Part shown: piece after piece, positions 1 through 64,000 of the stretch
Position numbering within the stretch: position 1 is the first letter of the stretch
Layout of the letters: every line of letters starts with the position of its first letter
Assembly: GCA_902363805.1 (NCBI GenBank)
Contig: CABJBF010000001.1
Span: forward strand, 186,001-250,000
Direction: 5' to 3'
From: Eubacteriaceae bacterium
GTDB lineage: Bacteria; Bacillota; Clostridia; Lachnospirales; Lachnospiraceae
DNA length: 64,000 nt
Position numbers and translations under genes: made by a program
The notes under the pieces: model-generated
What the model was told of the DNA's origin: nothing
The model's input: only the letters and a program-made list of their open reading frames with translations
Database searches by the model: none

Positions 1-1626
1 CAGAATTTTGATATAACAGGAAGTACTCCATTTTCAGTTGTATTAGAGAAAAATGGAGTTAAGACTTACGTTGTAGAAAATCACACAGATAAGACACAAA
101 GAACATATTTCTCAGATAAGACATATGTTGATGTACCGGCAAATTCAGTTTATGCAGGTGGAAAGAGCGGAGATGGAGAAAATCCAAATACGGACGATAC
201 ACAGGAAACAACAAAGCCTGAAATTACTACAGCTAAGCCAGAGACAACAACACAGAAGCAGCAAGTTACAACAAAGTCAGAGACAACTACAGTAAAGCAG
301 GAAACAACAACACAGAAGCCACAGGAGACAACAAAGCCTGAAGCAACTACAGTTAAGCCAGAGACAACAACACAGAAACCTGAGGTTACAACAAAACAAG
401 AAACAACAACAAAGCCTGCGACTGATGATTCAAAATATGCATCATTAAATTACATTGACATAGGAAATAACAAAAATAATGAATTTGACAAGGGCTTATC
501 AGGATGTAAATATGCAGTGGTAAATGGAACAATAAATGTATGCCAGTTCCAGAATGCAGGATTTGGTGAATTTTATATGGCAGTAGGTGGAATGGGAGCA
601 GGAAACTTTAAAGCCACAATAAACGGACGTAAAGTAACAAGAACAGAAGGAACAGGAGTATTTATAAATCCGGCATCAAATTATATTACATACAAATACA
701 ATGTAGTTGAAGTGACATCAGATGATGGAACAGCCGCAGTGGTTATAATGAATCCGAATAAAACAGGAGCATATAATCAGTCAACAACTGAAACAACAAA
801 GCCTGAGACAACTACAGTAAAACAAGAAACAACAACACAGAAACCTGAGGTTACAACAAAACAAGAAACAACAACAAAGCCTGCGACTGATGATTCAAAA
901 TATGCAACATTAAATTATAGAGACATAGGAAATAACAAAAACAATGAATTTGACAAGGGCTTATCAGGATGCAAATATGCAGTGGTAAATGGAACAATAA
1001 ATGTATGCCAGTTCCAGAATGCAGGATTTGGTGAATTTTATATGGCAGTAGGTGGAATGGGAGCAGGAAACTTTAAAGCCACAATAAACGGACGTAAAGT
1101 AACAAGAACAGAAGGAACAGGAGTATTTATAAATCCGGCATCAGATTATATTACATACAAATACAATGTAGTTGAAGTAACATCAGATGATGGAACAGCC
1201 ACGATAGTTATAATGAATCCAAATAAAAATGGAACATATAATCAGTCATCAGATACAGAAACAAAATCAGATGATTCACAATATGCATCATTAAACTATA
1301 AGAATGTTGGAAACAACAATAATAGCGAATTTGACCAGAGCTTGTCAGGATGCAAATATGCAGTAGTAAACGGAACATTAAATGTATGTCAGTTCCAAAA
1401 CGCAGGATTTGGCGAATTATATATGGCAGTAGGTGAAATGGGAGCAGGAAACTTTAAAGCCACAATAAACGGACGCAAAGTAACAAGAACAGAAGGAACA
1501 GGAATATTTATAAATCCGGCATCAGATTATATTACATATAAATATAATGTAGTTGAAATATCATCAGATGACGGAACAGCTACAGTAATTATAATGAATC
1601 CTAATAAACAGGAGAAAACAAAATGA
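1..1626 (+). CDS. C-terminal part of a secreted multi-repeat protein (5' end outside window)
   Basis: The frame is open from the first base, so this is the 3' part of a larger gene; the internal ATG at 517 is not a start. The first ~60 residues look like the edge of a beta-sandwich domain. Then come threonine-rich TTKPETTT linkers and three near-identical repeats of about 110 residues (from about 431, 893 and 1276), each containing NVCQFQNAGFGE, KATINGRKVTRTEG and FINPAS. The repeats are separated by more Thr/Pro linkers, the usual layout of modular extracellular polysaccharide-active or adhesive proteins in Lachnospiraceae. I do not recognise the repeat; a carbohydrate-binding module is a guess. 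No sorting signal follows, so the protein is probably released or held non-covalently. The repeats are nearly identical at DNA level, so copy number may vary. Confidence 0.85.
   Translation, partial: QNFDITGSTPFSVVLEKNGVKTYVVENHTDKTQRTYFSDKTYVDVPANSVYAGGKSGDGENPNTDDTQETTKPEITTAKPETTTQKQQVTTKSETTTVKQETTTQKPQETTKPEATTVKPETTTQKPEVTTKQETTTKPATDDSKYASLNYIDIGNNKNNEFDKGLSGCKYAVVNGTINVCQFQNAGFGEFYMAVGGMGAGNFKATINGRKVTRTEGTGVFINPASNYITYKYNVVEVTSDDGTAAVVIMNPNKTGAYNQSTTETTKPETTTVKQETTTQKPEVTTKQETTTKPATDDSKYATLNYRDIGNNKNNEFDKGLSGCKYAVVNGTINVCQFQNAGFGEFYMAVGGMGAGNFKATINGRKVTRTEGTGVFINPASDYITYKYNVVEVTSDDGTATIVIMNPNKNGTYNQSSDTETKSDDSQYASLNYKNVGNNNNSEFDQSLSGCKYAVVNGTLNVCQFQNAGFGELYMAVGEMGAGNFKATINGRKVTRTEGTGIFINPASDYITYKYNVVEISSDDGTATVIIMNPNKQEKTK
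431..1605 (+). repeat. Three tandem coding repeats of about 330 bp
   Basis: Three in-frame copies begin at about 431, 893 and 1276. Copies 1 and 2 are almost identical in DNA; copy 3 carries scattered substitutions. Copies 1 and 2 are separated by a long Thr-rich linker, copies 2 and 3 by a short one. Recombination between copies would remove or add whole domains without a frameshift. Confidence 0.85.
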
Positions 1627-1646
1627 ACAAAGTTCATTTTTTATAA

Positions 1647-1700
1647 ATGTTTCCGACGAATAGCCGCTGACCGAATGGAGGGGGCAATACATATTACAGG
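1647..1700 (+). ncRNA. Recurring intergenic element, copy 1 (function unknown)
   Basis: Contains GAATAGCCGCTGACC, then a G-rich step and GGCAATACATATTA. Similar blocks occur at 9091-9149 and 41255-41312, all on the + strand just after a coding region. It does not match any riboswitch consensus I can recall. This copy is followed by a terminator at 1789 with no gene between, so it could be the start of a small RNA. Confidence 0.4.
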
Positions 1701-1788
1701 AGAGAGCATATAAATAAAGCTTATACAGAAGATAAATGTAAAAAATCTTCAATATATTTTATAATTCCTAGTATGAAAAATTAAACAG

Positions 1789-1826
1789 GGATGTCGCTTG
1801 GATAGATATTAAAGCGGCATCCTTAT
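1789..1826 (+). terminator. Intrinsic terminator
   Basis: Stem GGATGTCGCTT pairs with AAGCGGCATCC (one G-U pair) and is followed by a T-rich run. It ends transcription from the repeat protein and the element at 1647. Confidence 0.7.
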
Positions 1827-1868
1827 TTTATCTAATAAAAATAATAAAGGTTGCAATTTTTTGTATGT

Positions 1869-1906
1869 AAAAGTCGGAAATGTTATGAGCATTTCCGACT
1901 TTTTTA
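1869..1906 (+). terminator. Strong intrinsic terminator
   Basis: A 14-bp perfect stem (AAAAGTCGGAAATG against its reverse complement at 1890-1903) with a 7-nt loop, followed by a T run. It separates the two-component genes from the upstream unit. Confidence 0.85.
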
Positions 1907-2055
1907 AAAAAAATGTTTCACTACATTGCTATAAAGAAAACAAATTTGATATAATTATTAAACAGATAAAAACAACAAACTATAACGAATTAAAAGGAAG
2001 AAACAGATGCAAAGGCAGCAAACATGGCAAAAGCAATACATATGAGGAGAAGCAA

Positions 2056-2793
2056 ATGAGAATAGCTATTGTTGATGACAATGAAGAAGACAGAAAATAT
2101 TTAACAAAAGAAATAACTGAAATTTTCAGCGAGAAAACAAAAGAAAATCCTCAAATTACACAACTTTCAAGTGGTGAGGAATTTGTAAAAGTATTAAGTG
2201 TGTCAGAACCGGGAGAATTTTTTGACATAGTTTTTTTGGATATATATATGAAAGAACTGACAGGAATTGATACTGCCAAAAAACTTAGGCAGATTGATAA
2301 AGTTGCAAAAATAATCTTTATAACGACAAGTAATGAATTTGCCAGTGAAAGTTATGAAGTTCAGGCACATGATTACCTTATAAAACCTTTTAATAAAGCG
2401 CGAATGCTTAAAACAATGGAAAGAATTTTTGAGGATGAAAAGAATAATAAAAAAATATTAGATTTACCGGATGGACAGATTATACCAATTGATTCTTTAT
2501 TATATACAACTTTTTCAGGGCATTATGTAACAATTTATCTGATTGATGGAAACAAAATCCAATTAAGATGCACACAGAAAAATTTTGAAGCATGTATACA
2601 AGAACATAAGGAACTTGTTCAATGCTTTAAAGGAATAGTAGTTAATATTACAAAAGTAGACGGGCTTGAGGAAGACAGATTTAAACTGATAAATAAAGAA
2701 TATGTTCCAATTAGTAGGAGAAAATATGCAGAAGTAAAGAAATCTTACACAGATTATCTGATAGAAAGATTAAGACAAGGGGAGGATATATAA
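2056..2793 (+). CDS. LytTR-family response regulator
   Basis: A 245-residue response regulator. The start at 2056 is chosen because MRIAIVDDNEEDRKYL is a typical receiver N-terminus and GAGGAGA lies just upstream; upstream codons run through a terminator. The receiver domain (about 1-125) has the DD pair at the start, the phosphorylated Asp in VFLDIYM near residue 60, and the conserved Lys in LIKPF. Residues 140-240 form a LytTR DNA-binding domain (DSLLYTTFSGHYVTIYL, FKGIVVNITKVDGL, YVPISRRKY). The stop codon directly abuts the kinase start, so the two are co-transcribed as an AgrA/AgrC-like pair. LytTR regulators bind direct repeats spaced two helical turns apart; such repeats lie at 4134-4172. 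No signal-peptide gene like agrD is visible nearby. Confidence 0.92.
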   Translation: MRIAIVDDNEEDRKYLTKEITEIFSEKTKENPQITQLSSGEEFVKVLSVSEPGEFFDIVFLDIYMKELTGIDTAKKLRQIDKVAKIIFITTSNEFASESYEVQAHDYLIKPFNKARMLKTMERIFEDEKNNKKILDLPDGQIIPIDSLLYTTFSGHYVTIYLIDGNKIQLRCTQKNFEACIQEHKELVQCFKGIVVNITKVDGLEEDRFKLINKEYVPISRRKYAEVKKSYTDYLIERLRQGEDI

Positions 2794-4113
2794 ATGTCTA
2801 ATTTAAGAATATTTGAGATAATATTATATTCGTGTCTTAATTTAATTCCATACTTAGGACTTGCAATTTATCCCTTTATTGATAAACTACGTTTTTCAAA
2901 GAAAACAATAATGTTTTTTGCAATTATTCTTACAATATTTCAAAGTGCGATGGGAATATATGCAACAACCTGTTCGCAAAGTCAGAAAGGACTTATTTCC
3001 TTAATAAGTACAGTAAGTTATGCAGCGTTCTATTTTATTGCGATAAAAGATTATTTTGGAAAACTTGTATTTGTGCTTCTTATAGTATCAAATTTTGCTA
3101 ATTTTATTGTAATGGCAGGAAAATGCATGGAAGGTCACATATTCCCACAAATGGCCATACAGAATAACCGTTGGACATTTTCATTATGCACAATAATTAT
3201 GCAGATAATATTTGTACCAATTATATTTATGTATTTTAAAAAATATATAAAAGGTCTTGCAGACATTAAAATTAATGGAAAAATGTGGAGATACCTATGG
3301 ATGATACCTGCCACATTTTATTTATTCTGGTATCACGGTCTGTATTTTAATACTAAATCTTCATTGGAACTTGCTTTAAATTATGTCAGTCTAATATTTA
3401 CATTTTTAGTAAATGTAGGTGCGCTTCTGGTATATGGAGTATTAATCAGTGCAATGTTTGAATTTGAACATAATTTAAAACTACGTGATGAAAACAAACA
3501 ACTTGCACTTCAGAATTTAAGATATGATGAAATGAAAAAACAGATGGATGCAACAAGAAGGGCAAGACATGACTTGAGACATCACATAAGTGTTGTACAT
3601 GCAATGGCACAGAATAATGAATGCAAAAAAATAGAAGAGTATCTGGGAAAATATCTTAAGCATTCATATTTGAAAAATCCAATTGTATATTGTGGAAATT
3701 TTGCATTAAATACGGTGCTTGTATATTATGTGCAGGAGGCGGAAAATGCAGATATAAAGATAAATATAGATATTGCATTGCCAAATGAAATAAGTATTAA
3801 AGATGCTGATTTAACAGTATTGTTTGGCAATTTGATAGAAAATGCAATAGATGCATGTGAAAATGTTCAAAAGGATAAACGAAGTATAGAGTTAAAAATA
3901 CATAGACCAAATGCTGGTTCAATAGTTTTTTCAATAGATAATACTTTTGATGGAAATATAAAAATGAGCGGAAATAAATTTTTATCCACAAAGCAAAATG
4001 GAAGTGGAATAGGAATTGAATCAGCAAAATATGTTGTAGAAAAGTACAATGGAGACATGAAAATAGAAATAAATGACAACAAATTCTGCGTAAGTGGAGT
4101 TTTATTACAATAA
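2794..4113 (+). CDS. GHKL (AgrC-like) sensor histidine kinase
   Basis: A 439-residue membrane sensor kinase starting immediately after the regulator stop. About six hydrophobic segments fill residues 1-220, with little extracytoplasmic sequence, as in AgrC/VirS-type peptide or stimulus sensors. A short coiled coil follows, then the phosphoacceptor region ARHDLRHHISVVHAM with the conserved His. The C-terminal HATPase_c_5 domain shows the N box GNLIENAIDAC and the G box GSGIGIES. Known for the family: it autophosphorylates on His and passes phosphate to the LytTR regulator. Inferred: the pair controls the surface-protein gene that follows, because a direct-repeat operator lies between them. The signal is unknown. 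Confidence 0.9.
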   Translation: MSNLRIFEIILYSCLNLIPYLGLAIYPFIDKLRFSKKTIMFFAIILTIFQSAMGIYATTCSQSQKGLISLISTVSYAAFYFIAIKDYFGKLVFVLLIVSNFANFIVMAGKCMEGHIFPQMAIQNNRWTFSLCTIIMQIIFVPIIFMYFKKYIKGLADIKINGKMWRYLWMIPATFYLFWYHGLYFNTKSSLELALNYVSLIFTFLVNVGALLVYGVLISAMFEFEHNLKLRDENKQLALQNLRYDEMKKQMDATRRARHDLRHHISVVHAMAQNNECKKIEEYLGKYLKHSYLKNPIVYCGNFALNTVLVYYVQEAENADIKINIDIALPNEISIKDADLTVLFGNLIENAIDACENVQKDKRSIELKIHRPNAGSIVFSIDNTFDGNIKMSGNKFLSTKQNGSGIGIESAKYVVEKYNGDMKIEINDNKFCVSGVLLQ

Positions 4114-4133
4114 AAAGGAGACGTATTTTATGT

Positions 4134-4172
4134 AACCACTTGATGCCTAAAATTAACCGCTTGATGCCTAAA
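4134..4172 (+). promoter_or_regulatory. Pair of direct repeats, probable LytTR operator
   Basis: Two 18-bp direct repeats, AACCRCTTGATGCCTAAA (R = A, then G), start at 4134 and 4155, a 21-bp period. Two direct repeats two helical turns apart is the usual LytTR site geometry. They lie between a LytTR two-component pair and a surface-protein gene, so they probably serve that gene. Confidence 0.65.
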
Positions 4173-4314
4173 CATAGAAAAGGGTTATCTTTTTATTTTA
4201 TAATTTATATGTAAATTAGTTTCAGAATAATTTATTTAATTGACTGCACTAAAGATAGTACAGAAATAAACTATTCTAGTCTAGGGGATTTAATTGACTA
4301 TAGGAGGGCATAGG

Positions 4315-7300
4315 ATGAGAAAAAAATGGACACGATTTTTAAGTATGTCATTATCGCTGGCAATGATTTTAAGTAATAATATAATGCCGGCTACGACATA
4401 TGCAGACACAAATGATAATGAAAGCGAAACAGTGATTTATGCAGATGATATGGCGTACGACAAGACTACTGGACATTTTTATAAGTTAAGTAGTGTTGGA
4501 ACATACGAGCAGGTGAATACAGAAGCTAAGGAAAGCGGCGGCTACCTTGCCTGTATTTCATCAGCAGAAGAAAATGAGATAGTTACAAAAGTAGCATCAG
4601 TTGAAAGGGCTAGTGCATCATCTTATATTGGACTTATAAGAAATGCAGAGAACCTTCAGGAATGGTTGTGGGCAGATGGAAGTGAAGTAAGCTACACAAA
4701 TTGGAATCAGGGTGAACCTAATAGCATAAATGAAACAGTAGCGGAAATTTACGATAGCAAAAGAAATACAGGTGCAGGGAAATGGAATGATTGTACTATC
4801 ACTCTTAATAGCACAGGCGTAATAGAATATAATTCATGTATTCATCCTGAATCACAGTATGTTGTAAAGAATAAGACTTTAGTTGACTGCGAACAGGGAG
4901 GGTATACCGGAGATGTTTACTGTGGATTTTGTAATGAAAAAATAAGTGACGGCGAAGAGATTGAAGCTAGAGGACATTCTGAAGCAGTATTAGATGAAAG
5001 CACAGTTAAAGAAGCTACATGTACTGAAACCGGTTATTCGGGTGATAAGATTTGTCCTGTTTGCGACAAGGTATTAGAGCAGGGCAAAGTGCTTAAGGCA
5101 AATGGACACAAAGAGGCTGAACAGGTTAGAAATGCCAAAAAAAGCAGTTGCTATCAGAAAGGCTATACAGGAGATAAATACTGTGAAGTATGTGATGAAA
5201 CTTTGCAGGAAGGAAAGGCAATTCCTAAGCTTGAGCATGAATACGAAAATGATGTATGTAAAAACTGCGGAAGAGTAAATAACGCTCAGGTAGACGTAAC
5301 ATATAGCTTAACGAAAACAATAGATTGTCCGTATACAGTATTTCAATTTACGGCACCTGAAAGTGGGGGATACACATTTACAGGAGATTCAGAATGGGAT
5401 AGCTATGGATATCTTTACAGGGCAGATAAATTTAATGATTCCGTAATAAGTGCAGGAATGGAAATGTATTATGCCAGATTAAAGGATAATAATGCATCAA
5501 GACCACAATTAAAAAACTATTGGATAGGTAATGATGGTGGTAATAACCTGGCACCGAAGATAAATGTAGAACTAACAAAGGGAGAGACATATTACTTTGT
5601 TTTTGGACCTTATTCAACAGAATATGGAGATTTTAAGCTGACAATAACGTGTGTGCATACAAAAACGCATGTTGAAGGAAGAACGCTTGAAAACTGTGAG
5701 CAGGGAGGCTATACCGGAGATGTTGTATGCGATACATGTGGAAAAGTAATAGAAAATGGCACTACAGTTGAACCTTCAGAGCATACGCCGGGTGATTTAG
5801 AGAATGCCAGAGTGAACAGTTGTTATTTAGATGGCTATACAGGAGATAAACACTGTACGGTATGTAATATGCAACTTCAGCAAGGAGAAGTAATTCCTAA
5901 ATTCGAACACGAATATGAAAATGATGTATGTAAAAACTGTGGAAGAATAAGAAATGTACAGAAGAATAAAGTATATGATACTCAAATAACTAAAGACTTA
6001 CCAATTCAGGTAATAGAATATACTGCAGATAAGGATGAATATGTTAGTTTTTATTGTAGTAATAAAACAGGTTGGGACAGTTATGGATTCTTATTTGATT
6101 CAGAGAATTATAGTGATGAAATGATAAGAAATGAGCTTGATAAATTCTTTGATGAAGACGAATACAAAATACGATTTAATAATGCTCTTGACTCTGATGA
6201 TGATGGTGGAAACAATGGAGCTCCACAGGTTGAATACGAGCTTACTAAGGGTGAAAAATATTATTTTGTAGTTGTACCTTATGGCTATAATGATGAGTAT
6301 GAATATGGCGAATTTACCATAACTGTTGGTTGTGCACATTATAATATTCATGTAGAAAATAAAACAATTAATAGTTGTGAAGAAGGAGGTTATACCGGAG
6401 ATATTATCTGTGATGATTGTGGAGAAACAGTAGAAGAAGGAGTAACCATAGAACCTCACAGTGAACATTCTTATTATGAATATAACAGAAAAGATGCAAC
6501 GTGTAATGAATATGCAAAGACTTATTACAGATGTAGGTATTGCAATGCTAAGAAAACTGAAATAGATACTAATGCAGGATATGGTTCACATAAATATGAA
6601 TTTGTAGGTAGCATAGAAGCAACATGTACAACAGACGGATATCTTGGAGATTACAAGTGTATATATTGTGGAGAAGAAAGTGAAAATCAGCCTACAAATA
6701 AAATTATAAAAGCATATCATGATTATCCGGAAGGAAGCAGAAATCAATATTTTATATATGATTATAATATGGTCAAGGCAACATGTGAAAAGGATGGTTA
6801 TACCGGCGATGTATACTGCCCAATTTGTAAAGAAACAATAGAAAAAGGCAAAGTAATAAACAAATTAGGTCATTCATTTAAAGATGGTGTTTGCGAGGAA
6901 TGTGGTGCAGAAGAAGAATTCGTAAAACAACAAAAAGACGGATATTTTGAAATTACTACATTTGAAGACCTGATATTATATTTGAAAAATATTTACAGTG
7001 GTATTAATGGAAAACTTATGAGTGACATTACATTCCCTGAAAACTATGAGGATGAAGATGATCTTATAGGAAATGTGAATGCAGTAAATATTATTTTTGA
7101 TGGTAATGGCCATTCGATATCAGGAATCAACCAAAGAGGAGAAAACAGACCATTATTTAATTTTGTTTATTCTAGTGAAATAAAGAACATTAATATTAAA
7201 TATGTAAATGAAAACTTTACAAGTGGAATGGCTGCAGACATAGCAATTGGAGCAAAAAATTCAGTTTTTAGAAACTGTAGTGTTAGTGGTAACAAAAATC

Positions 7301-9042
7301 TTAATAACCTTAATGACTGTTTATCAGCAATGGTTTGTTTTGCGGATAATTGTAAATTTATCGGTTGCACAAATAATGCTAATGTTACAGGTACGGGATC
7401 AGGTGGAACAGCAGCAGGAATTGCATATATAATAACTGAAAATACTATTGTAGAAGATTGTGTGAACAATGGAAAATTATCTATGCAAAATGGCATGGCA
7501 GCAGGAATTGCAGTCAATGTATATTCAAGCACAATTAAGAACTGTATAAATAATGGTAGTATTAATGGCTATAATATAGCAAGCGGAATAGTAATTGATG
7601 TTCAGGGAGAACTTATTCCGGGGACAACTGAGATATCAGGTTGCATAAATAAGGGAAGAATAGAAGCAAATAGTTACTATGATCATTATGCATCCGGAAT
7701 CTGTTCTAAATATAAAGGTAATTTTGATTCACCGGGGAAACTAATAATAAGTAATTGTGTAAATGAAGGATATGTCAAAGGTGGTACAGTAGCCGGAATT
7801 ATTTGTGAAGCCAATGGAAAGTTAGAAATAACAAGTTGTGAAAACAATGGAAATATTGATGGAGATGATAGCGCAGCAGGAATCTGTGAATATATAAATA
7901 ATGCACAGAATCACAACAAAATAAAAATTAGTAATTGTAAAAATAACGGAGATATATCAGCAGAAAGTGCAGCCGGAATAGTTGATTATGGATATTACTT
8001 TGATATTAACAATTGTATAAATAATGGAAATATTTTATCTGACAGATATGGCGGAGGAATATTAGCATATGTATATGGTGTAAATGGTTCTGAATTAATT
8101 AATAATGGCGATATAAATGCATACGAATATGCCGGAGGAATTTGTGCATATGATGAAGGAAAATCAACGTATGATAAATTATACAATTCAGGAAAAATTG
8201 ATACTAGAAATATTGCAGCAGATAAGAATAGTCTTGTAAATTCTGATGAAGAAATAAACGTAACTAACTCAGAAGAAAAACATGTACATAACTATGATAG
8301 CGAAGCAAATATTATTAAAGCAACATTAGAAGCTGACGGTTACAGGGAATTTAAGTGTTATTGTGGTGACAGTAAAAAAATTGCAATAAGCAGAATTGAT
8401 AGTGTTAATATTTCAAATGAAAAATATGAATACACTGGAAATTCAATTGCATTACCAACAGTAACAGTTACTGATGCAGCCGGTGAAATTGTATCAGACC
8501 AGTATTATACAGTTACATTTAAAAATAAAACTACAGGTGCTGCGGTTACTGAAATTAAGGACGCAGGAACATATGAGGTTATAGTAACATTTAATACATT
8601 ATATGAAGGTGAAGTTGCAAAAGAAATTACAGTTGTAAATAATTCCGGAACAACTCCGGCAGATACAACACCGGGAGGTACAAATAATTCCGGAACAACA
8701 AATGTAAGCAATTCTGATACAACAAACAAAACAGACAATGATAACTCTGTTACAAAACCGGGCAAAGTTAAGAAGGTGACAACAAAGGTTAATAAGAAAA
8801 AGAGTGTTATCATTAAATGGAGAAAACAGAAAGCTGTTACAGGATATCAGATTAGATATTCAGTTAACAAAAAGATGAAAAAAGCAAAAATTAAAACTAT
8901 TACAAAGAATAATGCAAAAACTGTTCTTAAAAAATTGAAACCTGGAAAATACTTTGTTCAGATTCGTGCATACAAAGTGGTGAACGGAAAGAAAGTAGCA
9001 GGAAAATGGAGCAGCAAAAAGGTTGTAAAAGTAAGTAAATAA
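4315..9042 (+). CDS. Large secreted C-type-lectin / CxxC-repeat / beta-helix surface protein
   Basis: A 1,575-residue exported protein. The ATG at 4315 is chosen for its AGGAGGG site and because it begins a signal peptide (MRKKWTRFLSMSLSLAMIL, TTYADT). Residues about 45-180 form a C-type lectin-like domain (GGYLACISSAEEN, WLWADGSEVSYTNWNQGEPN, GKWNDC). Residues about 185-870 hold repeated cysteine modules of the form GYTGDxxCxxC, several ending in NDVCKNCGR, with two beta-sandwich inserts ending in GETYYFVFGPY-like motifs. Residues about 880-1320 are short beta-helix repeats (NCINNGxI, AAGI). An Ig-like domain, a Thr/Asn linker and a lysine-rich Fn3-like C-terminus (GYQIRYSVNKKMKKA, IRAYKVVNGKK) follow. 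The same C-terminal type ends the proteins at 55242 and 57214. Likely an adhesin; the ligand is unknown. Confidence 0.85.
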   Translation: MRKKWTRFLSMSLSLAMILSNNIMPATTYADTNDNESETVIYADDMAYDKTTGHFYKLSSVGTYEQVNTEAKESGGYLACISSAEENEIVTKVASVERASASSYIGLIRNAENLQEWLWADGSEVSYTNWNQGEPNSINETVAEIYDSKRNTGAGKWNDCTITLNSTGVIEYNSCIHPESQYVVKNKTLVDCEQGGYTGDVYCGFCNEKISDGEEIEARGHSEAVLDESTVKEATCTETGYSGDKICPVCDKVLEQGKVLKANGHKEAEQVRNAKKSSCYQKGYTGDKYCEVCDETLQEGKAIPKLEHEYENDVCKNCGRVNNAQVDVTYSLTKTIDCPYTVFQFTAPESGGYTFTGDSEWDSYGYLYRADKFNDSVISAGMEMYYARLKDNNASRPQLKNYWIGNDGGNNLAPKINVELTKGETYYFVFGPYSTEYGDFKLTITCVHTKTHVEGRTLENCEQGGYTGDVVCDTCGKVIENGTTVEPSEHTPGDLENARVNSCYLDGYTGDKHCTVCNMQLQQGEVIPKFEHEYENDVCKNCGRIRNVQKNKVYDTQITKDLPIQVIEYTADKDEYVSFYCSNKTGWDSYGFLFDSENYSDEMIRNELDKFFDEDEYKIRFNNALDSDDDGGNNGAPQVEYELTKGEKYYFVVVPYGYNDEYEYGEFTITVGCAHYNIHVENKTINSCEEGGYTGDIICDDCGETVEEGVTIEPHSEHSYYEYNRKDATCNEYAKTYYRCRYCNAKKTEIDTNAGYGSHKYEFVGSIEATCTTDGYLGDYKCIYCGEESENQPTNKIIKAYHDYPEGSRNQYFIYDYNMVKATCEKDGYTGDVYCPICKETIEKGKVINKLGHSFKDGVCEECGAEEEFVKQQKDGYFEITTFEDLILYLKNIYSGINGKLMSDITFPENYEDEDDLIGNVNAVNIIFDGNGHSISGINQRGENRPLFNFVYSSEIKNINIKYVNENFTSGMAADIAIGAKNSVFRNCSVSGNKNLNNLNDCLSAMVCFADNCKFIGCTNNANVTGTGSGGTAAGIAYIITENTIVEDCVNNGKLSMQNGMAAGIAVNVYSSTIKNCINNGSINGYNIASGIVIDVQGELIPGTTEISGCINKGRIEANSYYDHYASGICSKYKGNFDSPGKLIISNCVNEGYVKGGTVAGIICEANGKLEITSCENNGNIDGDDSAAGICEYINNAQNHNKIKISNCKNNGDISAESAAGIVDYGYYFDINNCINNGNILSDRYGGGILAYVYGVNGSELINNGDINAYEYAGGICAYDEGKSTYDKLYNSGKIDTRNIAADKNSLVNSDEEINVTNSEEKHVHNYDSEANIIKATLEADGYREFKCYCGDSKKIAISRIDSVNISNEKYEYTGNSIALPTVTVTDAAGEIVSDQYYTVTFKNKTTGAAVTEIKDAGTYEVIVTFNTLYEGEVAKEITVVNNSGTTPADTTPGGTNNSGTTNVSNSDTTNKTDNDNSVTKPGKVKKVTTKVNKKKSVIIKWRKQKAVTGYQIRYSVNKKMKKAKIKTITKNNAKTVLKKLKPGKYFVQIRAYKVVNGKKVAGKWSSKKVVKVSK

Positions 9043-9051
9043 TGTATAATC

Positions 9052-9089
9052 TAGAAAGATGGTCAGATTTATCTGGCTCTCTTTTAAAG
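9052..9089 (+). terminator. Intrinsic terminator
   Basis: GGTCAGAT pairs with ATCTGGCT (one G-U pair), extended by an A-rich/T-rich base, with CTCTTTT following. It lies just after the lectin-protein stop. Confidence 0.65.
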
Positions 9090-9090
9090 T

Positions 9091-9149
9091 AAAATTTGCA
9101 ACGAATAGCCGTCGATTAAAGAGAGGGCAAATATCATATTATTAAGGGA
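9091..9149 (+). ncRNA. Recurring intergenic element, copy 2 (function unknown)
   Basis: ACGAATAGCCGTCGAT, then GAGAGGGCAAATATCATATTA. It resembles the elements at 1647 and 41255. It lies after a terminator and about 70 bp before the small gene at 9220, so it may be that gene's leader. Confidence 0.4.
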
Positions 9150-9219
9150 AAAAGCAAATTAGATTATAATTACATAAAAATTAGAACAGCGTAAATAACA
9201 TAATATTAGGAGAGAAAGC

Positions 9220-9450
9220 ATGTCAGGATATTTAATAAAAGATACAACAAGAGAAGAAAGAAAAAAGATAGTTGAGGAGTCGCTTGGAAACATAGAGGCT
9301 AACTGTGACGGATGTATGGCCGGACTTGCTGAAATGTATAATGATTACATTGATGGAAAGAGAGAAATAAGAGATATCAATATGGAATTTAATGCAAGAT
9401 ATGTTAAAGGCGATATGGAAAAAGATAATGGAAGAAGTTGCCCAATGTAG
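9220..9450 (+). CDS. Small conserved-looking protein of unknown function
   Basis: A 76-residue protein with a good ribosome site (AGGAGAG) 8 nt before the ATG. The sequence is charged and soluble, with three cysteines (CDGC and a C-terminal CPM) that could bind metal or form a disulfide. No membrane segment or signal peptide is seen. I do not recognise the family with confidence. It is a lone gene between the lectin protein and a convergent methyltransferase, with the repeated element at 9091 in its upstream region. Confidence 0.75.
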   Translation: MSGYLIKDTTREERKKIVEESLGNIEANCDGCMAGLAEMYNDYIDGKREIRDINMEFNARYVKGDMEKDNGRSCPM

Positions 9451-9492
9451 ATGGGCAAACTACTCCGTTATTTAAAATAATTATTACAATAT

Positions 9493-10245
9493 TTACAATT
9501 TTTTCTGAAGTAAAAACAAGCGGTTCATACCATCCTGCCACGGATAAGGAAATTCAAGATAGCGAATAATCTCATAATGTTTTTCAAAACTTTGCTTCCA
9601 TGAAGCAGTATCCAACTCACGATATCTAAGAACGCCATTCTCCTCGAAAAGATTATCATTTATCTGAGTGAATCCCCATGCCTTCATATCAGATTTCTCA
9701 TAATATGGATTGAGTTTAACAAACATGAGCCCTTTTGGAGCGAGTAAATCAGTAAGTCTTTTGAAAGTTTTCAAAGCAACATCCTTAGGCATAACATCTA
9801 AAACGTTAGACAAAATAATACCATCAAAACTATTACTATTATAATTATCAAAAAAAGAAATATCGCCAACTTTAAAATCAAGATTATTATATTTGTTTAC
9901 GGAAGCAAATTTTTTAGCAAATTCAATTCCTGTTTCAGATAAATCCACTCCTAGTCCTGAATCTGTATTTCCAAATTCATAGCACTGAAAAAGAATATCT
10001 CCTGTTCCACAACCAAAATCTAATATGTTTTTGCATTTGCTTGCAAATATATCAAGGCAAATATCAAACATAGGCTCAACAGATAATGATTTTCCCTTTA
10101 AATCTACAATTTTACAATTAGAATAAACATCATTCCACATGTTTATTGAACGGTCGTAATCACGCTTGATAAAGTCTCCATTATTAGCGGTATTGTCAGA
10201 AGAATCGGATAATTTGTTGATATTTTTTTGAAATTTTGATTCCAT
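9493..10245 (-). CDS. Class I SAM-dependent methyltransferase
   Basis: A 250-residue soluble protein. Motif I is ILDFGCGTGDIL near residue 95, the glycine-rich S-adenosylmethionine loop. It is followed by GLGVDLSETGIEFAKKFA (the acidic end of strand 2), then DFKVGDISFFD and DGIILSNVLDVMP. This is the Methyltransf_11/25 arrangement shared by UbiE-like and many small-molecule methyltransferases. The C-terminal EFPYPWQDGMNRLFLL is typical of bacterial members of unknown substrate. It is transcribed alone, divergently from the helicase, and the substrate cannot be told from the sequence. Confidence 0.85.
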   Translation of the reverse strand: MESKFQKNINKLSDSSDNTANNGDFIKRDYDRSINMWNDVYSNCKIVDLKGKSLSVEPMFDICLDIFASKCKNILDFGCGTGDILFQCYEFGNTDSGLGVDLSETGIEFAKKFASVNKYNNLDFKVGDISFFDNYNSNSFDGIILSNVLDVMPKDVALKTFKRLTDLLAPKGLMFVKLNPYYEKSDMKAWGFTQINDNLFEENGVLRYRELDTASWKQSFEKHYEIIRYLEFPYPWQDGMNRLFLLQKKL

Positions 10246-10422
10246 TTTAATTCACCCCACTTCTAAGAAAAAAATTGATTGATAATAGAATAATTATAAC
10301 TTATTAAAATATATTTTGTTATATTTATTTTTACAAGTATACAATTTTATCTTTATTTTTGATATAGTGAATAGTGAGATTGTAGAGGAACTAATGATGA
10401 AAATGGGGAGAGGAAAAAAATT

Positions 10423-12612
10423 ATGACATTACAGGAATTTATTACCAAATTCAATGTAAAATTAAATAAACAACAGTTAGAAGCAGTGCAGAGCGTTGAA
10501 AAACCTACACTGCTTTTAGCTGTGCCGGGAAGCGGAAAAACCACGGTTTTGGTTACCAGATTAGGATATATGATTTACTGCTTAGGAATTCGTCCGGAAG
10601 AAATCCTAACAGTTACATATACTGTGGCTGCAACAAATGATATGCGAAAAAGATTTGCATCTATATTTGGAGACGAACTTGCTGCAAGACTTGAGTTTAG
10701 AACCATAAACGGAATATGTGCAAAAATAATAGGATATTGTGAAATATGTGTTGGGAAAAAAGCATTTGATTTGTTGACTGATGAGGGATATAAAACAAAG
10801 CTTTTGTCTGCAATTTACACAGAACTCGTTCATCAATATCCGACAGAGAGCGATTTGAAAAACATAAGCACATTAATTACGTATATAAAAAATATGCAAC
10901 TTTCAAAAGAAGAGATAGATAAAGCTGGTAACGAACAGGACATACCACTTTTAAAAATTTATAGCGCATATTGTGATGAAATGAAAAAGCAATCACTTAT
11001 GGATTATGATGACCAAATGGTGTATGCACTGACTATGCTAAAAGTATCGCCACAGATTTTAGAATATTTTCAGGAAATGTATAAATATATTTGCGTAGAT
11101 GAGGCACAGGATACCTCTAAAATTCAGCATCAGATTATCGCCTTACTTGCAAGTAAATATAAAAAAGTATTTATGGTAGGAGACGAAGACCAAAGTATTT
11201 ATGGGTTTAGGGCAGCCTACCCTGAGGCACTTCTTTCATTTGAAAAAAATTATAAGGACGCAAATGTATTGTTAATGGAAGAAAATTTCAGGTCAAATGC
11301 AAAAATAGTTGATGCTGCGGATAAATTTATACAGAAAAATAAATTCAGGCATGAAAAACATATGAAAGCATTTAGAGAATCAGGGACTGAAATACAGAAA
11401 ATTCATTTGAAAAACCGACGTGCACAATATAGTTATCTGGCAAAAGTAGCTGAGAATACAGATGTAGAGACAGCGGTGCTTTACAGGGATAATGAGAGCA
11501 TTATTCCGGTGGTTGATTTGTTAGAAAGAAAAGGAATTGCATATAGAATTAAAAATGCTGACCTGACTTTTTTCTCGCATAGGGTTGTGATGGACATAAA
11601 AAATATTATCAGATTTGCAATGGAGCCAACGAATACAGAAATTTTTATGCAAATGTTTTACAAGATAAATACTTATATGAGTAAAGCCGTGGCAACACAA
11701 GTATGTAAAATAAGTCAGGAAAGAGGAATTACAATTTTGGATGCAGCCATTGATTATGGAGATGTTCCCGCGGGTACACGTAAAAGTGTAAAATCGATGC
11801 AGACACATTTGAAAAGAATGCTTGAAGAAAGTGGTGGCAAGGCAATTTATAGAATTATACATTCTATGGGATATAAGGAATATTTAGACAGGTCAAATAT
11901 AAAGGATAGCAAATTAAGTATAATTCAGGCAATCGCATATAATGAGCCGTCTGCATTAGCTTTAATAAACAGATTAGATGAACTTGCGATGCTTATAAAA
12001 GAAAAGCCTTACGATAATGGATGCAAATTTATTTTATCAACAATTCATTCAAGCAAAGGTTTAGAGTATGACAAAGTATACATAATGGATGCAGTTGATG
12101 GAATTTTTCCTGAAAATGTTATAGCAAATTATGAAACATGCAAAGCAAAAGGCGAAGAGGCAAAAGAGTATGAAGAAGAAAGAAGACTTTATTACGTAGG
12201 TGTAACCAGGGCAAAAAATGAACTTTGCATATTTGAATTTGACGACGGTTCTACATTTACAAATGAGTTGCTTGGAATCGAAAATAAAAATAGTGCAAAT
12301 TCTAGTGATATATATGGAATACCAGGTAGATTGTCAACCCGAAGTATGTCAAAATCATCGTCTTATAAAAATAGCATAGATTTAACTAAACCAACTTCTT
12401 ATCAGAAAACGGAAACGAAACGCAAAAAAATTACGGAGTCTGAATATGCCGATAAAATAGAAGAAATTTATTTGACAGGAACAGTTATGCATAAGAAGTA
12501 TGGTTTAGGTAAAGTACTTAAAATATCCGGTGATTTGCTTGAAATCGAGTTCGATGGAAGAGTAACAAAATGCAAATTAAAGTTTATGATGGAACATTCG
12601 CTGATTGAGTAA
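10423..12612 (+). CDS. UvrD/PcrA-like superfamily 1 DNA helicase
   Basis: A 729-residue ATP-dependent 3'-5' helicase. NKQQLEAV is the Q motif. AVPGSGKTTVL near residues 34-44 is Walker A. YICVDEAQDTSKIQ is motif II and VGDEDQSIYGFRAA is motif III. STIHSSKGLEYDKVYI is motif V and RRLYYVGVTRAKNEL is motif VI. The C-terminal LTGTVMHKKYGLGKVL is the Tudor-like tail of PcrA/UvrD proteins, used in RNA polymerase contact in relatives. The length is close to PcrA. A PcrA proper may lie elsewhere, so I give no symbol. It is in divergent orientation to the methyltransferase, and prfC follows with its own promoter. Confidence 0.9.
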   Translation: MTLQEFITKFNVKLNKQQLEAVQSVEKPTLLLAVPGSGKTTVLVTRLGYMIYCLGIRPEEILTVTYTVAATNDMRKRFASIFGDELAARLEFRTINGICAKIIGYCEICVGKKAFDLLTDEGYKTKLLSAIYTELVHQYPTESDLKNISTLITYIKNMQLSKEEIDKAGNEQDIPLLKIYSAYCDEMKKQSLMDYDDQMVYALTMLKVSPQILEYFQEMYKYICVDEAQDTSKIQHQIIALLASKYKKVFMVGDEDQSIYGFRAAYPEALLSFEKNYKDANVLLMEENFRSNAKIVDAADKFIQKNKFRHEKHMKAFRESGTEIQKIHLKNRRAQYSYLAKVAENTDVETAVLYRDNESIIPVVDLLERKGIAYRIKNADLTFFSHRVVMDIKNIIRFAMEPTNTEIFMQMFYKINTYMSKAVATQVCKISQERGITILDAAIDYGDVPAGTRKSVKSMQTHLKRMLEESGGKAIYRIIHSMGYKEYLDRSNIKDSKLSIIQAIAYNEPSALALINRLDELAMLIKEKPYDNGCKFILSTIHSSKGLEYDKVYIMDAVDGIFPENVIANYETCKAKGEEAKEYEEERRLYYVGVTRAKNELCIFEFDDGSTFTNELLGIENKNSANSSDIYGIPGRLSTRSMSKSSSYKNSIDLTKPTSYQKTETKRKKITESEYADKIEEIYLTGTVMHKKYGLGKVLKISGDLLEIEFDGRVTKCKLKFMMEHSLIE

Positions 12613-12627
12613 ATTACGCAGGTTGTC

Positions 12628-12656
12628 TTGTGGAAAAGAAAATAATTGTATATAAT
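12628..12656 (+). promoter_or_regulatory. Sigma-A promoter for prfC
   Basis: TTGTGG (12628-12633), 17 bp, then a perfect TATAAT (12651-12656). Transcription would start near 12663, giving a leader of about 108 nt. Confidence 0.65.
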
Positions 12657-12662
12657 TGTGAG

Positions 12663-12770
12663 AGTGCTTGGCACGGAACCATCCGTAGGCATCAAAGTCG
12701 GGGAAGTTTGCCACGACAACATATAATGATGTCGGCACAATTTAGTTAAAATAAACATTTGGAGAATAAA
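12663..12770 (+). promoter_or_regulatory. Structured 5' leader of prfC
   Basis: Short complementary segments suggest a folded leader: GTGC (12664) with GCAC (12734), CGGA-ACCA-TCCG, TGGCA with TGCCA, and CGACA with TGTCG. It contains no open frame of note. I do not recognise a known riboswitch. It could regulate RF3 translation, or be an ordinary leader. Confidence 0.4.
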
Positions 12771-14366
12771 ATGGACGAAAATTTGAAAAAAGAGATAGAA
12801 AATCGAAGAACATTTGCAATTATTTCTCATCCTGATGCAGGTAAGACTACATTAACAGAAAAATTCCTGTTATACGGAGGAGCAATAAATACAGCTGGTT
12901 CAGTAAAGGGAAAGGCAAATTCAAAGTATGCAGTTTCTGACTGGATGGGCATTGAAAAGGAAAGAGGTATTTCAGTTACTTCTTCAGCCTTGCAGTTTAA
13001 TTACGAAGGATATTGTATCAATATTTTGGATACTCCGGGACATCAGGATTTCTCGGAAGACACATACAGAACTTTAATGGCAGCAGACTCAGCAGTAATG
13101 GTAATTGACGCTTCAAAGGGTGTTGAAGCACAGACAATTAAGCTTTTCAAAGTTTGTGTAATGAGACATATTCCAATTTTCACGTTTATCAATAAGATGG
13201 ATTTGGAAGCAAGAGACCCATATGAACTTTTAGAAGAAATTGAAAATGTTTTAGGAATAAAGACTTGTCCCATAAACTGGCCAATCGGTTCAGGTAAGAG
13301 ATTTAAAGGCGTTTATGACAGAGATACAAAGAAAATATCAATGTTTCAGGCAGTATCTGTCGGTGGTGCAAAAAGTGCAGCAGAAACAACTTATGATTTA
13401 GAAGACGAAGCGTTCAAAGGTGAAGTTGGGGATGAATTATATGACCAGCTTATGGATGATGTAGAATTGTTAGACGGAGCAAGTGAACCATTTGATCAGG
13501 ATTTGGTTGATAAAGGTGAATTATCTCCGGTATTCTTCGGTTCAGCTTTAACTACATTTGGTATAGAAACATTTTTGGAGCATTTCTTAAAAATGACAGA
13601 ATCACCACTTCCAAGAATGTCAGATATAGGATTAATAGATCCTATAACAGAACCATTTTCAGGATTTGTATTTAAAATTCAGGCAAATATGAATAAGGCG
13701 CATCATGATAGAATTGCATTTATGAGAGTATGTTCAGGCAAATTTGATGCCACAAAAGATGTGTTCCATGTACAAAGTGGAAAGAAAATGAAATTATCAA
13801 GACCACAGCAGATTATGGCACAGGATAGAAAAGTAATTGATGAGGCTTATGCAGGAGATGTAATCGGTGTATTTGATCCCGGAATTTTCTCTATTGGCGA
13901 TACAATTTGCACTCCGGGCAAAAAGTTCACTTACGAAGGAATACCTACATTTGCACCAGAACATTTCTGCCGACTTGTAGCACTTGATTCTATGAAGCGT
14001 AAGCAATTTATGAAAGGTGTAACACAGATTGCTCAGGAAGGTGCGATACAGATTTTCCAGGACTACAATCTTGAAATGTCTGAAATTATCGTGGGCGTTG
14101 TAGGAACACTTCAGTTTGATGTGTTAAAATACAGAATGGAAAATGAATACAGCTGTGATGTAAGACTTGAGCCATTACCTTACGGTCACATCAGATGGGT
14201 TAAAGATCCTGCAACAGATTTGAACAGCATAAAATGCCCAAGTGATACTAAGAAAGTTAAGGACATGAAAGGAAATCCTTTGATTTTATTTACAAATGAA
14301 TGGTCAATAAGACTTTTATTAGAAAGAAACGAAGGAATCGAGCTTACAGAATTTAAGAAGAATTAG
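12771..14366 (+). CDS. prfC: Peptide chain release factor 3 (RF3)
   Basis: A 531-residue translational GTPase that recycles RF1/RF2 from the ribosome. The ATG at 12771 follows GGAG; the upstream TTG at 12759 would add four residues over the ribosome site and is not preferred. G1 is HPDAGKTTLTEK (about residue 22). The switch region has KERGISVTSS, G3 is DTPGHQDFSEDTYRTL and G4 is NKMD. Domain II carries FKIQANMNKAHHDRIAF, which separates RF3 from EF-G. Domain III ends with VVGTLQFDVLKYRMENEY, a family signature. It is a core gene with its own promoter and leader. Confidence 0.96.
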   Translation: MDENLKKEIENRRTFAIISHPDAGKTTLTEKFLLYGGAINTAGSVKGKANSKYAVSDWMGIEKERGISVTSSALQFNYEGYCINILDTPGHQDFSEDTYRTLMAADSAVMVIDASKGVEAQTIKLFKVCVMRHIPIFTFINKMDLEARDPYELLEEIENVLGIKTCPINWPIGSGKRFKGVYDRDTKKISMFQAVSVGGAKSAAETTYDLEDEAFKGEVGDELYDQLMDDVELLDGASEPFDQDLVDKGELSPVFFGSALTTFGIETFLEHFLKMTESPLPRMSDIGLIDPITEPFSGFVFKIQANMNKAHHDRIAFMRVCSGKFDATKDVFHVQSGKKMKLSRPQQIMAQDRKVIDEAYAGDVIGVFDPGIFSIGDTICTPGKKFTYEGIPTFAPEHFCRLVALDSMKRKQFMKGVTQIAQEGAIQIFQDYNLEMSEIIVGVVGTLQFDVLKYRMENEYSCDVRLEPLPYGHIRWVKDPATDLNSIKCPSDTKKVKDMKGNPLILFTNEWSIRLLLERNEGIELTEFKKN

Positions 14367-14386
14367 CATAAAATATGCGCTAAAGA

Positions 14387-14484
14387 GTGTTAGTTAATAT
14401 ATTTGATGCAGCACATATAATGCGAATACGGGATTTGAACCCGCGCAAGGAAGTGTTGTTAATATATTTGATGTAGCACATATT
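14387..14484. repeat. Imperfect ~31-bp direct repeats flanking the tRNA remnant
   Basis: Copies start at 14387 and 14453 and share TTAATATATTTGATG followed by AGCACATAT. The tRNA-like piece lies between them. This could be a scar of duplication or integration. Confidence 0.6.
14422..14456 (-). pseudogene. tRNA 3' fragment (T arm and acceptor strand)
   Basis: On the minus strand GCGGGTTCAAATCCCGT forms a standard T arm (5-bp stem, 7-nt loop TTCAAAT), followed by ATTCGCA, like a 3' acceptor strand. No matching 5' acceptor, D arm or anticodon arm is found upstream. It is therefore a remnant, of the kind left as an attachment site by integrating elements or by tRNA decay. Confidence 0.6.
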
Positions 14485-14533
14485 TATAGATTTTTACGAT
14501 GCATGGGGTAATCCCTAGTTTATTAGATATAAA

Positions 14534-14576
14534 ACGGATGAAATCTCAAAATGAGTTTTCATCCGTATTTTTTTTG
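14534..14576 (+). terminator. Intrinsic terminator downstream of prfC
   Basis: ACGGATGAAA pairs with TTTCATCCGT, extended by CTC/GAG with one mismatch, then a long T run. Confidence 0.75.
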
Positions 14577-14897
14577 AAGTAATGAAAGCGTTGTGATTAT
14601 GCATTTTATTTAAAATTGATAATGCTTCTGATAATTTGAGGATATAAAAGAGTTGTAATTATGTATTTTATTTAGAATTTGTAATTTTTTAATAATTTTC
14701 GAGGTTATAAAATTATTAAAAATTGACTTTTCTAGTTATGTAAACTAAATTACGGATTAATATAGTCTTTTTGTTATATTCCGTAAAATTTATTAATTTT
14801 TATGTAAAAGAAATTATTGATTACGGATGATATGAAAAAAGAAAAAAATCATCTGTAAATATTGATTCCTAAACTAAAAAAATAGACTATTTGTAAT

Positions 14898-15073
14898 TAT
14901 TTTTTACGGATTATTTTACAATTTTAACTATAATCCGTAACATTCTTAATTCTACAAAAATTACAATGAAATATGAAAAAATTTTTACGGATCATTTTGT
15001 GGTTTTAACTATAATCCGTAACATTCTTAATTCTACAAAAATTACAATGAAATATGAAAAAATTTTTACGGAT
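14898..15073. repeat. Tandem blocks with identical 71-bp core, 81-bp period
   Basis: The 71-bp blocks at 14922-14992 and 15003-15073 are identical. They lie among inverted pairs such as TTACGGATTAT (14904-14914) with ATAATCCGTAA (14930-14940), so each period can form a stem-loop. A diverged version starts near 14751. No coding capacity. Confidence 0.8.
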
Positions 15074-15150
15074 AAAACTTAATAATTTAAATTTAGTTCG
15101 TAAATGTTAGTAAAGGCAATTTGTATAGCACAAGAATGAATATTTTCCTC

Positions 15151-15248
15151 AATAAACCTTTAAATAAACCTCCCCAATAAACCCAAATAAATCTGAATAA
15201 ACCTTTAAATAAACCTCCCCAATAAACCCAAATAAACCCGAATAAACC
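15151..15248. repeat. 45-bp tandem repeat, about 2.2 copies
   Basis: The unit starts with AATAAACCTTTAAATAAACC at 15151 and again at 15196, with a third partial start at 15241. The unit is itself built of AATAAAC-type words. It lies about 100 bp before the sigma-factor gene. Confidence 0.8.
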
Positions 15249-15343
15249 ATCGAATATCCCCACAAAAAAATAAATGTGATATTATTCTTTCCTGAATTGT
15301 TATATTATTAGAAAGATCTTTCAAAGCAACAAGGAGGAAAGCA

Positions 15344-15832
15344 GTGGAAACGCAAAAGTACAAAGAATTTGTATCGGAATATGCAAATATGGTATTTAAA
15401 ATTGCTTATAATTATTGCCGAAACAAATATGATGCCGAAGACATAGTCCAGAATACATTTTTAAAACTTTTACAATATAAAGGCGAATTTGCTGATGGTG
15501 AACATGCAAAAAGATGGCTTATAAGAGTGACTGTAAATGAATCAAAAAACATGTGTACATCATTTTGGCACAAAAGAATAGTTTCGCTGGAAGAATCCAA
15601 ATCAGATGCCGAATTTTCTTTTGAAAATGATGAAGAATCAGAAATATATGATGCAGTAATGAAGCTTGGCGAAAAATACAGAATAGTAGTTCATTTGTAT
15701 TATTACGAAGAATATTCAGTAAAAGAAATCGCAGAAATATTAAATATAAAAGAGACTACAATTCAAACAAGACTTATGAGAGCTAGAGCAAAAATTAAAA
15801 GTATGGTCAAAGGAGATTGGTTAGATGAATAA
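15344..15832 (+). CDS. ECF-type RNA polymerase sigma factor
   Basis: A 162-residue sigma-70-family protein of the extracytoplasmic-function type. The GTG start at 15344 is supported by AAGGAGG 8 nt upstream. Region 2 covers residues about 5-75 (YNYCRNKYDAEDIVQNTFLKLLQY), with the DAED core-binding motif. Region 4 covers about 105-155 (YYYEEYSVKEIAEILNIKETTIQTRLMRARAKIKSM), a helix-turn-helix that reads the -35 element. It overlaps the next gene by 8 bp, the usual coupling of a sigma factor to its regulator. The target promoters are unknown. Confidence 0.93.
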   Translation: METQKYKEFVSEYANMVFKIAYNYCRNKYDAEDIVQNTFLKLLQYKGEFADGEHAKRWLIRVTVNESKNMCTSFWHKRIVSLEESKSDAEFSFENDEESEIYDAVMKLGEKYRIVVHLYYYEEYSVKEIAEILNIKETTIQTRLMRARAKIKSMVKGDWLDE

Positions 15833-16223
15833 ATATAAAGGAATGTTTGACAAAATAAATATTTCAGACGAGTGTTTAAGAAAGGTGGAACATATGGAAA
15901 AGAATAATCACAAAATAAAGAAATTCAGAATACGTTATGTGGCGGTTGCAGCAGTTATGCTTGCTATATTCGCAATGACAGATGTTGTGTCTTATGCGGC
16001 AACCGGAAATGGAATAACAAAGCATGTCCATGTATTTTTGGAAAACAATAGCGATAAAAAAGAACTTAAAGAAAATGGCAAAGGAAAATACATTTACGAG
16101 GGCGAAGACAAGAAGTATGAGCTCGAAATGAATGAAGACGAAATGGAAAAAGAGGGCATAAATGCTGAGGTAAATGTTGATGAAAGTAGCGGAGAGGTAA
16201 ATATAGAACTAAAGGCAAATTAA
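15825..16223 (+). CDS. Membrane-anchored partner of the sigma factor (putative anti-sigma)
   Basis: A 132-residue protein overlapping the sigma gene. The N-terminal ~42 residues are cytoplasmic and charged (SDECLRKVEHMEKNNHKIKKF). One membrane segment follows (YVAVAAVMLAIFAMTDVVSYAA), then a highly acidic/lysine-rich external tail of about 65 residues. It has no recognisable zinc-binding anti-sigma motif. Position and topology are those of Lachnospiraceae anti-sigma proteins, so the role is inferred. A terminator follows at 16280. Confidence 0.75.
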   Translation: MNKYKGMFDKINISDECLRKVEHMEKNNHKIKKFRIRYVAVAAVMLAIFAMTDVVSYAATGNGITKHVHVFLENNSDKKELKENGKGKYIYEGEDKKYELEMNEDEMEKEGINAEVNVDESSGEVNIELKAN

Positions 16224-16279
16224 TCAAAAAAATAAATTTAAAAATAAATATATGTCGACAAACAAAAACAAACAAAAGA

Positions 16280-16326
16280 AGTCCACAGGAGAATTAAAAT
16301 TATGAAATTCTCTTGTGGGCTGTTTT
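16280..16326 (+). terminator. Intrinsic terminator after the sigma operon
   Basis: AGTCCACAGGAGAATT pairs with AATTCTCTTGTGGGCT, with TTTTT following. Confidence 0.8.
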
Positions 16327-16375
16327 TATGCTTAAAAATAAGTGAAAACAGAACAGAGTTTCGAAAAAATAGCAA

Positions 16376-16458
16376 AATCGAGTCCTGAAAAAGGGACAGT
16401 GAATATGAGAAAATGGATTCATAAAAGGAAAAAAAATAGCAGCTATAAAGGAGGAAAA
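16376..16458 (+). repeat. Island-bounding direct repeat, copy A
   Basis: About 83 bp beginning AATCGAGTCCTGAAAAAGGG and ending at the ribosome site AAAGGAGG of the HIRAN gene. A copy of about 90% identity lies at 24383-24470, ending at the ribosome site of the EF-hand gene. The two copies bracket the whole restriction-modification locus. Confidence 0.8.
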
Positions 16459-16462
16459 ATTG

Positions 16463-16780
16463 ATGGCAGATAAGATTTATTTTACAATTACAGGAACAGG
16501 ATTTTTTGAAGGTGACGAATTTTTTGAAAAGGATATGGAAGTGTTTCTTGAGAAAGAACCGGACAACAAATATGACCACGAAGCAATTCTTGTAAAAATG
16601 CCGGGAATTGGAAAAGTTGGGCATGTGGCAAATAGTTGTAGTACAGTCATTGGCGAGTCATATAGCGCCGGACGTATTTATGACAAAATTGGCGACACAG
16701 CAGTTGGAAAAGTGCTTTACAAAATGCCAAGAGGAATTTTGTGTGAATTAGTAAAACCGGTGGATGAAATTAAATTTTAA
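16463..16780 (+). CDS. HIRAN-domain protein
   Basis: A 105-residue protein consisting of one HIRAN-like domain. Visible motifs: ITGTGFFEGDEFF at the N-terminus, EPDNKYDHEAILVKMPGIGKVGHVANS in the middle, and IGDTAVGKVLYKMPRGI near the end. In eukaryotic HLTF the HIRAN domain binds 3' DNA ends; stand-alone bacterial forms are uncharacterised. The ATG at 16463 follows AAAGGAGG by 8 nt. It is the first gene inside the direct-repeat-bounded island. A DNA-related role is plausible but not shown. Confidence 0.75.
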   Translation: MADKIYFTITGTGFFEGDEFFEKDMEVFLEKEPDNKYDHEAILVKMPGIGKVGHVANSCSTVIGESYSAGRIYDKIGDTAVGKVLYKMPRGILCELVKPVDEIKF

Positions 16781-16982
16781 AGAAGTTATTGGAATTAGAA
16801 TTATGGTGTAGCTGAAATGGAAAATGATAGTACAAGTTGAGAGATTGAAAAATAAGGAAGGCAAATATAACAATGCAAAAGTTGTATAAAATAGCCACTT
16901 ATAATATAATTAATAAATATTTACAATGTGATAAAAATGAATAAATAATTATTTGATTTACTAAAAATATAGGAGGACTAAA

Positions 16983-18578
16983 ATGGCAGAAGGAAAAGAT
17001 TTGTTGCAGGTTTTGTGGAGCGGAGCAGATGTATTAAGAGGTAAGATGGATGCAAATGAATACAAAACTTATTTATTAGGATTGGTATTTTATAAGTATT
17101 TATCAGATTCATATTTATCAAAAGTATATGATTTATTAAACGATGAAACACCAGATGATTTAGAAGAAGCGCAGGAAGTTTATGAGGATGTAATGAATAG
17201 TGAAGATGCCGAAGAACTATTGGCAGAATTGAAAGAATCATTACGTTATACATTGGACCCTGATATGACATATGTAAGCATATTGAAAGATGCTAAAAAC
17301 AATTCTTTCAACAGAGAAAAATTACAGTCAGCATTTAATAGAATTCAGGAATCAGACGAATTATTTAATGGATTATTTGCAGATGTTGATTTGTATTCAA
17401 ACAGGCTTGGAACCGGAGACCAAAAACAGAGTGCAACAATAGCAGAAGTGATAAAAGTGTTAGATGGTGCAGATTTAATACATACAGAAGGCGATGTGCT
17501 AGGAAATGCATATGAATACTTAATAGGACAGTTTGCTTCTGAAACAGGAAAAAAGGCAGGGGAATTCTATACTCCACATGGTCCGGCACAGATACTATGT
17601 CGAATTGCAATGACAGGACAGGAAGATAAAAAAGGATTACAGGTATATGACCCTTGTATGGGTTCAGGATCATTAATGCTGAGCTGCAAAAATTATGCAA
17701 AAGAACCGGATTATATAAAATACTATGGACAGGAACTTATGCCATCAACTTATAATTTGGCAAGAATGAATATGTTTTTGCATGGAGTTTTGCCGGAAAA
17801 TCAGCACTTAAGAAATGCTGATACATTAGATGCAGACTGGCCAACTGATGAAGAAACAGAATTTGATGTAGTTACAATGAATCCACCATATTCTGCAAAA
17901 TGGTCTGCAGCAGAAGGATTTAAACAAGATGAAAGATTTATGGATTATGGTGGAAAGCTTGCACCAAAATCAAAAGCAGATTATGCATTCTTATTACACG
18001 GATTTTATCATTTAAAACAGACAGGAACAATGGCGATTGTTTTACCACATGGAGTTTTATTTAGAGGAGCAGCAGAAGGAACAATAAGAGAAACACTTTT
18101 GAAAAATGGTTCTATATATGCGGTAATTGGCTTGCCATCAAATATGTTTTATAATACTTCAATTCCAACATGTATTGTAGTATTGAAAAAGCATCGTGAT
18201 GGACGAGATGTGTTGTTTATAGATGCATCAAATTTGTATGAAAAAGAGAAAAAGCAGAATGTTATGGAAGAAGAACATATTGATCGTGTTCTTGAATTAT
18301 ATAATAACAGAGAAAGTGTAGAGAAAGAAGCATACCTTGCATCTTATGAAGACATTGTGAAAAATGATTACAACTTGAATATACCACGATATGTAGATAC
18401 TTCAGAAGAAGAACCAGAGATTGATTTAAAAGCACTTACGCTGAGAATGAGAGAGACAGATAAAGAAATAAAAGAGGGTAATAATATGCTGTTAAGTATG
18501 TTAAAAGACCTAAATTTTGATAGCGATGAAACTAGAGAATCAGTAGAAGAATTCATAAAAGTCTTAGAGGAGGTGTAA
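16983..18578 (+). CDS. hsdM: Type I restriction-modification, methyltransferase subunit
   Basis: A 531-residue N6-adenine methyltransferase subunit that works with HsdS to methylate the target site. The N-terminal HsdM_N helical domain is residues about 5-150 (VLRGKMDANEYKTYLLGLVFYKYL). GEFYTPHGPAQIL is the usual Hsd linker. DPCMGSGSLML (about residue 222) is motif I for SAM. MNPPYSAKW (about 299) is catalytic motif IV, NPPY. The gene starts the hsdM-hsdS-hsdR operon; hsdS begins four bases after the stop. It is not truncated and has all key residues. Confidence 0.96.
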   Translation: MAEGKDLLQVLWSGADVLRGKMDANEYKTYLLGLVFYKYLSDSYLSKVYDLLNDETPDDLEEAQEVYEDVMNSEDAEELLAELKESLRYTLDPDMTYVSILKDAKNNSFNREKLQSAFNRIQESDELFNGLFADVDLYSNRLGTGDQKQSATIAEVIKVLDGADLIHTEGDVLGNAYEYLIGQFASETGKKAGEFYTPHGPAQILCRIAMTGQEDKKGLQVYDPCMGSGSLMLSCKNYAKEPDYIKYYGQELMPSTYNLARMNMFLHGVLPENQHLRNADTLDADWPTDEETEFDVVTMNPPYSAKWSAAEGFKQDERFMDYGGKLAPKSKADYAFLLHGFYHLKQTGTMAIVLPHGVLFRGAAEGTIRETLLKNGSIYAVIGLPSNMFYNTSIPTCIVVLKKHRDGRDVLFIDASNLYEKEKKQNVMEEEHIDRVLELYNNRESVEKEAYLASYEDIVKNDYNLNIPRYVDTSEEEPEIDLKALTLRMRETDKEIKEGNNMLLSMLKDLNFDSDETRESVEEFIKVLEEV

Positions 18579-18581
18579 AAT

Positions 18582-19790
18582 ATGGCAGATATACCAAAAA
18601 TAAGATTTAAAGGATTTACTGAACCTTGGGAACAGCGTAAGTTGGGAGAACTGGCTGAGATAGTTGGTGGAGGAACCCCAAGTACCAGTGTGAATTCATA
18701 TTGGGATGGAGATATTGATTGGTATGCTCCAGCAGAAATCGGTGAACAGATTTATTTGGAATCCAGCCAGCTTAAAATAACAGAGGAAGGTTTAAATAAG
18801 AGTTCTGCTAAGATTCTTCCCATAGGAACAGTTCTCTTTACATCACGTGCAGGTATTGGAAAAACCGCTATTTTACAGAAAGAAGGCTGTACAAATCAAG
18901 GCTTTCAGTCCATCGTTCCAAATAAAGAAAAATTAGATTCGTACTTTATTTTTACAAGGTCTGAAGAACTTAAGAGATATGGTGAAACAGTTGGTGCTGG
19001 ATCAACATTTGTTGAGGTATCTGGAAAGCAGATGGCGAATATGGAATTGATGATGCCAAAGACGATGCCAGAACAACAGCAAATTGGCGAATTTTTTGCA
19101 AACCTCGACCACCTTATCACCCTTCATCAACGTAAGTGTGATGACACAAAAGAATTAAAAAAATATATGCTTCAAAAAATGTTTCCGAAAAATGGAGAAA
19201 AATTTCCAGAAATCCGTTTTAAAGGATTCACTGAAGCTTGGGAACAGCGTAAGTTGGGGGAGGTCCTAAAAGAAAGAACAGAAAGAGCAAAAGGTGATGA
19301 AGAATTATTGTCGGTGACAATTGCAAACGGTGTTATTCGGCAAATAGATTCTGAGAAAAGAAATACTGCTTCTGAAGATAGAAGTAATTATAAAATTGTC
19401 AAAAAAGGTGATGTACCTTATAACTCAATGAGAATGTGGCAAGGAGCTGTTGGGAACTCTAAATATAACGGAATTGTAAGCCCAGCTTATACAATTCTTA
19501 CTCCAACACCTGAGGCAAATGGAAAATTTTTTATGGAATTATTCAAGAAAAAATCAACGTTGCAGATATTCCAAAGATGGTCGCAAGGTTTAACATCTGA
19601 TACGTGGAACTTGAAATATCCGATATTATCATCTATACAATTTGCTATTCCATCGGTAGAAGAGCAAGAAAAAATTGCAGAGTATTTTTCATCTCTCGAC
19701 CACCTCATCACCCTTCATCAACGTAAGTGTGATACACTAAAAGAGTTAAAAAAATATATGCTACAAAATATGTTTCCAAAGAAAGGATAA
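18582..19790 (+). CDS. hsdS: Type I restriction-modification, specificity subunit
   Basis: A 402-residue DNA-recognition subunit with two target recognition domains. TRD1 runs from about residue 15 and TRD2 from about 220. Each begins with the same framework (KGFTE-WEQRKLGE) and ends with LDHLITLHQRKCD followed by LKKYMLQ. The framework repeats are also nearly identical in DNA: 18625-18649 and 19237-19261 for the first, 19100-19128 and 19695-19719 for the second. Inverted copies of both occur in the silent cassette at 23784-24290, so TRD1 or TRD2 could be exchanged with the stored TRD. The recognised DNA sequence cannot be read from the protein. Confidence 0.95.
   Translation: MADIPKIRFKGFTEPWEQRKLGELAEIVGGGTPSTSVNSYWDGDIDWYAPAEIGEQIYLESSQLKITEEGLNKSSAKILPIGTVLFTSRAGIGKTAILQKEGCTNQGFQSIVPNKEKLDSYFIFTRSEELKRYGETVGAGSTFVEVSGKQMANMELMMPKTMPEQQQIGEFFANLDHLITLHQRKCDDTKELKKYMLQKMFPKNGEKFPEIRFKGFTEAWEQRKLGEVLKERTERAKGDEELLSVTIANGVIRQIDSEKRNTASEDRSNYKIVKKGDVPYNSMRMWQGAVGNSKYNGIVSPAYTILTPTPEANGKFFMELFKKKSTLQIFQRWSQGLTSDTWNLKYPILSSIQFAIPSVEEQEKIAEYFSSLDHLITLHQRKCDTLKELKKYMLQNMFPKKG
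18625..18649 (+). repeat. Recombination-type repeat in hsdS, perfect inverted copy at 24262
   Basis: A 25-bp block encoding WEQRKLGE. The exact reverse complement is at 24262-24286 in the silent cassette. A direct copy with one change is at 19237-19261 at the start of TRD2. Confidence 0.85.
19100..19128 (+). repeat. Recombination-type repeat at TRD1 end, inverted copy at 23798
   Basis: A 29-bp block encoding LDHLITLH. Its reverse complement with one mismatch lies at 23798-23826. A shorter direct copy is at 19695-19719. Confidence 0.8.
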
Positions 19791-19796
19791 GGGATT

Positions 19797-22748
19797 ATGG
19801 CAGAATTAGAAGCAATAATTGAGAGAAGACTAATAGACCAACTATGTAGTGGTGAATCACAATGGACGTATAGACCGGATATCAGAAATGAAGAGCAATT
19901 ATGGAAGAACTTTAAGTATATTTTAGAGCAGAACAATAAAGCAAAACTAAATGATACACCATTAAGTGAAAGTGAGTTTGCAAAGGTAAAGAATGATTTA
20001 TCACATGCTTCATTTTATGATGTAGGGAAATGGCTAGTTGGCGAAAATGGAAAAGTTTATGTCCATGTACAAAGAGGCAATGAAACATTACATTTAGTCG
20101 TTATGAATAATGAGCACATTGCAGGCGGGACAAGTGTATATGAAGTTATAAATCAATATCAGGCGTTCAAAACAGAAGAAAATGACGAAAGGGACAGAAG
20201 ATTTGACGTCACATTGCTTATTAATGGAATTCCTATGATTCATATTGAACTGAAAAATAAAGAACATTCATATATGGACGGATATAGGCAAATAAAGAAA
20301 TATATAGCAGAAGGTAAATTTAGAGGCCTCTTTTCAAATATTCAAATGTTTGTTGTAAGTAATGCGGTAGATACAAAATATTTTTCGGCAGCAAGAGATA
20401 CGGAATTAAATAAAAAATTTATTACAGGATGGATAGATGAAAAGAACTATCCTGTATGTGATTATATGGATTTTGCAAAGGCAGTATTAAAAATACCGGA
20501 AGCGCATGAAATGGTTACAAAATATACAGTTTTGGATAATGACAAAAAGAAATTGTTAATTCTGAGACCATATCAGATTCATGCAATTAAGGCAATGCGA
20601 AATGCATCAAAACAAGGAAAATCAGGATTTATTTGGCATACAACAGGTTCAGGAAAGACAATGACATCATATAAGGCTACAAGAAACCTGCTAATGGATA
20701 TACCATCTATAGAAAAAACAGTTTTTTTGATTGATAGAAAAGATTTAGATATGCAGACAAAGATGGCATTTCAGTCTTATGCAGATAACGATACAATTGA
20801 TGTAGATGATACAGATTATGTCGATACTTTAATTAAAAGAATGACTGATGGTAATAGGCAAATGATTGTTACAACAAGACAAAAAATGCAGACAATGATT
20901 AGCAATCGTTTGAAAGAAGGAACGAAAGAATTTCGGATTATAAAAAATTTAAGAGTTGCTTTTGTAGTAGATGAATGTCATAGAGCAGTAACTCCTGAAA
21001 CAAAAAGAAAATTGGAACAGTTCTTTAATAATTCTTTGTGGTATGGATTTACCGGAACACCTATTTTTGAGCAGAATAAATATGAACAAAAGGGAGACTT
21101 ACCACAAACTACAGAACAGCTGTATGGAAAGTGTTTGCATAGTTATACGATAAAGGAAGCTATCCATGATGAGGCAGTCTTAGGCTTTATGGTAGAAAAT
21201 CTTGGACCAAAGAATAAGGATGTAGATGAATCTGCCTATTTATCCGAAAAGCATATGAGAAATGTTTTAGACGTTATATTGAATCAATCTGCCACAAAAT
21301 TGGGAATGCAGAATGGTAAAGGAAGAACATATGAGGGAATATTAACAGTTAAATCCATTTCAATTGCACAAAAATATTATGAATTGTTAAAGAGAATAAA
21401 AAATGGACAAGATGAGTTAAAGATAAGTGAAGATATTCAGAAAGCGTTACCGGATTTTCCTAAGTTTGCAATTACATACTCAATTTCAGAAAATGAAGAA
21501 GCATCTACTGTTAATCAGGATAAGATGAAAGAATCTTTAGAAGATTACAATGAAATGTTTGGAACAAATTACAAGCTTGAAGCGATAAATGCCTACAATA
21601 GTAACTTAAATGACAGATTAGCAAGAAAGGAAAAGAAATATCTTGAAAGAAGTCAGCAACTTGATTTGGTAATTGTTGTTGATAGATTGTTGACGGGATT
21701 TGATGCACCTTGTTTATCTACATTGTTTATGGATAGACCACCAATGACTCCACAGAATATAATTCAGGCGTTTTCACGAACTAATCGATTGTTTGATAGT
21801 AATAAGCAGTATGGACAGATTGTAACATTCCAATCGCCTAAAGAGTTTAAAGATGCTATAAACAATGCATTGACATTATATTCTAGAGGTGGTGATGGAA
21901 GACCAGTAGCTGAGGATTGGGAAACTGTACTTGATAATTTCAACATATCTGTTAAGGCTATTCATGCTTTAGCAGAAACACCCGAAGAGATATCAGCATT
22001 GTCAAGACAACAAAAGAAATCGTTTGTTCATCTGTTTAGAGCATTAGACCATGATTTTGCACATCTTAAGGCGTTTTCAAATTACAATGAAGATATATTG
22101 AAAGAGTTAGAATTTTCACAGGAAGAATATGAAAACTATGCAGCAATGTATAACAATGTAATGGAGGAACTTAAGAAACCTTCAGATGACCCGGATGGAG
22201 ATGGACCTGAATTAGATGAATATGATTTAATGGCTTATAGTAAGTTGCGTATAGATTTTGAATATATTATTGAATTGCTTCAAGGAGTTGTTGAGTCTTT
22301 AGACCAGACAAAAGATGATTTTAAAGAATCTGATTTTGAATATAATATTAATGTATTAAGAGGTATTATCGATGATTATTATAAGGTTAATCCACAAATA
22401 AGTGAGCTACTAAAGATAATTATTGAAGATATCGAAAATGATAAGGAAAAGTATATAGGTCAGGACATATCCGTTATATTTAATCAGATGAAGTATAAAA
22501 TTATCGATGATGCTATAAGGGAATTTGCTCAAAAATGGTATTTAGAAGATGAGGATGTTAAGTTTGAAGCATATAATTATAGAGATGGAATGCTTGCAAA
22601 CGAAAACGTCCTAAAAGAAAAAACGGATTATAAAACTTATAAAGAAAAATCAGAAGAACCTATGCCAAAATACAAGTTTAGAAAAACTATGGTAGAAGAG
22701 TTTAAAAATGATTTAATGGAAGAAATAAGCCCATTGATTAATGAATAA
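19797..22748 (+). CDS. hsdR: Type I restriction-modification, restriction subunit
   Basis: A 983-residue translocase and nuclease subunit. The N-terminal nuclease domain has RRFDVTLLINGIPMIHIELKN, the PD-(D/E)xK arrangement (Asp, then ELK). The SF2 motor has HTTGSGKTMTSYK (Walker A, about residue 281-290), VVDECHRA (motif II, DECH, about 391), YGFTGTP (motif III) and QAFSRTNRLF (motif VI). The C-terminal helical region carries long acidic segments and contacts HsdM in relatives. It is full length. It lies between hsdS and the recombinase/silent cassette, so an inversion through the outer repeats would flip it. Confidence 0.95.
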   Translation: MAELEAIIERRLIDQLCSGESQWTYRPDIRNEEQLWKNFKYILEQNNKAKLNDTPLSESEFAKVKNDLSHASFYDVGKWLVGENGKVYVHVQRGNETLHLVVMNNEHIAGGTSVYEVINQYQAFKTEENDERDRRFDVTLLINGIPMIHIELKNKEHSYMDGYRQIKKYIAEGKFRGLFSNIQMFVVSNAVDTKYFSAARDTELNKKFITGWIDEKNYPVCDYMDFAKAVLKIPEAHEMVTKYTVLDNDKKKLLILRPYQIHAIKAMRNASKQGKSGFIWHTTGSGKTMTSYKATRNLLMDIPSIEKTVFLIDRKDLDMQTKMAFQSYADNDTIDVDDTDYVDTLIKRMTDGNRQMIVTTRQKMQTMISNRLKEGTKEFRIIKNLRVAFVVDECHRAVTPETKRKLEQFFNNSLWYGFTGTPIFEQNKYEQKGDLPQTTEQLYGKCLHSYTIKEAIHDEAVLGFMVENLGPKNKDVDESAYLSEKHMRNVLDVILNQSATKLGMQNGKGRTYEGILTVKSISIAQKYYELLKRIKNGQDELKISEDIQKALPDFPKFAITYSISENEEASTVNQDKMKESLEDYNEMFGTNYKLEAINAYNSNLNDRLARKEKKYLERSQQLDLVIVVDRLLTGFDAPCLSTLFMDRPPMTPQNIIQAFSRTNRLFDSNKQYGQIVTFQSPKEFKDAINNALTLYSRGGDGRPVAEDWETVLDNFNISVKAIHALAETPEEISALSRQQKKSFVHLFRALDHDFAHLKAFSNYNEDILKELEFSQEEYENYAAMYNNVMEELKKPSDDPDGDGPELDEYDLMAYSKLRIDFEYIIELLQGVVESLDQTKDDFKESDFEYNINVLRGIIDDYYKVNPQISELLKIIIEDIENDKEKYIGQDISVIFNQMKYKIIDDAIREFAQKWYLEDEDVKFEAYNYRDGMLANENVLKEKTDYKTYKEKSEEPMPKYKFRKTMVEEFKNDLMEEISPLINE

Positions 22749-22766
22749 TATAATTATCAAGAAAGT

Positions 22767-22800
22767 AAAAGCTTGGAATTTTTTGAGTTTCCAAGCTTTT
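22767..22800. terminator. Terminator after hsdR, usable on both strands
   Basis: A 12-bp perfect stem AAAAGCTTGGAA / TTCCAAGCTTTT with a 10-nt T-rich loop. T-rich sequence follows on the + strand. Confidence 0.85.
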
Positions 22801-22810
22801 ATTTATTAAA

Positions 22811-22822
22811 ATCGGCGTGCAT
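22811..22822 (+). repeat. 12-bp inverted repeat left of the recombinase gene
   Basis: ATCGGCGTGCAT; its perfect inverted partner is at 23789-23800. The two flank the recombinase exactly. GC-rich words of this kind stand out in this AT-rich DNA. Confidence 0.75.
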
Positions 22823-22829
22823 ATTTTAT

Positions 22830-23759
22830 TTAAGAAAGGTTAGATAATGACCTCATAATAATATCAATATCCTTACTTTCAAGTTCCTGTATAATATGGA
22901 GATATGTTTTTTGAGTTGTAGTCATACTAGCGTGTCCCAATCTCCTTGCAACACTGGCAATTGAAACTCCGGCAAATAGCAAAAGTGATGCATGCGTATG
23001 TCGTAATCCGTGAATTGAAATTACTGGAATACCGGTACTAATACAATGTCTTGCTAAAATATCATTTAGCGTAGAGTTGTATACTTTATCTTTAACGAAA
23101 ATTGGTTCGTTTTCAGGTAAATCTTTTATAAGTGAAGAAAACTGCATTACTGTCTGCCAATCAAGTTGGATTTTTCTCATAGAAGAAAGATTTTTTGTAG
23201 GAAGAAAACCACCGTTACCTTTGTAATTCCATGTCTTAGAAACAGTTAACATTTGATGAGACAAGTCAAAATCTTTAGGTGTTAATGCTAATGCTTCTGA
23301 AAATCTCATTCCTGTTTTAGCTACTAAAAGTATAAACCAATCCCAATTTATATTCTCTGATAAATCTAAAGACTCAATTAACTTATGTAGTTCAAATTGG
23401 TTAAGATACTTTTGCTTTTTTGCTCTAGGTTCTTTGCCTTTAATGATAGCTTTCCTTGTAGGGTCGCGGGAAATTAAACCCTCATCAACAGCATCTAATA
23501 TTGCACATTTAATATGATGATGAAAATCCATAGTTGTTTGTCGTTCATGGTTTTGTGCATAATCGTTTAGAAGTTGCTGATAAGATATTCTGTCAATATC
23601 CCCAACAGTAAGAGTCGGAATTAATTTTACTAACCATTGATGTGCCATCTTATATTTGTTCATTGTTATAGGTCTTATAGCACCTTCCTTGTAAACAGTA
23701 ATCCATTTTTTGTAGTAATCACAGAATAAAGTGTCACTACTGACTGTCGTTGTGTTCAT
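22830..23759 (-). CDS. Tyrosine recombinase (XerC/phage-integrase type), probable hsdS invertase
   Basis: A 309-residue site-specific recombinase. The N-terminal SAM-like DNA-binding domain covers about 1-105. Catalytic residues seen are Arg in TGMRFSEAL, His-x-x-Arg in HGLRHTHAS, His in LGHASMTTT and the nucleophile Tyr in QKTYLHI. Recombinases of this type beside hsdS genes shuffle TRD segments in Streptococcus and Bacteroidales (established). Here it lies between hsdR and a silent inverted hsdS cassette and is bracketed by 12-bp inverted repeats, which fits that job. The alternative is the integrase of a decayed element. Confidence 0.92.
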   Translation of the reverse strand: MNTTTVSSDTLFCDYYKKWITVYKEGAIRPITMNKYKMAHQWLVKLIPTLTVGDIDRISYQQLLNDYAQNHERQTTMDFHHHIKCAILDAVDEGLISRDPTRKAIIKGKEPRAKKQKYLNQFELHKLIESLDLSENINWDWFILLVAKTGMRFSEALALTPKDFDLSHQMLTVSKTWNYKGNGGFLPTKNLSSMRKIQLDWQTVMQFSSLIKDLPENEPIFVKDKVYNSTLNDILARHCISTGIPVISIHGLRHTHASLLLFAGVSIASVARRLGHASMTTTQKTYLHIIQELESKDIDIIMRSLSNLS

Positions 23760-23788
23760 TTGTAAGTCCTCCTTTTCATTAGTCTATA

Positions 23789-23826
23789 ATGCACGCCGAT
23801 GAAGGGTGATAAGGTTGTCGAGGTTT
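23789..23826 (-). repeat. Composite repeat: 12-bp recombinase-flanking repeat joined to TRD-end repeat
   Basis: 23789-23800 is the perfect inverted partner of 22811-22822. It overlaps 23798-23826, the inverted copy of the TRD1-end repeat at 19100. The point where cassette and hsdS stop matching lies inside this composite site. Confidence 0.75.
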
Positions 23827-24261
23827 TGAAAAAACGCTCCAATTTTTACCTGTTCGTTTATTTTAGGAACAGGTAATTCCTGCTTATATAATTCTTCCCA
23901 AACTATATTTTTTCTGCAAATACTTGCACCTTCAGTCGATGCCTTTAAGAAGAAATCTTTTGTCTTGTCTTGTTTAACCCATGCTTGCATAAATAATGGA
24001 TCACAGTTTATCAATTCATAAACCTTGTAAGCAGGCGATATTATGCCATGTTCGAAGCGTAAATTGACATTACAATTTCCTAAATGTAAATTCTGTGCTG
24101 ATAAAATTAAATCATTCTTTTTTACTTTCAAATAGCCAATATTAGATGAACCTCTAAAGTGACTAAATAACTCCGAGTTAAGAAACATTCCATCAATGGC
24201 ACAAGAAAGTAATGTATCTTCATCTTCTACACTGGTCTTTTCTCTGGTCTCATTCAATAAA

Positions 24262-24286
24262 TCTCCCAACTTACGCTGTTCCCAAG
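24262..24286 (-). repeat. Inverted copy of hsdS framework repeat
   Basis: Exact reverse complement of 18625-18649, encoding WEQRKLGD at the start of the silent TRD. Confidence 0.85.
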
Positions 24287-24382
24287 TATTACATATAAAA
24301 AATAGAATATAATGATGTAATTTAATAAAAATCAAAATGTGAAAGAAGCTATTTTATAGTTCGATAAAGTAAAAAATAACGG

Positions 24383-24470
24383 AATCGAGTCCTGAAAAAG
24401 GGACAGTGAATATGAGAAAATGGAAGCATAAAAGGAAAAAGAAAAAAATTGCAGCTATAAAGGAGGCAAA
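24383..24470 (+). repeat. Island-bounding direct repeat, copy B
   Basis: The second copy of the block at 16376-16458, including GTCC-TGAAAAAG-GGAC (a small hairpin) and CAGCTATAAAGGAGG. Here it is the leader of the EF-hand gene. The copies differ by a few substitutions and an insertion of about 6 nt. Confidence 0.8.
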
Positions 24471-24472
24471 TT

Positions 24473-24718
24473 ATGGGATTTTGGAACGGAAAAGTAGATG
24501 GACCTTTAGACAAAATGTTTGACTTTGACAGAGATGGCAAATTAAATGCTTGGGAAAGAGCAATGGAACTAGGGTTATTAATGGATGATGAAGATGACTA
24601 CCAGGATGAGGATGATGATAGTGACTTTGATGATGACGAGTTTGACGACGATGATGAAAGGGAAGAGCTGATGGAAGAAGATTGGGATTCGGATTACGAT
24701 GAAAGTGATGAGTGGTAA
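24473..24718 (+). CDS. Small acidic EF-hand-loop protein
   Basis: An 81-residue protein. Residues 1-35 (MGFWNGKVDGPLDKMFDF and on) end in DFDRDGKLNAWE, a textbook 12-residue EF-hand calcium loop (D-x-D-x-D-G-x-L-x3-E). The rest is almost entirely Asp/Glu. No signal peptide or membrane segment. A longer paralogue with the same N-terminus (DFNKDGKLNTFE) is at 31407, on the other side of the CRISPR-Cas locus. Function unknown; calcium binding is inferred from the loop. Confidence 0.8.
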   Translation: MGFWNGKVDGPLDKMFDFDRDGKLNAWERAMELGLLMDDEDDYQDEDDDSDFDDDEFDDDDEREELMEEDWDSDYDESDEW

Positions 24719-24737
24719 AAACGATTATAAAATTAAA

Positions 24738-24766
24738 TTGACATAACGTTATATATATAATAAGAT
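24738..24766 (+). promoter_or_regulatory. Sigma-A promoter of the crRNA-like gene
   Basis: TTGACA (24738-24743), a 17-bp spacer, then TAAGAT (24761-24766, 4 of 6 to consensus). Transcription would begin near 24773, at the start of the crRNA-type repeat. Confidence 0.7.
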
Positions 24767-24772
24767 TGAGTT

Positions 24773-24847
24773 AACAATTTCTACTTCAGTAGATTAAGAT
24801 AATTTGGTCTGATGCATTATATAACGCTAAATAGGCGTTATATTTTT
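24773..24847 (+). ncRNA. creR: Putative crRNA-like regulatory RNA (CreR type) upstream of cas12a
   Basis: AATTTCTACTTCAGTAGAT (24776-24794) is a Cas12a-type direct-repeat handle: stem TCTAC/GTAGA, loop TTCA. The array repeats have the same stem with a different loop. The handle is followed by a guide-like segment from 24795 (TAAGATAATTTGGTC) and an intrinsic terminator with a 9-bp perfect stem (24819-24827 with 24835-24843) and a T run. The first 9 guide nucleotides match minus-strand positions 24879-24871, directly after TTTA (24883-24880), a Cas12a PAM. That site lies just before the cas12a ribosome site. Known: CreR RNAs in other CRISPR types guide Cas effectors to repress their own promoter through partial pairing. 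Inferred: this one does so here. Confidence 0.8.
24819..24847 (+). terminator. Terminator of the crRNA-like gene
   Basis: ATATAACGC pairs perfectly with GCGTTATAT around a 7-nt loop, followed by TTTT. It gives an RNA of roughly 75 nt. Confidence 0.8.
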
Positions 24848-24870
24848 AAAAAATAATTAAAAAAATTGAC

Positions 24871-24883
24871 ATTATCTTATAAA
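24871..24883 (-). promoter_or_regulatory. Seed target of the crRNA-like guide in the cas12a upstream region
   Basis: Read on the minus strand: PAM TTTA (24883-24880), then TAAGATAAT (24879-24871), identical to guide positions 1-9. Position 10 mismatches and later matching is sporadic, so cleavage is not expected. The site overlaps a -10-like TATCTT (24873-24878) and ends next to the ribosome site AGGAGG (24886-24891). Confidence 0.75.
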
Positions 24884-24898
24884 AGAGGAGGAGCGAAA

Positions 24899-27800
24899 AT
24901 GAACAAAAATAAAACAATATTTAGCGAAACAATAGGACAAACGTATGTATCAAAAACATTAAAAAATACAATAATTCCAATTGGAGCAACACAATTAAAT
25001 ATCGAAAGAAATGGATTAATTACAGAAGATAAAATAAGAAGTGAAAAGCGACAAGAGTTGAAGAAAATAATGGATGATTATTACAGATACTTTATTAATA
25101 ATACATTATCAGGAAATTTAGCCAAAACTATAGAATGGGGAGAATTATTTCGTGCAATAGATAATAATTATATTAATAATTCAGATAAAACAAAAAATGA
25201 ATTAAAAAACATTCAAAAGAAAAAAAGAACGGAATTAAATAAACTCTTTAAATCTAATGATGATTATAAAAAGATGTTTAATGCAAAATTATTATCTGAT
25301 ATTTTACCTGAATTTATAAATAAACAAAAAATAAGTAATACCGAAAAAGAAGAAAGATTAAACACAGTAAACTTATTTAATAAATTTACTTCATCCTTTA
25401 CAGATTTTTTCATAAATCGAGAGAACATTTTTGCAGATGATAAGTCTACTTCAATTTGCTACAGAATTGTAAATGAAAATGCATGGATTTTTTATCAAAA
25501 TTATCTAATTTATAACAAGATAAAAGAAGATGCGGAAAAAGAAATTATAACAATAGAAAATAATAATGTAGATGGCTTAGATGGATTTACATTAAATAGT
25601 ATTTTTAATTTTGATTTCTATGGTATGTTAATGAATCAAAAAGGAATAAGATTCTACAATGATATATGTGGAATTGTGAATGCACATATGAATTTATATT
25701 GCCAAAAATATAAAAAAAAGGCTGCAAAATATAGACTCAAAAGAATGCATAAACAGATATTGAGTATTGATGAGTCAACATTCGAAGTACCTAAAATGTT
25801 AGAAAGTGATAAAGAAGTTTATGACTTGGTCAATGGTTTTTTATACAAATTAAACGAAAAAAAGGTTTTAGATAGAATAAGGAAAATCAGTGAAGATGTA
25901 ACAAGCTATGATTTAAATAAAATATATGTATGTGAAAAAAATTATGAAAATTTATCTTTGTTTATGTGTAGAAATTGGAGCGTACTTAGAGATTCTATAA
26001 AAGCATTTTATCAGGAGAATACAACAGGAAGTAATGCAGGAAAAGAAAAAAAGATAGAGAAATTAATGAAAGAAGATAAATATAGAAGTTTACAGAATAT
26101 AAATGAATTAATTAATAAATATAACAGTAATTCTATAGAAAGAAAGGCAGAAGAATATATTGTTAATATAAATGAAAAATTAGAAAATAAAGAACTTGTT
26201 CAATTAACAAATAAAGAAGATATAAGTTTGATAGAAGATGAAGAAAGCGGAGAAGAATTAAAGCGTGTTTTAGATTTAATAATGAGTATAAACCATTGGA
26301 TAAAAATGTTTATTATTGATGAAGAAGTAGATAAAGATATGGCGTTTTATACTGAAATAGAAGATATATATTATGAGTTAGAACCGCTTAAATCTATATA
26401 TGACAAAGTACGAAATTATATAACTCAAAAGCCTTATAGCAAAGAAAAAATAAAACTCAATTTTGGAATCCCTACATTAGCAAAGGGATGGTCAAAAACT
26501 AAGGAGTATGATAATAATGCTATTATTTTAATTCGTGAAAATAAGTATTATATAGGAATATTCAATGCAAAAAATAAGCCAGACAAAACAGTTATTGAAG
26601 GACACAAGAAAAAAAACGACAGCGATTATAAAAAAATGGTGTATATGTTTTTAACGAAACCACGTTTAATGCTTCCAAAGGTATTTCTTTCTAAAAAGGG
26701 AATTGCGACGTATAAAACTTCTGAATATATACTAGATGGATATAGAAAGGGAAAGCATAATAAATCTAGTAAGAATTTTGATGTAAATTATTGTAGAGAT
26801 TTAATTGATTATTTTAAGGATTGTATTAATAAAAGAGATGAATGGAAAGGATATAAATTTAAGTTTTCAGAAACATCCACATACGAAGATATAAATGATT
26901 TTTATAAAGAGATTGAAAAGCAGGCATATACAATTCAGTGGACCTATATAGATGAAAAAGATATAGATGAGATGAATGAAAAGGGACAATTATATTTATT
27001 CCAAATATATAATAAGGATTTTTCAGAGAAAAGCACTGGAACTAAAAATCTTCATACTATGTATTTTGAAAATTTGTTTAGCGAAGAAAACTTAAAAAAT
27101 ATTGTACTTAAATTGGATGGAAATGCCGAAGTATTTTTCAGAAAATCAAGCATTAAGCAACCTATTATTCATAAAAAAGGAAGTATTTTAGTAAATAAAG
27201 GTTACAATGAACAAAAAGAAAATGAAGAAAGAAAGACTATACCTGATGAAGTATACACAGAACTTTATAAGTATTTCAATAAAATTGGAAAAGTAAAATT
27301 ATCAAATGAAGCAAAGAAATTAATAGATGAAGATAAAGTTGAATACTTTACATCTGATTACGATATTGTAAAAGATTATCGATATACTGTAGATAAATAT
27401 TTTCTCCATTTACCTATAAAGATAAATTGTAATGCAGAAAATTATTCACCTGTAAATGATATTGCATTGAAGAATATTGCTGAAAATAATGATATGCATA
27501 TTATTGGTATAGACAGAGGAGAAAGAAATCTTATTTATGTTTCAGTAATTGATTTACATGGAAATATTATAGAGCAGAAGAATTTCAACATAATTAATGG
27601 AGTGAACTATAAGGAAAAATTAAAACAAAGAGAAAGTGAACGTGACAGTGCCAGAAAGAATTGGAAACAAATTGGAAAAATCAAAGATATAAAAGAAGGA
27701 TATTTGTCTTTGGTTATTCATGAAATAACAAGCTTAGTATTAAAATATAATGCGATAATTGCTATGGAAGATTTAAATATGGGATTTAAGAGGGGGAGAT

Positions 27801-28681
27801 TTAAAGTTGAACGTCAAGTATACCAGAAATTTGAAAATATGTTGATAAGTAAATTAAATTATTTAGTTGATAAAAATAAAGCAGTAAACGAAGAAGGAGG
27901 AGTATTAAAAGGATATCAAATGACATATATCCCTAAAAGTTTGAAAGAATTAGGAAGACAATGTGGATATATTTTTTATGTTCCGGCAGCATATACCTCA
28001 AAAATTGATCCAACTACAGGTTTTGTATCCGTTTTCAATTATAAAGAAATGGATGATGAAAAATTTGTGACAAGTTTTGATTCAATCAAATATGATAAGA
28101 ACAGACAAAAGTTTGCTTTAAAATTTGATTATACAAATTTCATAACGCACAATGTTAAATTAGCAAAAAATGAATGGACAATTTATTCTAATGGAACAAG
28201 AAAAATAAGAAAGTATAGGAATGACAAATGGAATTCACCGGACAATGTTAATTTAACGAATGAAATAATTAAATTAATGGAGCAGTATAACATTCAATAT
28301 GATAATGAACAAGATATATTAGAACAGGTGGAGACATTAGAAACTAAAAATAAAAATAATTTCTGCAAAGAAATGAAAAAATTAGTTAAGTATATTGTGC
28401 AAATGAGAAATAGTTTACCTGATAATGATTCAATTGAATATGATGAAATTATTTCACCGGTATTAAATGAGTCAGGAGAATTTTATAATTCAGAAGAAAA
28501 AAATAAAAAATTACCTCTGGATGCAGATGCAAATGGAGCATATTGTATAGCACTTAAAGGATTGTATGAAGTAAAACAAATCAAAAATAATTGGAAGAAA
28601 GGCGAAAAGTTTCCTAGGAAAACACTAAAAATATCTCATAATGATTGGTTTGATTTTATACAAAATAAAAGGTATTTATAA
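24899..28681 (+). CDS. cas12a: Cas12a (Cpf1), type V-A CRISPR effector nuclease
   Basis: A 1,260-residue RNA-guided nuclease that processes its own pre-crRNA and cuts DNA beside a T-rich PAM. The ATG at 24899 follows AGGAGGAG by 5 nt; the TTG at 24866 would run through the ribosome site. Motifs: KTLKNTIIPIG at the N-terminus, GWSKTKEYDNNAIILIRENKYY in the WED region, LPKVFLSKKG in the PAM-interacting part and LHTMYFENLFSEENL. RuvC-I has Asp872 in GIDRGERN, RuvC-II has Glu957 in AMEDLN, and RuvC-III has Asp1210 in DADANGAY. The Nuc-lobe arginine is Arg1170 in QMRNS. All catalytic residues are present and the length is normal. It is closest by eye to the Eubacterium rectale/eligens group (MAD7-like). 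The gene overlaps cas4 as TAATG. Confidence 0.98.
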   Translation: MNKNKTIFSETIGQTYVSKTLKNTIIPIGATQLNIERNGLITEDKIRSEKRQELKKIMDDYYRYFINNTLSGNLAKTIEWGELFRAIDNNYINNSDKTKNELKNIQKKKRTELNKLFKSNDDYKKMFNAKLLSDILPEFINKQKISNTEKEERLNTVNLFNKFTSSFTDFFINRENIFADDKSTSICYRIVNENAWIFYQNYLIYNKIKEDAEKEIITIENNNVDGLDGFTLNSIFNFDFYGMLMNQKGIRFYNDICGIVNAHMNLYCQKYKKKAAKYRLKRMHKQILSIDESTFEVPKMLESDKEVYDLVNGFLYKLNEKKVLDRIRKISEDVTSYDLNKIYVCEKNYENLSLFMCRNWSVLRDSIKAFYQENTTGSNAGKEKKIEKLMKEDKYRSLQNINELINKYNSNSIERKAEEYIVNINEKLENKELVQLTNKEDISLIEDEESGEELKRVLDLIMSINHWIKMFIIDEEVDKDMAFYTEIEDIYYELEPLKSIYDKVRNYITQKPYSKEKIKLNFGIPTLAKGWSKTKEYDNNAIILIRENKYYIGIFNAKNKPDKTVIEGHKKKNDSDYKKMVYMFLTKPRLMLPKVFLSKKGIATYKTSEYILDGYRKGKHNKSSKNFDVNYCRDLIDYFKDCINKRDEWKGYKFKFSETSTYEDINDFYKEIEKQAYTIQWTYIDEKDIDEMNEKGQLYLFQIYNKDFSEKSTGTKNLHTMYFENLFSEENLKNIVLKLDGNAEVFFRKSSIKQPIIHKKGSILVNKGYNEQKENEERKTIPDEVYTELYKYFNKIGKVKLSNEAKKLIDEDKVEYFTSDYDIVKDYRYTVDKYFLHLPIKINCNAENYSPVNDIALKNIAENNDMHIIGIDRGERNLIYVSVIDLHGNIIEQKNFNIINGVNYKEKLKQRESERDSARKNWKQIGKIKDIKEGYLSLVIHEITSLVLKYNAIIAMEDLNMGFKRGRFKVERQVYQKFENMLISKLNYLVDKNKAVNEEGGVLKGYQMTYIPKSLKELGRQCGYIFYVPAAYTSKIDPTTGFVSVFNYKEMDDEKFVTSFDSIKYDKNRQKFALKFDYTNFITHNVKLAKNEWTIYSNGTRKIRKYRNDKWNSPDNVNLTNEIIKLMEQYNIQYDNEQDILEQVETLETKNKNNFCKEMKKLVKYIVQMRNSLPDNDSIEYDEIISPVLNESGEFYNSEEKNKKLPLDADANGAYCIALKGLYEVKQIKNNWKKGEKFPRKTLKISHNDWFDFIQNKRYL

Positions 28682-29247
28682 TGGATGATATTATTAAAAT
28701 TTCAAATATAAATGATTTTATATTTTGCCCAGTTTCCATTTATTTTCATAATTTATATGGAAATCAGGAAAAGCTGATGTTTCAATCGAAATATCAGCTT
28801 AATGGGACAAAATCACATGAAACTATAGATAAAAATAAGTATTCAACAAGTTCTGATAAGATTACTTCGTTAGAAGTATATTCTGAAAAGTTTAGAATAA
28901 TTGGTAAAATTGATATTTATGATAAGAAAAAGGAGCTTTTAGTAGAAAGAAAAAAACATATAAAAGAAATCTATGATGGATATGTATTTCAATTATATGC
29001 TCAATATTATTGTATGACAGAAATGGGATATAATGTTTCAAAACTTCAAATTAGAAGTTGCGATGATAATAAAATATATAAAATCAAATTACCTGATGAA
29101 GATAAATCAATGAAAGAAAAATTTGAAAATACAATTAATGATATGAGAAATTTTGATATAGAACAATATCATCAAGTTAATGGATTAAAATGCCGAAATT
29201 GTATATATGAGGATGCATGTGATAGAGCTATGAATCGAGGGGAATAA
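28681..29247 (+). CDS. cas4: Cas4 nuclease of the adaptation module
   Basis: A 188-residue RecB-like exonuclease that trims prespacers and selects the PAM end. The first cysteine is in DFIFCPVSIYFH; the other three form CRNCIYEDAC at the C-terminus, together the [4Fe-4S] cluster ligands. The nuclease centre shows KIDIYDKKKELLVERKKH (Asp, then ExK-like) and YVFQLYAQYY (QxxxY). Its start overlaps the cas12a stop and cas1 starts two bases after its stop, so translation is coupled. Confidence 0.93.
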   Translation: MDDIIKISNINDFIFCPVSIYFHNLYGNQEKLMFQSKYQLNGTKSHETIDKNKYSTSSDKITSLEVYSEKFRIIGKIDIYDKKKELLVERKKHIKEIYDGYVFQLYAQYYCMTEMGYNVSKLQIRSCDDNKIYKIKLPDEDKSMKEKFENTINDMRNFDIEQYHQVNGLKCRNCIYEDACDRAMNRGE

Positions 29248-29248
29248 T

Positions 29249-30211
29249 ATGTTAAGTGCAAATGATTTTAGCAAAAAACAAATAATATTCTTGTTTACTA
29301 ATACAGGTGAAAAATTATCATTTTCAAATGATAACATTGTAATAAAGGACAAAGAGGGAAAAATAAAACACCAGTCTACATGCTATAGATTATTTATGGT
29401 ATGTGTGGTTGGAAATATATCAATAACTAGTGGATTGATTCAACGCAGCAAAAAATTTGGATTTGCAATTTGTTTGATGTCAACTACGTTTAGAGTATAT
29501 GAAATAATAGGAAGCAGAATGGAAGGAAACACAATGCTTAGAAAACGTCAATATGAATACACTCAAAATGACATAGGCAGAAAGATAGAACAAAATAAGA
29601 TAGCAAATCAAATGGATACTTTGAAAAATATAAGAAAAAAGACTGAGGAAATAAAAGAAGGAATAGAATTTCTTCAAGATATGATTGACAAATTAAATGA
29701 ACCTTTAAATTATTTGGAAGTAATGGGAATAGAAGGAAATGCTGCAAGAGTTTACTTTACGAGGGTGTTTAACAATGTTAAGTGGAATGGAAGAAAACCT
29801 AGAATAAAAAATGACTATATTAATGTTACATTGGATATAGGATACACAATGTTGTTTAATATTGTAGATGCAATATTACAAATATATGGGTTTGATACTT
29901 ATTATGGAGTATTTCATAAATGTTTTTATATGAGAAAATCTTTAGTATGTGATTTGATGGAACCTATGCGTCCAATTGTGGATTATTCAGTTAGAAAGGC
30001 AATTAATTTAGAACAATGTAAAAAAGAAGATTTTGAAGTGTATGATAACAGATGGGTATTAAAGTATAAAATGAATTCGAAATATATACAGTTTCTCATG
30101 AAAGATATTCTGGAATATAAAGATGAAATTTTTGTTTATATACAAAAATATTATAGATTTTTTATGAAAATGAAAAGTGTTGAGGAATTGCCGAGGTTTA
30201 AAGTACATTAG
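29249..30211 (+). CDS. cas1: Cas1 integrase
   Basis: A 320-residue spacer integrase. Metal-binding residues: Glu162 in MGIEGNAAR, His223 in GVFHKCFYM and Asp235 in CDLMEPMRP. The N-terminal beta domain and the helical catalytic domain are intact. It forms the Cas1-Cas2 complex with the next gene and inserts spacers at the leader end of the array, which begins 422 bp after its stop. Confidence 0.95.
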   Translation: MLSANDFSKKQIIFLFTNTGEKLSFSNDNIVIKDKEGKIKHQSTCYRLFMVCVVGNISITSGLIQRSKKFGFAICLMSTTFRVYEIIGSRMEGNTMLRKRQYEYTQNDIGRKIEQNKIANQMDTLKNIRKKTEEIKEGIEFLQDMIDKLNEPLNYLEVMGIEGNAARVYFTRVFNNVKWNGRKPRIKNDYINVTLDIGYTMLFNIVDAILQIYGFDTYYGVFHKCFYMRKSLVCDLMEPMRPIVDYSVRKAINLEQCKKEDFEVYDNRWVLKYKMNSKYIQFLMKDILEYKDEIFVYIQKYYRFFMKMKSVEELPRFKVH

Positions 30212-30231
30212 AAAAAAGGGGAGAAGAATAT

Positions 30232-30507
30232 ATGATAGTGGTGAGTTACGATATATCAGATGATAAACTGAGAACTAAATTTTCAAAATATTTATCCAAA
30301 TTTGGTCATAGATTACAATATTCAGTATTTGAAATTGACAATAGCAAACGTATAGTTGATAATATAGTTACTGATATAAAAAATCGTTTTGAAAAATGTT
30401 TTACACAACAGGATAGTGTTATTATATTCAAACTGTCTTCAAGTTGTGAAGTACTTAGATTTGGTTATGCAAAAAATGATGAGAAAGATTTCTTTATAAT
30501 AACATAA
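30232..30507 (+). CDS. cas2: Cas2
   Basis: A 91-residue ferredoxin-fold protein. MIVVSYDISDDKLRTKFSKYL carries the typical first strand and Asp, followed by FGHRLQYSVFEI. It is the structural partner of Cas1. AGGGGAG-like ribosome site precedes the ATG. It is the last cas gene, and the array leader follows. Confidence 0.94.
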   Translation: MIVVSYDISDDKLRTKFSKYLSKFGHRLQYSVFEIDNSKRIVDNIVTDIKNRFEKCFTQQDSVIIFKLSSSCEVLRFGYAKNDEKDFFIIT

Positions 30508-30632
30508 TGCAAACCTAAGTCTTAATTAATTAAAATAAAAGTTATTCAACAAAATTATGTGCAAAATAAATAAAAAAATATATAAATATAAAGAAAATTC
30601 AACTCAAAATTGTGAATAATGACAATGTAGGA
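30508..30632 (+). promoter_or_regulatory. CRISPR leader
   Basis: 125 bp of AT-rich DNA between cas2 and the first repeat, at the end opposite the degenerate repeat. It should hold the array promoter and the integration signal; I could not pick a single convincing -35/-10 pair. Confidence 0.65.
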
Positions 30633-31173
30633 GTTTGAATAACTTATAATTTCTACTGATGTGTAGATGGAAACCGATGACACAAATCCGTGGGAGTTTG
30701 AATAACTTATAATTTCTACTGATGTGTAGATTTTTATGGTTAATTGACGGTTTGCAGAGTTTGAATAACTTATAATTTCTACTGATGTGTAGATTATCGA
30801 GAAAATGGATTCTTATAAAATGTTTGAATAACTTATAATTTCTACTGATGTGTAGATTTCCTCTGCTATTTCTCTCTTAACGTGTTTGAATAACTTATAA
30901 TTTCTACTGATGTGTAGATTTGTGCTGATGAGATGTTTAGATTGAAGTTTGAATAACTTATAATTTCTACTGATGTGTAGATATGTTATATTCATCGTTA
31001 ATCATATGTGTTTGAATAACTTATAATTTCTACTGATGTGTAGATTATATTGGTTTGACCTTGTATAGATTTGTTTGAATAACTTATAATTTCTACTGAT
31101 GTGTAGATTACCCTTATATACGACAATAATGGTAGTTTGAATAACTTATAATTTCTACTAAAATATGGTAGAT
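30633..31173 (+). CRISPR. Type V-A CRISPR array, 9 repeats and 8 spacers
   Basis: The 36-bp repeat starts GTTTGAATAACTTATAATTT and ends CTACTGATGTGTAGAT. Repeats start at 30633, 30696, 30759, 30822, 30884, 30947, 31010, 31073 and 31135. Spacers are 26-27 nt, shorter than is common for arrays of other types. The first eight repeats are identical. The ninth (31135-31173) keeps the first 25 bases but has a changed, longer loop before GTAGAT. Array and cas genes share a strand; the leader side is at cas2. The handle in each crRNA is the TCTAC/GTAGA hairpin. Spacer sources cannot be named without a search. Confidence 0.98.
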
Positions 31174-31218
31174 AGAACCTTGTAGTTTCGAATAAATATA
31201 AAAATTGGTTGCAAAAGT

Positions 31219-31263
31219 AACTGCTAGTTTGCAAAAGTAGTAGCATGGAAAAACTAGCAGTTT
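31219..31263 (+). terminator. Hairpin after the array, possible terminator
   Basis: AACTGCTAGTTT (31219-31230) pairs perfectly with AAACTAGCAGTT (31251-31262) around a 20-nt loop. The following T run is short, so termination is uncertain. Confidence 0.45.
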
Positions 31264-31406
31264 AAATTGCAATTAAATCTTTAAATATTCCCCTACAAGT
31301 CCCATCTATTGGACACCAAATATGAGATAATTACCTCAATAAAAGAAAAACATTCTTTTACCACACAATTTGTAAAATATTTATAACACATGATTGGAGG
31401 TTAATT

Positions 31407-32264
31407 ATGGGAATTTGGAATGGAAAGGCAGATGGACCGTTAGACAAGTTTTTTGATTTTAATAAAGATGGTAAATTAAATACATTTGAAAGAGGCATGG
31501 AATATCGCTTTATGAACGAAACAAGAAATCAGAATAGCCAGAGAAAACAGTATGGAGATTATGAAGATAGTAGTTCCAGATATCATAACAATGAGGAAAA
31601 CAATGGCAGGACCTACAGCAAGAATAATGATAAGAGTAATAGCAACAACAATAAAGCTGACAACAATAATGACAAGAGTAATAGCAACAACAATAAAGTT
31701 GACAACAATGACGATAACTATGGCAAACAAAATGGTGGAGGTGATTCAACCATGAAAAACAACAAATCAACTTCAGTTATAAAATTTATCATAGCAATAG
31801 TAGCCATATTTGGATTAATATACGGCTTTAAATCAATTTACACTAACATAAAAACATGCGCAGAGCCAGGTTGTAATTTTAAAAAAGAAAAAGGATTTGA
31901 TTATTGCTATCGTCATATGAAAGAGCATGGGCTTGATTATGATTTTTCTGATTTGGAAAATGATACAACAGAAAATGATGAAACCTACGAAGAAGAGACA
32001 ACCCGTTATGACATCATAAATAATACTCAGAAACCAACTAGCAACAGCGACACATATGAAAGAGAGACAACAAGAAAAACTTATAATTATTCAAATAGCT
32101 CTAAAAAACATTATTATTATGATGACTCATACGACGATGGATATGATGATATAATATCAGATGACGACTATGATTATGACCGCTATGATGAAGATGATGA
32201 TTATGCAGATGGTGTTGACGATGCAATAGATGAAATGATGGAAGATGGAGAAGGCGATTGGTAG
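31407..32264 (+). CDS. EF-hand-loop membrane protein with acidic low-complexity tail
   Basis: A 285-residue protein. Residues 1-35 match the protein at 24473, including the calcium loop DFNKDGKLNTFE. A long Asn/Ser/Lys/Asp low-complexity stretch follows, then one membrane segment near residues 123-142 (VIKFIIAIVAIFGLIYGF). After that come a short cysteine/histidine region (CAEPGCNFKKEKGFDYCYRHMKEHG) and a very acidic Asp/Tyr tail. The Cys/His part resembles a small zinc knuckle. The ribosome site is GGAGG. Function unknown. With its paralogue it brackets the CRISPR-Cas locus. Confidence 0.8.
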   Translation: MGIWNGKADGPLDKFFDFNKDGKLNTFERGMEYRFMNETRNQNSQRKQYGDYEDSSSRYHNNEENNGRTYSKNNDKSNSNNNKADNNNDKSNSNNNKVDNNDDNYGKQNGGGDSTMKNNKSTSVIKFIIAIVAIFGLIYGFKSIYTNIKTCAEPGCNFKKEKGFDYCYRHMKEHGLDYDFSDLENDTTENDETYEEETTRYDIINNTQKPTSNSDTYERETTRKTYNYSNSSKKHYYYDDSYDDGYDDIISDDDYDYDRYDEDDDYADGVDDAIDEMMEDGEGDW

Positions 32265-32433
32265 ATTTGAAGAAAGTGCTTAAGTTTTATTGAATTAAAT
32301 CCCAAGTTTATCCGCTTAATATAGAAACACAAAGTGCTACAACAACACAAAAAATGTCATAAAATTTTGCAATAAAAAATCCATAAAATCTTTGCAAATA
32401 AATTTTAAATCTATTCCCTCAACACCCATTTTA

Positions 32434-32442
32434 TGCTATAAT
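32434..32442 (+). promoter_or_regulatory. Extended -10 promoter
   Basis: TGCTATAAT gives a perfect TATAAT with the TGn extension. The -35 region is weak. Transcription would start near 32449. Confidence 0.6.
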
Positions 32443-32448
32443 ACTAGT

Positions 32449-32537
32449 AAGAAATCGAGACAGGCTAGGACGGTGGCTTGCTCATATGGAAACTCAGGAT
32501 TGCATTGACGAAGGTATGTAATTCTGGGTTTCTTTTT
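32449..32537 (+). ncRNA. Leader RNA with attenuator ahead of a MATE exporter gene
   Basis: About 40 nt of GC-richer sequence containing CTAGGACGGTGGCTTGCTC precede a terminator whose arms are 32489-32505 and 32516-32532 (17 bp with G-U pairs), followed by TTTTT. Aptamer plus terminator before a transporter gene is riboswitch-like. It does not fit the guanidine or manganese riboswitch patterns I know. It may instead be a small RNA. Confidence 0.5.
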
Positions 32538-32621
32538 TGACAAAATTTATTAAAAAAATTACGGAAAATGGAGTAAGGTCGCAACTTAAATAGTAAATAA
32601 TTGTGACCGTAAGTTTTGCAT

Positions 32622-33974
32622 ATGGATTTAACGCAGGGAAATATAACAGGAAAATTAATTAAATTTGCATTGCCTCTTATGTTAGGAAATATTTTGCAGC
32701 AGTGTTACAATATTGCGGACACATTGATAGTTGGAAGATATGTGGGAAATGATGCGCTTGCAGCGGTAGGGGCATCATATACTTTGATGATATTTCTGAC
32801 TTCGATAATATTGGGATTAAGCATGGGAGCCGGAGCTTTTATTTCTATGGAATTTGGGAAAAAAGATTATGACCGAATGAAAAATGGAATTGTATTAGCA
32901 TTTGTGTTAATAGGCAGCATTACTTTGTTAATAACTTTTGTATTTTTCGCGGAAAATAATAATATAATTAAGTTTTTGCAGATTCCAACTGAAATAACGA
33001 AGCTTACAAAACAGTATCTTCTTATTATTGGAATAGGAATAATTGGTACATTTTTTTACAATTTTTTTGGAAATGGGCTTAGGGCAATCGGAAACTCACT
33101 AATGCCACTTATTTTTCTTGGAATTTCAGCGGTGCTTAATATTGTGTTGGATCTTGTTTTTATAATTAATTTTAAAATGGGAGTGGAAGGAGCAGCTCAG
33201 GCGACTGTAATTTCTCAGTACGTTTCAGGAATTGGGATAACAATTTATGCTTTGGCTAAATCATCTCATTTTAGGATTAAGTGCAAGCACTTAAAGTTTG
33301 ACATAAGCATTATCAAGGAGTTAGCAAATCTTTCTATATTAACAGCTTTGCAACAGTCGGTTATGAATTTTGGAATCTTACTTGTGCAGGGATTGGTAAA
33401 TAGTTTCGGAACGGTAGTTATGGCGGCATTTGCGGCAGCAGTAAAAATAGATACTTTAGCATATTCACCGGTACAGGATTTTGGCAATGCAGTATCAACT
33501 TTTGTTGCGCAAAATTATGGAGCAGGTAAACACAGAAGAATAAAGGATGGCTGGAAGCAGTCTATGATTGCAGCATCTGTTTTTTGTGTGTGCGTGAGTG
33601 CAGTAGTGTTTATATTTGCTGAAAAATTTATGGGCCTTTTTGTGACTAATGGTGACGAAATCATAAAAGTGGGAGCAGGTTATCTTAGAATAGAAGGAAC
33701 ATTTTATATAGGAATTGGGATTTTATTTTTGCTGTATGGATTTTACAGAGCAGTGCAAAAGCCGGAAATGTCATTGGTTCTTACAATCATTTCGTTAGGG
33801 ACAAGAGTTGTGCTGGCGTATGCATTATCAGCGATTCCAAAGATTGGTGTTATTGGAATATGGATATCTGTACCTATAGGATGGTTTTTGGCTGATATGA
33901 CAGGGCTTTTATATATGAAAAAATTACCACTGTTAAAAAGTAGATTTAGAAAGAAATATGACTTGCATATATGA
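32622..33974 (+). CDS. MATE-family multidrug/cation exporter
   Basis: A 450-residue membrane protein with about 12 transmembrane helices in two similar halves. MDLTQGNITGKLIKFALPLMLGNILQQCYNIADTLIVGRYVG is a typical MATE N-terminus. The second half repeats the pattern with FVAQNYGAGKHRR. It exports drugs or metabolites using a sodium or proton gradient (family knowledge); the substrate is unknown. The ATG at 32622 lacks a strong ribosome site, and a hairpin covers the region just upstream, so translation may be controlled there. Confidence 0.9.
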   Translation: MDLTQGNITGKLIKFALPLMLGNILQQCYNIADTLIVGRYVGNDALAAVGASYTLMIFLTSIILGLSMGAGAFISMEFGKKDYDRMKNGIVLAFVLIGSITLLITFVFFAENNNIIKFLQIPTEITKLTKQYLLIIGIGIIGTFFYNFFGNGLRAIGNSLMPLIFLGISAVLNIVLDLVFIINFKMGVEGAAQATVISQYVSGIGITIYALAKSSHFRIKCKHLKFDISIIKELANLSILTALQQSVMNFGILLVQGLVNSFGTVVMAAFAAAVKIDTLAYSPVQDFGNAVSTFVAQNYGAGKHRRIKDGWKQSMIAASVFCVCVSAVVFIFAEKFMGLFVTNGDEIIKVGAGYLRIEGTFYIGIGILFLLYGFYRAVQKPEMSLVLTIISLGTRVVLAYALSAIPKIGVIGIWISVPIGWFLADMTGLLYMKKLPLLKSRFRKKYDLHI

Positions 33975-34013
33975 AATATTATCGAAATATATGAAAAATA
34001 ACCAAAAACTCAA

Positions 34014-34041
34014 TTGACAATTTGGCTATTTATACTATACT
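34014..34041 (+). promoter_or_regulatory. Sigma-A promoter
   Basis: TTGACA (34014-34019), 16 bp, TATACT (34036-34041). It would drive the small gene at 34113. Confidence 0.65.
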
Positions 34042-34112
34042 TAGATTGTTGTAAGGGATTTAAGGGGTAGATTCTAATGCAATTATTGGTTGAGGTGAGA
34101 AAGGATGGGAGT

Positions 34113-34274
34113 ATGGCTAAAACACTTACGGAAAAATTTGAAAGCGAAAGAAAAGAATGCGTAACATCTGAAGATTTTTTAAGATTAATTAACAGATGGA
34201 GAAACATTCAGGGAGAGAATGTAGTAGGAGTTGAGTACTCAAGAAAAGCAATGCAATGTCTGAAGAAATGTTAG
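34113..34274 (+). CDS. Small protein of unknown function
   Basis: A 53-residue protein if it starts at the ATG at 34113, which has AAAGGA about 7 nt upstream. An in-frame ATG at 34077 would add 12 residues. The sequence is charged (KTLTEKFESERKECVTSEDFLRLINRW) with two C-terminal cysteines. No signal or membrane segment. A promoter precedes it and a terminator follows at 34359, so it looks like a real single-gene unit. I do not recognise it. Confidence 0.6.
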   Translation: MAKTLTEKFESERKECVTSEDFLRLINRWRNIQGENVVGVEYSRKAMQCLKKC

Positions 34275-34358
34275 TTTACATTTTTTGAGGCATTTAAACT
34301 ACTAGTTGATATCGCGGAGAATATTAATATGTCGCTTAATATTACATAAAATGTTTAA

Positions 34359-34396
34359 AGTCATCTTATTATTGATAAATAAGAGGGCTTTTTTTA
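34359..34396 (+). terminator. Intrinsic terminator
   Basis: AGTCATCTTATT pairs with AATAAGAGGGCT (one mismatch, one G-U), followed by seven T. Confidence 0.75.
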
Positions 34397-34452
34397 TTGA
34401 TATAATTTGATAAAATAAAAGCATAGATTATAGCAGAGAAGGAGACGGGATA

Positions 34453-34746
34453 ATGATTAAACATTTTGTTATATTTACATTTGAAAAAGATTTTTTTAAA
34501 GAAGAACATTACAAAGAATATTGTGAGGCATTTGCCAAAATAAAGAATGCATTTGATGGAATAAAGGATGTAAAGATTCATAAAAATTGCGTGGACCGTC
34601 CGGCAAATATGGACCTTATGATTGAGATGGATTTGGAAGACGAAAGCGTTCTTGGACAATATTTAAGTTATCCTGAGCATGTGAGAATGGGTGAAAAATA
34701 TAATCCACATGTAACAAATAGGGTTTCATTTGATTATAAAATGTAA
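34453..34746 (+). CDS. Dabb (stress-responsive A/B barrel) domain protein
   Basis: A 97-residue single-domain protein. MIKHFVIFTF, KNCVDRPANMDLMIEMDLED and YLSYPEHVRMGEKYNPHVTNRVSFDY match the Dabb fold, a dimeric alpha-beta barrel found in small enzymes and stress proteins. The conserved histidine near the N-terminus and the YxxHP-like segment (YPEHV) are present. The reaction is unknown. A strong ribosome site (AAGGAG) precedes it, and it stands alone after a terminator. Confidence 0.85.
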   Translation: MIKHFVIFTFEKDFFKEEHYKEYCEAFAKIKNAFDGIKDVKIHKNCVDRPANMDLMIEMDLEDESVLGQYLSYPEHVRMGEKYNPHVTNRVSFDYKM

Positions 34747-34913
34747 TTTGATATGTATCAGGCGGATATTTATTAAGAGCGAAAGAACGATGGAATATTA
34801 GCCATGAGTTTTTTAGCTGTATCAGACAGATATAAAATAAGAATGGAAGTTATATTTATGTCATGTGGGAAAAAATAATTGCCGGAAAATTATGAATTTT
34901 GATGGGAGGTAAA

Positions 34914-36149
34914 ATGGAGTTAAAGAAGGAACAGTCAAACGACAATTTAAAATACGACCAGTTAAGTATAGAATTGCAGGAACGAATTAAAGACGACAGA
35001 AAGCAGGGAAAAATTAATCCTTACAGATGCAATGATGATATGGTAATCAGAAGAAATATGGAACACGACAATCCTAATTTATGGCGACCGGCATTTGTGC
35101 GTGATATTGAGAAAATTATTCATTTGCCATATTACAATCGTTATGCGGATAAAACGCAGGTGTTTTCATTTTACAGTAATGATGATATTACAAGAAGAGC
35201 TTTGCATGTTCAGCTTGTGTCAAGAATTGCGAGAAATATAGGCGCGGTGCTTGGACTTAATCTTGATTTAATTGAAGCCATTTCTTTGGGACACGATATT
35301 GGGCATACACCATTTGGCCACGCAGGCGAAAGATTTTTAAGCGAATTACTTCAGAATGAAACCGGACGTTTTTTTAATCATAATGTACAGAGTGTAAGGG
35401 TTCTTGAAAATATGTTTGCAAGAAATGTCTCACTTCAGACTTTAGATGGAATTCTATGCCATAACGGTGAATTTGAGCAACAGGAATATCGTCCGCACTT
35501 TGGAAAAACATTTGCTGAATATGACAGGGAAGTAGAGGACAGTTATGTAATCGGTCATGATGCAATTTCACGTCTTGTACCGCTTACACTTGAGGCATGT
35601 GTGGTAAGAATATGTGATATTGTTGCATATCTTGGAAAGGACAGACAGGATGCAAGAATTGCAAAAATAATCGATAAAAATTATCAATTTAAGACAAATA
35701 AAATAGGCGCGGAAAATGCCGCAATAATTAATAATATGACTGTTGATATTTTGGAAAACAGCTACGGAAAAGATTACATATTGTTAAGCAAATCTGTATA
35801 TAATGATTTGAAAACTGCAAAAAGAGAAAATTACGAAGTTATATATAACAACAAGAAACTTGAAGAGCAGTACAATGAAATTATTAAACCAATGTTTAAG
35901 GAAATGTATTATAAATTATTGGATGATGTTCATAACAAGAGCACAGATTCAATAATTTACAAGCACCATATTAAGTTCATAAATGAAAATTTAAAGTACT
36001 ATAAGCATAAAAATTATCTTGATGAAGAGGAAAATCAGATTGTTGTAGATTTTATTGCCAGCATGACTGACGATTATTTTATAGAGCTGCATAAATATTT
36101 GTTCCCTGACAGCAAATATAAAATAGAATACAAAAGCTATTTTCAGTAA
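34914..36149 (+). CDS. dgt: dGTPase-like dNTP triphosphohydrolase (HD domain)
   Basis: A 411-residue HD-superfamily enzyme that removes triphosphate from deoxynucleotides. The ATG at 34914 (MELKKEQSND) follows GGGAGG. Metal ligands: the His in VQLVSRIARN-flanked helix region and GHDIGHTPFGHAGE, the HD pair and downstream His. LWRPAFVRDIEKIIHLPYYNRYADKTQVF is the usual dGTPase N-terminal signature. Such enzymes tune dNTP pools, and some limit phage replication (established); here the context is ordinary. The symbol is by family, not proven orthology to E. coli dgt. Confidence 0.88.
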   Translation: MELKKEQSNDNLKYDQLSIELQERIKDDRKQGKINPYRCNDDMVIRRNMEHDNPNLWRPAFVRDIEKIIHLPYYNRYADKTQVFSFYSNDDITRRALHVQLVSRIARNIGAVLGLNLDLIEAISLGHDIGHTPFGHAGERFLSELLQNETGRFFNHNVQSVRVLENMFARNVSLQTLDGILCHNGEFEQQEYRPHFGKTFAEYDREVEDSYVIGHDAISRLVPLTLEACVVRICDIVAYLGKDRQDARIAKIIDKNYQFKTNKIGAENAAIINNMTVDILENSYGKDYILLSKSVYNDLKTAKRENYEVIYNNKKLEEQYNEIIKPMFKEMYYKLLDDVHNKSTDSIIYKHHIKFINENLKYYKHKNYLDEEENQIVVDFIASMTDDYFIELHKYLFPDSKYKIEYKSYFQ

Positions 36150-36487
36150 ACAAAAGAATATTTATGAAAACATAGATTACCGGAAAAATAATTGATTGGT
36201 TAAACGTGGATTAACCATTAGATACTTTGTTTATCAAATACAGAATATCCGATAGATAGAAAGGTTATTTTCAATAAACAAAAATTATTAAGAAAAAATT
36301 TACTTTTATTAGAAACACTGCTGTACTATAATGAAGAAGTTGTGTAAAAAGATAATTAAAAATATCTACAGATTTATTTAGTCTGATTTAAATAGAGGAA
36401 ATATTTTATTTAAAAAAATGCCTTCGTGAACTGTAGGTATAAAATTTTTTTTCAAATTAACAATTAAATAAAATTGGAGGACTTTAT
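36150..36487. other. 338-bp intergenic region before uppP
   Basis: No gene. A TATAAT (36327-36332) with a weak -35 is the best promoter candidate for uppP; the rest is AT-rich without clear structure. Confidence 0.55.
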
Positions 36488-37312
36488 ATGTTGGAGTTTA
36501 TTGAATGGCTTAAAGTTGTTTTCTTAGGAATTGTAGAAGGAATTACGGAATGGCTTCCTATCAGTAGTACAGGTCATATGCTTTTGGTAGATGAGTTTAT
36601 CAAGTTAAATGTAAGTGATGCATTTAAGGATATGTTTTTTGTTGTAATTCAATTGGGAGCAATTTTAGCGGTTGTAGTAATTTTTTGGAATAAAATGTGG
36701 CCTTTCCAAATGCCAAAAGAATCTCAATCTATAATTAAAAAAGACAGATTCTCATTATGGTTTAAGGTAGTTGTTTCATGTATTCCGGGTGCAGCGGTTA
36801 CATTGTTGTTTGATGATTATGTTGAAGCACATTTTCATACACCTGTAGTAATTGCAATTGCATTAATTTTCTATGGTATAGCATTTATCATTATTGAAAA
36901 TAGAAATAAAAATAAAGTTGCAAGAATTAATACATTAGAAGAAATAAGTTACAAGGATGCATTTTTAATCGGTGTATTTCAGGTGCTTTCAATTGTTCCC
37001 GGAACATCCCGTTCAGGCTCAACAATCATCGGTGGTTTGTTGATGGGGATATCAAGAGTTGCTATAGCGGAATTTACATTTTTTATGGCAGTGCCTGTAA
37101 TGTTTGGCTTAAGTGCAATCAAAATAATAAAATTTGGATTTAACTTTACACACACTGAGCTTGCAATTCTCATATGGGGAATGGTAATAGCGTTCACAGT
37201 ATCAATCATTGTAATTAAATTTTTAATGAGTTACATAAAGAAACATGATTTCAAGATATTTGGCTGGTACAGAATCATATTGGGTATAGTAGTGTTAGCA
37301 TATTTTTTATAG
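36488..37312 (+). CDS. uppP: Undecaprenyl-diphosphatase (BacA/UppP type)
   Basis: A 274-residue integral membrane phosphatase that recycles undecaprenyl pyrophosphate for peptidoglycan synthesis and gives bacitracin resistance when abundant. The first signature is [18 protein letters not shown] (residues about 14-31), with the catalytic Glu and the Ser-Ser-Thr-Gly-His. The second is [17 protein letters not shown] with the conserved Arg. About eight membrane segments. GGAGGA lies before the ATG. The seven-unit 22-bp repeat begins at the base after its stop codon. Confidence 0.95.
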
Positions 37313-37466
37313 AGATAAGTTAAACAGTTTATAGATATAGCTTAAACATTCTATGGAGATGCATTAAACATTTTATAGATATGGGTTAAATATTTTACGG
37401 AGATGAGTTAAATATTCTATAGAGATAACTCAAATATTCTATGGAGATAGGAATCGATATTCTATC
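37313..37466 (+). repeat. Seven tandem 22-bp repeats upstream of a promoter
   Basis: Exactly 7 x 22 bp with consensus close to AGATNNGTTAAATATTCTAT then RG. Units start at 37313, 37335, 37357, 37379, 37401, 37423 and 37445. The first unit follows the uppP stop directly and the last ends at the base before TTGACA of the next promoter. Two helical turns per unit would place bound proteins on one DNA face. No coding capacity. Confidence 0.85.
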
Positions 37467-37495
37467 TTGACATAATAAATAAACAATATTAATAT
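37467..37495 (+). promoter_or_regulatory. Sigma-A promoter of the second MATE gene
   Basis: Perfect TTGACA (37467-37472), 17 bp, TAATAT (37490-37495). Transcription would start near 37502. It directly adjoins the 22-bp repeat array. Confidence 0.8.
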
Positions 37496-37548
37496 ATTCA
37501 AGGATTAAAACCTTTAAGGGGTGGATTTTTAGAGAGAAATCTTTTTTC

Positions 37549-37590
37549 GCCACACAATTACAGAAGTAGTTGTGTGGCTTTATTATTGTT
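37549..37590 (+). terminator. Terminator/attenuator in the MATE leader
   Basis: GCCACACAATTAC pairs with GTAGTTGTGTGGC (12 of 13) around a 4-nt loop, then TTTATTATT. It lies between the promoter at 37467 and the gene at 37625, so it should stop most transcripts unless relieved. Confidence 0.75.
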
Positions 37591-37624
37591 ATAAACAATT
37601 AGAAAAAAAGAAAGGTAGGATAAA

Positions 37625-38962
37625 ATGGATCAGAGTTTTATGAAAGAAAAGAAAATTTTGCCATTAGTATTATCGATGTCACTGCCTATGGTTATTTCAA
37701 TGGCAGTAAACGCGATGTATAACATAGTAGACAGTTTCTTTGTGGCAAAATTAAGCGAGAATGCGATGACATCATTGGCACTTGTATACCCTGTTCAGAA
37801 CATAATAACATCAATTGGTGTCGGTATAGGAATTGGAATAAATTCGACAGTTGCGTATTATCTTGGAGCAGAGGATAAAAAAATGGCAAATAAAGCAACT
37901 ACTCAGGGTGTTGTAATGAATTTCATACATGGTTTGTTGTTAACAATTCTTTGTACAGCTTTTATGCCGGCATTTTTAAAAATGTTTACAAATAACCAAA
38001 ACATAATTGACATGTCCTTAGAATATGCAAATATAGTATTTATGTTCAGCGTGGCAAGCACTGTGGGAATTACATTGGAAAAGATTTTTCAGGCTGTAGG
38101 GCAAATGAAAGTTTCCATGTTTAGTATGATTTGTGGATTTGCAACAAATATAATTCTGGATCCTTTAATGATATTTGGAATAGGTCCGTTTCCTAAAATG
38201 GGAATTTCAGGTGCAGCTTATGCAACAGGAATAGGACAGGTAATTTCGTTATTAGTTTACATAATTGTGTACTTTGCAAGACCGATTCCAGTAAAAGTAG
38301 AAAGAAAATCATTAAAGCCTGATTTTAAATTGTTAAAGAGATTATATGGAATAGGAATTCCGGCAACATTAAATATGGCATTACCGTCATTTTTAATATC
38401 TGCGTTAAACGGAATCCTCGCAGAATTTTCAGACAAATATGTACTTGTACTTGGGGTTTATTATAAACTTCAGACATTTATCTATCTTAGTGCAAATGGA
38501 ATTATACAGGGAATCAGACCACTTGTTGGATACAACTATGGAGCAGGTGAGCATAAGCGTGTAGAGAAGATTTATCGCACGACATTAAAATTAACAGCTT
38601 TAATAATGGCGCTCGGAATGTTGCTCTCATGGATTATTCCATCTCAGCTTATAGGATTGTTTACCACAAATCCTGAAACAATCCGAATTGGTGTCTTGGC
38701 ACTTCATATAATTAGTTTTGGATTTATAATTTCTGCAGTATCAGTTACTTCCAGTGGAGCATTAGAAGGCTTAGGAATGGGAAATCCTTCATTGATGATA
38801 TCATTACTTCGTTATGTGATAGTGATTATACCGACAGCTTTTATTTTAAGCCGGTTTATGGGAGCAAACGGGGTGTGGATGTCATTTGTCATAGCAGAAT
38901 TTGTGACAGGTATAATTTCATATTTCATTTATCAGAAATATGCTAAGAAAACTATTGAATAG
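37625..38962 (+). CDS. MATE-family exporter (second)
   Basis: A 445-residue protein with about 12 membrane helices in two halves. MDQSFMKEKKILPLVLSMSLPMVISMAVNAMYNIVDSFFVAKLSENAM is a MATE N-terminus; VGYNYGAGEHKRVEK is the matching motif of the second half. It is only distantly similar to the exporter at 32622. Its upstream region is unusual: a 7 x 22-bp repeat, a consensus promoter and an attenuator. This suggests expression is tightly controlled, perhaps by the exported compound. Substrate unknown. Confidence 0.9.
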   Translation: MDQSFMKEKKILPLVLSMSLPMVISMAVNAMYNIVDSFFVAKLSENAMTSLALVYPVQNIITSIGVGIGIGINSTVAYYLGAEDKKMANKATTQGVVMNFIHGLLLTILCTAFMPAFLKMFTNNQNIIDMSLEYANIVFMFSVASTVGITLEKIFQAVGQMKVSMFSMICGFATNIILDPLMIFGIGPFPKMGISGAAYATGIGQVISLLVYIIVYFARPIPVKVERKSLKPDFKLLKRLYGIGIPATLNMALPSFLISALNGILAEFSDKYVLVLGVYYKLQTFIYLSANGIIQGIRPLVGYNYGAGEHKRVEKIYRTTLKLTALIMALGMLLSWIIPSQLIGLFTTNPETIRIGVLALHIISFGFIISAVSVTSSGALEGLGMGNPSLMISLLRYVIVIIPTAFILSRFMGANGVWMSFVIAEFVTGIISYFIYQKYAKKTIE

Positions 38963-39214
38963 ATATACAATGATAGAATACACGGGAACAAAGGATAATG
39001 TTTCAATATCAATCTCATTTTCTGATAATGGATGTGTAATTGGTTTTATGGAACAGTAATGCAACATAATGATGCCAGGATAAAAAGACCTAAGAACACA
39101 TGAACTTGCTCATAAATGGGTGAAAGACTTTGGAACTCGTCACGATATGAAAATCAAAGTTGTGGCTTTTGACCACAACATCATAAAATATAAAATTTAT
39201 AAAGAGTTAAAAAA

Positions 39215-39261
39215 TTACCTTAAGAAAAAGTATTTGAGCTTGGACTTAAGGTAAATTTTTT
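39215..39261 (+). terminator. Intrinsic terminator
   Basis: A 10-bp perfect stem TTACCTTAAG / CTTAAGGTAA with a 20-nt loop, followed by ATTTTTTT. Confidence 0.8.
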
Positions 39262-39569
39262 GTTATGGAATTATAAAAGTAAAATAACATTAAAATATAA
39301 ATATAATATTTGAAACCAGACCAAGATTAATCTCAAGGTTTAAATATCAGGAGCCAAAAAGTTTATCAAAGATAATACTTAAGTATAATATTTAAAATAA
39401 AATCTCAACCCTTAACATCCATAATTGTTAATTAATAAACAAAGATAATATGCTAATTGTGCAAAATCACTAAAACAAGAAACGTTTTTATAAAAAAATA
39501 GGGCATAAATATTAGTAAATATGCTTTGAATGTAAATATTGACAAATAAATTAAACAATGTTATTATTA

Positions 39570-39583
39570 GTTTAACGTTAAAC
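39570..39583. promoter_or_regulatory. LacI-family operator O1
   Basis: GTTTAACGTTAAAC, a perfect 14-bp palindrome with central CG, typical of LacI/CcpA-type operators. An identical site lies exactly 100 bp downstream. Confidence 0.8.
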
Positions 39584-39631
39584 GGTATAACAAACTTACA
39601 AATTAGTTTATAGTTCTTTTGATTGGGGAGT

Positions 39632-39660
39632 TTGTAGAAGGCACGTTGGTATATTATATT
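39632..39660 (+). promoter_or_regulatory. Promoter of the transport genes
   Basis: TTGTAG (39632-39637), 17 bp, TATATT (39655-39660). The start point near 39667 would lie at operator O2, so a bound repressor would block initiation. Confidence 0.55.
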
Positions 39661-39669
39661 CTTAATTGA

Positions 39670-39683
39670 GTTTAACGTTAAAC
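39670..39683. promoter_or_regulatory. LacI-family operator O2
   Basis: A second perfect GTTTAACGTTAAAC just after the promoter. O1 and O2 are 100 bp apart centre to centre, which could allow looping. Confidence 0.8.
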
Positions 39684-39725
39684 TTGGTTAATATATTATT
39701 ATATAATGTAGAAGGGAGTATTTAT

Positions 39726-41150
39726 ATGAGAAAGAAACAGTTACTTAGTTTGGCATTAATTGCCGCGTTGACAACAACAATGTTTGCAGGATGTGGAAGT
39801 TCAGGAGACAAGGATTCAGCCAAGAAAAAGGCAGAGAAAGAAGGAAAGACAGTTCTTTCATTAGGTATTTGGCCGTCAGCAGATTTGGTTGATGATGTTA
39901 AGAATTTTGAAAAGTACAAAGAGACAATGAACGAACAGCACAGTGATGTATATGTTGAACCTGCAAGTTATACATATGCAACAGACACATTTGTATCATT
40001 AGCGGAATCAGGAAACTGCCCAACAATTTTTGAAACATGGTTTACTGAGCCACAGAAGTTAATTAAACAGGGGTTGGTAGCAGATGTTACAGACATTCTT
40101 AAAGAAAGAGGATGGATTGATGATATGAGTCCATCAGTATTATCTCTTTTGTCAGATGAAAATGGTCACGTATATGGTGTTCCAAGAGATGCTTATGCAT
40201 TAGGACTTATGTGCAATGTAGAATTATTTGAAGAAGCAGGACTTGTCGATGACAATGGTATTCCAAAGTTCCCACAGACATGGGATGAACTTGCTAAGGA
40301 TGCTAAGATTATCAAAGACAAGACAGGAGCTGCAGGCCTTTGCTTATTGGCAAAAGATAATTCAGGCGGATGGCATTTTTCTAATATTGCATGGTGCTTT
40401 GGCGCTACATTGTGTACAGATAATGGCGACGGAACATACACTTCACATTTAGATTCAACAGAAGCTGTTGCAGCTATGGAATATGTATATGATTTGAAAT
40501 GGAAATATGATGTTTTAACAGCTGATCCAACAGCAGAAGATTGGGCATCAGGATTCCAGCAGTTAGGAACAGGTGCAGCAGCAATGTACATCGCAGCTAA
40601 TGATGCAGTTGCACAACCAACACAGGTTAATGGATTGCCAACAGATAAGTTGGCAATGGGAGCAATTCCAGCCGGACCTAATGGTGATCAGTATTCATTA
40701 ACAGGTGGTACACCTTATATGTTCTCTAAGGATGCAACAAAAGAAGAAATTAATGCAGCTTTAGATTTCCTTGAAATTATGGGTAAATCTCCTGTAGTTA
40801 ATGATACAAGTATTGAAGGTAAACAGGCAGATGCAGCTAATCGTGTATCAAATGGAGTTCCTGTAATTAAATCATTCCCATGCTGGATTAATCAGGATTA
40901 TGTAGATGCTGAACAGAAGGTTATTGATGAATACAAGAACGTTGACTCAGCGCTTTATGATTCATATTTCGAAAAGACTGGAGCTGAAGGCAACTTAAGA
41001 GCGGAAGAACCGGGAGATACACAGTCAATGTACAAGGAACTCACAAAAGTTCTTCAGGAAGTTGTTACAAAGAAAGATTGTAATGTAGAAGAACTTATGA
41101 AGACAGCAAATGAAAATTATCAGAAAGTTTTAGACAAATTAAACAAATAG
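39726..41150 (+). CDS. ABC transporter sugar-binding lipoprotein
   Basis: A 474-residue solute-binding protein of the MalE/extracellular family 1 type. The ATG at 39726 begins a lipoprotein signal, MRKKQLLSLALIAALTTTMFAGCGSS, with the lipidated Cys in the lipobox FAGC; the frame open from 39666 is not the true start. GAAGGGAG is the ribosome site. The mature part has the usual LGIWP, PRDAYALGLMCNVELFEEAG and GGTPYMFSKDATKEEINAALDFL segments. Inferred cargo: alpha-glucooligosaccharides, because GH65 phosphorylases follow and GH87-like enzymes are in the locus. Controlled by the two operators upstream. Confidence 0.93.
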   Translation: MRKKQLLSLALIAALTTTMFAGCGSSGDKDSAKKKAEKEGKTVLSLGIWPSADLVDDVKNFEKYKETMNEQHSDVYVEPASYTYATDTFVSLAESGNCPTIFETWFTEPQKLIKQGLVADVTDILKERGWIDDMSPSVLSLLSDENGHVYGVPRDAYALGLMCNVELFEEAGLVDDNGIPKFPQTWDELAKDAKIIKDKTGAAGLCLLAKDNSGGWHFSNIAWCFGATLCTDNGDGTYTSHLDSTEAVAAMEYVYDLKWKYDVLTADPTAEDWASGFQQLGTGAAAMYIAANDAVAQPTQVNGLPTDKLAMGAIPAGPNGDQYSLTGGTPYMFSKDATKEEINAALDFLEIMGKSPVVNDTSIEGKQADAANRVSNGVPVIKSFPCWINQDYVDAEQKVIDEYKNVDSALYDSYFEKTGAEGNLRAEEPGDTQSMYKELTKVLQEVVTKKDCNVEELMKTANENYQKVLDKLNK

Positions 41151-41164
41151 AATATTACCAAGGA

Positions 41165-41199
41165 AGGGTGGGCGACTAGTCCGGTTGCCTGCCCTTTTT
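41165..41199 (+). terminator. Hairpin between binding protein and permeases
   Basis: GGGTGGGCGAC pairs with GGTTGCCTGCCC through an imperfect stem, followed by TTTTT. Probably partial termination, leaving more binding-protein than permease mRNA, as is common in such operons. Confidence 0.7.
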
Positions 41200-41254
41200 C
41201 TAAAAACAGGAGAAGGTTTTACTATAAAATTAAGGAAACAGAATTGTTTTCTAC

Positions 41255-41312
41255 AAATGTTTCAGAAAATTAGCTACTGACTAAAGGTGAGGGCAATACA
41301 TATTATGTGAGG
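41255..41312 (+). ncRNA. Recurring intergenic element, copy 3 (function unknown)
   Basis: TTAGCTACTGACTAAAGG, then GAGGGCAATACATATTA; the 17-nt tail is almost the same as in the element at 1647. It ends at the ribosome site of the permease gene, so here it is in a leader. Confidence 0.4.
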
Positions 41313-41322
41313 AGGTTTCCAG

Positions 41323-42246
41323 GTGAAAAGTAAACAACAAGTTCAAACAAAACAAACAAATTATAAACCTAAAAAACATAAATTTTCTAAGAGAGATTTA
41401 CTGGGATGGTGCGTAATGCTCCCATCAATATTGTTATTCACATTCTTTGTTTGGGAACCGCTACTTGAAAGCGTGAGATTATCGCTATTTTCAGCAAAGG
41501 GAGTTCAGCTCCAGGAGTTTGTTGGGTTAGACAATTATATAACAGTAATTAATAACGTTAGTTTTAAAGCAGCGTTTCTAAACACATTTAAGTACATAGG
41601 ATGGTCCTTGATTATAGGATTTTTTGTACCGATTATTTTGGCAATATTCATCAGTGAGACCGTTAGAGGAAAGAGCTTTTTCAGATTTGCAGTTTATTTT
41701 CCAAATATGATTCCGGGAATGGCTGTTTCACTTCTTTGGGTTTATTTCTTCAAACCGGGTCCTACAGGTGTTTTAAATATTTTACTATCTAAATGTGGTA
41801 TAGAGCCACAGGTATGGTTAAACAATGCAGCGTTGGTTATCCCGTTGATTATTATAGCAATGACATGGAAAAGTGCAGGCTCCACATCCCTTATTTATAT
41901 GGCGGGAATAAGTGGAATTAATCCGGAATATTACGAGGCTGCTGCAATTGATGGAGCGGGTGTATTCCAAAGAATTTTCCATGTAACTCTTCCTTGCATC
42001 TTAAGCTTAGGAAAGACAATGCTTATTCTTCAGGTTATTTCCGTATTCCAGATTTTATATGAACCATTAGTTTTGACAAATGGTGGACCAAACAATGCAA
42101 GTTTATCAATAATGCTTTTGGTTTACCAGTATGCGTTTACTGAATTTAATTATCCATGCGCAGCAGCATTGTCAGTAATGATTTGTATAGTATTAATTTT
42201 GTTGAGTGGATTATATATGTACTTAACAAGAAAGAAAGATGATTAG
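41323..42246 (+). CDS. ABC sugar transporter permease (MalF/UgpA type)
   Basis: A 307-residue membrane protein with six helices. The GTG start at 41323 follows GAGGAGG. The cytoplasmic EAA loop reads YYEAAAIDGAGVFQRIFHVTLP, which docks the ATPase. DLLGWCVMLPSILLFTFFVWEPL is the first helix. It pairs with the next gene, 12 bp downstream, to form the channel. No ATPase gene is present in the cluster, so a shared MsmK/UgpC-type ATPase encoded elsewhere must drive it. Confidence 0.93.
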   Translation: MKSKQQVQTKQTNYKPKKHKFSKRDLLGWCVMLPSILLFTFFVWEPLLESVRLSLFSAKGVQLQEFVGLDNYITVINNVSFKAAFLNTFKYIGWSLIIGFFVPIILAIFISETVRGKSFFRFAVYFPNMIPGMAVSLLWVYFFKPGPTGVLNILLSKCGIEPQVWLNNAALVIPLIIIAMTWKSAGSTSLIYMAGISGINPEYYEAAAIDGAGVFQRIFHVTLPCILSLGKTMLILQVISVFQILYEPLVLTNGGPNNASLSIMLLVYQYAFTEFNYPCAAALSVMICIVLILLSGLYMYLTRKKDD

Positions 42247-42258
42247 GAGGAAAGGCTG

Positions 42259-43137
42259 ATGTATTTTAATAAGTATGCAGACAAAACAGACGGTGCCATC
42301 AGAGGGTTTGACGTCAAGTCGACAAAAGTAAAAATAATCTGCCTATTCTTCGTGGCAGTATGTATCTTATTTGCAATAATTGCAATGTTCCCTGCAATAT
42401 GGGTATTTTTATCAGGATTTAAAGATTTAAAAGAGTTAACAAGAGAAGCAACATTGTTCCCTAAATCGTTTAATTTTTCAGGATTTAAGGAAACATGGGA
42501 TAAATTGAATTTCGGATTGTATTACAAGAACTCATTTATCATGGTTATCGGTTCAGTTATATGTGCAATTATTTTTAATGGAATTTTAGCATATGGACTT
42601 GCCATTTTAAAACCAAAGGGATATCAGATTGTAAATGGTCTTGTAATGTGGAGCCTCTTGATTCCTGCAACAACAAGTGTAGTTGCTTTGTTTGTAAATA
42701 TTAACAGAATTGGTTTAAATAAATCATTTATTCCATTGTGGCTTGCATATGGAGCAAATGCCTTTTGGGTAGTTTTATTCAAAGAATTCTTTGAAGGGCT
42801 TCCACCTGAACTTATTGAGGCTGCAAGATTAGATGGATGTAATGTAGTACAGGTATTTTACAAAATTGTATTACCTTTATCAAAGCCAATCATCATGGTA
42901 ATCGTAATTTTTGCGGTTACGGCAGCGTGGTCAGATTTCCTTCTTCCATATTTGATTTTAAATGGATCAGGAAAAGAAACAGTTATGGTTAAGTTGTATA
43001 CATATTCAACTTCAAGAACAACAGCGATAGATATGATTAGAGCAATCTTCTTCTCGCTGATTCCACCTACAATTCTGTTCTCTATATTCCAGAAACAGAT
43101 TACAGATGGTGCAGCCGGTGGGGCTGTAAAGGGTTAA
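42259..43137 (+). CDS. ABC sugar transporter permease (MalG/UgpE type)
   Basis: A 292-residue permease with six helices. The EAA loop is LIEAARLDGCNVVQVFYKIVLPL. It begins 12 bp after the first permease with AGGAGG before the ATG. It is the second half of the channel for the binding protein at 39726. A short stem-loop with arms TACTAAC/GTTAGTA follows the stop. Confidence 0.93.
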   Translation: MYFNKYADKTDGAIRGFDVKSTKVKIICLFFVAVCILFAIIAMFPAIWVFLSGFKDLKELTREATLFPKSFNFSGFKETWDKLNFGLYYKNSFIMVIGSVICAIIFNGILAYGLAILKPKGYQIVNGLVMWSLLIPATTSVVALFVNINRIGLNKSFIPLWLAYGANAFWVVLFKEFFEGLPPELIEAARLDGCNVVQVFYKIVLPLSKPIIMVIVIFAVTAAWSDFLLPYLILNGSGKETVMVKLYTYSTSRTTAIDMIRAIFFSLIPPTILFSIFQKQITDGAAGGAVKG

Positions 43138-43235
43138 GATATTTGGATACTAACATCCCCTTACGTTAGTAAAAAATATATTTGATAAAGATTATTTCTG
43201 TATAAAACTGACAGTAATAATCTGAAAATGATGTG

Positions 43236-43295
43236 TGCTGTCGGCAATTTCCTCCGTGGTTTAGAAAGACCATGTTTCTCATATTGTCGACAGCA
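43236..43295 (+). promoter_or_regulatory. Long hairpin just upstream of the first GH65 gene
   Basis: TGCTGTCGGCAAT (43236-43248) pairs with ATTGTCGACAGCA (43283-43295), 12 of 13, with an inner TGGT/ACCA. No T run follows; the ribosome site begins next to the stem. It may protect the mRNA 5' end after processing or act as a leader switch. Confidence 0.5.
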
Positions 43296-43315
43296 GGAAA
43301 AGATGGAGAAGAATT

Positions 43316-45631
43316 ATGGCGAAAATAGCAGATAAATATTTTAAAGTAGATTCTTGGAAAATAATTGAAGAGGGTTTTAATCCGGATTACGGAGAAGTAT
43401 CAGAATCTATATTTTCATTAGGAAATGAATATATGGGAGTTAGAGGATATTTTGAAGAAGGATATAATGGACCAAAGTTAATCGGAAGTTATTTTAATGG
43501 AATATATGAAAGAACAAAGCCGGATTACGGACATTATAAAGGTATTGTAGATTTTACTGAATATATGGTTAATTCCGTTGACTGGTTATATACAAGAATA
43601 TGTGTTGATGGGGAAGAATTAGAAATTTCCAAAGCAGATATCTCAGAATTTGTTCGTGAATTAGATATGCGAAATGGAGTATTAACACGTTCATTTATAT
43701 GGAATTTATCAAAAGGTAAAAAAATAAAAGTTGTATTTGAAAGAATTCTTTCGATGACTGATGTACAGGTTGGTGCACAAAGAGTTAAGCTAACTGCATT
43801 AAATTTTGATGGAGATGTAGAAATAAAGTCAGGACTTGATTTTTCGAACCCGCATTGCATGCAGAAAATGAACATGTGGGAAATAAAAGACATATTATAT
43901 AAGTCAGGAAAGAATGCATTTGCCGGAATAGAAGGTGAAACACTTCATACACAGCAAAGAGTATTTAGCGCATGTGCAATAAAAGCGGATGTGAATGAGA
44001 TTGACAATGTTAAGGAAGAAAAAAAGGCAGTTGTTAAATTTAATCTTTCATTAAAACAGAATGAAGAAAAAATATTTGAAAAGATAGTTAAGAATTTTAC
44101 ATTAAAGGAAGAAATAGAAGAAAATAAATTCCGTGAAGATGTAAAGGCAGTATATGAAGAATTTGAAACAGAAAAGGAAAATGACATAAGTTCTATGTCA
44201 TTTGAACAGATAAAAGAGGACAGCACTAAGTGGTGGAAAGAAATCTGGGAAACATCTGATGTCACAATAGACGGAGATGAAGAAAATCAGCAGGGAATCA
44301 GATTCTGTATTTTTCAATTGTTCCAGACTTATCACGGTGCTGTAAAAGGTACAAATATTGGTGCAAAAGGATTGACAGGCGAAGCATACAATGGAAATGC
44401 TTTCTGGGATACAGAAACATACTGCTTACCATTCTTCCTTTTCAATAATAAGGAAGCAGCTCAGAATCTTCTTTATTTCAGATATAAGACATTAGATGAA
44501 GCGAGAAAAAGAGCAAAGGCATTAGATTGTGAAGGCGCATTTTATCCAATAGCGACAATAAGCGGTAGGGAATGTTGTAATTTATGGCAGCATGCAAGTT
44601 TACAGCTTCAGGCATCTACAGCAGTTGCGTATGGTATTTGGTTCTATGAAAAACTGTATCATGATGAAGAGTTTATGACACAGTATGGATTAGAAATGTT
44701 GATTGAAATATCGAGAATGTTAGTTACCCGTGGTGATTTCTCACAGGATGGCCAATATGGTTATTACTGCGTAATGGGACCTGATGAATTTCAGATGATG
44801 GTTCATAACAATTGCTACACGAATTTTATGGGTAAATTTACATTAGATTTTACACTTAAAGTAATTGAAGATATTAAGAAAAATGATAAGAAGGCTTATG
44901 ACGAAATAGTTGGAAAAATTAACTTCGATGAGTCAGAAATGGACAAATGGAAAAAAGTTAGTGAATGTATGTACATTCCTTACCATGAAGATAGTCTTTT
45001 GTACGAACAGCATGAAGGATTCTTTAAACTTCCTCATTTGAATATTGATTCAATTCCAATTGAAGATTTCCCACTATATAATCATTGGTCTTATGACAGG
45101 ATATATAGAAATGACATGATTAAGCAACCTGACGTTTTAATGTTTATGTTGTTATTTAATTCTCATTTTACAGAGGAACAGTTAAAGGCAAATTATGAAT
45201 ATTATGAACCTAGATGTATACATGAAAGTTCATTGTCACCTTCAGTACATTCAATTTTAGCATCACAACTTCATAAAAAAGATGAAGCATATGATTTCTT
45301 TGGATTTGCTACAAGAATGGACTTGGATAACTATAACAGAAATACAAGAGAAGGTATACATACAACAAGTATTGCAGCAGCATGGATGAATATTATTTAT
45401 GGATTTGGCGGACTTAGAACAGATGGAGATATTATTCATATTACACCTTCAATTCCACAAAACTGGAATAAGTACACTTTCAAAATCCATTATATGGGAG
45501 AAGTTATTGAAGTGATGGTTACTAAGGATAAAGTGAAAATCAGTACTAAATATGGCAAAAATATTTTACTTCAGGTTTATGATGAAAAAATTGAACTTGG
45601 AGAAGAAGCATATATTTGTGACGTCAAATAA
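43316..45631 (+). CDS. Glycoside hydrolase family 65 disaccharide phosphorylase
   Basis: A 771-residue cytoplasmic inverting phosphorylase. The N-terminal beta-sandwich spans about residues 1-270, and an (alpha/alpha)6 barrel and C-terminal beta part follow. The general acid is Glu491 in MGPDEFQM. GNAFWDTETY and ESSLSPSVHSI are conserved phosphate and subsite regions. The family splits maltose, trehalose, kojibiose, nigerose and others into beta-glucose-1-phosphate plus glucose; sequence inspection alone does not settle which. An alpha-1,3 substrate is inferred from the GH87-like enzymes. It is not the same subgroup as the next gene. Confidence 0.93.
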   Translation: MAKIADKYFKVDSWKIIEEGFNPDYGEVSESIFSLGNEYMGVRGYFEEGYNGPKLIGSYFNGIYERTKPDYGHYKGIVDFTEYMVNSVDWLYTRICVDGEELEISKADISEFVRELDMRNGVLTRSFIWNLSKGKKIKVVFERILSMTDVQVGAQRVKLTALNFDGDVEIKSGLDFSNPHCMQKMNMWEIKDILYKSGKNAFAGIEGETLHTQQRVFSACAIKADVNEIDNVKEEKKAVVKFNLSLKQNEEKIFEKIVKNFTLKEEIEENKFREDVKAVYEEFETEKENDISSMSFEQIKEDSTKWWKEIWETSDVTIDGDEENQQGIRFCIFQLFQTYHGAVKGTNIGAKGLTGEAYNGNAFWDTETYCLPFFLFNNKEAAQNLLYFRYKTLDEARKRAKALDCEGAFYPIATISGRECCNLWQHASLQLQASTAVAYGIWFYEKLYHDEEFMTQYGLEMLIEISRMLVTRGDFSQDGQYGYYCVMGPDEFQMMVHNNCYTNFMGKFTLDFTLKVIEDIKKNDKKAYDEIVGKINFDESEMDKWKKVSECMYIPYHEDSLLYEQHEGFFKLPHLNIDSIPIEDFPLYNHWSYDRIYRNDMIKQPDVLMFMLLFNSHFTEEQLKANYEYYEPRCIHESSLSPSVHSILASQLHKKDEAYDFFGFATRMDLDNYNRNTREGIHTTSIAAAWMNIIYGFGGLRTDGDIIHITPSIPQNWNKYTFKIHYMGEVIEVMVTKDKVKISTKYGKNILLQVYDEKIELGEEAYICDVK

Positions 45632-45698
45632 AAATAAATTTAATGCCGGGGCAGAATACAAAGTGTTTTGTCCCCGGACAAAAATGGGAGGTAAATAA

Positions 45699-47885
45699 AT
45701 GAATTGGGAGTTGACAGAAAACGGGTTTAATTCAGAAAAGATTGCTCATTTAGGAAATAAATTTCTGACAGGTAATGGATATATGGGAATTAGAGGCACT
45801 CTCGATGAATTTGATTCCCGGGATTTAGTAGCTGTTAATTTGGCAGGAATTTATGATCAGGTAGGTAATAGCTGGAGAGAACCGTTGAATGCTCCAAATG
45901 GTTTTTACAGTTATCTGATTGTTGATGGAAATGTTTTAAAGGTTCAGGATAATGCGCCTAAAGAACATTTTATAAAATTAGATTACAGACATGGAATATT
46001 TAAAAGACATACAGAGTGGACAACGAAGAGAGGAAACATTGTACTTGAATCAGAGCGCTTTGTAAGTATGGATGATGTTCATATTGGAGTAGAGAAATAC
46101 AAAATTACGGCGGATTTTCATGCAGACATTAATTTTTTAACAGGAATTGATGGCGATGTATGGGACATTAACGGACCGCATTATGATGAAATTATTATGG
46201 ATGAAGATGACTGTATAAGCATAGTTGGAATATCTCATGAAAAGAAATATCATGTGGCGGTAAGTGTAAGTGAAGATGAAAATTTCCCATGTGAAAAGAA
46301 GATAATATTAAAAAAAGAGGACAAAAAGATAATAAAATCATTAAATTTTGTCTCAGATATTAATAAGTGTTACGAAATTCACAGATTTATGGCAATTTAT
46401 ACATCAAAAGATTGTGAGAATCCTTTAGATAATGCAAAAGAAACGGCTATAAATATTAGAAATAAAGGATATTACGAATTGCGCGATGAACATTGTAAAT
46501 GCTGGGAAAGCATTTGGAGCAATTCAGAAGTGGAAATTGAAGGCGATGATGATGCGATGGAAGCATTGAATTATTCCTGCTATCATTTGAACAGCATTTC
46601 GCCAAGACATGCAGACAGTCTTTCCATTGCAGCCAGAGGTTTATCGGGACAGACGTATAAAGGTGCTGTTTTCTGGGATACGGAAATGTTTATTTTAGAC
46701 TTTTTACTTATGACCAATCCAAAAGTAGCAAGAAATGTAATGAAATATAGAATTGATACTTTAGATGGTGCAAAGGAAAAAGCAAAAAGTTATGGATATG
46801 ATGGTGCATTTTATGCATGGGAAAGTCAGGAAGGCGGATATGACGCCTGCTCAGATTATAATGTTACAGACGTTTTTACAAAAAGACCGATGCGAACATA
46901 TTTTAAAGATAAACAGATTCATATTTCAGCAGCTATTGTATATGGAATTGGCAGATATATAGACCTTACAGGTGATATGACAATTTTATCTGAGGGTGGA
47001 GCAGAAACAATAATTGAATGTGCGAAATTTTATTATGATTTACTTCTTAAAAAAGTGTCAGGAGGATATTATGAACTTCATGATGTTATAGGACCTGACG
47101 AATATCATGAAAGAGTAAACAATAACGGTTATACAAATCGAATGGCAAAATATACATTTGAACAGGCTGTTAAAGTAATTGATTCAATTGATGAATTAAA
47201 CGAACAGTATGCAATAAAGTTGTGTAAAGAATATAACTTAAAACAATTAAAAGAAAAATTTGAAATGGCTGAGCGTAATATTTATATTCCACAGCCAAAT
47301 GAAAATGGAATCATTCCACAGTTTGACGGTTATTTTGATTTAGAAGATGTAAGCGTAAATACTGTAAGAAGCAGACTCTTAGACCCTAAGGAATATTGGG
47401 GAGGAGCAAATGGAGTTGCAGCACATACACAGGTTATAAAACAGGCAGACGTAGTAACATGGCTTACAATGTTTCCGGATGATGTAAGTGATGAAATAAA
47501 ACTCAAAAACTGGCAGTATTATGAACCGAGAACAGAACATGGTTCATCATTGAGTGCATGTATGTATGCTTTGTTAGCCTGCAAGTGTGGAATGAAAGAA
47601 AAAGCCTATCCGCTATTTATGAAATCAGCTTCGGCAGATTTGAATGAAGGTGGAAAGGAATGGGCAGGACTTGTCTACATCGGAGGAACACATCCGGCGG
47701 CAGAAGGTGGAGCCTATATGGTGGCAATAAAAGGATTTGCGGGAATTTATTTTGAAGATGGAAAAATTAAAGCAAAACCTGATTTGCCAAAAGCATGGAA
47801 AAAAATGAGATTTCATATTTGTTATAGAAACAAAAAATACAAAATTGAAATAGAAGACAATAACGCAAATATTGTGGAAATATAG
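45699..47885 (+). CDS. Second GH65 disaccharide/oligosaccharide phosphorylase
   Basis: A 728-residue GH65 enzyme, 68 bp after the first. MNWELTENGFNSEKIAHLGNKFLTGNGYMGIRGTLDE is the N-terminal signature. The general acid is Glu468 in IGPDEYHERVNNNGYTNRM. GAVFWDTEMF and EHGSSLSACMYALLA are conserved. It differs from its neighbour in the acid loop (DEYHERV against DEFQMMV), which suggests a different linkage or chain length. It shares the phosphate-binding core. Product beta-glucose-1-phosphate would feed PgmB at 49134. Confidence 0.93.
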   Translation: MNWELTENGFNSEKIAHLGNKFLTGNGYMGIRGTLDEFDSRDLVAVNLAGIYDQVGNSWREPLNAPNGFYSYLIVDGNVLKVQDNAPKEHFIKLDYRHGIFKRHTEWTTKRGNIVLESERFVSMDDVHIGVEKYKITADFHADINFLTGIDGDVWDINGPHYDEIIMDEDDCISIVGISHEKKYHVAVSVSEDENFPCEKKIILKKEDKKIIKSLNFVSDINKCYEIHRFMAIYTSKDCENPLDNAKETAINIRNKGYYELRDEHCKCWESIWSNSEVEIEGDDDAMEALNYSCYHLNSISPRHADSLSIAARGLSGQTYKGAVFWDTEMFILDFLLMTNPKVARNVMKYRIDTLDGAKEKAKSYGYDGAFYAWESQEGGYDACSDYNVTDVFTKRPMRTYFKDKQIHISAAIVYGIGRYIDLTGDMTILSEGGAETIIECAKFYYDLLLKKVSGGYYELHDVIGPDEYHERVNNNGYTNRMAKYTFEQAVKVIDSIDELNEQYAIKLCKEYNLKQLKEKFEMAERNIYIPQPNENGIIPQFDGYFDLEDVSVNTVRSRLLDPKEYWGGANGVAAHTQVIKQADVVTWLTMFPDDVSDEIKLKNWQYYEPRTEHGSSLSACMYALLACKCGMKEKAYPLFMKSASADLNEGGKEWAGLVYIGGTHPAAEGGAYMVAIKGFAGIYFEDGKIKAKPDLPKAWKKMRFHICYRNKKYKIEIEDNNANIVEI

Positions 47886-47998
47886 GAAATGAATACAAAG
47901 CAAAACAGTGCAAGTGTAGAATTTAAAATTTATATGACAATATAAGTAGCATTTATAAGATTGTTAGGATTCATTTGAAATCTCCTTAAATAAGAAAG

Positions 47999-48025
47999 AA
48001 GCGTTAGAAAATACTTCTAACGCTT
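47999..48025. terminator. Convergent terminator hairpin
   Basis: AAGCGTTAGAA / TTCTAACGCTT, 11-bp perfect stem with a 5-nt loop, overlapping the regulator stop codon. T-rich on both sides, so it could serve both strands. Confidence 0.65.
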
Positions 48026-49023
48026 TCTCTTTCTACAATAGAAGTTGGAAGTGATACTTCGCATGGATTAGGCATTCTGTGTTCTAACAATTCCAACATA
48101 AATTTAACGGCTGTACGACCTTTAAGGTCCATATCCTGATGAACAGTGGTAAGAGCCGGAGTTGTAATGTTACATATATTTAAATCGTCGAATCCTACTA
48201 TTGATATATCTTCAGGAATACGAACACCTTCTTTATGAAGGTTAGCCATAATATTTCCTGCAAGAAAATCGGCAGTAGTAACGAGTCCTGTTATTTCAGG
48301 ATGAGAAGATAAATATTTAGCGATATGTTTTGTATTTTCAAGGTCCATACCACATTCAAAAACAAGGGAATCATCAAATGGAATACCGGCTTCTGTAAGG
48401 GCAGCCTTATATCCGAGGAAACGCTCCATTAAAACGCCACCTTCTTTTATGTGAAGAGAGGCAAATGCAATTTTACGATGACCTTTGCTGATTAAATACT
48501 TGGTTGACTGGTTGCTTCCACCAAAATCTTCTAATCCGACATTACAAATGTTCTTTTCATGAACGTAACTGTCAACGAGAACGATAGGAAGCTTTTTAGC
48601 ACAACTTGCAATGGCTTCAAAAAAGTCATCGCGGAAGATACCTGCTAAAAACAAACCGTCAAGATCCCATGTTTTTAAGAAAGCTTTAAACTGTTCAGGC
48701 GTCTCAACAGTACGCAACATTAAAAAATAACCATTTTCACGAAGAACCTGTTCGAGAATTCCGATAAATCGGGAAAGAAAAGGGTCTTCCATGAAATTTG
48801 AGTCTTTATTAGTAACAATATGGTTTACGAAACCAATAACTTTTGATGAACGTGAAACCAATGATCTGGCAGACATATTAGGTACATAACCTAAATCATC
48901 AATTGCTTTATTAATTTTAGCGACGGTTTCAGCAGAAACGCGACCGGTTTTTCCATTGATAACATTGGAAACGGTTGTTGCACTTACGCCTGTAGCCGAA
49001 GCAATATCTTTAATAGTAACCAT
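48004..49023 (-). CDS. LacI-family transcriptional regulator of the glucan locus
   Basis: A 339-residue repressor. The start is set at 49023 (MVTIKDIASATGVSATTVSNVINGK), the canonical LacI helix-turn-helix, with AAAGGA upstream; a longer frame adds 21 unlikely residues. The hinge helix region is YVPNMSARSLVSRSSKVIGF. The periplasmic-binding-like sensor domain follows to the end (GLVTTADFLAGNIM, DISIVGFDDLNICNITTPALTTVHQD). It lies in the middle of the locus, divergent from pgmB. Probable operators are the GTTTAACGTTAAAC-type sites at 39570, 39670, 54228 and 54363, with weaker ones at 49053 and 59527. The effector is unknown. Confidence 0.92.
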   Translation of the reverse strand: MVTIKDIASATGVSATTVSNVINGKTGRVSAETVAKINKAIDDLGYVPNMSARSLVSRSSKVIGFVNHIVTNKDSNFMEDPFLSRFIGILEQVLRENGYFLMLRTVETPEQFKAFLKTWDLDGLFLAGIFRDDFFEAIASCAKKLPIVLVDSYVHEKNICNVGLEDFGGSNQSTKYLISKGHRKIAFASLHIKEGGVLMERFLGYKAALTEAGIPFDDSLVFECGMDLENTKHIAKYLSSHPEITGLVTTADFLAGNIMANLHKEGVRIPEDISIVGFDDLNICNITTPALTTVHQDMDLKGRTAVKFMLELLEHRMPNPCEVSLPTSIVERESVRSIF

Positions 49024-49052
49024 ATAATAAATCCTTTCTGTTTTTAGAATAG

Positions 49053-49066
49053 GTAAAACGTAAAAC
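49053..49066. promoter_or_regulatory. Weak operator-like site between the regulator and pgmB
   Basis: GTAAAACGTAAAAC matches 11 of 14 bases of the locus operator. The position suits autoregulation and control of pgmB. Confidence 0.4.
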
Positions 49067-49133
49067 CTATATAGAAATAGTAACACTAAAATATGATTTT
49101 GAAAACAAAAAAATGTAAAGGAGAAGAGAAAAA

Positions 49134-49778
49134 ATGAAGGGTGTAATTTTTGATTTAGATGGAGTTTTAGTTTCTACAGATGAACTTCATTATCAGGCTT
49201 GGAAAAAATTAGCTGATGAACTGGGAATTACTGAATTTAACAGAGAGGACAATATGCGACAGCGAGGAGTAAGCCGTATGGCTTCTTTGGAAATTGTTCT
49301 TGAAAAAGGTGATAAAACATATACACAGGAAGAAAAGATGGAGCTTGCAGACAGAAAAAACGGATACTATGTTGAAATGCTCCAAAAACTGGATTCAGAT
49401 GCTGTACTTCCGGGAGCAGTAGAAACTTTGAAAATGCTAAAGAAAATGGGAATTATGTCAGCAGTTGGTTCGGCAAGTAAAAACGCACCAATAATACTTG
49501 AAAGGACAGGTCTTGCACCTTATATCGACAAAATAAGTTGTGGGCTGGATGTAACAAAATCTAAACCTGACCCGGAAGTATTTTTAGTGGCTGCAAAGAA
49601 ATTAGGACTTAATCCGGAGGATTGTCTTGTAGTTGAAGATGCAGCAGCAGGAATAGAAGCAGCAAAGAGAGGCGGAATGAAATCCCTCGGTGTAGGACCG
49701 TTTCATGAAGAACTGGGAGCAGATTTTCATTCCAAAACACTTGCAACAGTAGAAAACTGGAGGGAAATTTTATGTTAA
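49134..49778 (+). CDS. pgmB: Beta-phosphoglucomutase
   Basis: A 214-residue HAD-superfamily enzyme converting beta-glucose-1-phosphate to glucose-6-phosphate. FDLDGVLVSTDELHYQAW holds the nucleophile Asp and the acid/base Asp with the beta-PGM signature (DGVxxxTxxxHxxAW). GVSRMASLEIVL and SASKNAP are cap and motif II parts, and DAAAGIEAA is motif IV. Inverting GH65 phosphorylases make exactly this sugar phosphate, which explains the clustering. The stop overlaps the next gene by 7 bp. Confidence 0.95.
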   Translation: MKGVIFDLDGVLVSTDELHYQAWKKLADELGITEFNREDNMRQRGVSRMASLEIVLEKGDKTYTQEEKMELADRKNGYYVEMLQKLDSDAVLPGAVETLKMLKKMGIMSAVGSASKNAPIILERTGLAPYIDKISCGLDVTKSKPDPEVFLVAAKKLGLNPEDCLVVEDAAAGIEAAKRGGMKSLGVGPFHEELGADFHSKTLATVENWREILC

Positions 49779-51376
49779 AAGGAAAGGAACAAAAAACAGG
49801 GGAAAACAATAATTCAAAGCCAATGGGCAAAGGATTTTTTGTAGTTGGATGTGTAATAATTTATTTCCTTATTGTAGGAATAGTAAGCGCGGCAATTCAT
49901 TTGCCTGTAGCAATAACAAAAATTTCAGACAATAGTGAGATAAAAAAAGCCAAGGTTGTATTGTATGATGGACCTAAATCACTTAAAGATGCTACAGATG
50001 CTGATTTGGAAAAAGCATCAGAAGAAAAAAGAGATATTTCATTAATGCATTGTGTTGATACTAAAGTTGCAGTAAACGGTAAAGACTGTTATGTATACGA
50101 TACAAATGTAAATAACACACATACATGGATGGGTGATTATATGCCGGCAGAAGACAGAACACCTATTACATATTTTGATTTTGAAGGAAAAGTTAAAATA
50201 ACAGTTACAGTTCCTAATACAGATATTGAATATGTAAATATCAGACCATTAAAATATAACATTAAGCCGGAAATTAATACTAAAAAGCATACGGTGACAT
50301 TTACAATTGACACACCGGATGCTTATACAGTTGAATTCAACAAGAAAGTAGAACGTGCAGTACATATTTTTGCAAATGAAATTGAAAAAGATGTTCCGGA
50401 CAAAGATGCTGAAGGTGTTAAATACATTGGACCTGGTGAATGGAATATCGAAGATATGGTATTAGAAGATGGAGATACAATTTATATCTCAGGTGGAGCA
50501 GTTGTACATGGAGCAGTTACAGCATCATTTGCTAAAGATGTAACTGTTAGAGGAAGAGGCATTATTGATAATTCTAATTTAGAAGGTTGGAAAGGTACAA
50601 GTGCTACAGTTCCACTTAGATTTGATAACTGCCAGTACGTAACTGTTGAAGGAATTATTTCATTAAATGCAAATGCATGGTGCTTCCAGAGTTACAATTC
50701 AGTAGCTGGAGATATCAGTAATTTAAAGATTATTACAGCAAGACCAAATGGTGACGGAATTTCATTACAGTCATGTAAGAGTTTTGATGTAGAAAATTGT
50801 TTTGTACGTACATGGGATGATTCATTAGTAGTTAAGAATTATGATGTAAATTCAAACAATATCAAGTTCAAAAATGTTCAGGTTTGGACAGATTTGGCAC
50901 AGTCAATGGAAATAGGTTATGAAACAAATAAAGGTGACAAAGAAAACTCGACAATTGAAAATGTTACATTTGAAGATATAACAGTACTTCATAACTTCCA
51001 TAAGCCGGTATTGTCAATTCACAATGCAGATAATGCAGCAATTTCTAACGTGACTTATAAAAATATTGTAGTTGAAGATGCATGCATGGGACTTGGAGAT
51101 GGAACAAAAGAATTAATTGATTTACAGGTATTAACAAATTCAGGATGGTCAACAACTTCTGACAGAGGAACTATTTCAAATGTTACAATTGACGGCTTTA
51201 AGGTACTTTATGGAAATGAATCACTTCCTTCACAGATTAAAGGATTTGACGAAGAACATGGTATTGATGGAGTTTCAATTTCAGGATTAAATATTAAGGG
51301 TAAAGATATTAAATCATTTGAAGATGGTGAATTTGAAGTAGATGAAGACACAGTAAAGAATGCGGAAATAAAGTAG
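49772..51376 (+). CDS. Membrane-anchored beta-helix glycosidase (GH28/GH49-like)
   Basis: A 534-residue protein with a cytoplasmic N-terminus and one membrane segment near residues 27-48 (FFVVGCVIIYFLIVGIVSAAI). The external part has a beta-sandwich (residues about 50-210) and a right-handed beta-helix. ISGGAVVHGAV and VTVRGRGIIDNSN open the helix. PNGDGISLQS and, 20 residues on, TWDDSLVVK give the Asp / Asp-Asp arrangement shared by GH28 and GH49. GH49 includes dextranases, GH28 pectinases; context favours a glucan substrate. Activity is not proven. The gene overlaps pgmB and is followed 10 bp later by a CBM protein. Confidence 0.8.
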   Translation: MLKGKEQKTGENNNSKPMGKGFFVVGCVIIYFLIVGIVSAAIHLPVAITKISDNSEIKKAKVVLYDGPKSLKDATDADLEKASEEKRDISLMHCVDTKVAVNGKDCYVYDTNVNNTHTWMGDYMPAEDRTPITYFDFEGKVKITVTVPNTDIEYVNIRPLKYNIKPEINTKKHTVTFTIDTPDAYTVEFNKKVERAVHIFANEIEKDVPDKDAEGVKYIGPGEWNIEDMVLEDGDTIYISGGAVVHGAVTASFAKDVTVRGRGIIDNSNLEGWKGTSATVPLRFDNCQYVTVEGIISLNANAWCFQSYNSVAGDISNLKIITARPNGDGISLQSCKSFDVENCFVRTWDDSLVVKNYDVNSNNIKFKNVQVWTDLAQSMEIGYETNKGDKENSTIENVTFEDITVLHNFHKPVLSIHNADNAAISNVTYKNIVVEDACMGLGDGTKELIDLQVLTNSGWSTTSDRGTISNVTIDGFKVLYGNESLPSQIKGFDEEHGIDGVSISGLNIKGKDIKSFEDGEFEVDEDTVKNAEIK

Positions 51377-51386
51377 GAGGAGCATT

Positions 51387-52007
51387 ATGAAGAAAAAGTT
51401 TATAATTATAATGGGATGTCTTGCCGTAGTATGTGCAGTAATGTCAGCTGTTGTAGCTGTAGGCAATTCATCAGTAAAAATGTCAAATAAAAATTTGACA
51501 GTTGTAACAGCTCCTGACCAGAAAGAAGCGATGGAGAATGATGCTTTTAAGGAAGAAGAATATGTTGCACCTGAAATTGATGGTACAAACGTAGCGTTAG
51601 ACGGAAGAGCAGATGCAAATGGATTTAACGATGTTTACAGAGCACCGAATATAATTGATGGCAGCAGATTAACATACTGGGAAGGTTCTCCAAATGAAGA
51701 TAGCCAGATTGTTTCTGTAGATTTGAAGAATTCATATACAATTCATACAGTTGTAGTTGGATTAAATCCGGCTCAGATTTGGGGAAAGAGAACTCAGACA
51801 TTTACAATTGAAGCAAGTGATGACGGACAAAATTATACAGAAGTAATACCATCTACAGATTATGATTTTGATCCAAAGACAGGCAATCAGGTCGTTATTG
51901 ACATTGATAATGTTAAAATGCAGTACATAAGACTGACGTTTACAAAGAACACAGGTGCAGTAGCCGGACAGATAGCTGAACTCGAGGTTTATACAAACGA
52001 CAAATAA
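51387..52007 (+). CDS. Membrane-anchored F5/8 type C (CBM32-like) protein
   Basis: A 206-residue protein: a signal-anchor at residues 4-25 (FIIIMGCLAVVCAVMSAVVAV), a short linker, then a discoidin/CBM32-type domain from about residue 68 to the end. Motifs are NIIDGSRLTYWEGSPN, VVVGLNP, FTIEASDDGQNYTEV and MQYIRLTFTKNTG. These domains bind sugars at the cell surface (family knowledge). It forms an operon with the beta-helix enzyme, 10 bp upstream, and may help it hold its substrate. A terminator follows at 52111. Confidence 0.85.
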   Translation: MKKKFIIIMGCLAVVCAVMSAVVAVGNSSVKMSNKNLTVVTAPDQKEAMENDAFKEEEYVAPEIDGTNVALDGRADANGFNDVYRAPNIIDGSRLTYWEGSPNEDSQIVSVDLKNSYTIHTVVVGLNPAQIWGKRTQTFTIEASDDGQNYTEVIPSTDYDFDPKTGNQVVIDIDNVKMQYIRLTFTKNTGAVAGQIAELEVYTNDK

Positions 52008-52110
52008 AATTGTGTGCAGTTTAAAGAGTTTAATTAAATATAATGTGTTTAAAAGATACTTCGCGTAGAACCAATATATGTTGAAATATAATTTGAAACA
52101 CAGCAAATAA

Positions 52111-52177
52111 AAAGAATCATACTTGTTATTATCGGTTTATATGAAATAAATCTGATAAAAGTATGATTCTTTTTTTG
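52111..52177. terminator. Strong terminator between convergent genes
   Basis: AAAGAATCATACTT pairs perfectly with AAGTATGATTCTTT; T run on the + side and A run on the other, so it can work on both strands. Confidence 0.85.
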
Positions 52178-52198
52178 TTTAAATAGTACAGGTTCATG

Positions 52199-52243
52199 TT
52201 TAAGAATCAGCAGAATGTTCTTTATGTTTGAATACATTGTCAG
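52199..52243 (-). repeat. Duplicate of the sortase gene 3' end
   Basis: A 45-bp diverged copy of 52250-52294, offset by 51 bp. On the minus strand it would read DNVFKHKEHSADS and stop, against DNTFKFKEYSVDS in the real gene. It lies just downstream of the gene's own stop. Confidence 0.75.
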
Positions 52244-52250
52244 ACTAAAT

Positions 52251-53789
52251 TTAAGAATCAACAGAATATTCTTTAAATTTAAACGTATTGTCAGGAACAC
52301 ACTTGTTAATTAGTTTTATGTATGCTTTAGACATGCTCTTAGGCAGTTTGAATTTGGCTCTAACATATATTTTTGCGAAAGCCTTTTCTCCTATAGAATC
52401 TAAAGTATTGCTCCTTATTTTAACATATTTTAAATTTGGAAGCTTATAGAAAACTTTTTCTTCGATTGTATTTACGCTATCGCCAATAATGACTTCTTCA
52501 AGTTTTGTGCAATTTACAAAAGCCTTCTTCGGTATAATCTCAACTTTATTTCCAATTTTTAAATGCTTTAATTTTGTTAAATTATCAAATGCTTTTTTAG
52601 AAAGTGCTGTCACATCAAAAACTCTTCCCTGAAACTCGATAGTTGATGGAATTTCTAAAGACTTAATACTATAGTCTTTAACTCCTTCAAAAGATACAGT
52701 TGAATCAGATAAAATTTTATAATTACAATCGTCAATTTCACAGGTTTTATTAATTGAGGATTCAATCTCAAGCGAGCCGTCATACCAATCAATTTCATTA
52801 AATGACATTGCATTTTCAAATGAAGTTACGGTTGGTTTATCGCCACCATATTTTTTATACCAGCTTGATGGATATAAAACATTTTTATTATAGTGAGCTA
52901 AACTTGTGTCTACATCCGAGGATTCATTTTTTCTGACTTTTCTGCAAATGACTACCGTTCTGTAATCATGTACTTCATACGAGCATGTTGATAACATTAA
53001 AAGTGAATCTTTTTCATTTACATCGACAGGACATTTGTAGGATGAACGAACCTCTATCTGATATAAAAAGTTTAAAAACTGCTCTTTCGTCTGAAATGTG
53101 CTTTGCAGATAATTGAATCCATCACTGCTTTCAAAATCTCCTGAAACTCTCATGTATCCTATTATTTTCCATTTGCTTTCTTTATATAAGGTGTCAAATG
53201 TAATTACAGGATGTTGTTTGTAAAATTCAATATCTTTATATTTTAACAACTGATGAAACATCATTCCTGTTGAATCCATATTGTGTCCGTGTATTACAAG
53301 ATTTTTTGAGCGGGGTTTGATTTTTGAATTGCTTTGTATGTAAAGACAACCATTTTTATCACGACCACCTTCAAAATCATGCTTTAAATAAAATTCTGAG
53401 TTGCCGGTTGACTGCATTACCGGATAATCGATATTAGTTCCGGGAACTTTTAACCAACCTCGTATGTCCGAGTTTATTTCCAAAAGCTTTGAAAACTTTA
53501 ATAATATTCCATCAGCTCCCTTGGCACCTTTTTCATATGATTTGTCCAAATTAATGTCAACAGGGGTATTCTCGGACGAATCGTCATCTATAACTTCATT
53601 GTTGCCGTCAGATTCAGGAGAATCTGAAACTGAATAATATAATGATTTATATTTATTGTTAAGCTGTTTGGAATGATAAGGCTGTATGCCTAAGTAATAA
53701 ATCAAAAAAATAACGCATCCAATTAACAATAAAACAGAACAAATCATTACCGTAAGTCTGATTTTTTTCTTGCTTTTAATACTAATCAT
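52251..53789 (-). CDS. Class B-type sortase fused to leucine-rich (BspA-type) repeats
   Basis: A 512-residue membrane-anchored transpeptidase. An N-terminal membrane segment (residues about 10-33) and an acidic linker lead to a sortase B domain (about 95-290). It shows DIRGWLKVPGTNIDYPVMQ, NLVIHGHNM with the catalytic His, LMLSTCSYE with the catalytic Cys and DYRTVVICRKV with the Arg. The C-terminal ~130 residues are BspA-type repeats (AFDNLTKLKHLKIGNKVEIIPKKAF and following), which are unusual on a sortase and may bind substrate or wall. Neighbour 54405 has a sorting-type tail and is a likely substrate. Confidence 0.9.
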   Translation of the reverse strand: MISIKSKKKIRLTVMICSVLLLIGCVIFLIYYLGIQPYHSKQLNNKYKSLYYSVSDSPESDGNNEVIDDDSSENTPVDINLDKSYEKGAKGADGILLKFSKLLEINSDIRGWLKVPGTNIDYPVMQSTGNSEFYLKHDFEGGRDKNGCLYIQSNSKIKPRSKNLVIHGHNMDSTGMMFHQLLKYKDIEFYKQHPVITFDTLYKESKWKIIGYMRVSGDFESSDGFNYLQSTFQTKEQFLNFLYQIEVRSSYKCPVDVNEKDSLLMLSTCSYEVHDYRTVVICRKVRKNESSDVDTSLAHYNKNVLYPSSWYKKYGGDKPTVTSFENAMSFNEIDWYDGSLEIESSINKTCEIDDCNYKILSDSTVSFEGVKDYSIKSLEIPSTIEFQGRVFDVTALSKKAFDNLTKLKHLKIGNKVEIIPKKAFVNCTKLEEVIIGDSVNTIEEKVFYKLPNLKYVKIRSNTLDSIGEKAFAKIYVRAKFKLPKSMSKAYIKLINKCVPDNTFKFKEYSVDS

Positions 53790-54227
53790 AAATATCTCCT
53801 ATTGGATTTGGAAAAGTAAAATAAAGATAATAATGACAAAATATATTTATTTAATTTTTATTATAAAGAGTGTTTAGGGGGAACTTTAAAATAGTGTTGA
53901 AATATAAAAATGCTTTCGGATTGTTCTGTATTATGCAACAGGAAAATCCACATTTAACTTTAAAATAATTATAATTGTAATAATAAAAAAAAGCAATAAA
54001 ACATAAAATTAATAGTAGGAAATAAAGTCAGGTTATATATTGGTAAAACCGTTCCCAAAACAAAGCAGAAGACACAAGCATAAACATAAAAAAATATAGA
54101 CATAAAATACAAAATAATTGGCAATTGAAAGGTTTTTTTGTGCAATAATAATAAAAAAATGGGTGGTTTTTGGTTAAAACGCACCCGCCAAACAGATTGA
54201 CAAAGGCATGGTGCCATGTTAATATTA

Positions 54228-54241
54228 GTTTAACGTTAAAC
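54228..54241. promoter_or_regulatory. LacI-family operator O3
   Basis: Perfect GTTTAACGTTAAAC, identical to the sites at 39570 and 39670. Confidence 0.8.
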
Positions 54242-54275
54242 GGATGTGGGAAAAGTGATTTATTGGGGTGTGCCC

Positions 54276-54284
54276 GGGGGGGGG
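54276..54284 (+). repeat. Poly-G tract of nine
   Basis: GCCC followed by nine G in very AT-rich DNA, in the control region of the secreted-protein operon. Such tracts change length by slippage. Confidence 0.8.
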
Positions 54285-54362
54285 ACAATTTTCAAAAAAT
54301 CTTTTATTTTACCCAGGAAACAAAAAACAATTAAATAAGTGAAATTCTTTAAACTGTTACAA

Positions 54363-54376
54363 GTTTAACGTTTAAC
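54363..54376. promoter_or_regulatory. LacI-family operator O4
   Basis: GTTTAACGTTTAAC, one base off the perfect palindrome, 29 bp before the start of the gene at 54405. Together with O3 it brackets the presumed promoter. Confidence 0.7.
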
Positions 54377-54404
54377 TTATTCGAAGAAAGGAAGAGGTAG
54401 AGAA

Positions 54405-55217
54405 ATGAAAAAAGTATTTAAAAAGTTATTAGTTATGGTAAGCGCTGTTGTTCTTACATTTAGTATGAATGTAGCAGCTGCAGAGGATATTGTGTTGAAT
54501 GATAGTGGAAGTCCATTTATTAAATCGTTTGATCCGGGAACAAGTGGAGAGTACAAGTATTTAGGATATGCTTACTGTTTTGAAGTAGGACCTGAATATA
54601 AATATTTACAGATTACATATACAGGTGATCCTACAGCATTTGATGAATTAAGATTAGAATTTGTAGTTAACTCAGACCCATCAGAGGAAAAGAAATTAAC
54701 TCCTGTATGGTTCAGAGAAAATGACGAAGGTACAGTTAGAACAACAGACGGCGGATTAGTTCCTAATCCTTCAGATAAAGAACAGACAGCAGTAATCGAT
54801 TTAGAAAAATCAGGAATTGACTTATCAACAGGTATCAGAGCGTTCCATATACATGATACACCTGGTAAAGGTAAGTTTACAATTACAGATGCAAGATTAA
54901 TGACTAGTGCACCAAAGGGTGGAGCATCAGCAAGTGCAAGCGACGTTAAATCATCTTCAGATGATAAGAAAGCAAGCAGTGATTCAAAATCAAGCTCAAG
55001 CACAGAAAGTAAGAGTTCGGATTCATCTTCAAGCAAAGACAGCTCAGCATCATCAGCTTCAGCATCTTCATCAAGCGATAGCTCAGAATCAGTAGGAGGT
55101 GGCGCAACAGCAGCACCTACAACAGGTTCAGCAACATATCCAATTGCTATAGCTATAGGAGGTATTGTAGTAGCAGGCGCAGCATTAGTTGCATCAAAGA
55201 AAATGAAAATCCAGTAG
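54405..55217 (+). CDS. Surface protein: one glucan-locus module, Ser-rich stalk, sorting-type tail
   Basis: A 270-residue exported protein. The signal peptide is MKKVFKKLLVMVSAVVLTFS ending AAAED. Residues about 27-170 are one copy of the recurring module (YKYLQITYTGDPTAFDELRLEF, VIDLEKSGID, FHIHDTPGKGKFTITDARL). A Ser/Asp stalk follows (about 172-230). The tail has PTTGS, a hydrophobic stretch (YPIAIAIGGIVVAGAALV) and a KK end, the plan of a cell-wall sorting signal though not a plain LPxTG. A sortase gene lies divergently upstream. Likely a wall-attached glucan-binding protein (inference). First gene of the four-gene secreted operon. Confidence 0.85.
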   Translation: MKKVFKKLLVMVSAVVLTFSMNVAAAEDIVLNDSGSPFIKSFDPGTSGEYKYLGYAYCFEVGPEYKYLQITYTGDPTAFDELRLEFVVNSDPSEEKKLTPVWFRENDEGTVRTTDGGLVPNPSDKEQTAVIDLEKSGIDLSTGIRAFHIHDTPGKGKFTITDARLMTSAPKGGASASASDVKSSSDDKKASSDSKSSSSTESKSSDSSSSKDSSASSASASSSSDSSESVGGGATAAPTTGSATYPIAIAIGGIVVAGAALVASKKMKIQ

Positions 55218-55241
55218 TTTTAAGAAAGGAAGAAGGTTCAT

Positions 55242-57140
55242 ATGAGATTAAAGAAAATTAGTAACAAAGCAATAGCTTACGCATGCGTCGGAACATTAGC
55301 AGTAAGCAGCTTAGCAGGGGTGAACTTGGCATCAGTAAAAGCAGATGAAGACAGCAAAACTGAAGCAGAAATTAACGCGTATAAGGAAGTAAGTGTTCCA
55401 TGGATGGCTAAAGAATACGATCCGGGAACAGACGGAGAATATAAATATCTTGCAGGCATAGACCTTGCAGCACTGAAATTGACTAGTGATTATAAATATT
55501 TACAGCTCACATATACAGGCGATGCTACGGCATTTGATGCTTTAAGATTTGGCATTGAAGGAGAAGAAGGAATCACAGGAACATATTGGTTTAAGGAAAA
55601 TCCTGAGGGAACAATCAAGACAGCAGATGACACTTTGGCTTCAGAACCGTCAGAAGTAGAACAGACAGTTGTAATCGACCTTGCAAAATCAGGAATTTCA
55701 AGTGCAGATCAAATTAAGACAATACATATGCATGATTCACCGGGAAATGGTAAGTTTACAATTAAGGAAGCTAAGTTTACAAACAGTCCAAAAGAAGTTA
55801 AGTCGATTAGCATTCCATGGATGGCTAAAGAATATAATCCTGGAGAGGGAGAAGGATATCAGTATCTTGCAGGAATTGATCTTGCTGACCTAAATGTAAC
55901 AAATGATTACCAGTATTTACAGTTATCATATACAGGTGAATCTACATCATTTGATGAACTTAGATTTGAAGTAGTTGGAACAGATAAAGGATTAGGAACA
56001 TTCTGGTTTAAAGAAAATCCACAGGGAACGATTAAGACTGTAGATGATACATTAGTTGCTAATCCAACAGAAACAGAGCAGACAGTTGTAATTGACCTTG
56101 CAAAATCGGGAATTACAAATGCTGAAGGAATTGCTACAATCCATATGCATGACACAAAGGGTAAAGGCACATTTACAATTACAGATGCTCAGTTTACAAA
56201 TACACCACTTCAGGTAGCTAAGACACCGGTAGAACCTGAAGAAACAACTCCAGAGGAAACAACACCTGATAATAATGGGGAAACAACACCGGAAACGACA
56301 ACAGAAAAAGTAATTGCAGATGGAACAAATGATATTATTTTAAATGGTGATGATCAGGGTAAGAGTGCTATGATTGGAACTTACTCAATTAAGAAAGGCT
56401 CTGTAGAAAAACCAAATTACAAATATCTTGGATGGGCAACATTTAAAGACTTTGCAAACGAATCATACAAATACTTAAAGATTACATATACAGGTAATAT
56501 TAAATTACTTAGATTTGAATTTGAAGGCAAAGGTGGAGAAAAACAGGGACCATTCTGGTTTGATCCTGAACAGGCAACTCATTTTGTAACAGAAGATGGT
56601 AGTGCAATTCCACTTGTTGGAAACAACACAACAGTAGTAATTGATCTTGCTAAATCAGGCGTTGATATGAGCAAATATAATTCAGGTGTACATATGCACT
56701 GCTCAGCAGAAGACGAAGATGTAAATATTTCAATTACAGACGCAGTGTTATATGGTGGAAAGAAGAGTGAACCACAGCCAACAACAACTGCAGCACCAAC
56801 AACAAAACCAACAACTGTAGCACCAACAACAACTCAGGCAGCAAAAGTTTCAGTTGGAAAGACAGCTGTTAAGAGTGCAACAAAGAAGAAATCAGCAAAG
56901 AAAGCTTCTGTAGTACTTAAGAAAGTTAAAGGGGCAAAAGGATATCAGGTTAAAATTTCTACATCTAAGAAATTTAAGAGTAAAGCAACAAAGACAATCA
57001 CAACTGCAAAAGTTAAATTTGTTGTTAAGAAATTAAAAGCAAACAAGAAATACTATGTTAAGGCTAGAGCATACAAAGTAGTAAACAAGGCTAAAGTTTA
57101 TGGCAAATGGTCAGCAGTTAAACAGGTAAAAAATAAATAA
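55242..57140 (+). CDS. Secreted protein with three copies of the glucan-locus module
   Basis: A 632-residue exported protein, 24 bp after the previous gene. After the signal peptide come two closely similar modules (about 45-180 and 190-325), each opening with SIPWMAKEY- or SVPWMAKEY-type sequence. A Pro/Thr-Glu linker and a third, more diverged module (about 365-510) follow. Each has YKYLxxTYTG, WF, VVIDLxKSGI and IHMHD or VHMHC. A TTTxAPTT linker and a lysine-rich Fn3-like end (GYQVKISTSKKFKSK, ARAYKVVNKAKVYGKWS) close the protein. No catalytic residues are evident, so a binding role is likely. Confidence 0.85.
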   Translation: MRLKKISNKAIAYACVGTLAVSSLAGVNLASVKADEDSKTEAEINAYKEVSVPWMAKEYDPGTDGEYKYLAGIDLAALKLTSDYKYLQLTYTGDATAFDALRFGIEGEEGITGTYWFKENPEGTIKTADDTLASEPSEVEQTVVIDLAKSGISSADQIKTIHMHDSPGNGKFTIKEAKFTNSPKEVKSISIPWMAKEYNPGEGEGYQYLAGIDLADLNVTNDYQYLQLSYTGESTSFDELRFEVVGTDKGLGTFWFKENPQGTIKTVDDTLVANPTETEQTVVIDLAKSGITNAEGIATIHMHDTKGKGTFTITDAQFTNTPLQVAKTPVEPEETTPEETTPDNNGETTPETTTEKVIADGTNDIILNGDDQGKSAMIGTYSIKKGSVEKPNYKYLGWATFKDFANESYKYLKITYTGNIKLLRFEFEGKGGEKQGPFWFDPEQATHFVTEDGSAIPLVGNNTTVVIDLAKSGVDMSKYNSGVHMHCSAEDEDVNISITDAVLYGGKKSEPQPTTTAAPTTKPTTVAPTTTQAAKVSVGKTAVKSATKKKSAKKASVVLKKVKGAKGYQVKISTSKKFKSKATKTITTAKVKFVVKKLKANKKYYVKARAYKVVNKAKVYGKWSAVKQVKNK

Positions 57141-57159
57141 TAATAACAGTTAATTACTA

Positions 57160-57200
57160 GAAAGCCCTCACGTAATAAACATGTGAGGGCTTTCGTTTTA
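57160..57200 (+). terminator. Terminator inside the secreted-protein operon
   Basis: A 12-bp perfect stem GAAAGCCCTCAC / GTGAGGGCTTTC, followed by GTTTT. It probably lowers expression of the enzymes after it, unless they have a promoter of their own. Confidence 0.85.
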
Positions 57201-57213
57201 AAAGAAAGGGCAA

Positions 57214-59508
57214 ATGCAAGTGAAGAAGGGAAAAGTTTTTACAGTTATATTGATGGGAATAGTAATGACAACAGGGGGAAAGATGACAGAATTTAATACA
57301 GAGGTAAAGGCGGATATAAGTTCAGAATTTGAAATTCCTCAAGCAGATGAGGCAGGAAGAATTGGTGCAAGCATGCCCTATCTTAGATATGATTCAAAAG
57401 ATGCAGAGATTGGAAATGGCGCAAAAATAGAAGAATCAGTAAAATCTGAACGAACAAAGATTGCAAGTCAGGCGTCACAACAGTCGTATGTAAGTCTTCC
57501 GGTTAAAAATTCATATGCAGAATGGACTGCAGTTAAAAGTGGTTCAGGTGTAACAATGAGATTTACAATGCCGGATTCAACAGACGGTAAAGGATTAACA
57601 GGTAGTCTTGATGTATATGTAAATGGAGAATTTTGTCAGAAAGTTGATTTGACATCTTATTACATGTGGCAATATTTTGCAGGTGGAAATCCAAGTGATA
57701 AAAACAACGGAGGAGTTCCGTGCTTTGCATTTGATGAAGTACATTTTATTTTGAATAAAACTTTAAATCCGGGGGACAAAATAAGAGTTCAAAACTCAGG
57801 AAGAGACAATTTAATTTATGGTGTAGATTTTGTTGAAATCGAAGAAGTTCCACAAACTATTGCACAACCTGCAAATTCTTTGAATGTCGTAGATTATGGT
57901 GCGAAGCCAAATGATGGAAAAGATGATTATAATGCAATAAGAAATTGTATAAGTGCTGCTAATATTCAGGGAAAAGATGTTTATTTTCCAGAAGGAACTT
58001 TTAATATAGGCAGAAAATGGACTTTTTATGGAAAGAACATAAAAGTTACGGGAGCAGGAATGTGGTATACAAACATTCAGTTCACAAACAGTAATGCGAA
58101 TAGCGGAGGAATTGCATTTGCAGGAGAAAATTCATGTTATAATGTAGAATTTTGCAATATGTATATTAATTCAAATTTAAGCTCAAGATATAATGAACAG
58201 GCATCATATAAATGTTTTAGTGATGTTCCGGGAAATGGAAGTGTAATACATGATATTTGGGAAGACCATTTTGAGTGTGGATTTTGGTTAGGAGATTATA
58301 GTGGAACAGTTGATTATTCAGATGGAATGAAAATAATCAATTGTAGAATTAGAAACAATTTAGCTGACGGAGTAAATTTCTGTCAGGGTACAAGCAATAG
58401 TGTGGTATATAACTGCTCAATAAGAAATAATGGAGATGACGGACTGGCATGTTGGAATAATAATTATTTGTCAGCGAAAGATGAAACAGGAAATGTGTTT
58501 GCATATAATACAATAGACTTTATTTGGAGAGCCGGAGGCATTGCAATATATGGAGGAGATGGATTTAATATTTACAATAATTATATTTGCGATACATTCA
58601 TGGCATCTGGAATTCATTTGAATACAACATTTGATGGATATAAATTTAATAATACGAAAAATATAAAATTCGAAAATAATACATTGGTAAGATGTGGAAC
58701 ATATAAAGACAGTTGGGGTAGTTCTTTGGCAGCAATTGATATTTCGCAAAATGTAAAGAATGTTTCATTTGTTAATACAAAAATATATGATGCATGGCAC
58801 GATGGAATAGCTTTAAAGGACAACATACAAGGGATAAAATTTGAAAATACAATAATTTATGGAAGTGGAACTGCAGGACAGAAAGTGTCAGGAAATGTAG
58901 GAGCAGCAATTAAGACATCGGGAAGTCCGAAAGCTCAAATTGATAATATAAGTATAACTAACAGTGCTTATAATCATAATGACAAACCGTATCTTTTTAC
59001 AGGAAGTTATAATGGAATTTCAATTTTGAACGAATTGTTGTATAATAATTTGGCTTATGAAGTACCGGGATATCCTGAAGTTTCAGATGTTACAAAGGAT
59101 GAGGAGACAATAAAACCAGGTGATAACGAGACAACACCTGGAAATGACAACCGTAATGATACGGGAACATCTTCGAATTCAGAAACAGTTTCAAATCAGA
59201 ATGATGAGACTAAGAAAAAAATAACAAAGAATAAACCGGGAAAAGTAAAGATTAAATCTGTAAAAAAGACAAAAGGTAAAATGAAAATTACTTTGAAAAA
59301 ATTAAGAGGGGTTTACAGGTATCAGATTAAAGTTTCAACTTCAAAGAAGTTTGTAGGCAAAAATACTCTTACTAAAAACTTAAAGGGGACAAAAGCGGTT
59401 TTCAAAAAAATCAATGTAGCAAAAAAGTATTACGTTAAGGCTAGAGCGTATAAAATTGTGGAAAAGAAAAGATTATATGGAAGATGGTCGGGGGTCGTAT
59501 CTAAATAA
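57214..59508 (+). CDS. Secreted GH87-like alpha-1,3-glucanase
   Basis: A 764-residue exported beta-helix enzyme. A short signal peptide is followed by a beta-sandwich (about 45-215; DKNNGGVPCFAFDEVHF) and the GH87-like helix (about 220-620). The helix has YGAKPNDGKDDYNAIRNCI, VTGAGMWYTNIQF, Asp385 in LADGVNFCQG, and Asp408/Asp409 in NNGDDGLACW. The 23/24-residue spacing equals that of the three catalytic Asp reported for GH87 enzymes, as I recall them. A linker and lysine-rich Fn3-like end (YQIKVSTSKKFVG, ARAYKIVEKKRLYGRWS) finish it. GH87 cuts alpha-1,3-glucan such as mutan and fungal wall glucan. It is paralogous to the next gene. Confidence 0.85.
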   Translation: MQVKKGKVFTVILMGIVMTTGGKMTEFNTEVKADISSEFEIPQADEAGRIGASMPYLRYDSKDAEIGNGAKIEESVKSERTKIASQASQQSYVSLPVKNSYAEWTAVKSGSGVTMRFTMPDSTDGKGLTGSLDVYVNGEFCQKVDLTSYYMWQYFAGGNPSDKNNGGVPCFAFDEVHFILNKTLNPGDKIRVQNSGRDNLIYGVDFVEIEEVPQTIAQPANSLNVVDYGAKPNDGKDDYNAIRNCISAANIQGKDVYFPEGTFNIGRKWTFYGKNIKVTGAGMWYTNIQFTNSNANSGGIAFAGENSCYNVEFCNMYINSNLSSRYNEQASYKCFSDVPGNGSVIHDIWEDHFECGFWLGDYSGTVDYSDGMKIINCRIRNNLADGVNFCQGTSNSVVYNCSIRNNGDDGLACWNNNYLSAKDETGNVFAYNTIDFIWRAGGIAIYGGDGFNIYNNYICDTFMASGIHLNTTFDGYKFNNTKNIKFENNTLVRCGTYKDSWGSSLAAIDISQNVKNVSFVNTKIYDAWHDGIALKDNIQGIKFENTIIYGSGTAGQKVSGNVGAAIKTSGSPKAQIDNISITNSAYNHNDKPYLFTGSYNGISILNELLYNNLAYEVPGYPEVSDVTKDEETIKPGDNETTPGNDNRNDTGTSSNSETVSNQNDETKKKITKNKPGKVKIKSVKKTKGKMKITLKKLRGVYRYQIKVSTSKKFVGKNTLTKNLKGTKAVFKKINVAKKYYVKARAYKIVEKKRLYGRWSGVVSK

Positions 59509-59526
59509 CCAACACAATTGCGAATA

Positions 59527-59540
59527 GTTGAACGTAAAAC
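59527..59540. promoter_or_regulatory. Operator-like site before the large glucanase gene
   Basis: GTTGAACGTAAAAC, 12 of 14 to the locus operator, 28 bp before the start at 59569. Confidence 0.45.
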
Positions 59541-59568
59541 TTTAAATAAAATAAGAAGGAGAAGAAAC

Positions 59569-62500
59569 ATGAGAAAAAGTATTCAAAAGGTTTTATCATT
59601 TGCTTTAGCAGGGGCAATGGTATTACAACCTTTACCTTCAGCACAGAGTGTGTTTAAGGTAAACGCAGGGGTGGCTTCGGAATCAAAGTTTGATATTCCG
59701 CAAGCTGATGCAAGTGGACGTGTAGGAGCTAAGGTTCCTTACACAAGATATGATTCATTACAGGCGAATATTGGTGGCGGAGCACAGATTGCTTCATCAA
59801 AGAATTTCGACAGAATGAATATTGCAAGCCAGGCTTCGGAACAGTCATATGTAAGACTTCCTGGAAAAGGAGCTTACACAGAGTGGACAATGAACACTAC
59901 CGGAGATGGGGTTACAATGAGATTTACAATGCCTGATTCCAGTGATGGAATGGGACTTAAAGGCTCATTAGATGTGTATGTAAACGGACAGTACAAACAG
60001 ACAATCGATTTAACATCTTATTTTATGTGGCAGTATTTTGCCAGTGGAAATCCAAGTGACAATAACGATGGTGGGGTGCCATGTTTTGCATTTGATGAAG
60101 TACATTTTAAATTAGACAATTCATTAAAGAAGGGTGATACAATCAGAATTCAGAGCAGTGGAGCCAATGCTTTAGAATATGGTGTAGACTTCCTTGAAAT
60201 TGAAAATGTACCTGATGAAATTGCACAGCCGGACAATTCTTTAAATGTTGAAGATTTTGGAGCAGTTCCTGATGATGGACAGGACGACTATGATGCAATT
60301 TATCGTTGTATAGAAGAAGCAGACAGATCAAACATGGATGTTTATATCCCGGCAGGAACATTTGAAATCGGACAGGTTTGGAGATTATATGGTTCAAACA
60401 TGAAGATTACAGGTGCAGGTATGTGGTATACAAATATTCAGTTTACAAATCCTGATGCCGGTGGCGGTGGTATTTCCGCCGGATGGCAGACAAGCGGTTC
60501 AAAGGATGGATATTGTAATAATATTGAATTTTGTAATATGTACATTAATTCAAATCTTAGATCACGTTATAATCAGCAGGCAGTATATAAATGCTTTATG
60601 GATGTATTCACAGATGGATCAGTAATCCATGATATTTGGGAAGAACATTTTGAATGTGGATTCTGGTTTGGTGATTACAATGGAAAAATGGATTACTCAG
60701 ACGGAGTTAAAGTAATGGACTGTAGAATTAGAAATAATCTTGCAGACGGAGTAAACTTCTGTCAGGGTACAAGCAATGCAACAGTTTACAACTGCTCTAT
60801 CAGAAACAATGGTGATGATGGTTTAGCATGTTGGAATAACAGCTGGGGCGGAGCTAAAAATGAATCTGGAAATGTATTCGCATATAATACAATTGATTTC
60901 ATATGGAGAGCTGGTGGTATTGCAATCTATGGTGGTGATAATTTCAAAGTTTATAACAATTACATTTGCGATACATTTATGGCAGCAGGTATTCATTTAA
61001 ATACAACATTTGACGGTTACAAATTTAGTGAGTGTAAAAATATGACATTTGATAATAACATCATAGTTCGTGCCGGATGTACAAAGGACAGCTGGGGTGA
61101 AGAACTTGGTGCAGTTGATATCAAGCAGGAAGTCAAGAATGTAACATTTAACAATACTCAGATTTATGATGCTCAGCATGATGGTATCAGAATCCTTGAT
61201 AACTCAGCAAGTAATGTAGTGTTTAACAATACTAAGATTTTAGGCTCAGGTATAGATGGTCAGCAGGGAAATTATTCATCAGTTCCTCATGCAGGTGCAG
61301 CTATCAGACTTGGAAGCTCATCATCAGCTACATTTAATGGAATCGAAATTGCAAATTCTGCATTTAAGAACAAAGAAGATGGATCACCATATTTCTATAC
61401 AGGTGGAACAGATTCATCATGTGTGAAGAATGCAACAATCTATGATGATGATGTTACATATACAGTACCGGGTTATCCTGAACCATATATTGATGGTGGA
61501 CAGCAAGGTGGTGTTACAAATCCATTAGAAGGTATTACAGGATATGATATTGCTTTAACAGGTTTAACATGGAAAAATGAAAATGGCTCATCAGACCTTA
61601 AAAATGGAGATAAGGTTACATTCTCTGTTGCAATTACTAATACAAGTAATGTAGATATTCCTGAAGGAGTAACAATTGGATTCAAAGTTGTAGTTGATGG
61701 AACAACAACTTACAGAAATCAGAAATTTAAAGATGGTTTGAAAGCAGGACAGACAGTTAAACTTTCAACAACAGGTGCTTGGACAGCTTCAAGAGGAGGT
61801 CATACAATCGTTGCAACAGCAGATGATACAAATAAACTTCCAAATGAAACAGACAAGAACAATAATACAAGAACAAAGAAATTTAATGTTTATGGAGATG
61901 CAGCTACAAATCCTGTAACAAGAGTTTCAGGTGGATATGACTTAGTTGTATCAAAGATAGTTGCTAATAAGCAGGACATTGCTGTTGGAGATCAGTTAGT
62001 ATTTACTGCAACAATTACAAATGCAGGTGATACAGCTATTCCGGCAGGAACAACTATTGGATATCAGTTACAGATTGATGGAAATACATCAAATATTTTA
62101 TGGTGCGATAAATATAATAGCGGATTGGCAGCAGGACAGTCAGTTGATTTAACAGTAAATTCTGGTTCAGCACAGAGAAATTACTGGACAGCTACAAGTG
62201 GAAAACATAGCATAATGGCATGGGTTGATGATGTTAATAGAATTCAGAACGAAGTTAATGAAGATAATAACCAATATACTATTTCATTAGATATTCCAAC
62301 AGCATCAATGATTGAAAATCCAGATGCACCTGATGATTTAAACAATCCTGGACAGGTTGAAACAACAAAACCGGTTGAGACAACAACAAAGGCACCTGAA
62401 ACAACAAAACCAGTTGAGACAACAACAAAGGCACCTGAAACAGCTAAGCCAGTTGAGACAACAACTAAGACACCTGAAACATCAAGAGATACATCGGAAG

Positions 62501-63552
62501 ATATCGTAATTAATGAATTCATGAAAACATGGACAGTAGGTACAGGAAACGGATACCAGTATATGGGTCAGGTAAATTACAATGCACCTGCAGGATACAG
62601 ATATCTTCAGTTGACATATACAGGTGATACAAGAGCATTTGAAGAACTTAGATTAGAATTCTTTACAGATATGAAGAACCCGTATTGGTTCAACAAAAAT
62701 CAGGCAGTTAAGTTTGTGACAACAAGCGGCGATGTAGTTGAAGCTCCATCATCCACTGCAAAGACAGTTGTAATTGACCTTCAGAAATCAGGTTTAAATA
62801 TTAACCAGACAAATACTGGTTTCCATATTCATAATACACAGGGATATGGAAGTTTTACAATTACAGATGCAAGACTTTATAAAACAGCAGCTGTAGAACA
62901 ACCAACAACAAAACCGGTTGAGACAACAACAAAGGCACCAGAGACAACAAAGGCGCCTGAAACAACAAAACCAGTTGAAACAACAACAGAAGCTCCATCA
63001 ATGGTTTCAGATAAAGTTATTGTACATGGATATCAGATGAGTGCTAAGTTCAACGGAGTAGAAGGAGATATGGGAATTCGTATCGTATATTCTGTAGAAC
63101 CTGAAATTGATGGAAAGAAAGTAGAAAAAGCAGGTGTTATTTGCGGAATAGTATATGGTGACAACCCAATAACAAAGAATGACATTGTATTAAACAGCAA
63201 GAATTCTTATGTAGCAAGCTATGAAGCAACAGACAAAGGTTTGATTGGCGATGTAGTTGGCGATTCAAAGACAGCAAAGAATTATGTAAGAACATTTGGT
63301 TTGAAAGACTACAATGCAGAAGGACTTTCAGCAAAATACTACACAAGATCATATGCAATTTTAGAAGACGGAACAATTGCATACAGTAATGTAGAAGAAT
63401 TCAATATTTATGAAATCGGAAAGAAGATTTACCAGAAGAGATCAATGGTAAATGAGGCAGCTCATAATTACTTATATGATAAGATTCTTAAGGTGGTAAA
63501 TCCTGCAGAATTACCAATTGATTATAATTGGAGCAATACAATAGAAAAATAA
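59569..63552 (+). CDS. Large modular secreted GH87-like alpha-1,3-glucanase
   Basis: A 1,327-residue exported enzyme. The ATG at 59569 follows GAAGGAGA and begins a signal peptide (MRKSIQKVLSFALAGAMVLQPL). Order: beta-sandwich (about 35-215), GH87-like helix (about 220-640) with Asp393 in LADGVNFCQG and Asp416/Asp417 in NNGDDGLACW, then two CARDB-like domains (about 660-780 and 790-910; KNGDKVTFSVAITNTSNVDIP and VGDQLVFTATITNAGDTAIP). TTTKAPETTKPVE linkers lead to one recurring module (about 980-1110), more linker, and a C-terminal domain of ~180 residues (VIVHGYQMSAKFNGVEGDMGIRI) that I do not recognise. The catalytic part is clearly paralogous to the previous gene. Confidence 0.87.
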   Translation: MRKSIQKVLSFALAGAMVLQPLPSAQSVFKVNAGVASESKFDIPQADASGRVGAKVPYTRYDSLQANIGGGAQIASSKNFDRMNIASQASEQSYVRLPGKGAYTEWTMNTTGDGVTMRFTMPDSSDGMGLKGSLDVYVNGQYKQTIDLTSYFMWQYFASGNPSDNNDGGVPCFAFDEVHFKLDNSLKKGDTIRIQSSGANALEYGVDFLEIENVPDEIAQPDNSLNVEDFGAVPDDGQDDYDAIYRCIEEADRSNMDVYIPAGTFEIGQVWRLYGSNMKITGAGMWYTNIQFTNPDAGGGGISAGWQTSGSKDGYCNNIEFCNMYINSNLRSRYNQQAVYKCFMDVFTDGSVIHDIWEEHFECGFWFGDYNGKMDYSDGVKVMDCRIRNNLADGVNFCQGTSNATVYNCSIRNNGDDGLACWNNSWGGAKNESGNVFAYNTIDFIWRAGGIAIYGGDNFKVYNNYICDTFMAAGIHLNTTFDGYKFSECKNMTFDNNIIVRAGCTKDSWGEELGAVDIKQEVKNVTFNNTQIYDAQHDGIRILDNSASNVVFNNTKILGSGIDGQQGNYSSVPHAGAAIRLGSSSSATFNGIEIANSAFKNKEDGSPYFYTGGTDSSCVKNATIYDDDVTYTVPGYPEPYIDGGQQGGVTNPLEGITGYDIALTGLTWKNENGSSDLKNGDKVTFSVAITNTSNVDIPEGVTIGFKVVVDGTTTYRNQKFKDGLKAGQTVKLSTTGAWTASRGGHTIVATADDTNKLPNETDKNNNTRTKKFNVYGDAATNPVTRVSGGYDLVVSKIVANKQDIAVGDQLVFTATITNAGDTAIPAGTTIGYQLQIDGNTSNILWCDKYNSGLAAGQSVDLTVNSGSAQRNYWTATSGKHSIMAWVDDVNRIQNEVNEDNNQYTISLDIPTASMIENPDAPDDLNNPGQVETTKPVETTTKAPETTKPVETTTKAPETAKPVETTTKTPETSRDTSEDIVINEFMKTWTVGTGNGYQYMGQVNYNAPAGYRYLQLTYTGDTRAFEELRLEFFTDMKNPYWFNKNQAVKFVTTSGDVVEAPSSTAKTVVIDLQKSGLNINQTNTGFHIHNTQGYGSFTITDARLYKTAAVEQPTTKPVETTTKAPETTKAPETTKPVETTTEAPSMVSDKVIVHGYQMSAKFNGVEGDMGIRIVYSVEPEIDGKKVEKAGVICGIVYGDNPITKNDIVLNSKNSYVASYEATDKGLIGDVVGDSKTAKNYVRTFGLKDYNAEGLSAKYYTRSYAILEDGTIAYSNVEEFNIYEIGKKIYQKRSMVNEAAHNYLYDKILKVVNPAELPIDYNWSNTIEK

Positions 63553-63860
63553 ATAAAAGATATTGAAAACGGAGGCTATCGCTTCAACATTTAGGTTGTT
63601 GAAGCGAAGCCTCTTTGTGTTATATATGGGACTTTATTATGAATCAATTTTAATGAAATATTTGTATAATTTTTGATGTAATACTTGTATGTTTTTTAAT
63701 GAAATATTTGAAAAAATCACCGCAATATTTGTATGAGTTTAAGTGCAATATTCCAGGGTTTTGGTAGAACATTTTACACTAATATGATAAAATAAAATAA
63801 TAACTTTATTTACAATTTAATAGTGTCAAATGCGTATAACAACACAAAGGGGTGATTATT
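63553..63860. other. 308-bp intergenic region
   Basis: Holds a terminator at 63571-63620. From about 63640 to 63760 there are loose repeats of ATGAAATATTTGTA-like words with GCAATATTTGTATG; no gene is seen. Confidence 0.6.
63571..63620 (+). terminator. Terminator of the secreted-protein operon
   Basis: GAGGCTATCGCTTCAAC pairs with GTTGAAGCGAAGCCTC (one bulge), followed by a T-rich run. Confidence 0.85.
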
Positions 63861-64000
63861 ATGACAAATGACAAAGTAAGAATTCATCAGAGAGTACAGG
63901 ATGTAATGAACGTGGATGAACTGTACAATTATATTTACAGATATGTGCATGATAACAACATGGAACAGTCAATTATGGCATTGGAAATGGCGAATGAATG
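63861..64000 (+). CDS. N-terminal part of a small protein (runs off the window)
   Basis: The frame opens at the ATG at 63861, after AAAGGGGTG, and stays open to the last base, giving 46 residues: MTNDKVRIHQRVQDVMNVDE, then LYNYIYRYVHDNN and MEQSIMALEMANE. It looks helical and soluble. I do not recognise it, and the missing C-terminus prevents more. Confidence 0.65.
   Translation, partial: MTNDKVRIHQRVQDVMNVDELYNYIYRYVHDNNMEQSIMALEMANE

What the first reader, a model, noticed from the sequence alone, without database searches (positions are those of the whole stretch)
24738..24883. Self-targeting crRNA-like gene (CreR type) that would make Cas12a repress its own gene
Seen: promoter TTGACA-17-TAAGAT, a single Cas12a-type handle (stem TCTAC/GTAGA, loop TTCA), a guide-like segment and a 9-bp-stem terminator, all in 110 bp. 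Guide positions 1-9 (TAAGATAAT) equal the minus strand at 24879-24871, directly after a TTTA PAM, next to the cas12a ribosome site. A 9-nt seed match beside a correct PAM in so short a region is unlikely by chance, and the mismatches after position 9 would prevent cleavage but allow binding. Known: CreR RNAs guiding Cas effectors to their own promoters have been described for several CRISPR types including type V-A. Inferred: this locus has such a loop, so Cas12a would rise when crRNAs are scarce or an anti-CRISPR is present. The handle is separate from the array and differs in its loop, so it is not a stray repeat.
Basis: partly seen in the sequence, partly recalled or inferred. Interest (0 to 1): 0.95.

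Follow-up and report, generated by a model that had tools for sequence, protein, structure and literature searches.

The report
Self-silencing guide RNA for Cas12a
Just in front of a bacterial cas12a gene sits a short sequence with the layout of a one-guide RNA gene whose guide matches the DNA beside that gene's start, and two other bacteria have the same layout with different but self-matching letters, so Cas12a is predicted to use this RNA to turn itself down without cutting its own DNA.

Summary
A lone Cas12a handle (24776-24794) outside the array is followed by a guide whose first nine letters equal the minus strand at 24879-24871, beside a TTTA PAM, 15 nt before the cas12a ATG. It is the only one of 3925 TTTV sites in the window with more than six matching letters; 8 or 18 of 20000 shuffles do as well.

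The decisive result comes from relatives. Of 48 other distinct cas12a loci, two carry a lone exact-stem handle within 400 nt upstream (L043, L048). In both the guide matches its own cas12a upstream DNA, by 15 and 9 nt, from guide position 1, beside TTTA, on the same strand. The three guides differ and none matches the others' regions by more than 3 nt: seed and target change together. In L043 the PAM abuts the -35 of a near-consensus cas12a promoter.

Transcription, Cas12a loading and repression are untested. Open point: no clear cas12a promoter lies between hairpin and target in this window. New member of a known kind.

The parts
24738..24766 (+). promoter-like site of the RNA gene, TTGACA-17-TAAGAT (10 of 12)
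   Evidence: consensus match only; predicted start near 24773, about 3 nt before the handle
24776..24794 (+). lone Cas12a handle AATTTCTACTTCAGTAGAT, loop TTCA (array repeats: loop TGATGT)
   Evidence: stem formed in the minimum-energy fold, not in its centroid
24795..24818 (+). 24-nt guide segment; positions 1-9 (24795-24803) match the target
24819..24847 (+). terminator-like hairpin, 10 pairs, loop of 5, TTTT tail (possibly leaky)
   Evidence: 75-nt RNA: z = -3.05, 0 of 200 shuffles as stable; not called by the strict scan
24846..24875 (+). weak candidate cas12a promoter TTAAAA-18-CATTAT (8 of 12), its -10 overlapping the target; speculative
24871..24883 (-). self-target: PAM TTTA (24883-24880) and nine matched letters (24879-24871)
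24899..28681 (+). cas12a (1260 aa)
   Evidence: TIGR04330, 1260.5 bits
28681..30507 (+). cas4 (28681-29247), cas1 (29249-30211), cas2 (30232-30507)
   Evidence: TIGR04328, TIGR04329, TIGR01573; coordinates
30633..31173 (+). CRISPR array, 36-nt repeat, eight spacers, last repeat degenerate

Best explanation
This is a single-guide, crRNA-like gene (a predicted type V-A creR) that likely directs Cas12a to the DNA just upstream of Cas12a's own start codon and would thereby repress it without cutting. Shown from sequence: handle, guide, hairpin, self-match beside a TTTA PAM, and the same arrangement with changed but still self-matching seeds in two relatives. Inferred: the RNA is made from its own promoter, ends at the hairpin, and is loaded by Cas12a through the handle. 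Inferred: with nine paired letters (15 in L043) the complex binds but does not cut, and blocks transcription initiation by covering the promoter or start region. Inferred consequence: when array crRNAs load most Cas12a, or an anti-CRISPR removes it, repression lifts and cas12a (with cas4-cas1-cas2 if co-transcribed) rises.
For: Match and its rarity. Two relatives with the same order and own matches of 15 and 9 nt, against 3 nt or less across loci. Searched without any PAM demand, the longest guide match in each of the three upstream regions begins at guide position 1, lies on the minus strand and is preceded by TTTA. 15 nt lie between PAM and ATG in the window, 16 in L048. In L043 the PAM abuts TTGACA of TTGACA-17-TATTAT, 11 of 12, upstream of cas12a. 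In genome G578 the pattern TTTCTACN{3,8}GTAGAT occurs 19 times: 18 in the array (TGTT loop) and this lone one (TATG loop). A backwards control pattern is absent from the 528716 bases of the 49 loci. Literature: 15-nt spacers let AsCas12a bind but not cut (PMC11919711, passages); DNA with PAM and seed held Cas12a longest among the backgrounds tested (PMC13129545, passages); at a promoter dead Cas12a repressed about equally on either strand in E. coli (PMC5460296, abstract and passages); CreRs with partial complementarity to cas promoters are reported for type V-A (reviews PMC12737573 and PMC13131331, passages).
Against: No expression or repression data. No convincing cas12a promoter between hairpin and target in the window or L048 (best 8 of 12). 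The guide would pair with the coding strand in all three loci; dead Cas12a blocks elongation poorly in that orientation (PMC5460296), and in mycobacteria a three-spacer coding-strand set that included a promoter site repressed weakly or not at all (PMC8363830, passages). Nine pairs is a weak R-loop, and 15-nt spacers gave weak or no CRISPRi in two human cell lines. The handle stem is in the minimum-energy fold but the ensemble centroid replaces it by a pairing with the guide, and the handle-guide part alone is no more stable than shuffles (z = -0.29). Only 2 of 48 relatives have the element. The handle pattern read backwards still occurs 4 times in four genomes, so single handles can arise by chance. 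Promoter and terminator of the RNA gene are modest consensus matches.
Confidence: 0.85

Rival explanations
1. Antisense small RNA: the guide segment, complementary to the cas12a leader beside the ribosome site, would pair with the mRNA and block translation; Cas12a is not needed.
For: In the window and L048 the matched letters lie close before the ATG on the coding strand, and in all three loci the guide is antisense to the gene.
Against: In L043 the match lies upstream of the -35 of the best cas12a promoter, outside that mRNA. Each match begins at guide position 1, right after a handle, and is preceded by TTTA, which antisense pairing would not need.
Confidence: 0.05
2. Handle as decoy, attenuator or processing site: the lone handle in the 5' part of the transcript would be bound or cut by Cas12a, regulating cas12a through its own RNA; the seed match is incidental.
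For: No clear separate cas12a promoter in the window, so cas12a may be read through from the RNA gene. L015 has a handle-like TCTACTGTTGTAGG directly before its ribosome site without a self-match.
Against: Does not predict self-matching guides in 3 of 3 lone-handle loci; L043 has its own strong promoter behind the hairpin.
Confidence: 0.05
3. Chance: a stray repeat next to AT-rich DNA that happens to match.
For: The region is 22% GC and the seed is AT-rich; with a relaxed PAM P = 0.0028.
Against: Three loci, with 18, 0 and 19 of 20000 shuffles reaching the observed match; identical PAM, strand and register.
Confidence: 0.02
4. RNA anti-CRISPR (Racr) or a leftover solitary repeat of a mobile element that occupies Cas12a.
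For: Solitary repeats in viral genomes, often behind a promoter, are Racr candidates, and three V-A candidates inhibited a Moraxella bovoculi V-A system (PMC10651486, passages).
Against: The unit lies directly in front of cas12a in a full cas12a-cas4-cas1-cas2-array locus and carries a self-matching guide, a layout shared by two more cas12a loci.
Confidence: 0.02

Closest known systems
CreR, cas-regulating RNAs (types I-B, I-E, V-A; source paper Liu et al. 2023, Cell Host Microbe, recalled and not held; seen through passages of reviews PMC12737573 and PMC13131331)
   Same: crRNA-like RNA gene beside the cas operon, partial match next to a PAM upstream of the effector gene, no toxin partner
   Different: Here a single repeat with its own hairpin end, with seed-target covariation seen across three loci; in the window the target lies 15 nt before the ATG, not on a recognisable promoter. 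Whether the source paper lists such loci was not seen.
CreTA / CrePA (CRISPR-repressed toxin modules; review PMC12737573, passages)
   Same: crRNA-like guide with partial match used for repression
   Different: the matched site is upstream of cas12a itself; no other TTTV site in the 64 kb window has more than 6 matching letters
Racr (phage RNA anti-CRISPRs; PMC10651486, passages)
   Same: solitary repeat unit behind a promoter
   Different: lies in the cas locus and has a self-matching guide
Autorepression of SpyCas9 (mentioned in PMC13131331; the guide mechanism is recalled)
   Same: effector represses its own gene; anti-CRISPRs relieve it
   Different: different effector; here a separate small RNA gene

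Membership tests
CreR (type V-A) | repeat-derived handle with guide, outside the array, beside cas genes | tested here: met
   L043 and L048
CreR (type V-A) | limited complementarity, PAM-adjacent, upstream of the effector gene | tested here: met
   9, 15 and 9 nt from guide position 1 beside TTTA
CreR (type V-A) | target lies on the cas promoter | tested here: inconclusive
   clear in L043 (11 of 12); window best plausible 8 of 12, L048 none convincing
CreR (type V-A) | guide and target change together | tested here: met
   three loci, cross-matches 3 nt or less; n is small
CreR (type V-A) | RNA is made, binds Cas12a and represses cas12a | not testable with these tools
   needs RNA sequencing and reporter assays
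CreTA / CrePA | guide targets the promoter of a neighbouring toxin gene | tested here: not met
   the only TTTV site with more than 6 matching letters in the window is upstream of cas12a
Racr | solitary repeat in a virus or plasmid, not associated with cas genes | tested here: not met
   directly upstream of cas12a-cas4-cas1-cas2
CRISPR array repeat (stray unit) | same repeat as the array, flanked by repeats | tested here: not met
   different loop, single unit; the 5' half of the repeat is not recognisable upstream of it (its best local score is reached by 4685 of 10770 AT-rich 20-mers)

The most novel reading that the evidence does not exclude
The Cas12a clade of this window (which also holds the Lachnospira enzymes) carries a portable promoter-guide-hairpin-target cassette as its standard built-in autorepressor: the guide is held by selection to matches too short to cut, guide and target are rewritten together as loci diverge, and the cassette is a one-gene sensor of crRNA supply and anti-CRISPRs. 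Both clade members whose upstream DNA could be read here (2 of 12 on the tree) have it.
Probability: 0.4. Interest if true: 0.7.

Novelty: new member of a known kind. Interest (0 to 1): 0.52.

Why it matters
It gives evolutionary evidence, not only a seed match, that cas12a genes carry their own guide-RNA brake, and it offers natural examples of guides that stop short of cutting length. Because guide, PAM, hairpin and target lie within about 150 bp, the whole loop can be moved to a laboratory strain and tested letter by letter, including whether anti-CRISPRs or crRNA supply switch cas12a on.

Tried and rejected
Rfam on 24300-25000 at E up to 1: 11 snoRNA-like hits, all below gathering scores, in the acidic ORF. 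Whether the 5' half of the array repeat survives upstream of the lone handle: not above chance. The exact creR start in viral contigs: none; similar DNA of 24719-25500 in plasmids: none. Cas12a in viral contigs: five scans with protein or profile queries gave one distant locus, L031; in phages with P0070: none; in plasmids: one distant Butyrivibrio gene without an upstream handle. Lone handles elsewhere in genomes G783 and G743 have no self-match and look coding by eye: treated as chance. L024 has a two-repeat mini-array behind cas12a, best match 5 nt. Handles with up to two stem mismatches and a match of 7 nt or more: none on the coding strand in 400 nt upstream of the 49 loci. Handle-like hairpins with one mismatch in L004, L015 and L045 have no self-match above 5 nt. 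The one genome-contig scan gave only distant relatives (29-42%); DNA behind the closer proteins P0001-P0012 was not within reach of the tools.

Full report
Where it lies. The window holds a complete type V-A locus: cas12a 24899-28681, cas4, cas1, cas2 and an eight-spacer array. In the protein search (314 hits, best 120 listed) its Cas12a has one 98% relative; the next are at 64, 61, 57 and 57%. The 180 bp between an upstream 81-codon ORF and the cas12a ATG contain the finding.

The observation. The lone handle keeps the stem of the array repeat but has a four-letter loop (TTCA) instead of six (TGATGT). The guide's first nine letters match the minus strand next to TTTA; 15 nt lie between the PAM and the ATG.

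Chance. Of 3925 TTTV sites in 64 kb, one has more than six matching letters, and it is this one. Shuffled flanks reach nine in 8 of 20000, shuffled guides in 3 of 20000, and flanks cut slightly differently in 18 of 20000. The eight real spacers reach at most seven letters in the window outside the array.

Relatives. I collected cas12a loci from the one genome-contig scan (24 loci), from five viral scans with protein or profile queries that gave one locus, from a plasmid record, and from whole-genome searches: 2 of 391 genomes of a Clostridia sample; 9 of 397 of the family of G093, 7 over the cut-off; 1 of 2; 2 of 26; 7 of 392 of the order of G435; 0 of 37; 2 of 175; 1 of 1; 22 of 170 of the family of G006, 20 over the cut-off. 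These samples overlap. G093 was chosen because its release factor 3 is 80% identical to that of the window, the best of 391. After removing 14 duplicates or second pieces and three fragments without a usable start (L019, L085, L086), 48 distinct relatives remained; three of them have less than 400 nt upstream (L053 166, L070 80, L083 297).

Result. Scanning the coding strand of 400 nt upstream of each, exact-stem lone handles occur in L043, L048 and the window only; L084 has an array there. All three lone guides match their own upstream DNA beside TTTA, by 15, 9 and 9 nt; the five L084 array handles give 0-3 nt. The automatic start for L043 and L048 was off by 21 and 15 nt; the starts used elsewhere are 1474 and 1495. 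Each guide reaches at most 3 nt on the other two regions. Without any PAM requirement the best match in each region still begins at guide position 1, sits on the minus strand and follows TTTA. Shuffle counts are 18, 0 and 19 of 20000 for window, L043 and L048. Hairpins behind the guides of L043 and L048 were read by eye; the folding program there paired the L043 guide with its own target instead.

Two geometries. In the window and L048, 15 and 16 nt separate PAM and ATG; in L043 87 nt do, and the PAM sits directly against TTGACA of an 11-of-12 promoter. In all three the guide would pair with the coding strand. In E. coli dead Cas12a blocks elongation mainly when pairing with the template strand, but repressed a promoter about equally on both strands (PMC5460296, abstract and passages); in mycobacteria a coding-strand set including a promoter site worked weakly or not at all (PMC8363830, passages). 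I favour a block of initiation. For L043 this fits well; for the window it needs a start site inside or next to the target, for which only a weak candidate (TTAAAA-18-CATTAT) exists. This is the main open point.

Why it would bind and not cut. Residues D872, E957 and D1210, which I take from recall to be the RuvC triad, are invariant in the 15-sequence alignment, so the enzyme should be active. AsCas12a with 15-nt spacers binds without cutting, although CRISPRi with such spacers was weak or absent in two human cell lines (PMC11919711, passages). DNA with PAM plus seed slowed Cas12a most among the designed backgrounds tested in vitro (PMC13129545, passages). The three natural matches stop at 9, 9 and 15.

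Folding. In the 75-nt RNA the handle stem is present in the minimum-energy structure, but the centroid replaces it by a pairing of the handle's end with the guide, and the 45-nt handle-guide part is no more stable than shuffles. This counts against a robust handle unless Cas12a selects the right fold.

Distribution. On a FastTree tree of 59 Cas12a proteins (one short fragment, L017, left out; L080 and L081 partial) the window and L048 fall in one clade of 12 (support 0.997) in which only these two have upstream DNA at hand; L043 lies in another clade, next to L042 and L053, in which no lone handle was found (L053 with only 166 nt upstream). The element is patchy outside the window's clade and untested for ten members inside it.

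Placement in the literature. Reviews describe CreR RNAs in type V-A that guide Cas12a to the promoter of its own operon, sensing crRNA supply and anti-CRISPRs (PMC12737573 and PMC13131331, passages). The source paper (Liu et al. 2023) was not returned by the searches; the beginning of its title was matched in three papers, the rest and its content are recalled. In the rows listed I saw no primary paper on V-A CreR. I file this as a new member of that kind; expression and repression remain to be shown.

Noticed in passing
window 24462-24568 and 31396-31502: The starts of an acidic 81-codon ORF and a 285-codon ORF are 80% alike over 107 nt and flank the cas12a-CRISPR island on both sides, suggesting the island sits between paralogues; both begin with a DFDRDGKLN/DFNKDGKLN segment that recalls an EF-hand loop (motif name recalled).
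   Followed up: partly
window 16983-24335: ORFs that read like a type I restriction-modification locus (methylase-, specificity- and helicase-like), then a recombinase-like ORF and a partial specificity-like ORF on the minus strand: looks like an invertible specificity module (from the translations; names recalled, no family search run on them).
   Followed up: no
L037 1351, 1486, 1804 (minus); L038 1010 (minus); L039 3698: Viral contigs with solitary Cas12a handles (TTCA or TTCC loop) and no array in the stretch held; those of L038 and L039 lie behind what reads like a tRNA end. Possible V-A Racr candidates.
   Followed up: partly
L015, directly before the ribosome site of cas12a (ATG 5953): A handle-like hairpin TCTACTGTTGTAGG lies between a TATAAT-like box and the ribosome site of a Treponema cas12a, without a self-match: possible processing or binding site in the mRNA leader.
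   Followed up: partly
L084, within 400 nt upstream of its cas12a-like gene: At least five array handles lie directly upstream of a distant Cas12a relative (513.8 bits), unlike the other loci.
   Followed up: no
L024 5659: A two-repeat mini-array directly behind cas12a, one spacer, best match in the locus 5 nt.
   Followed up: partly
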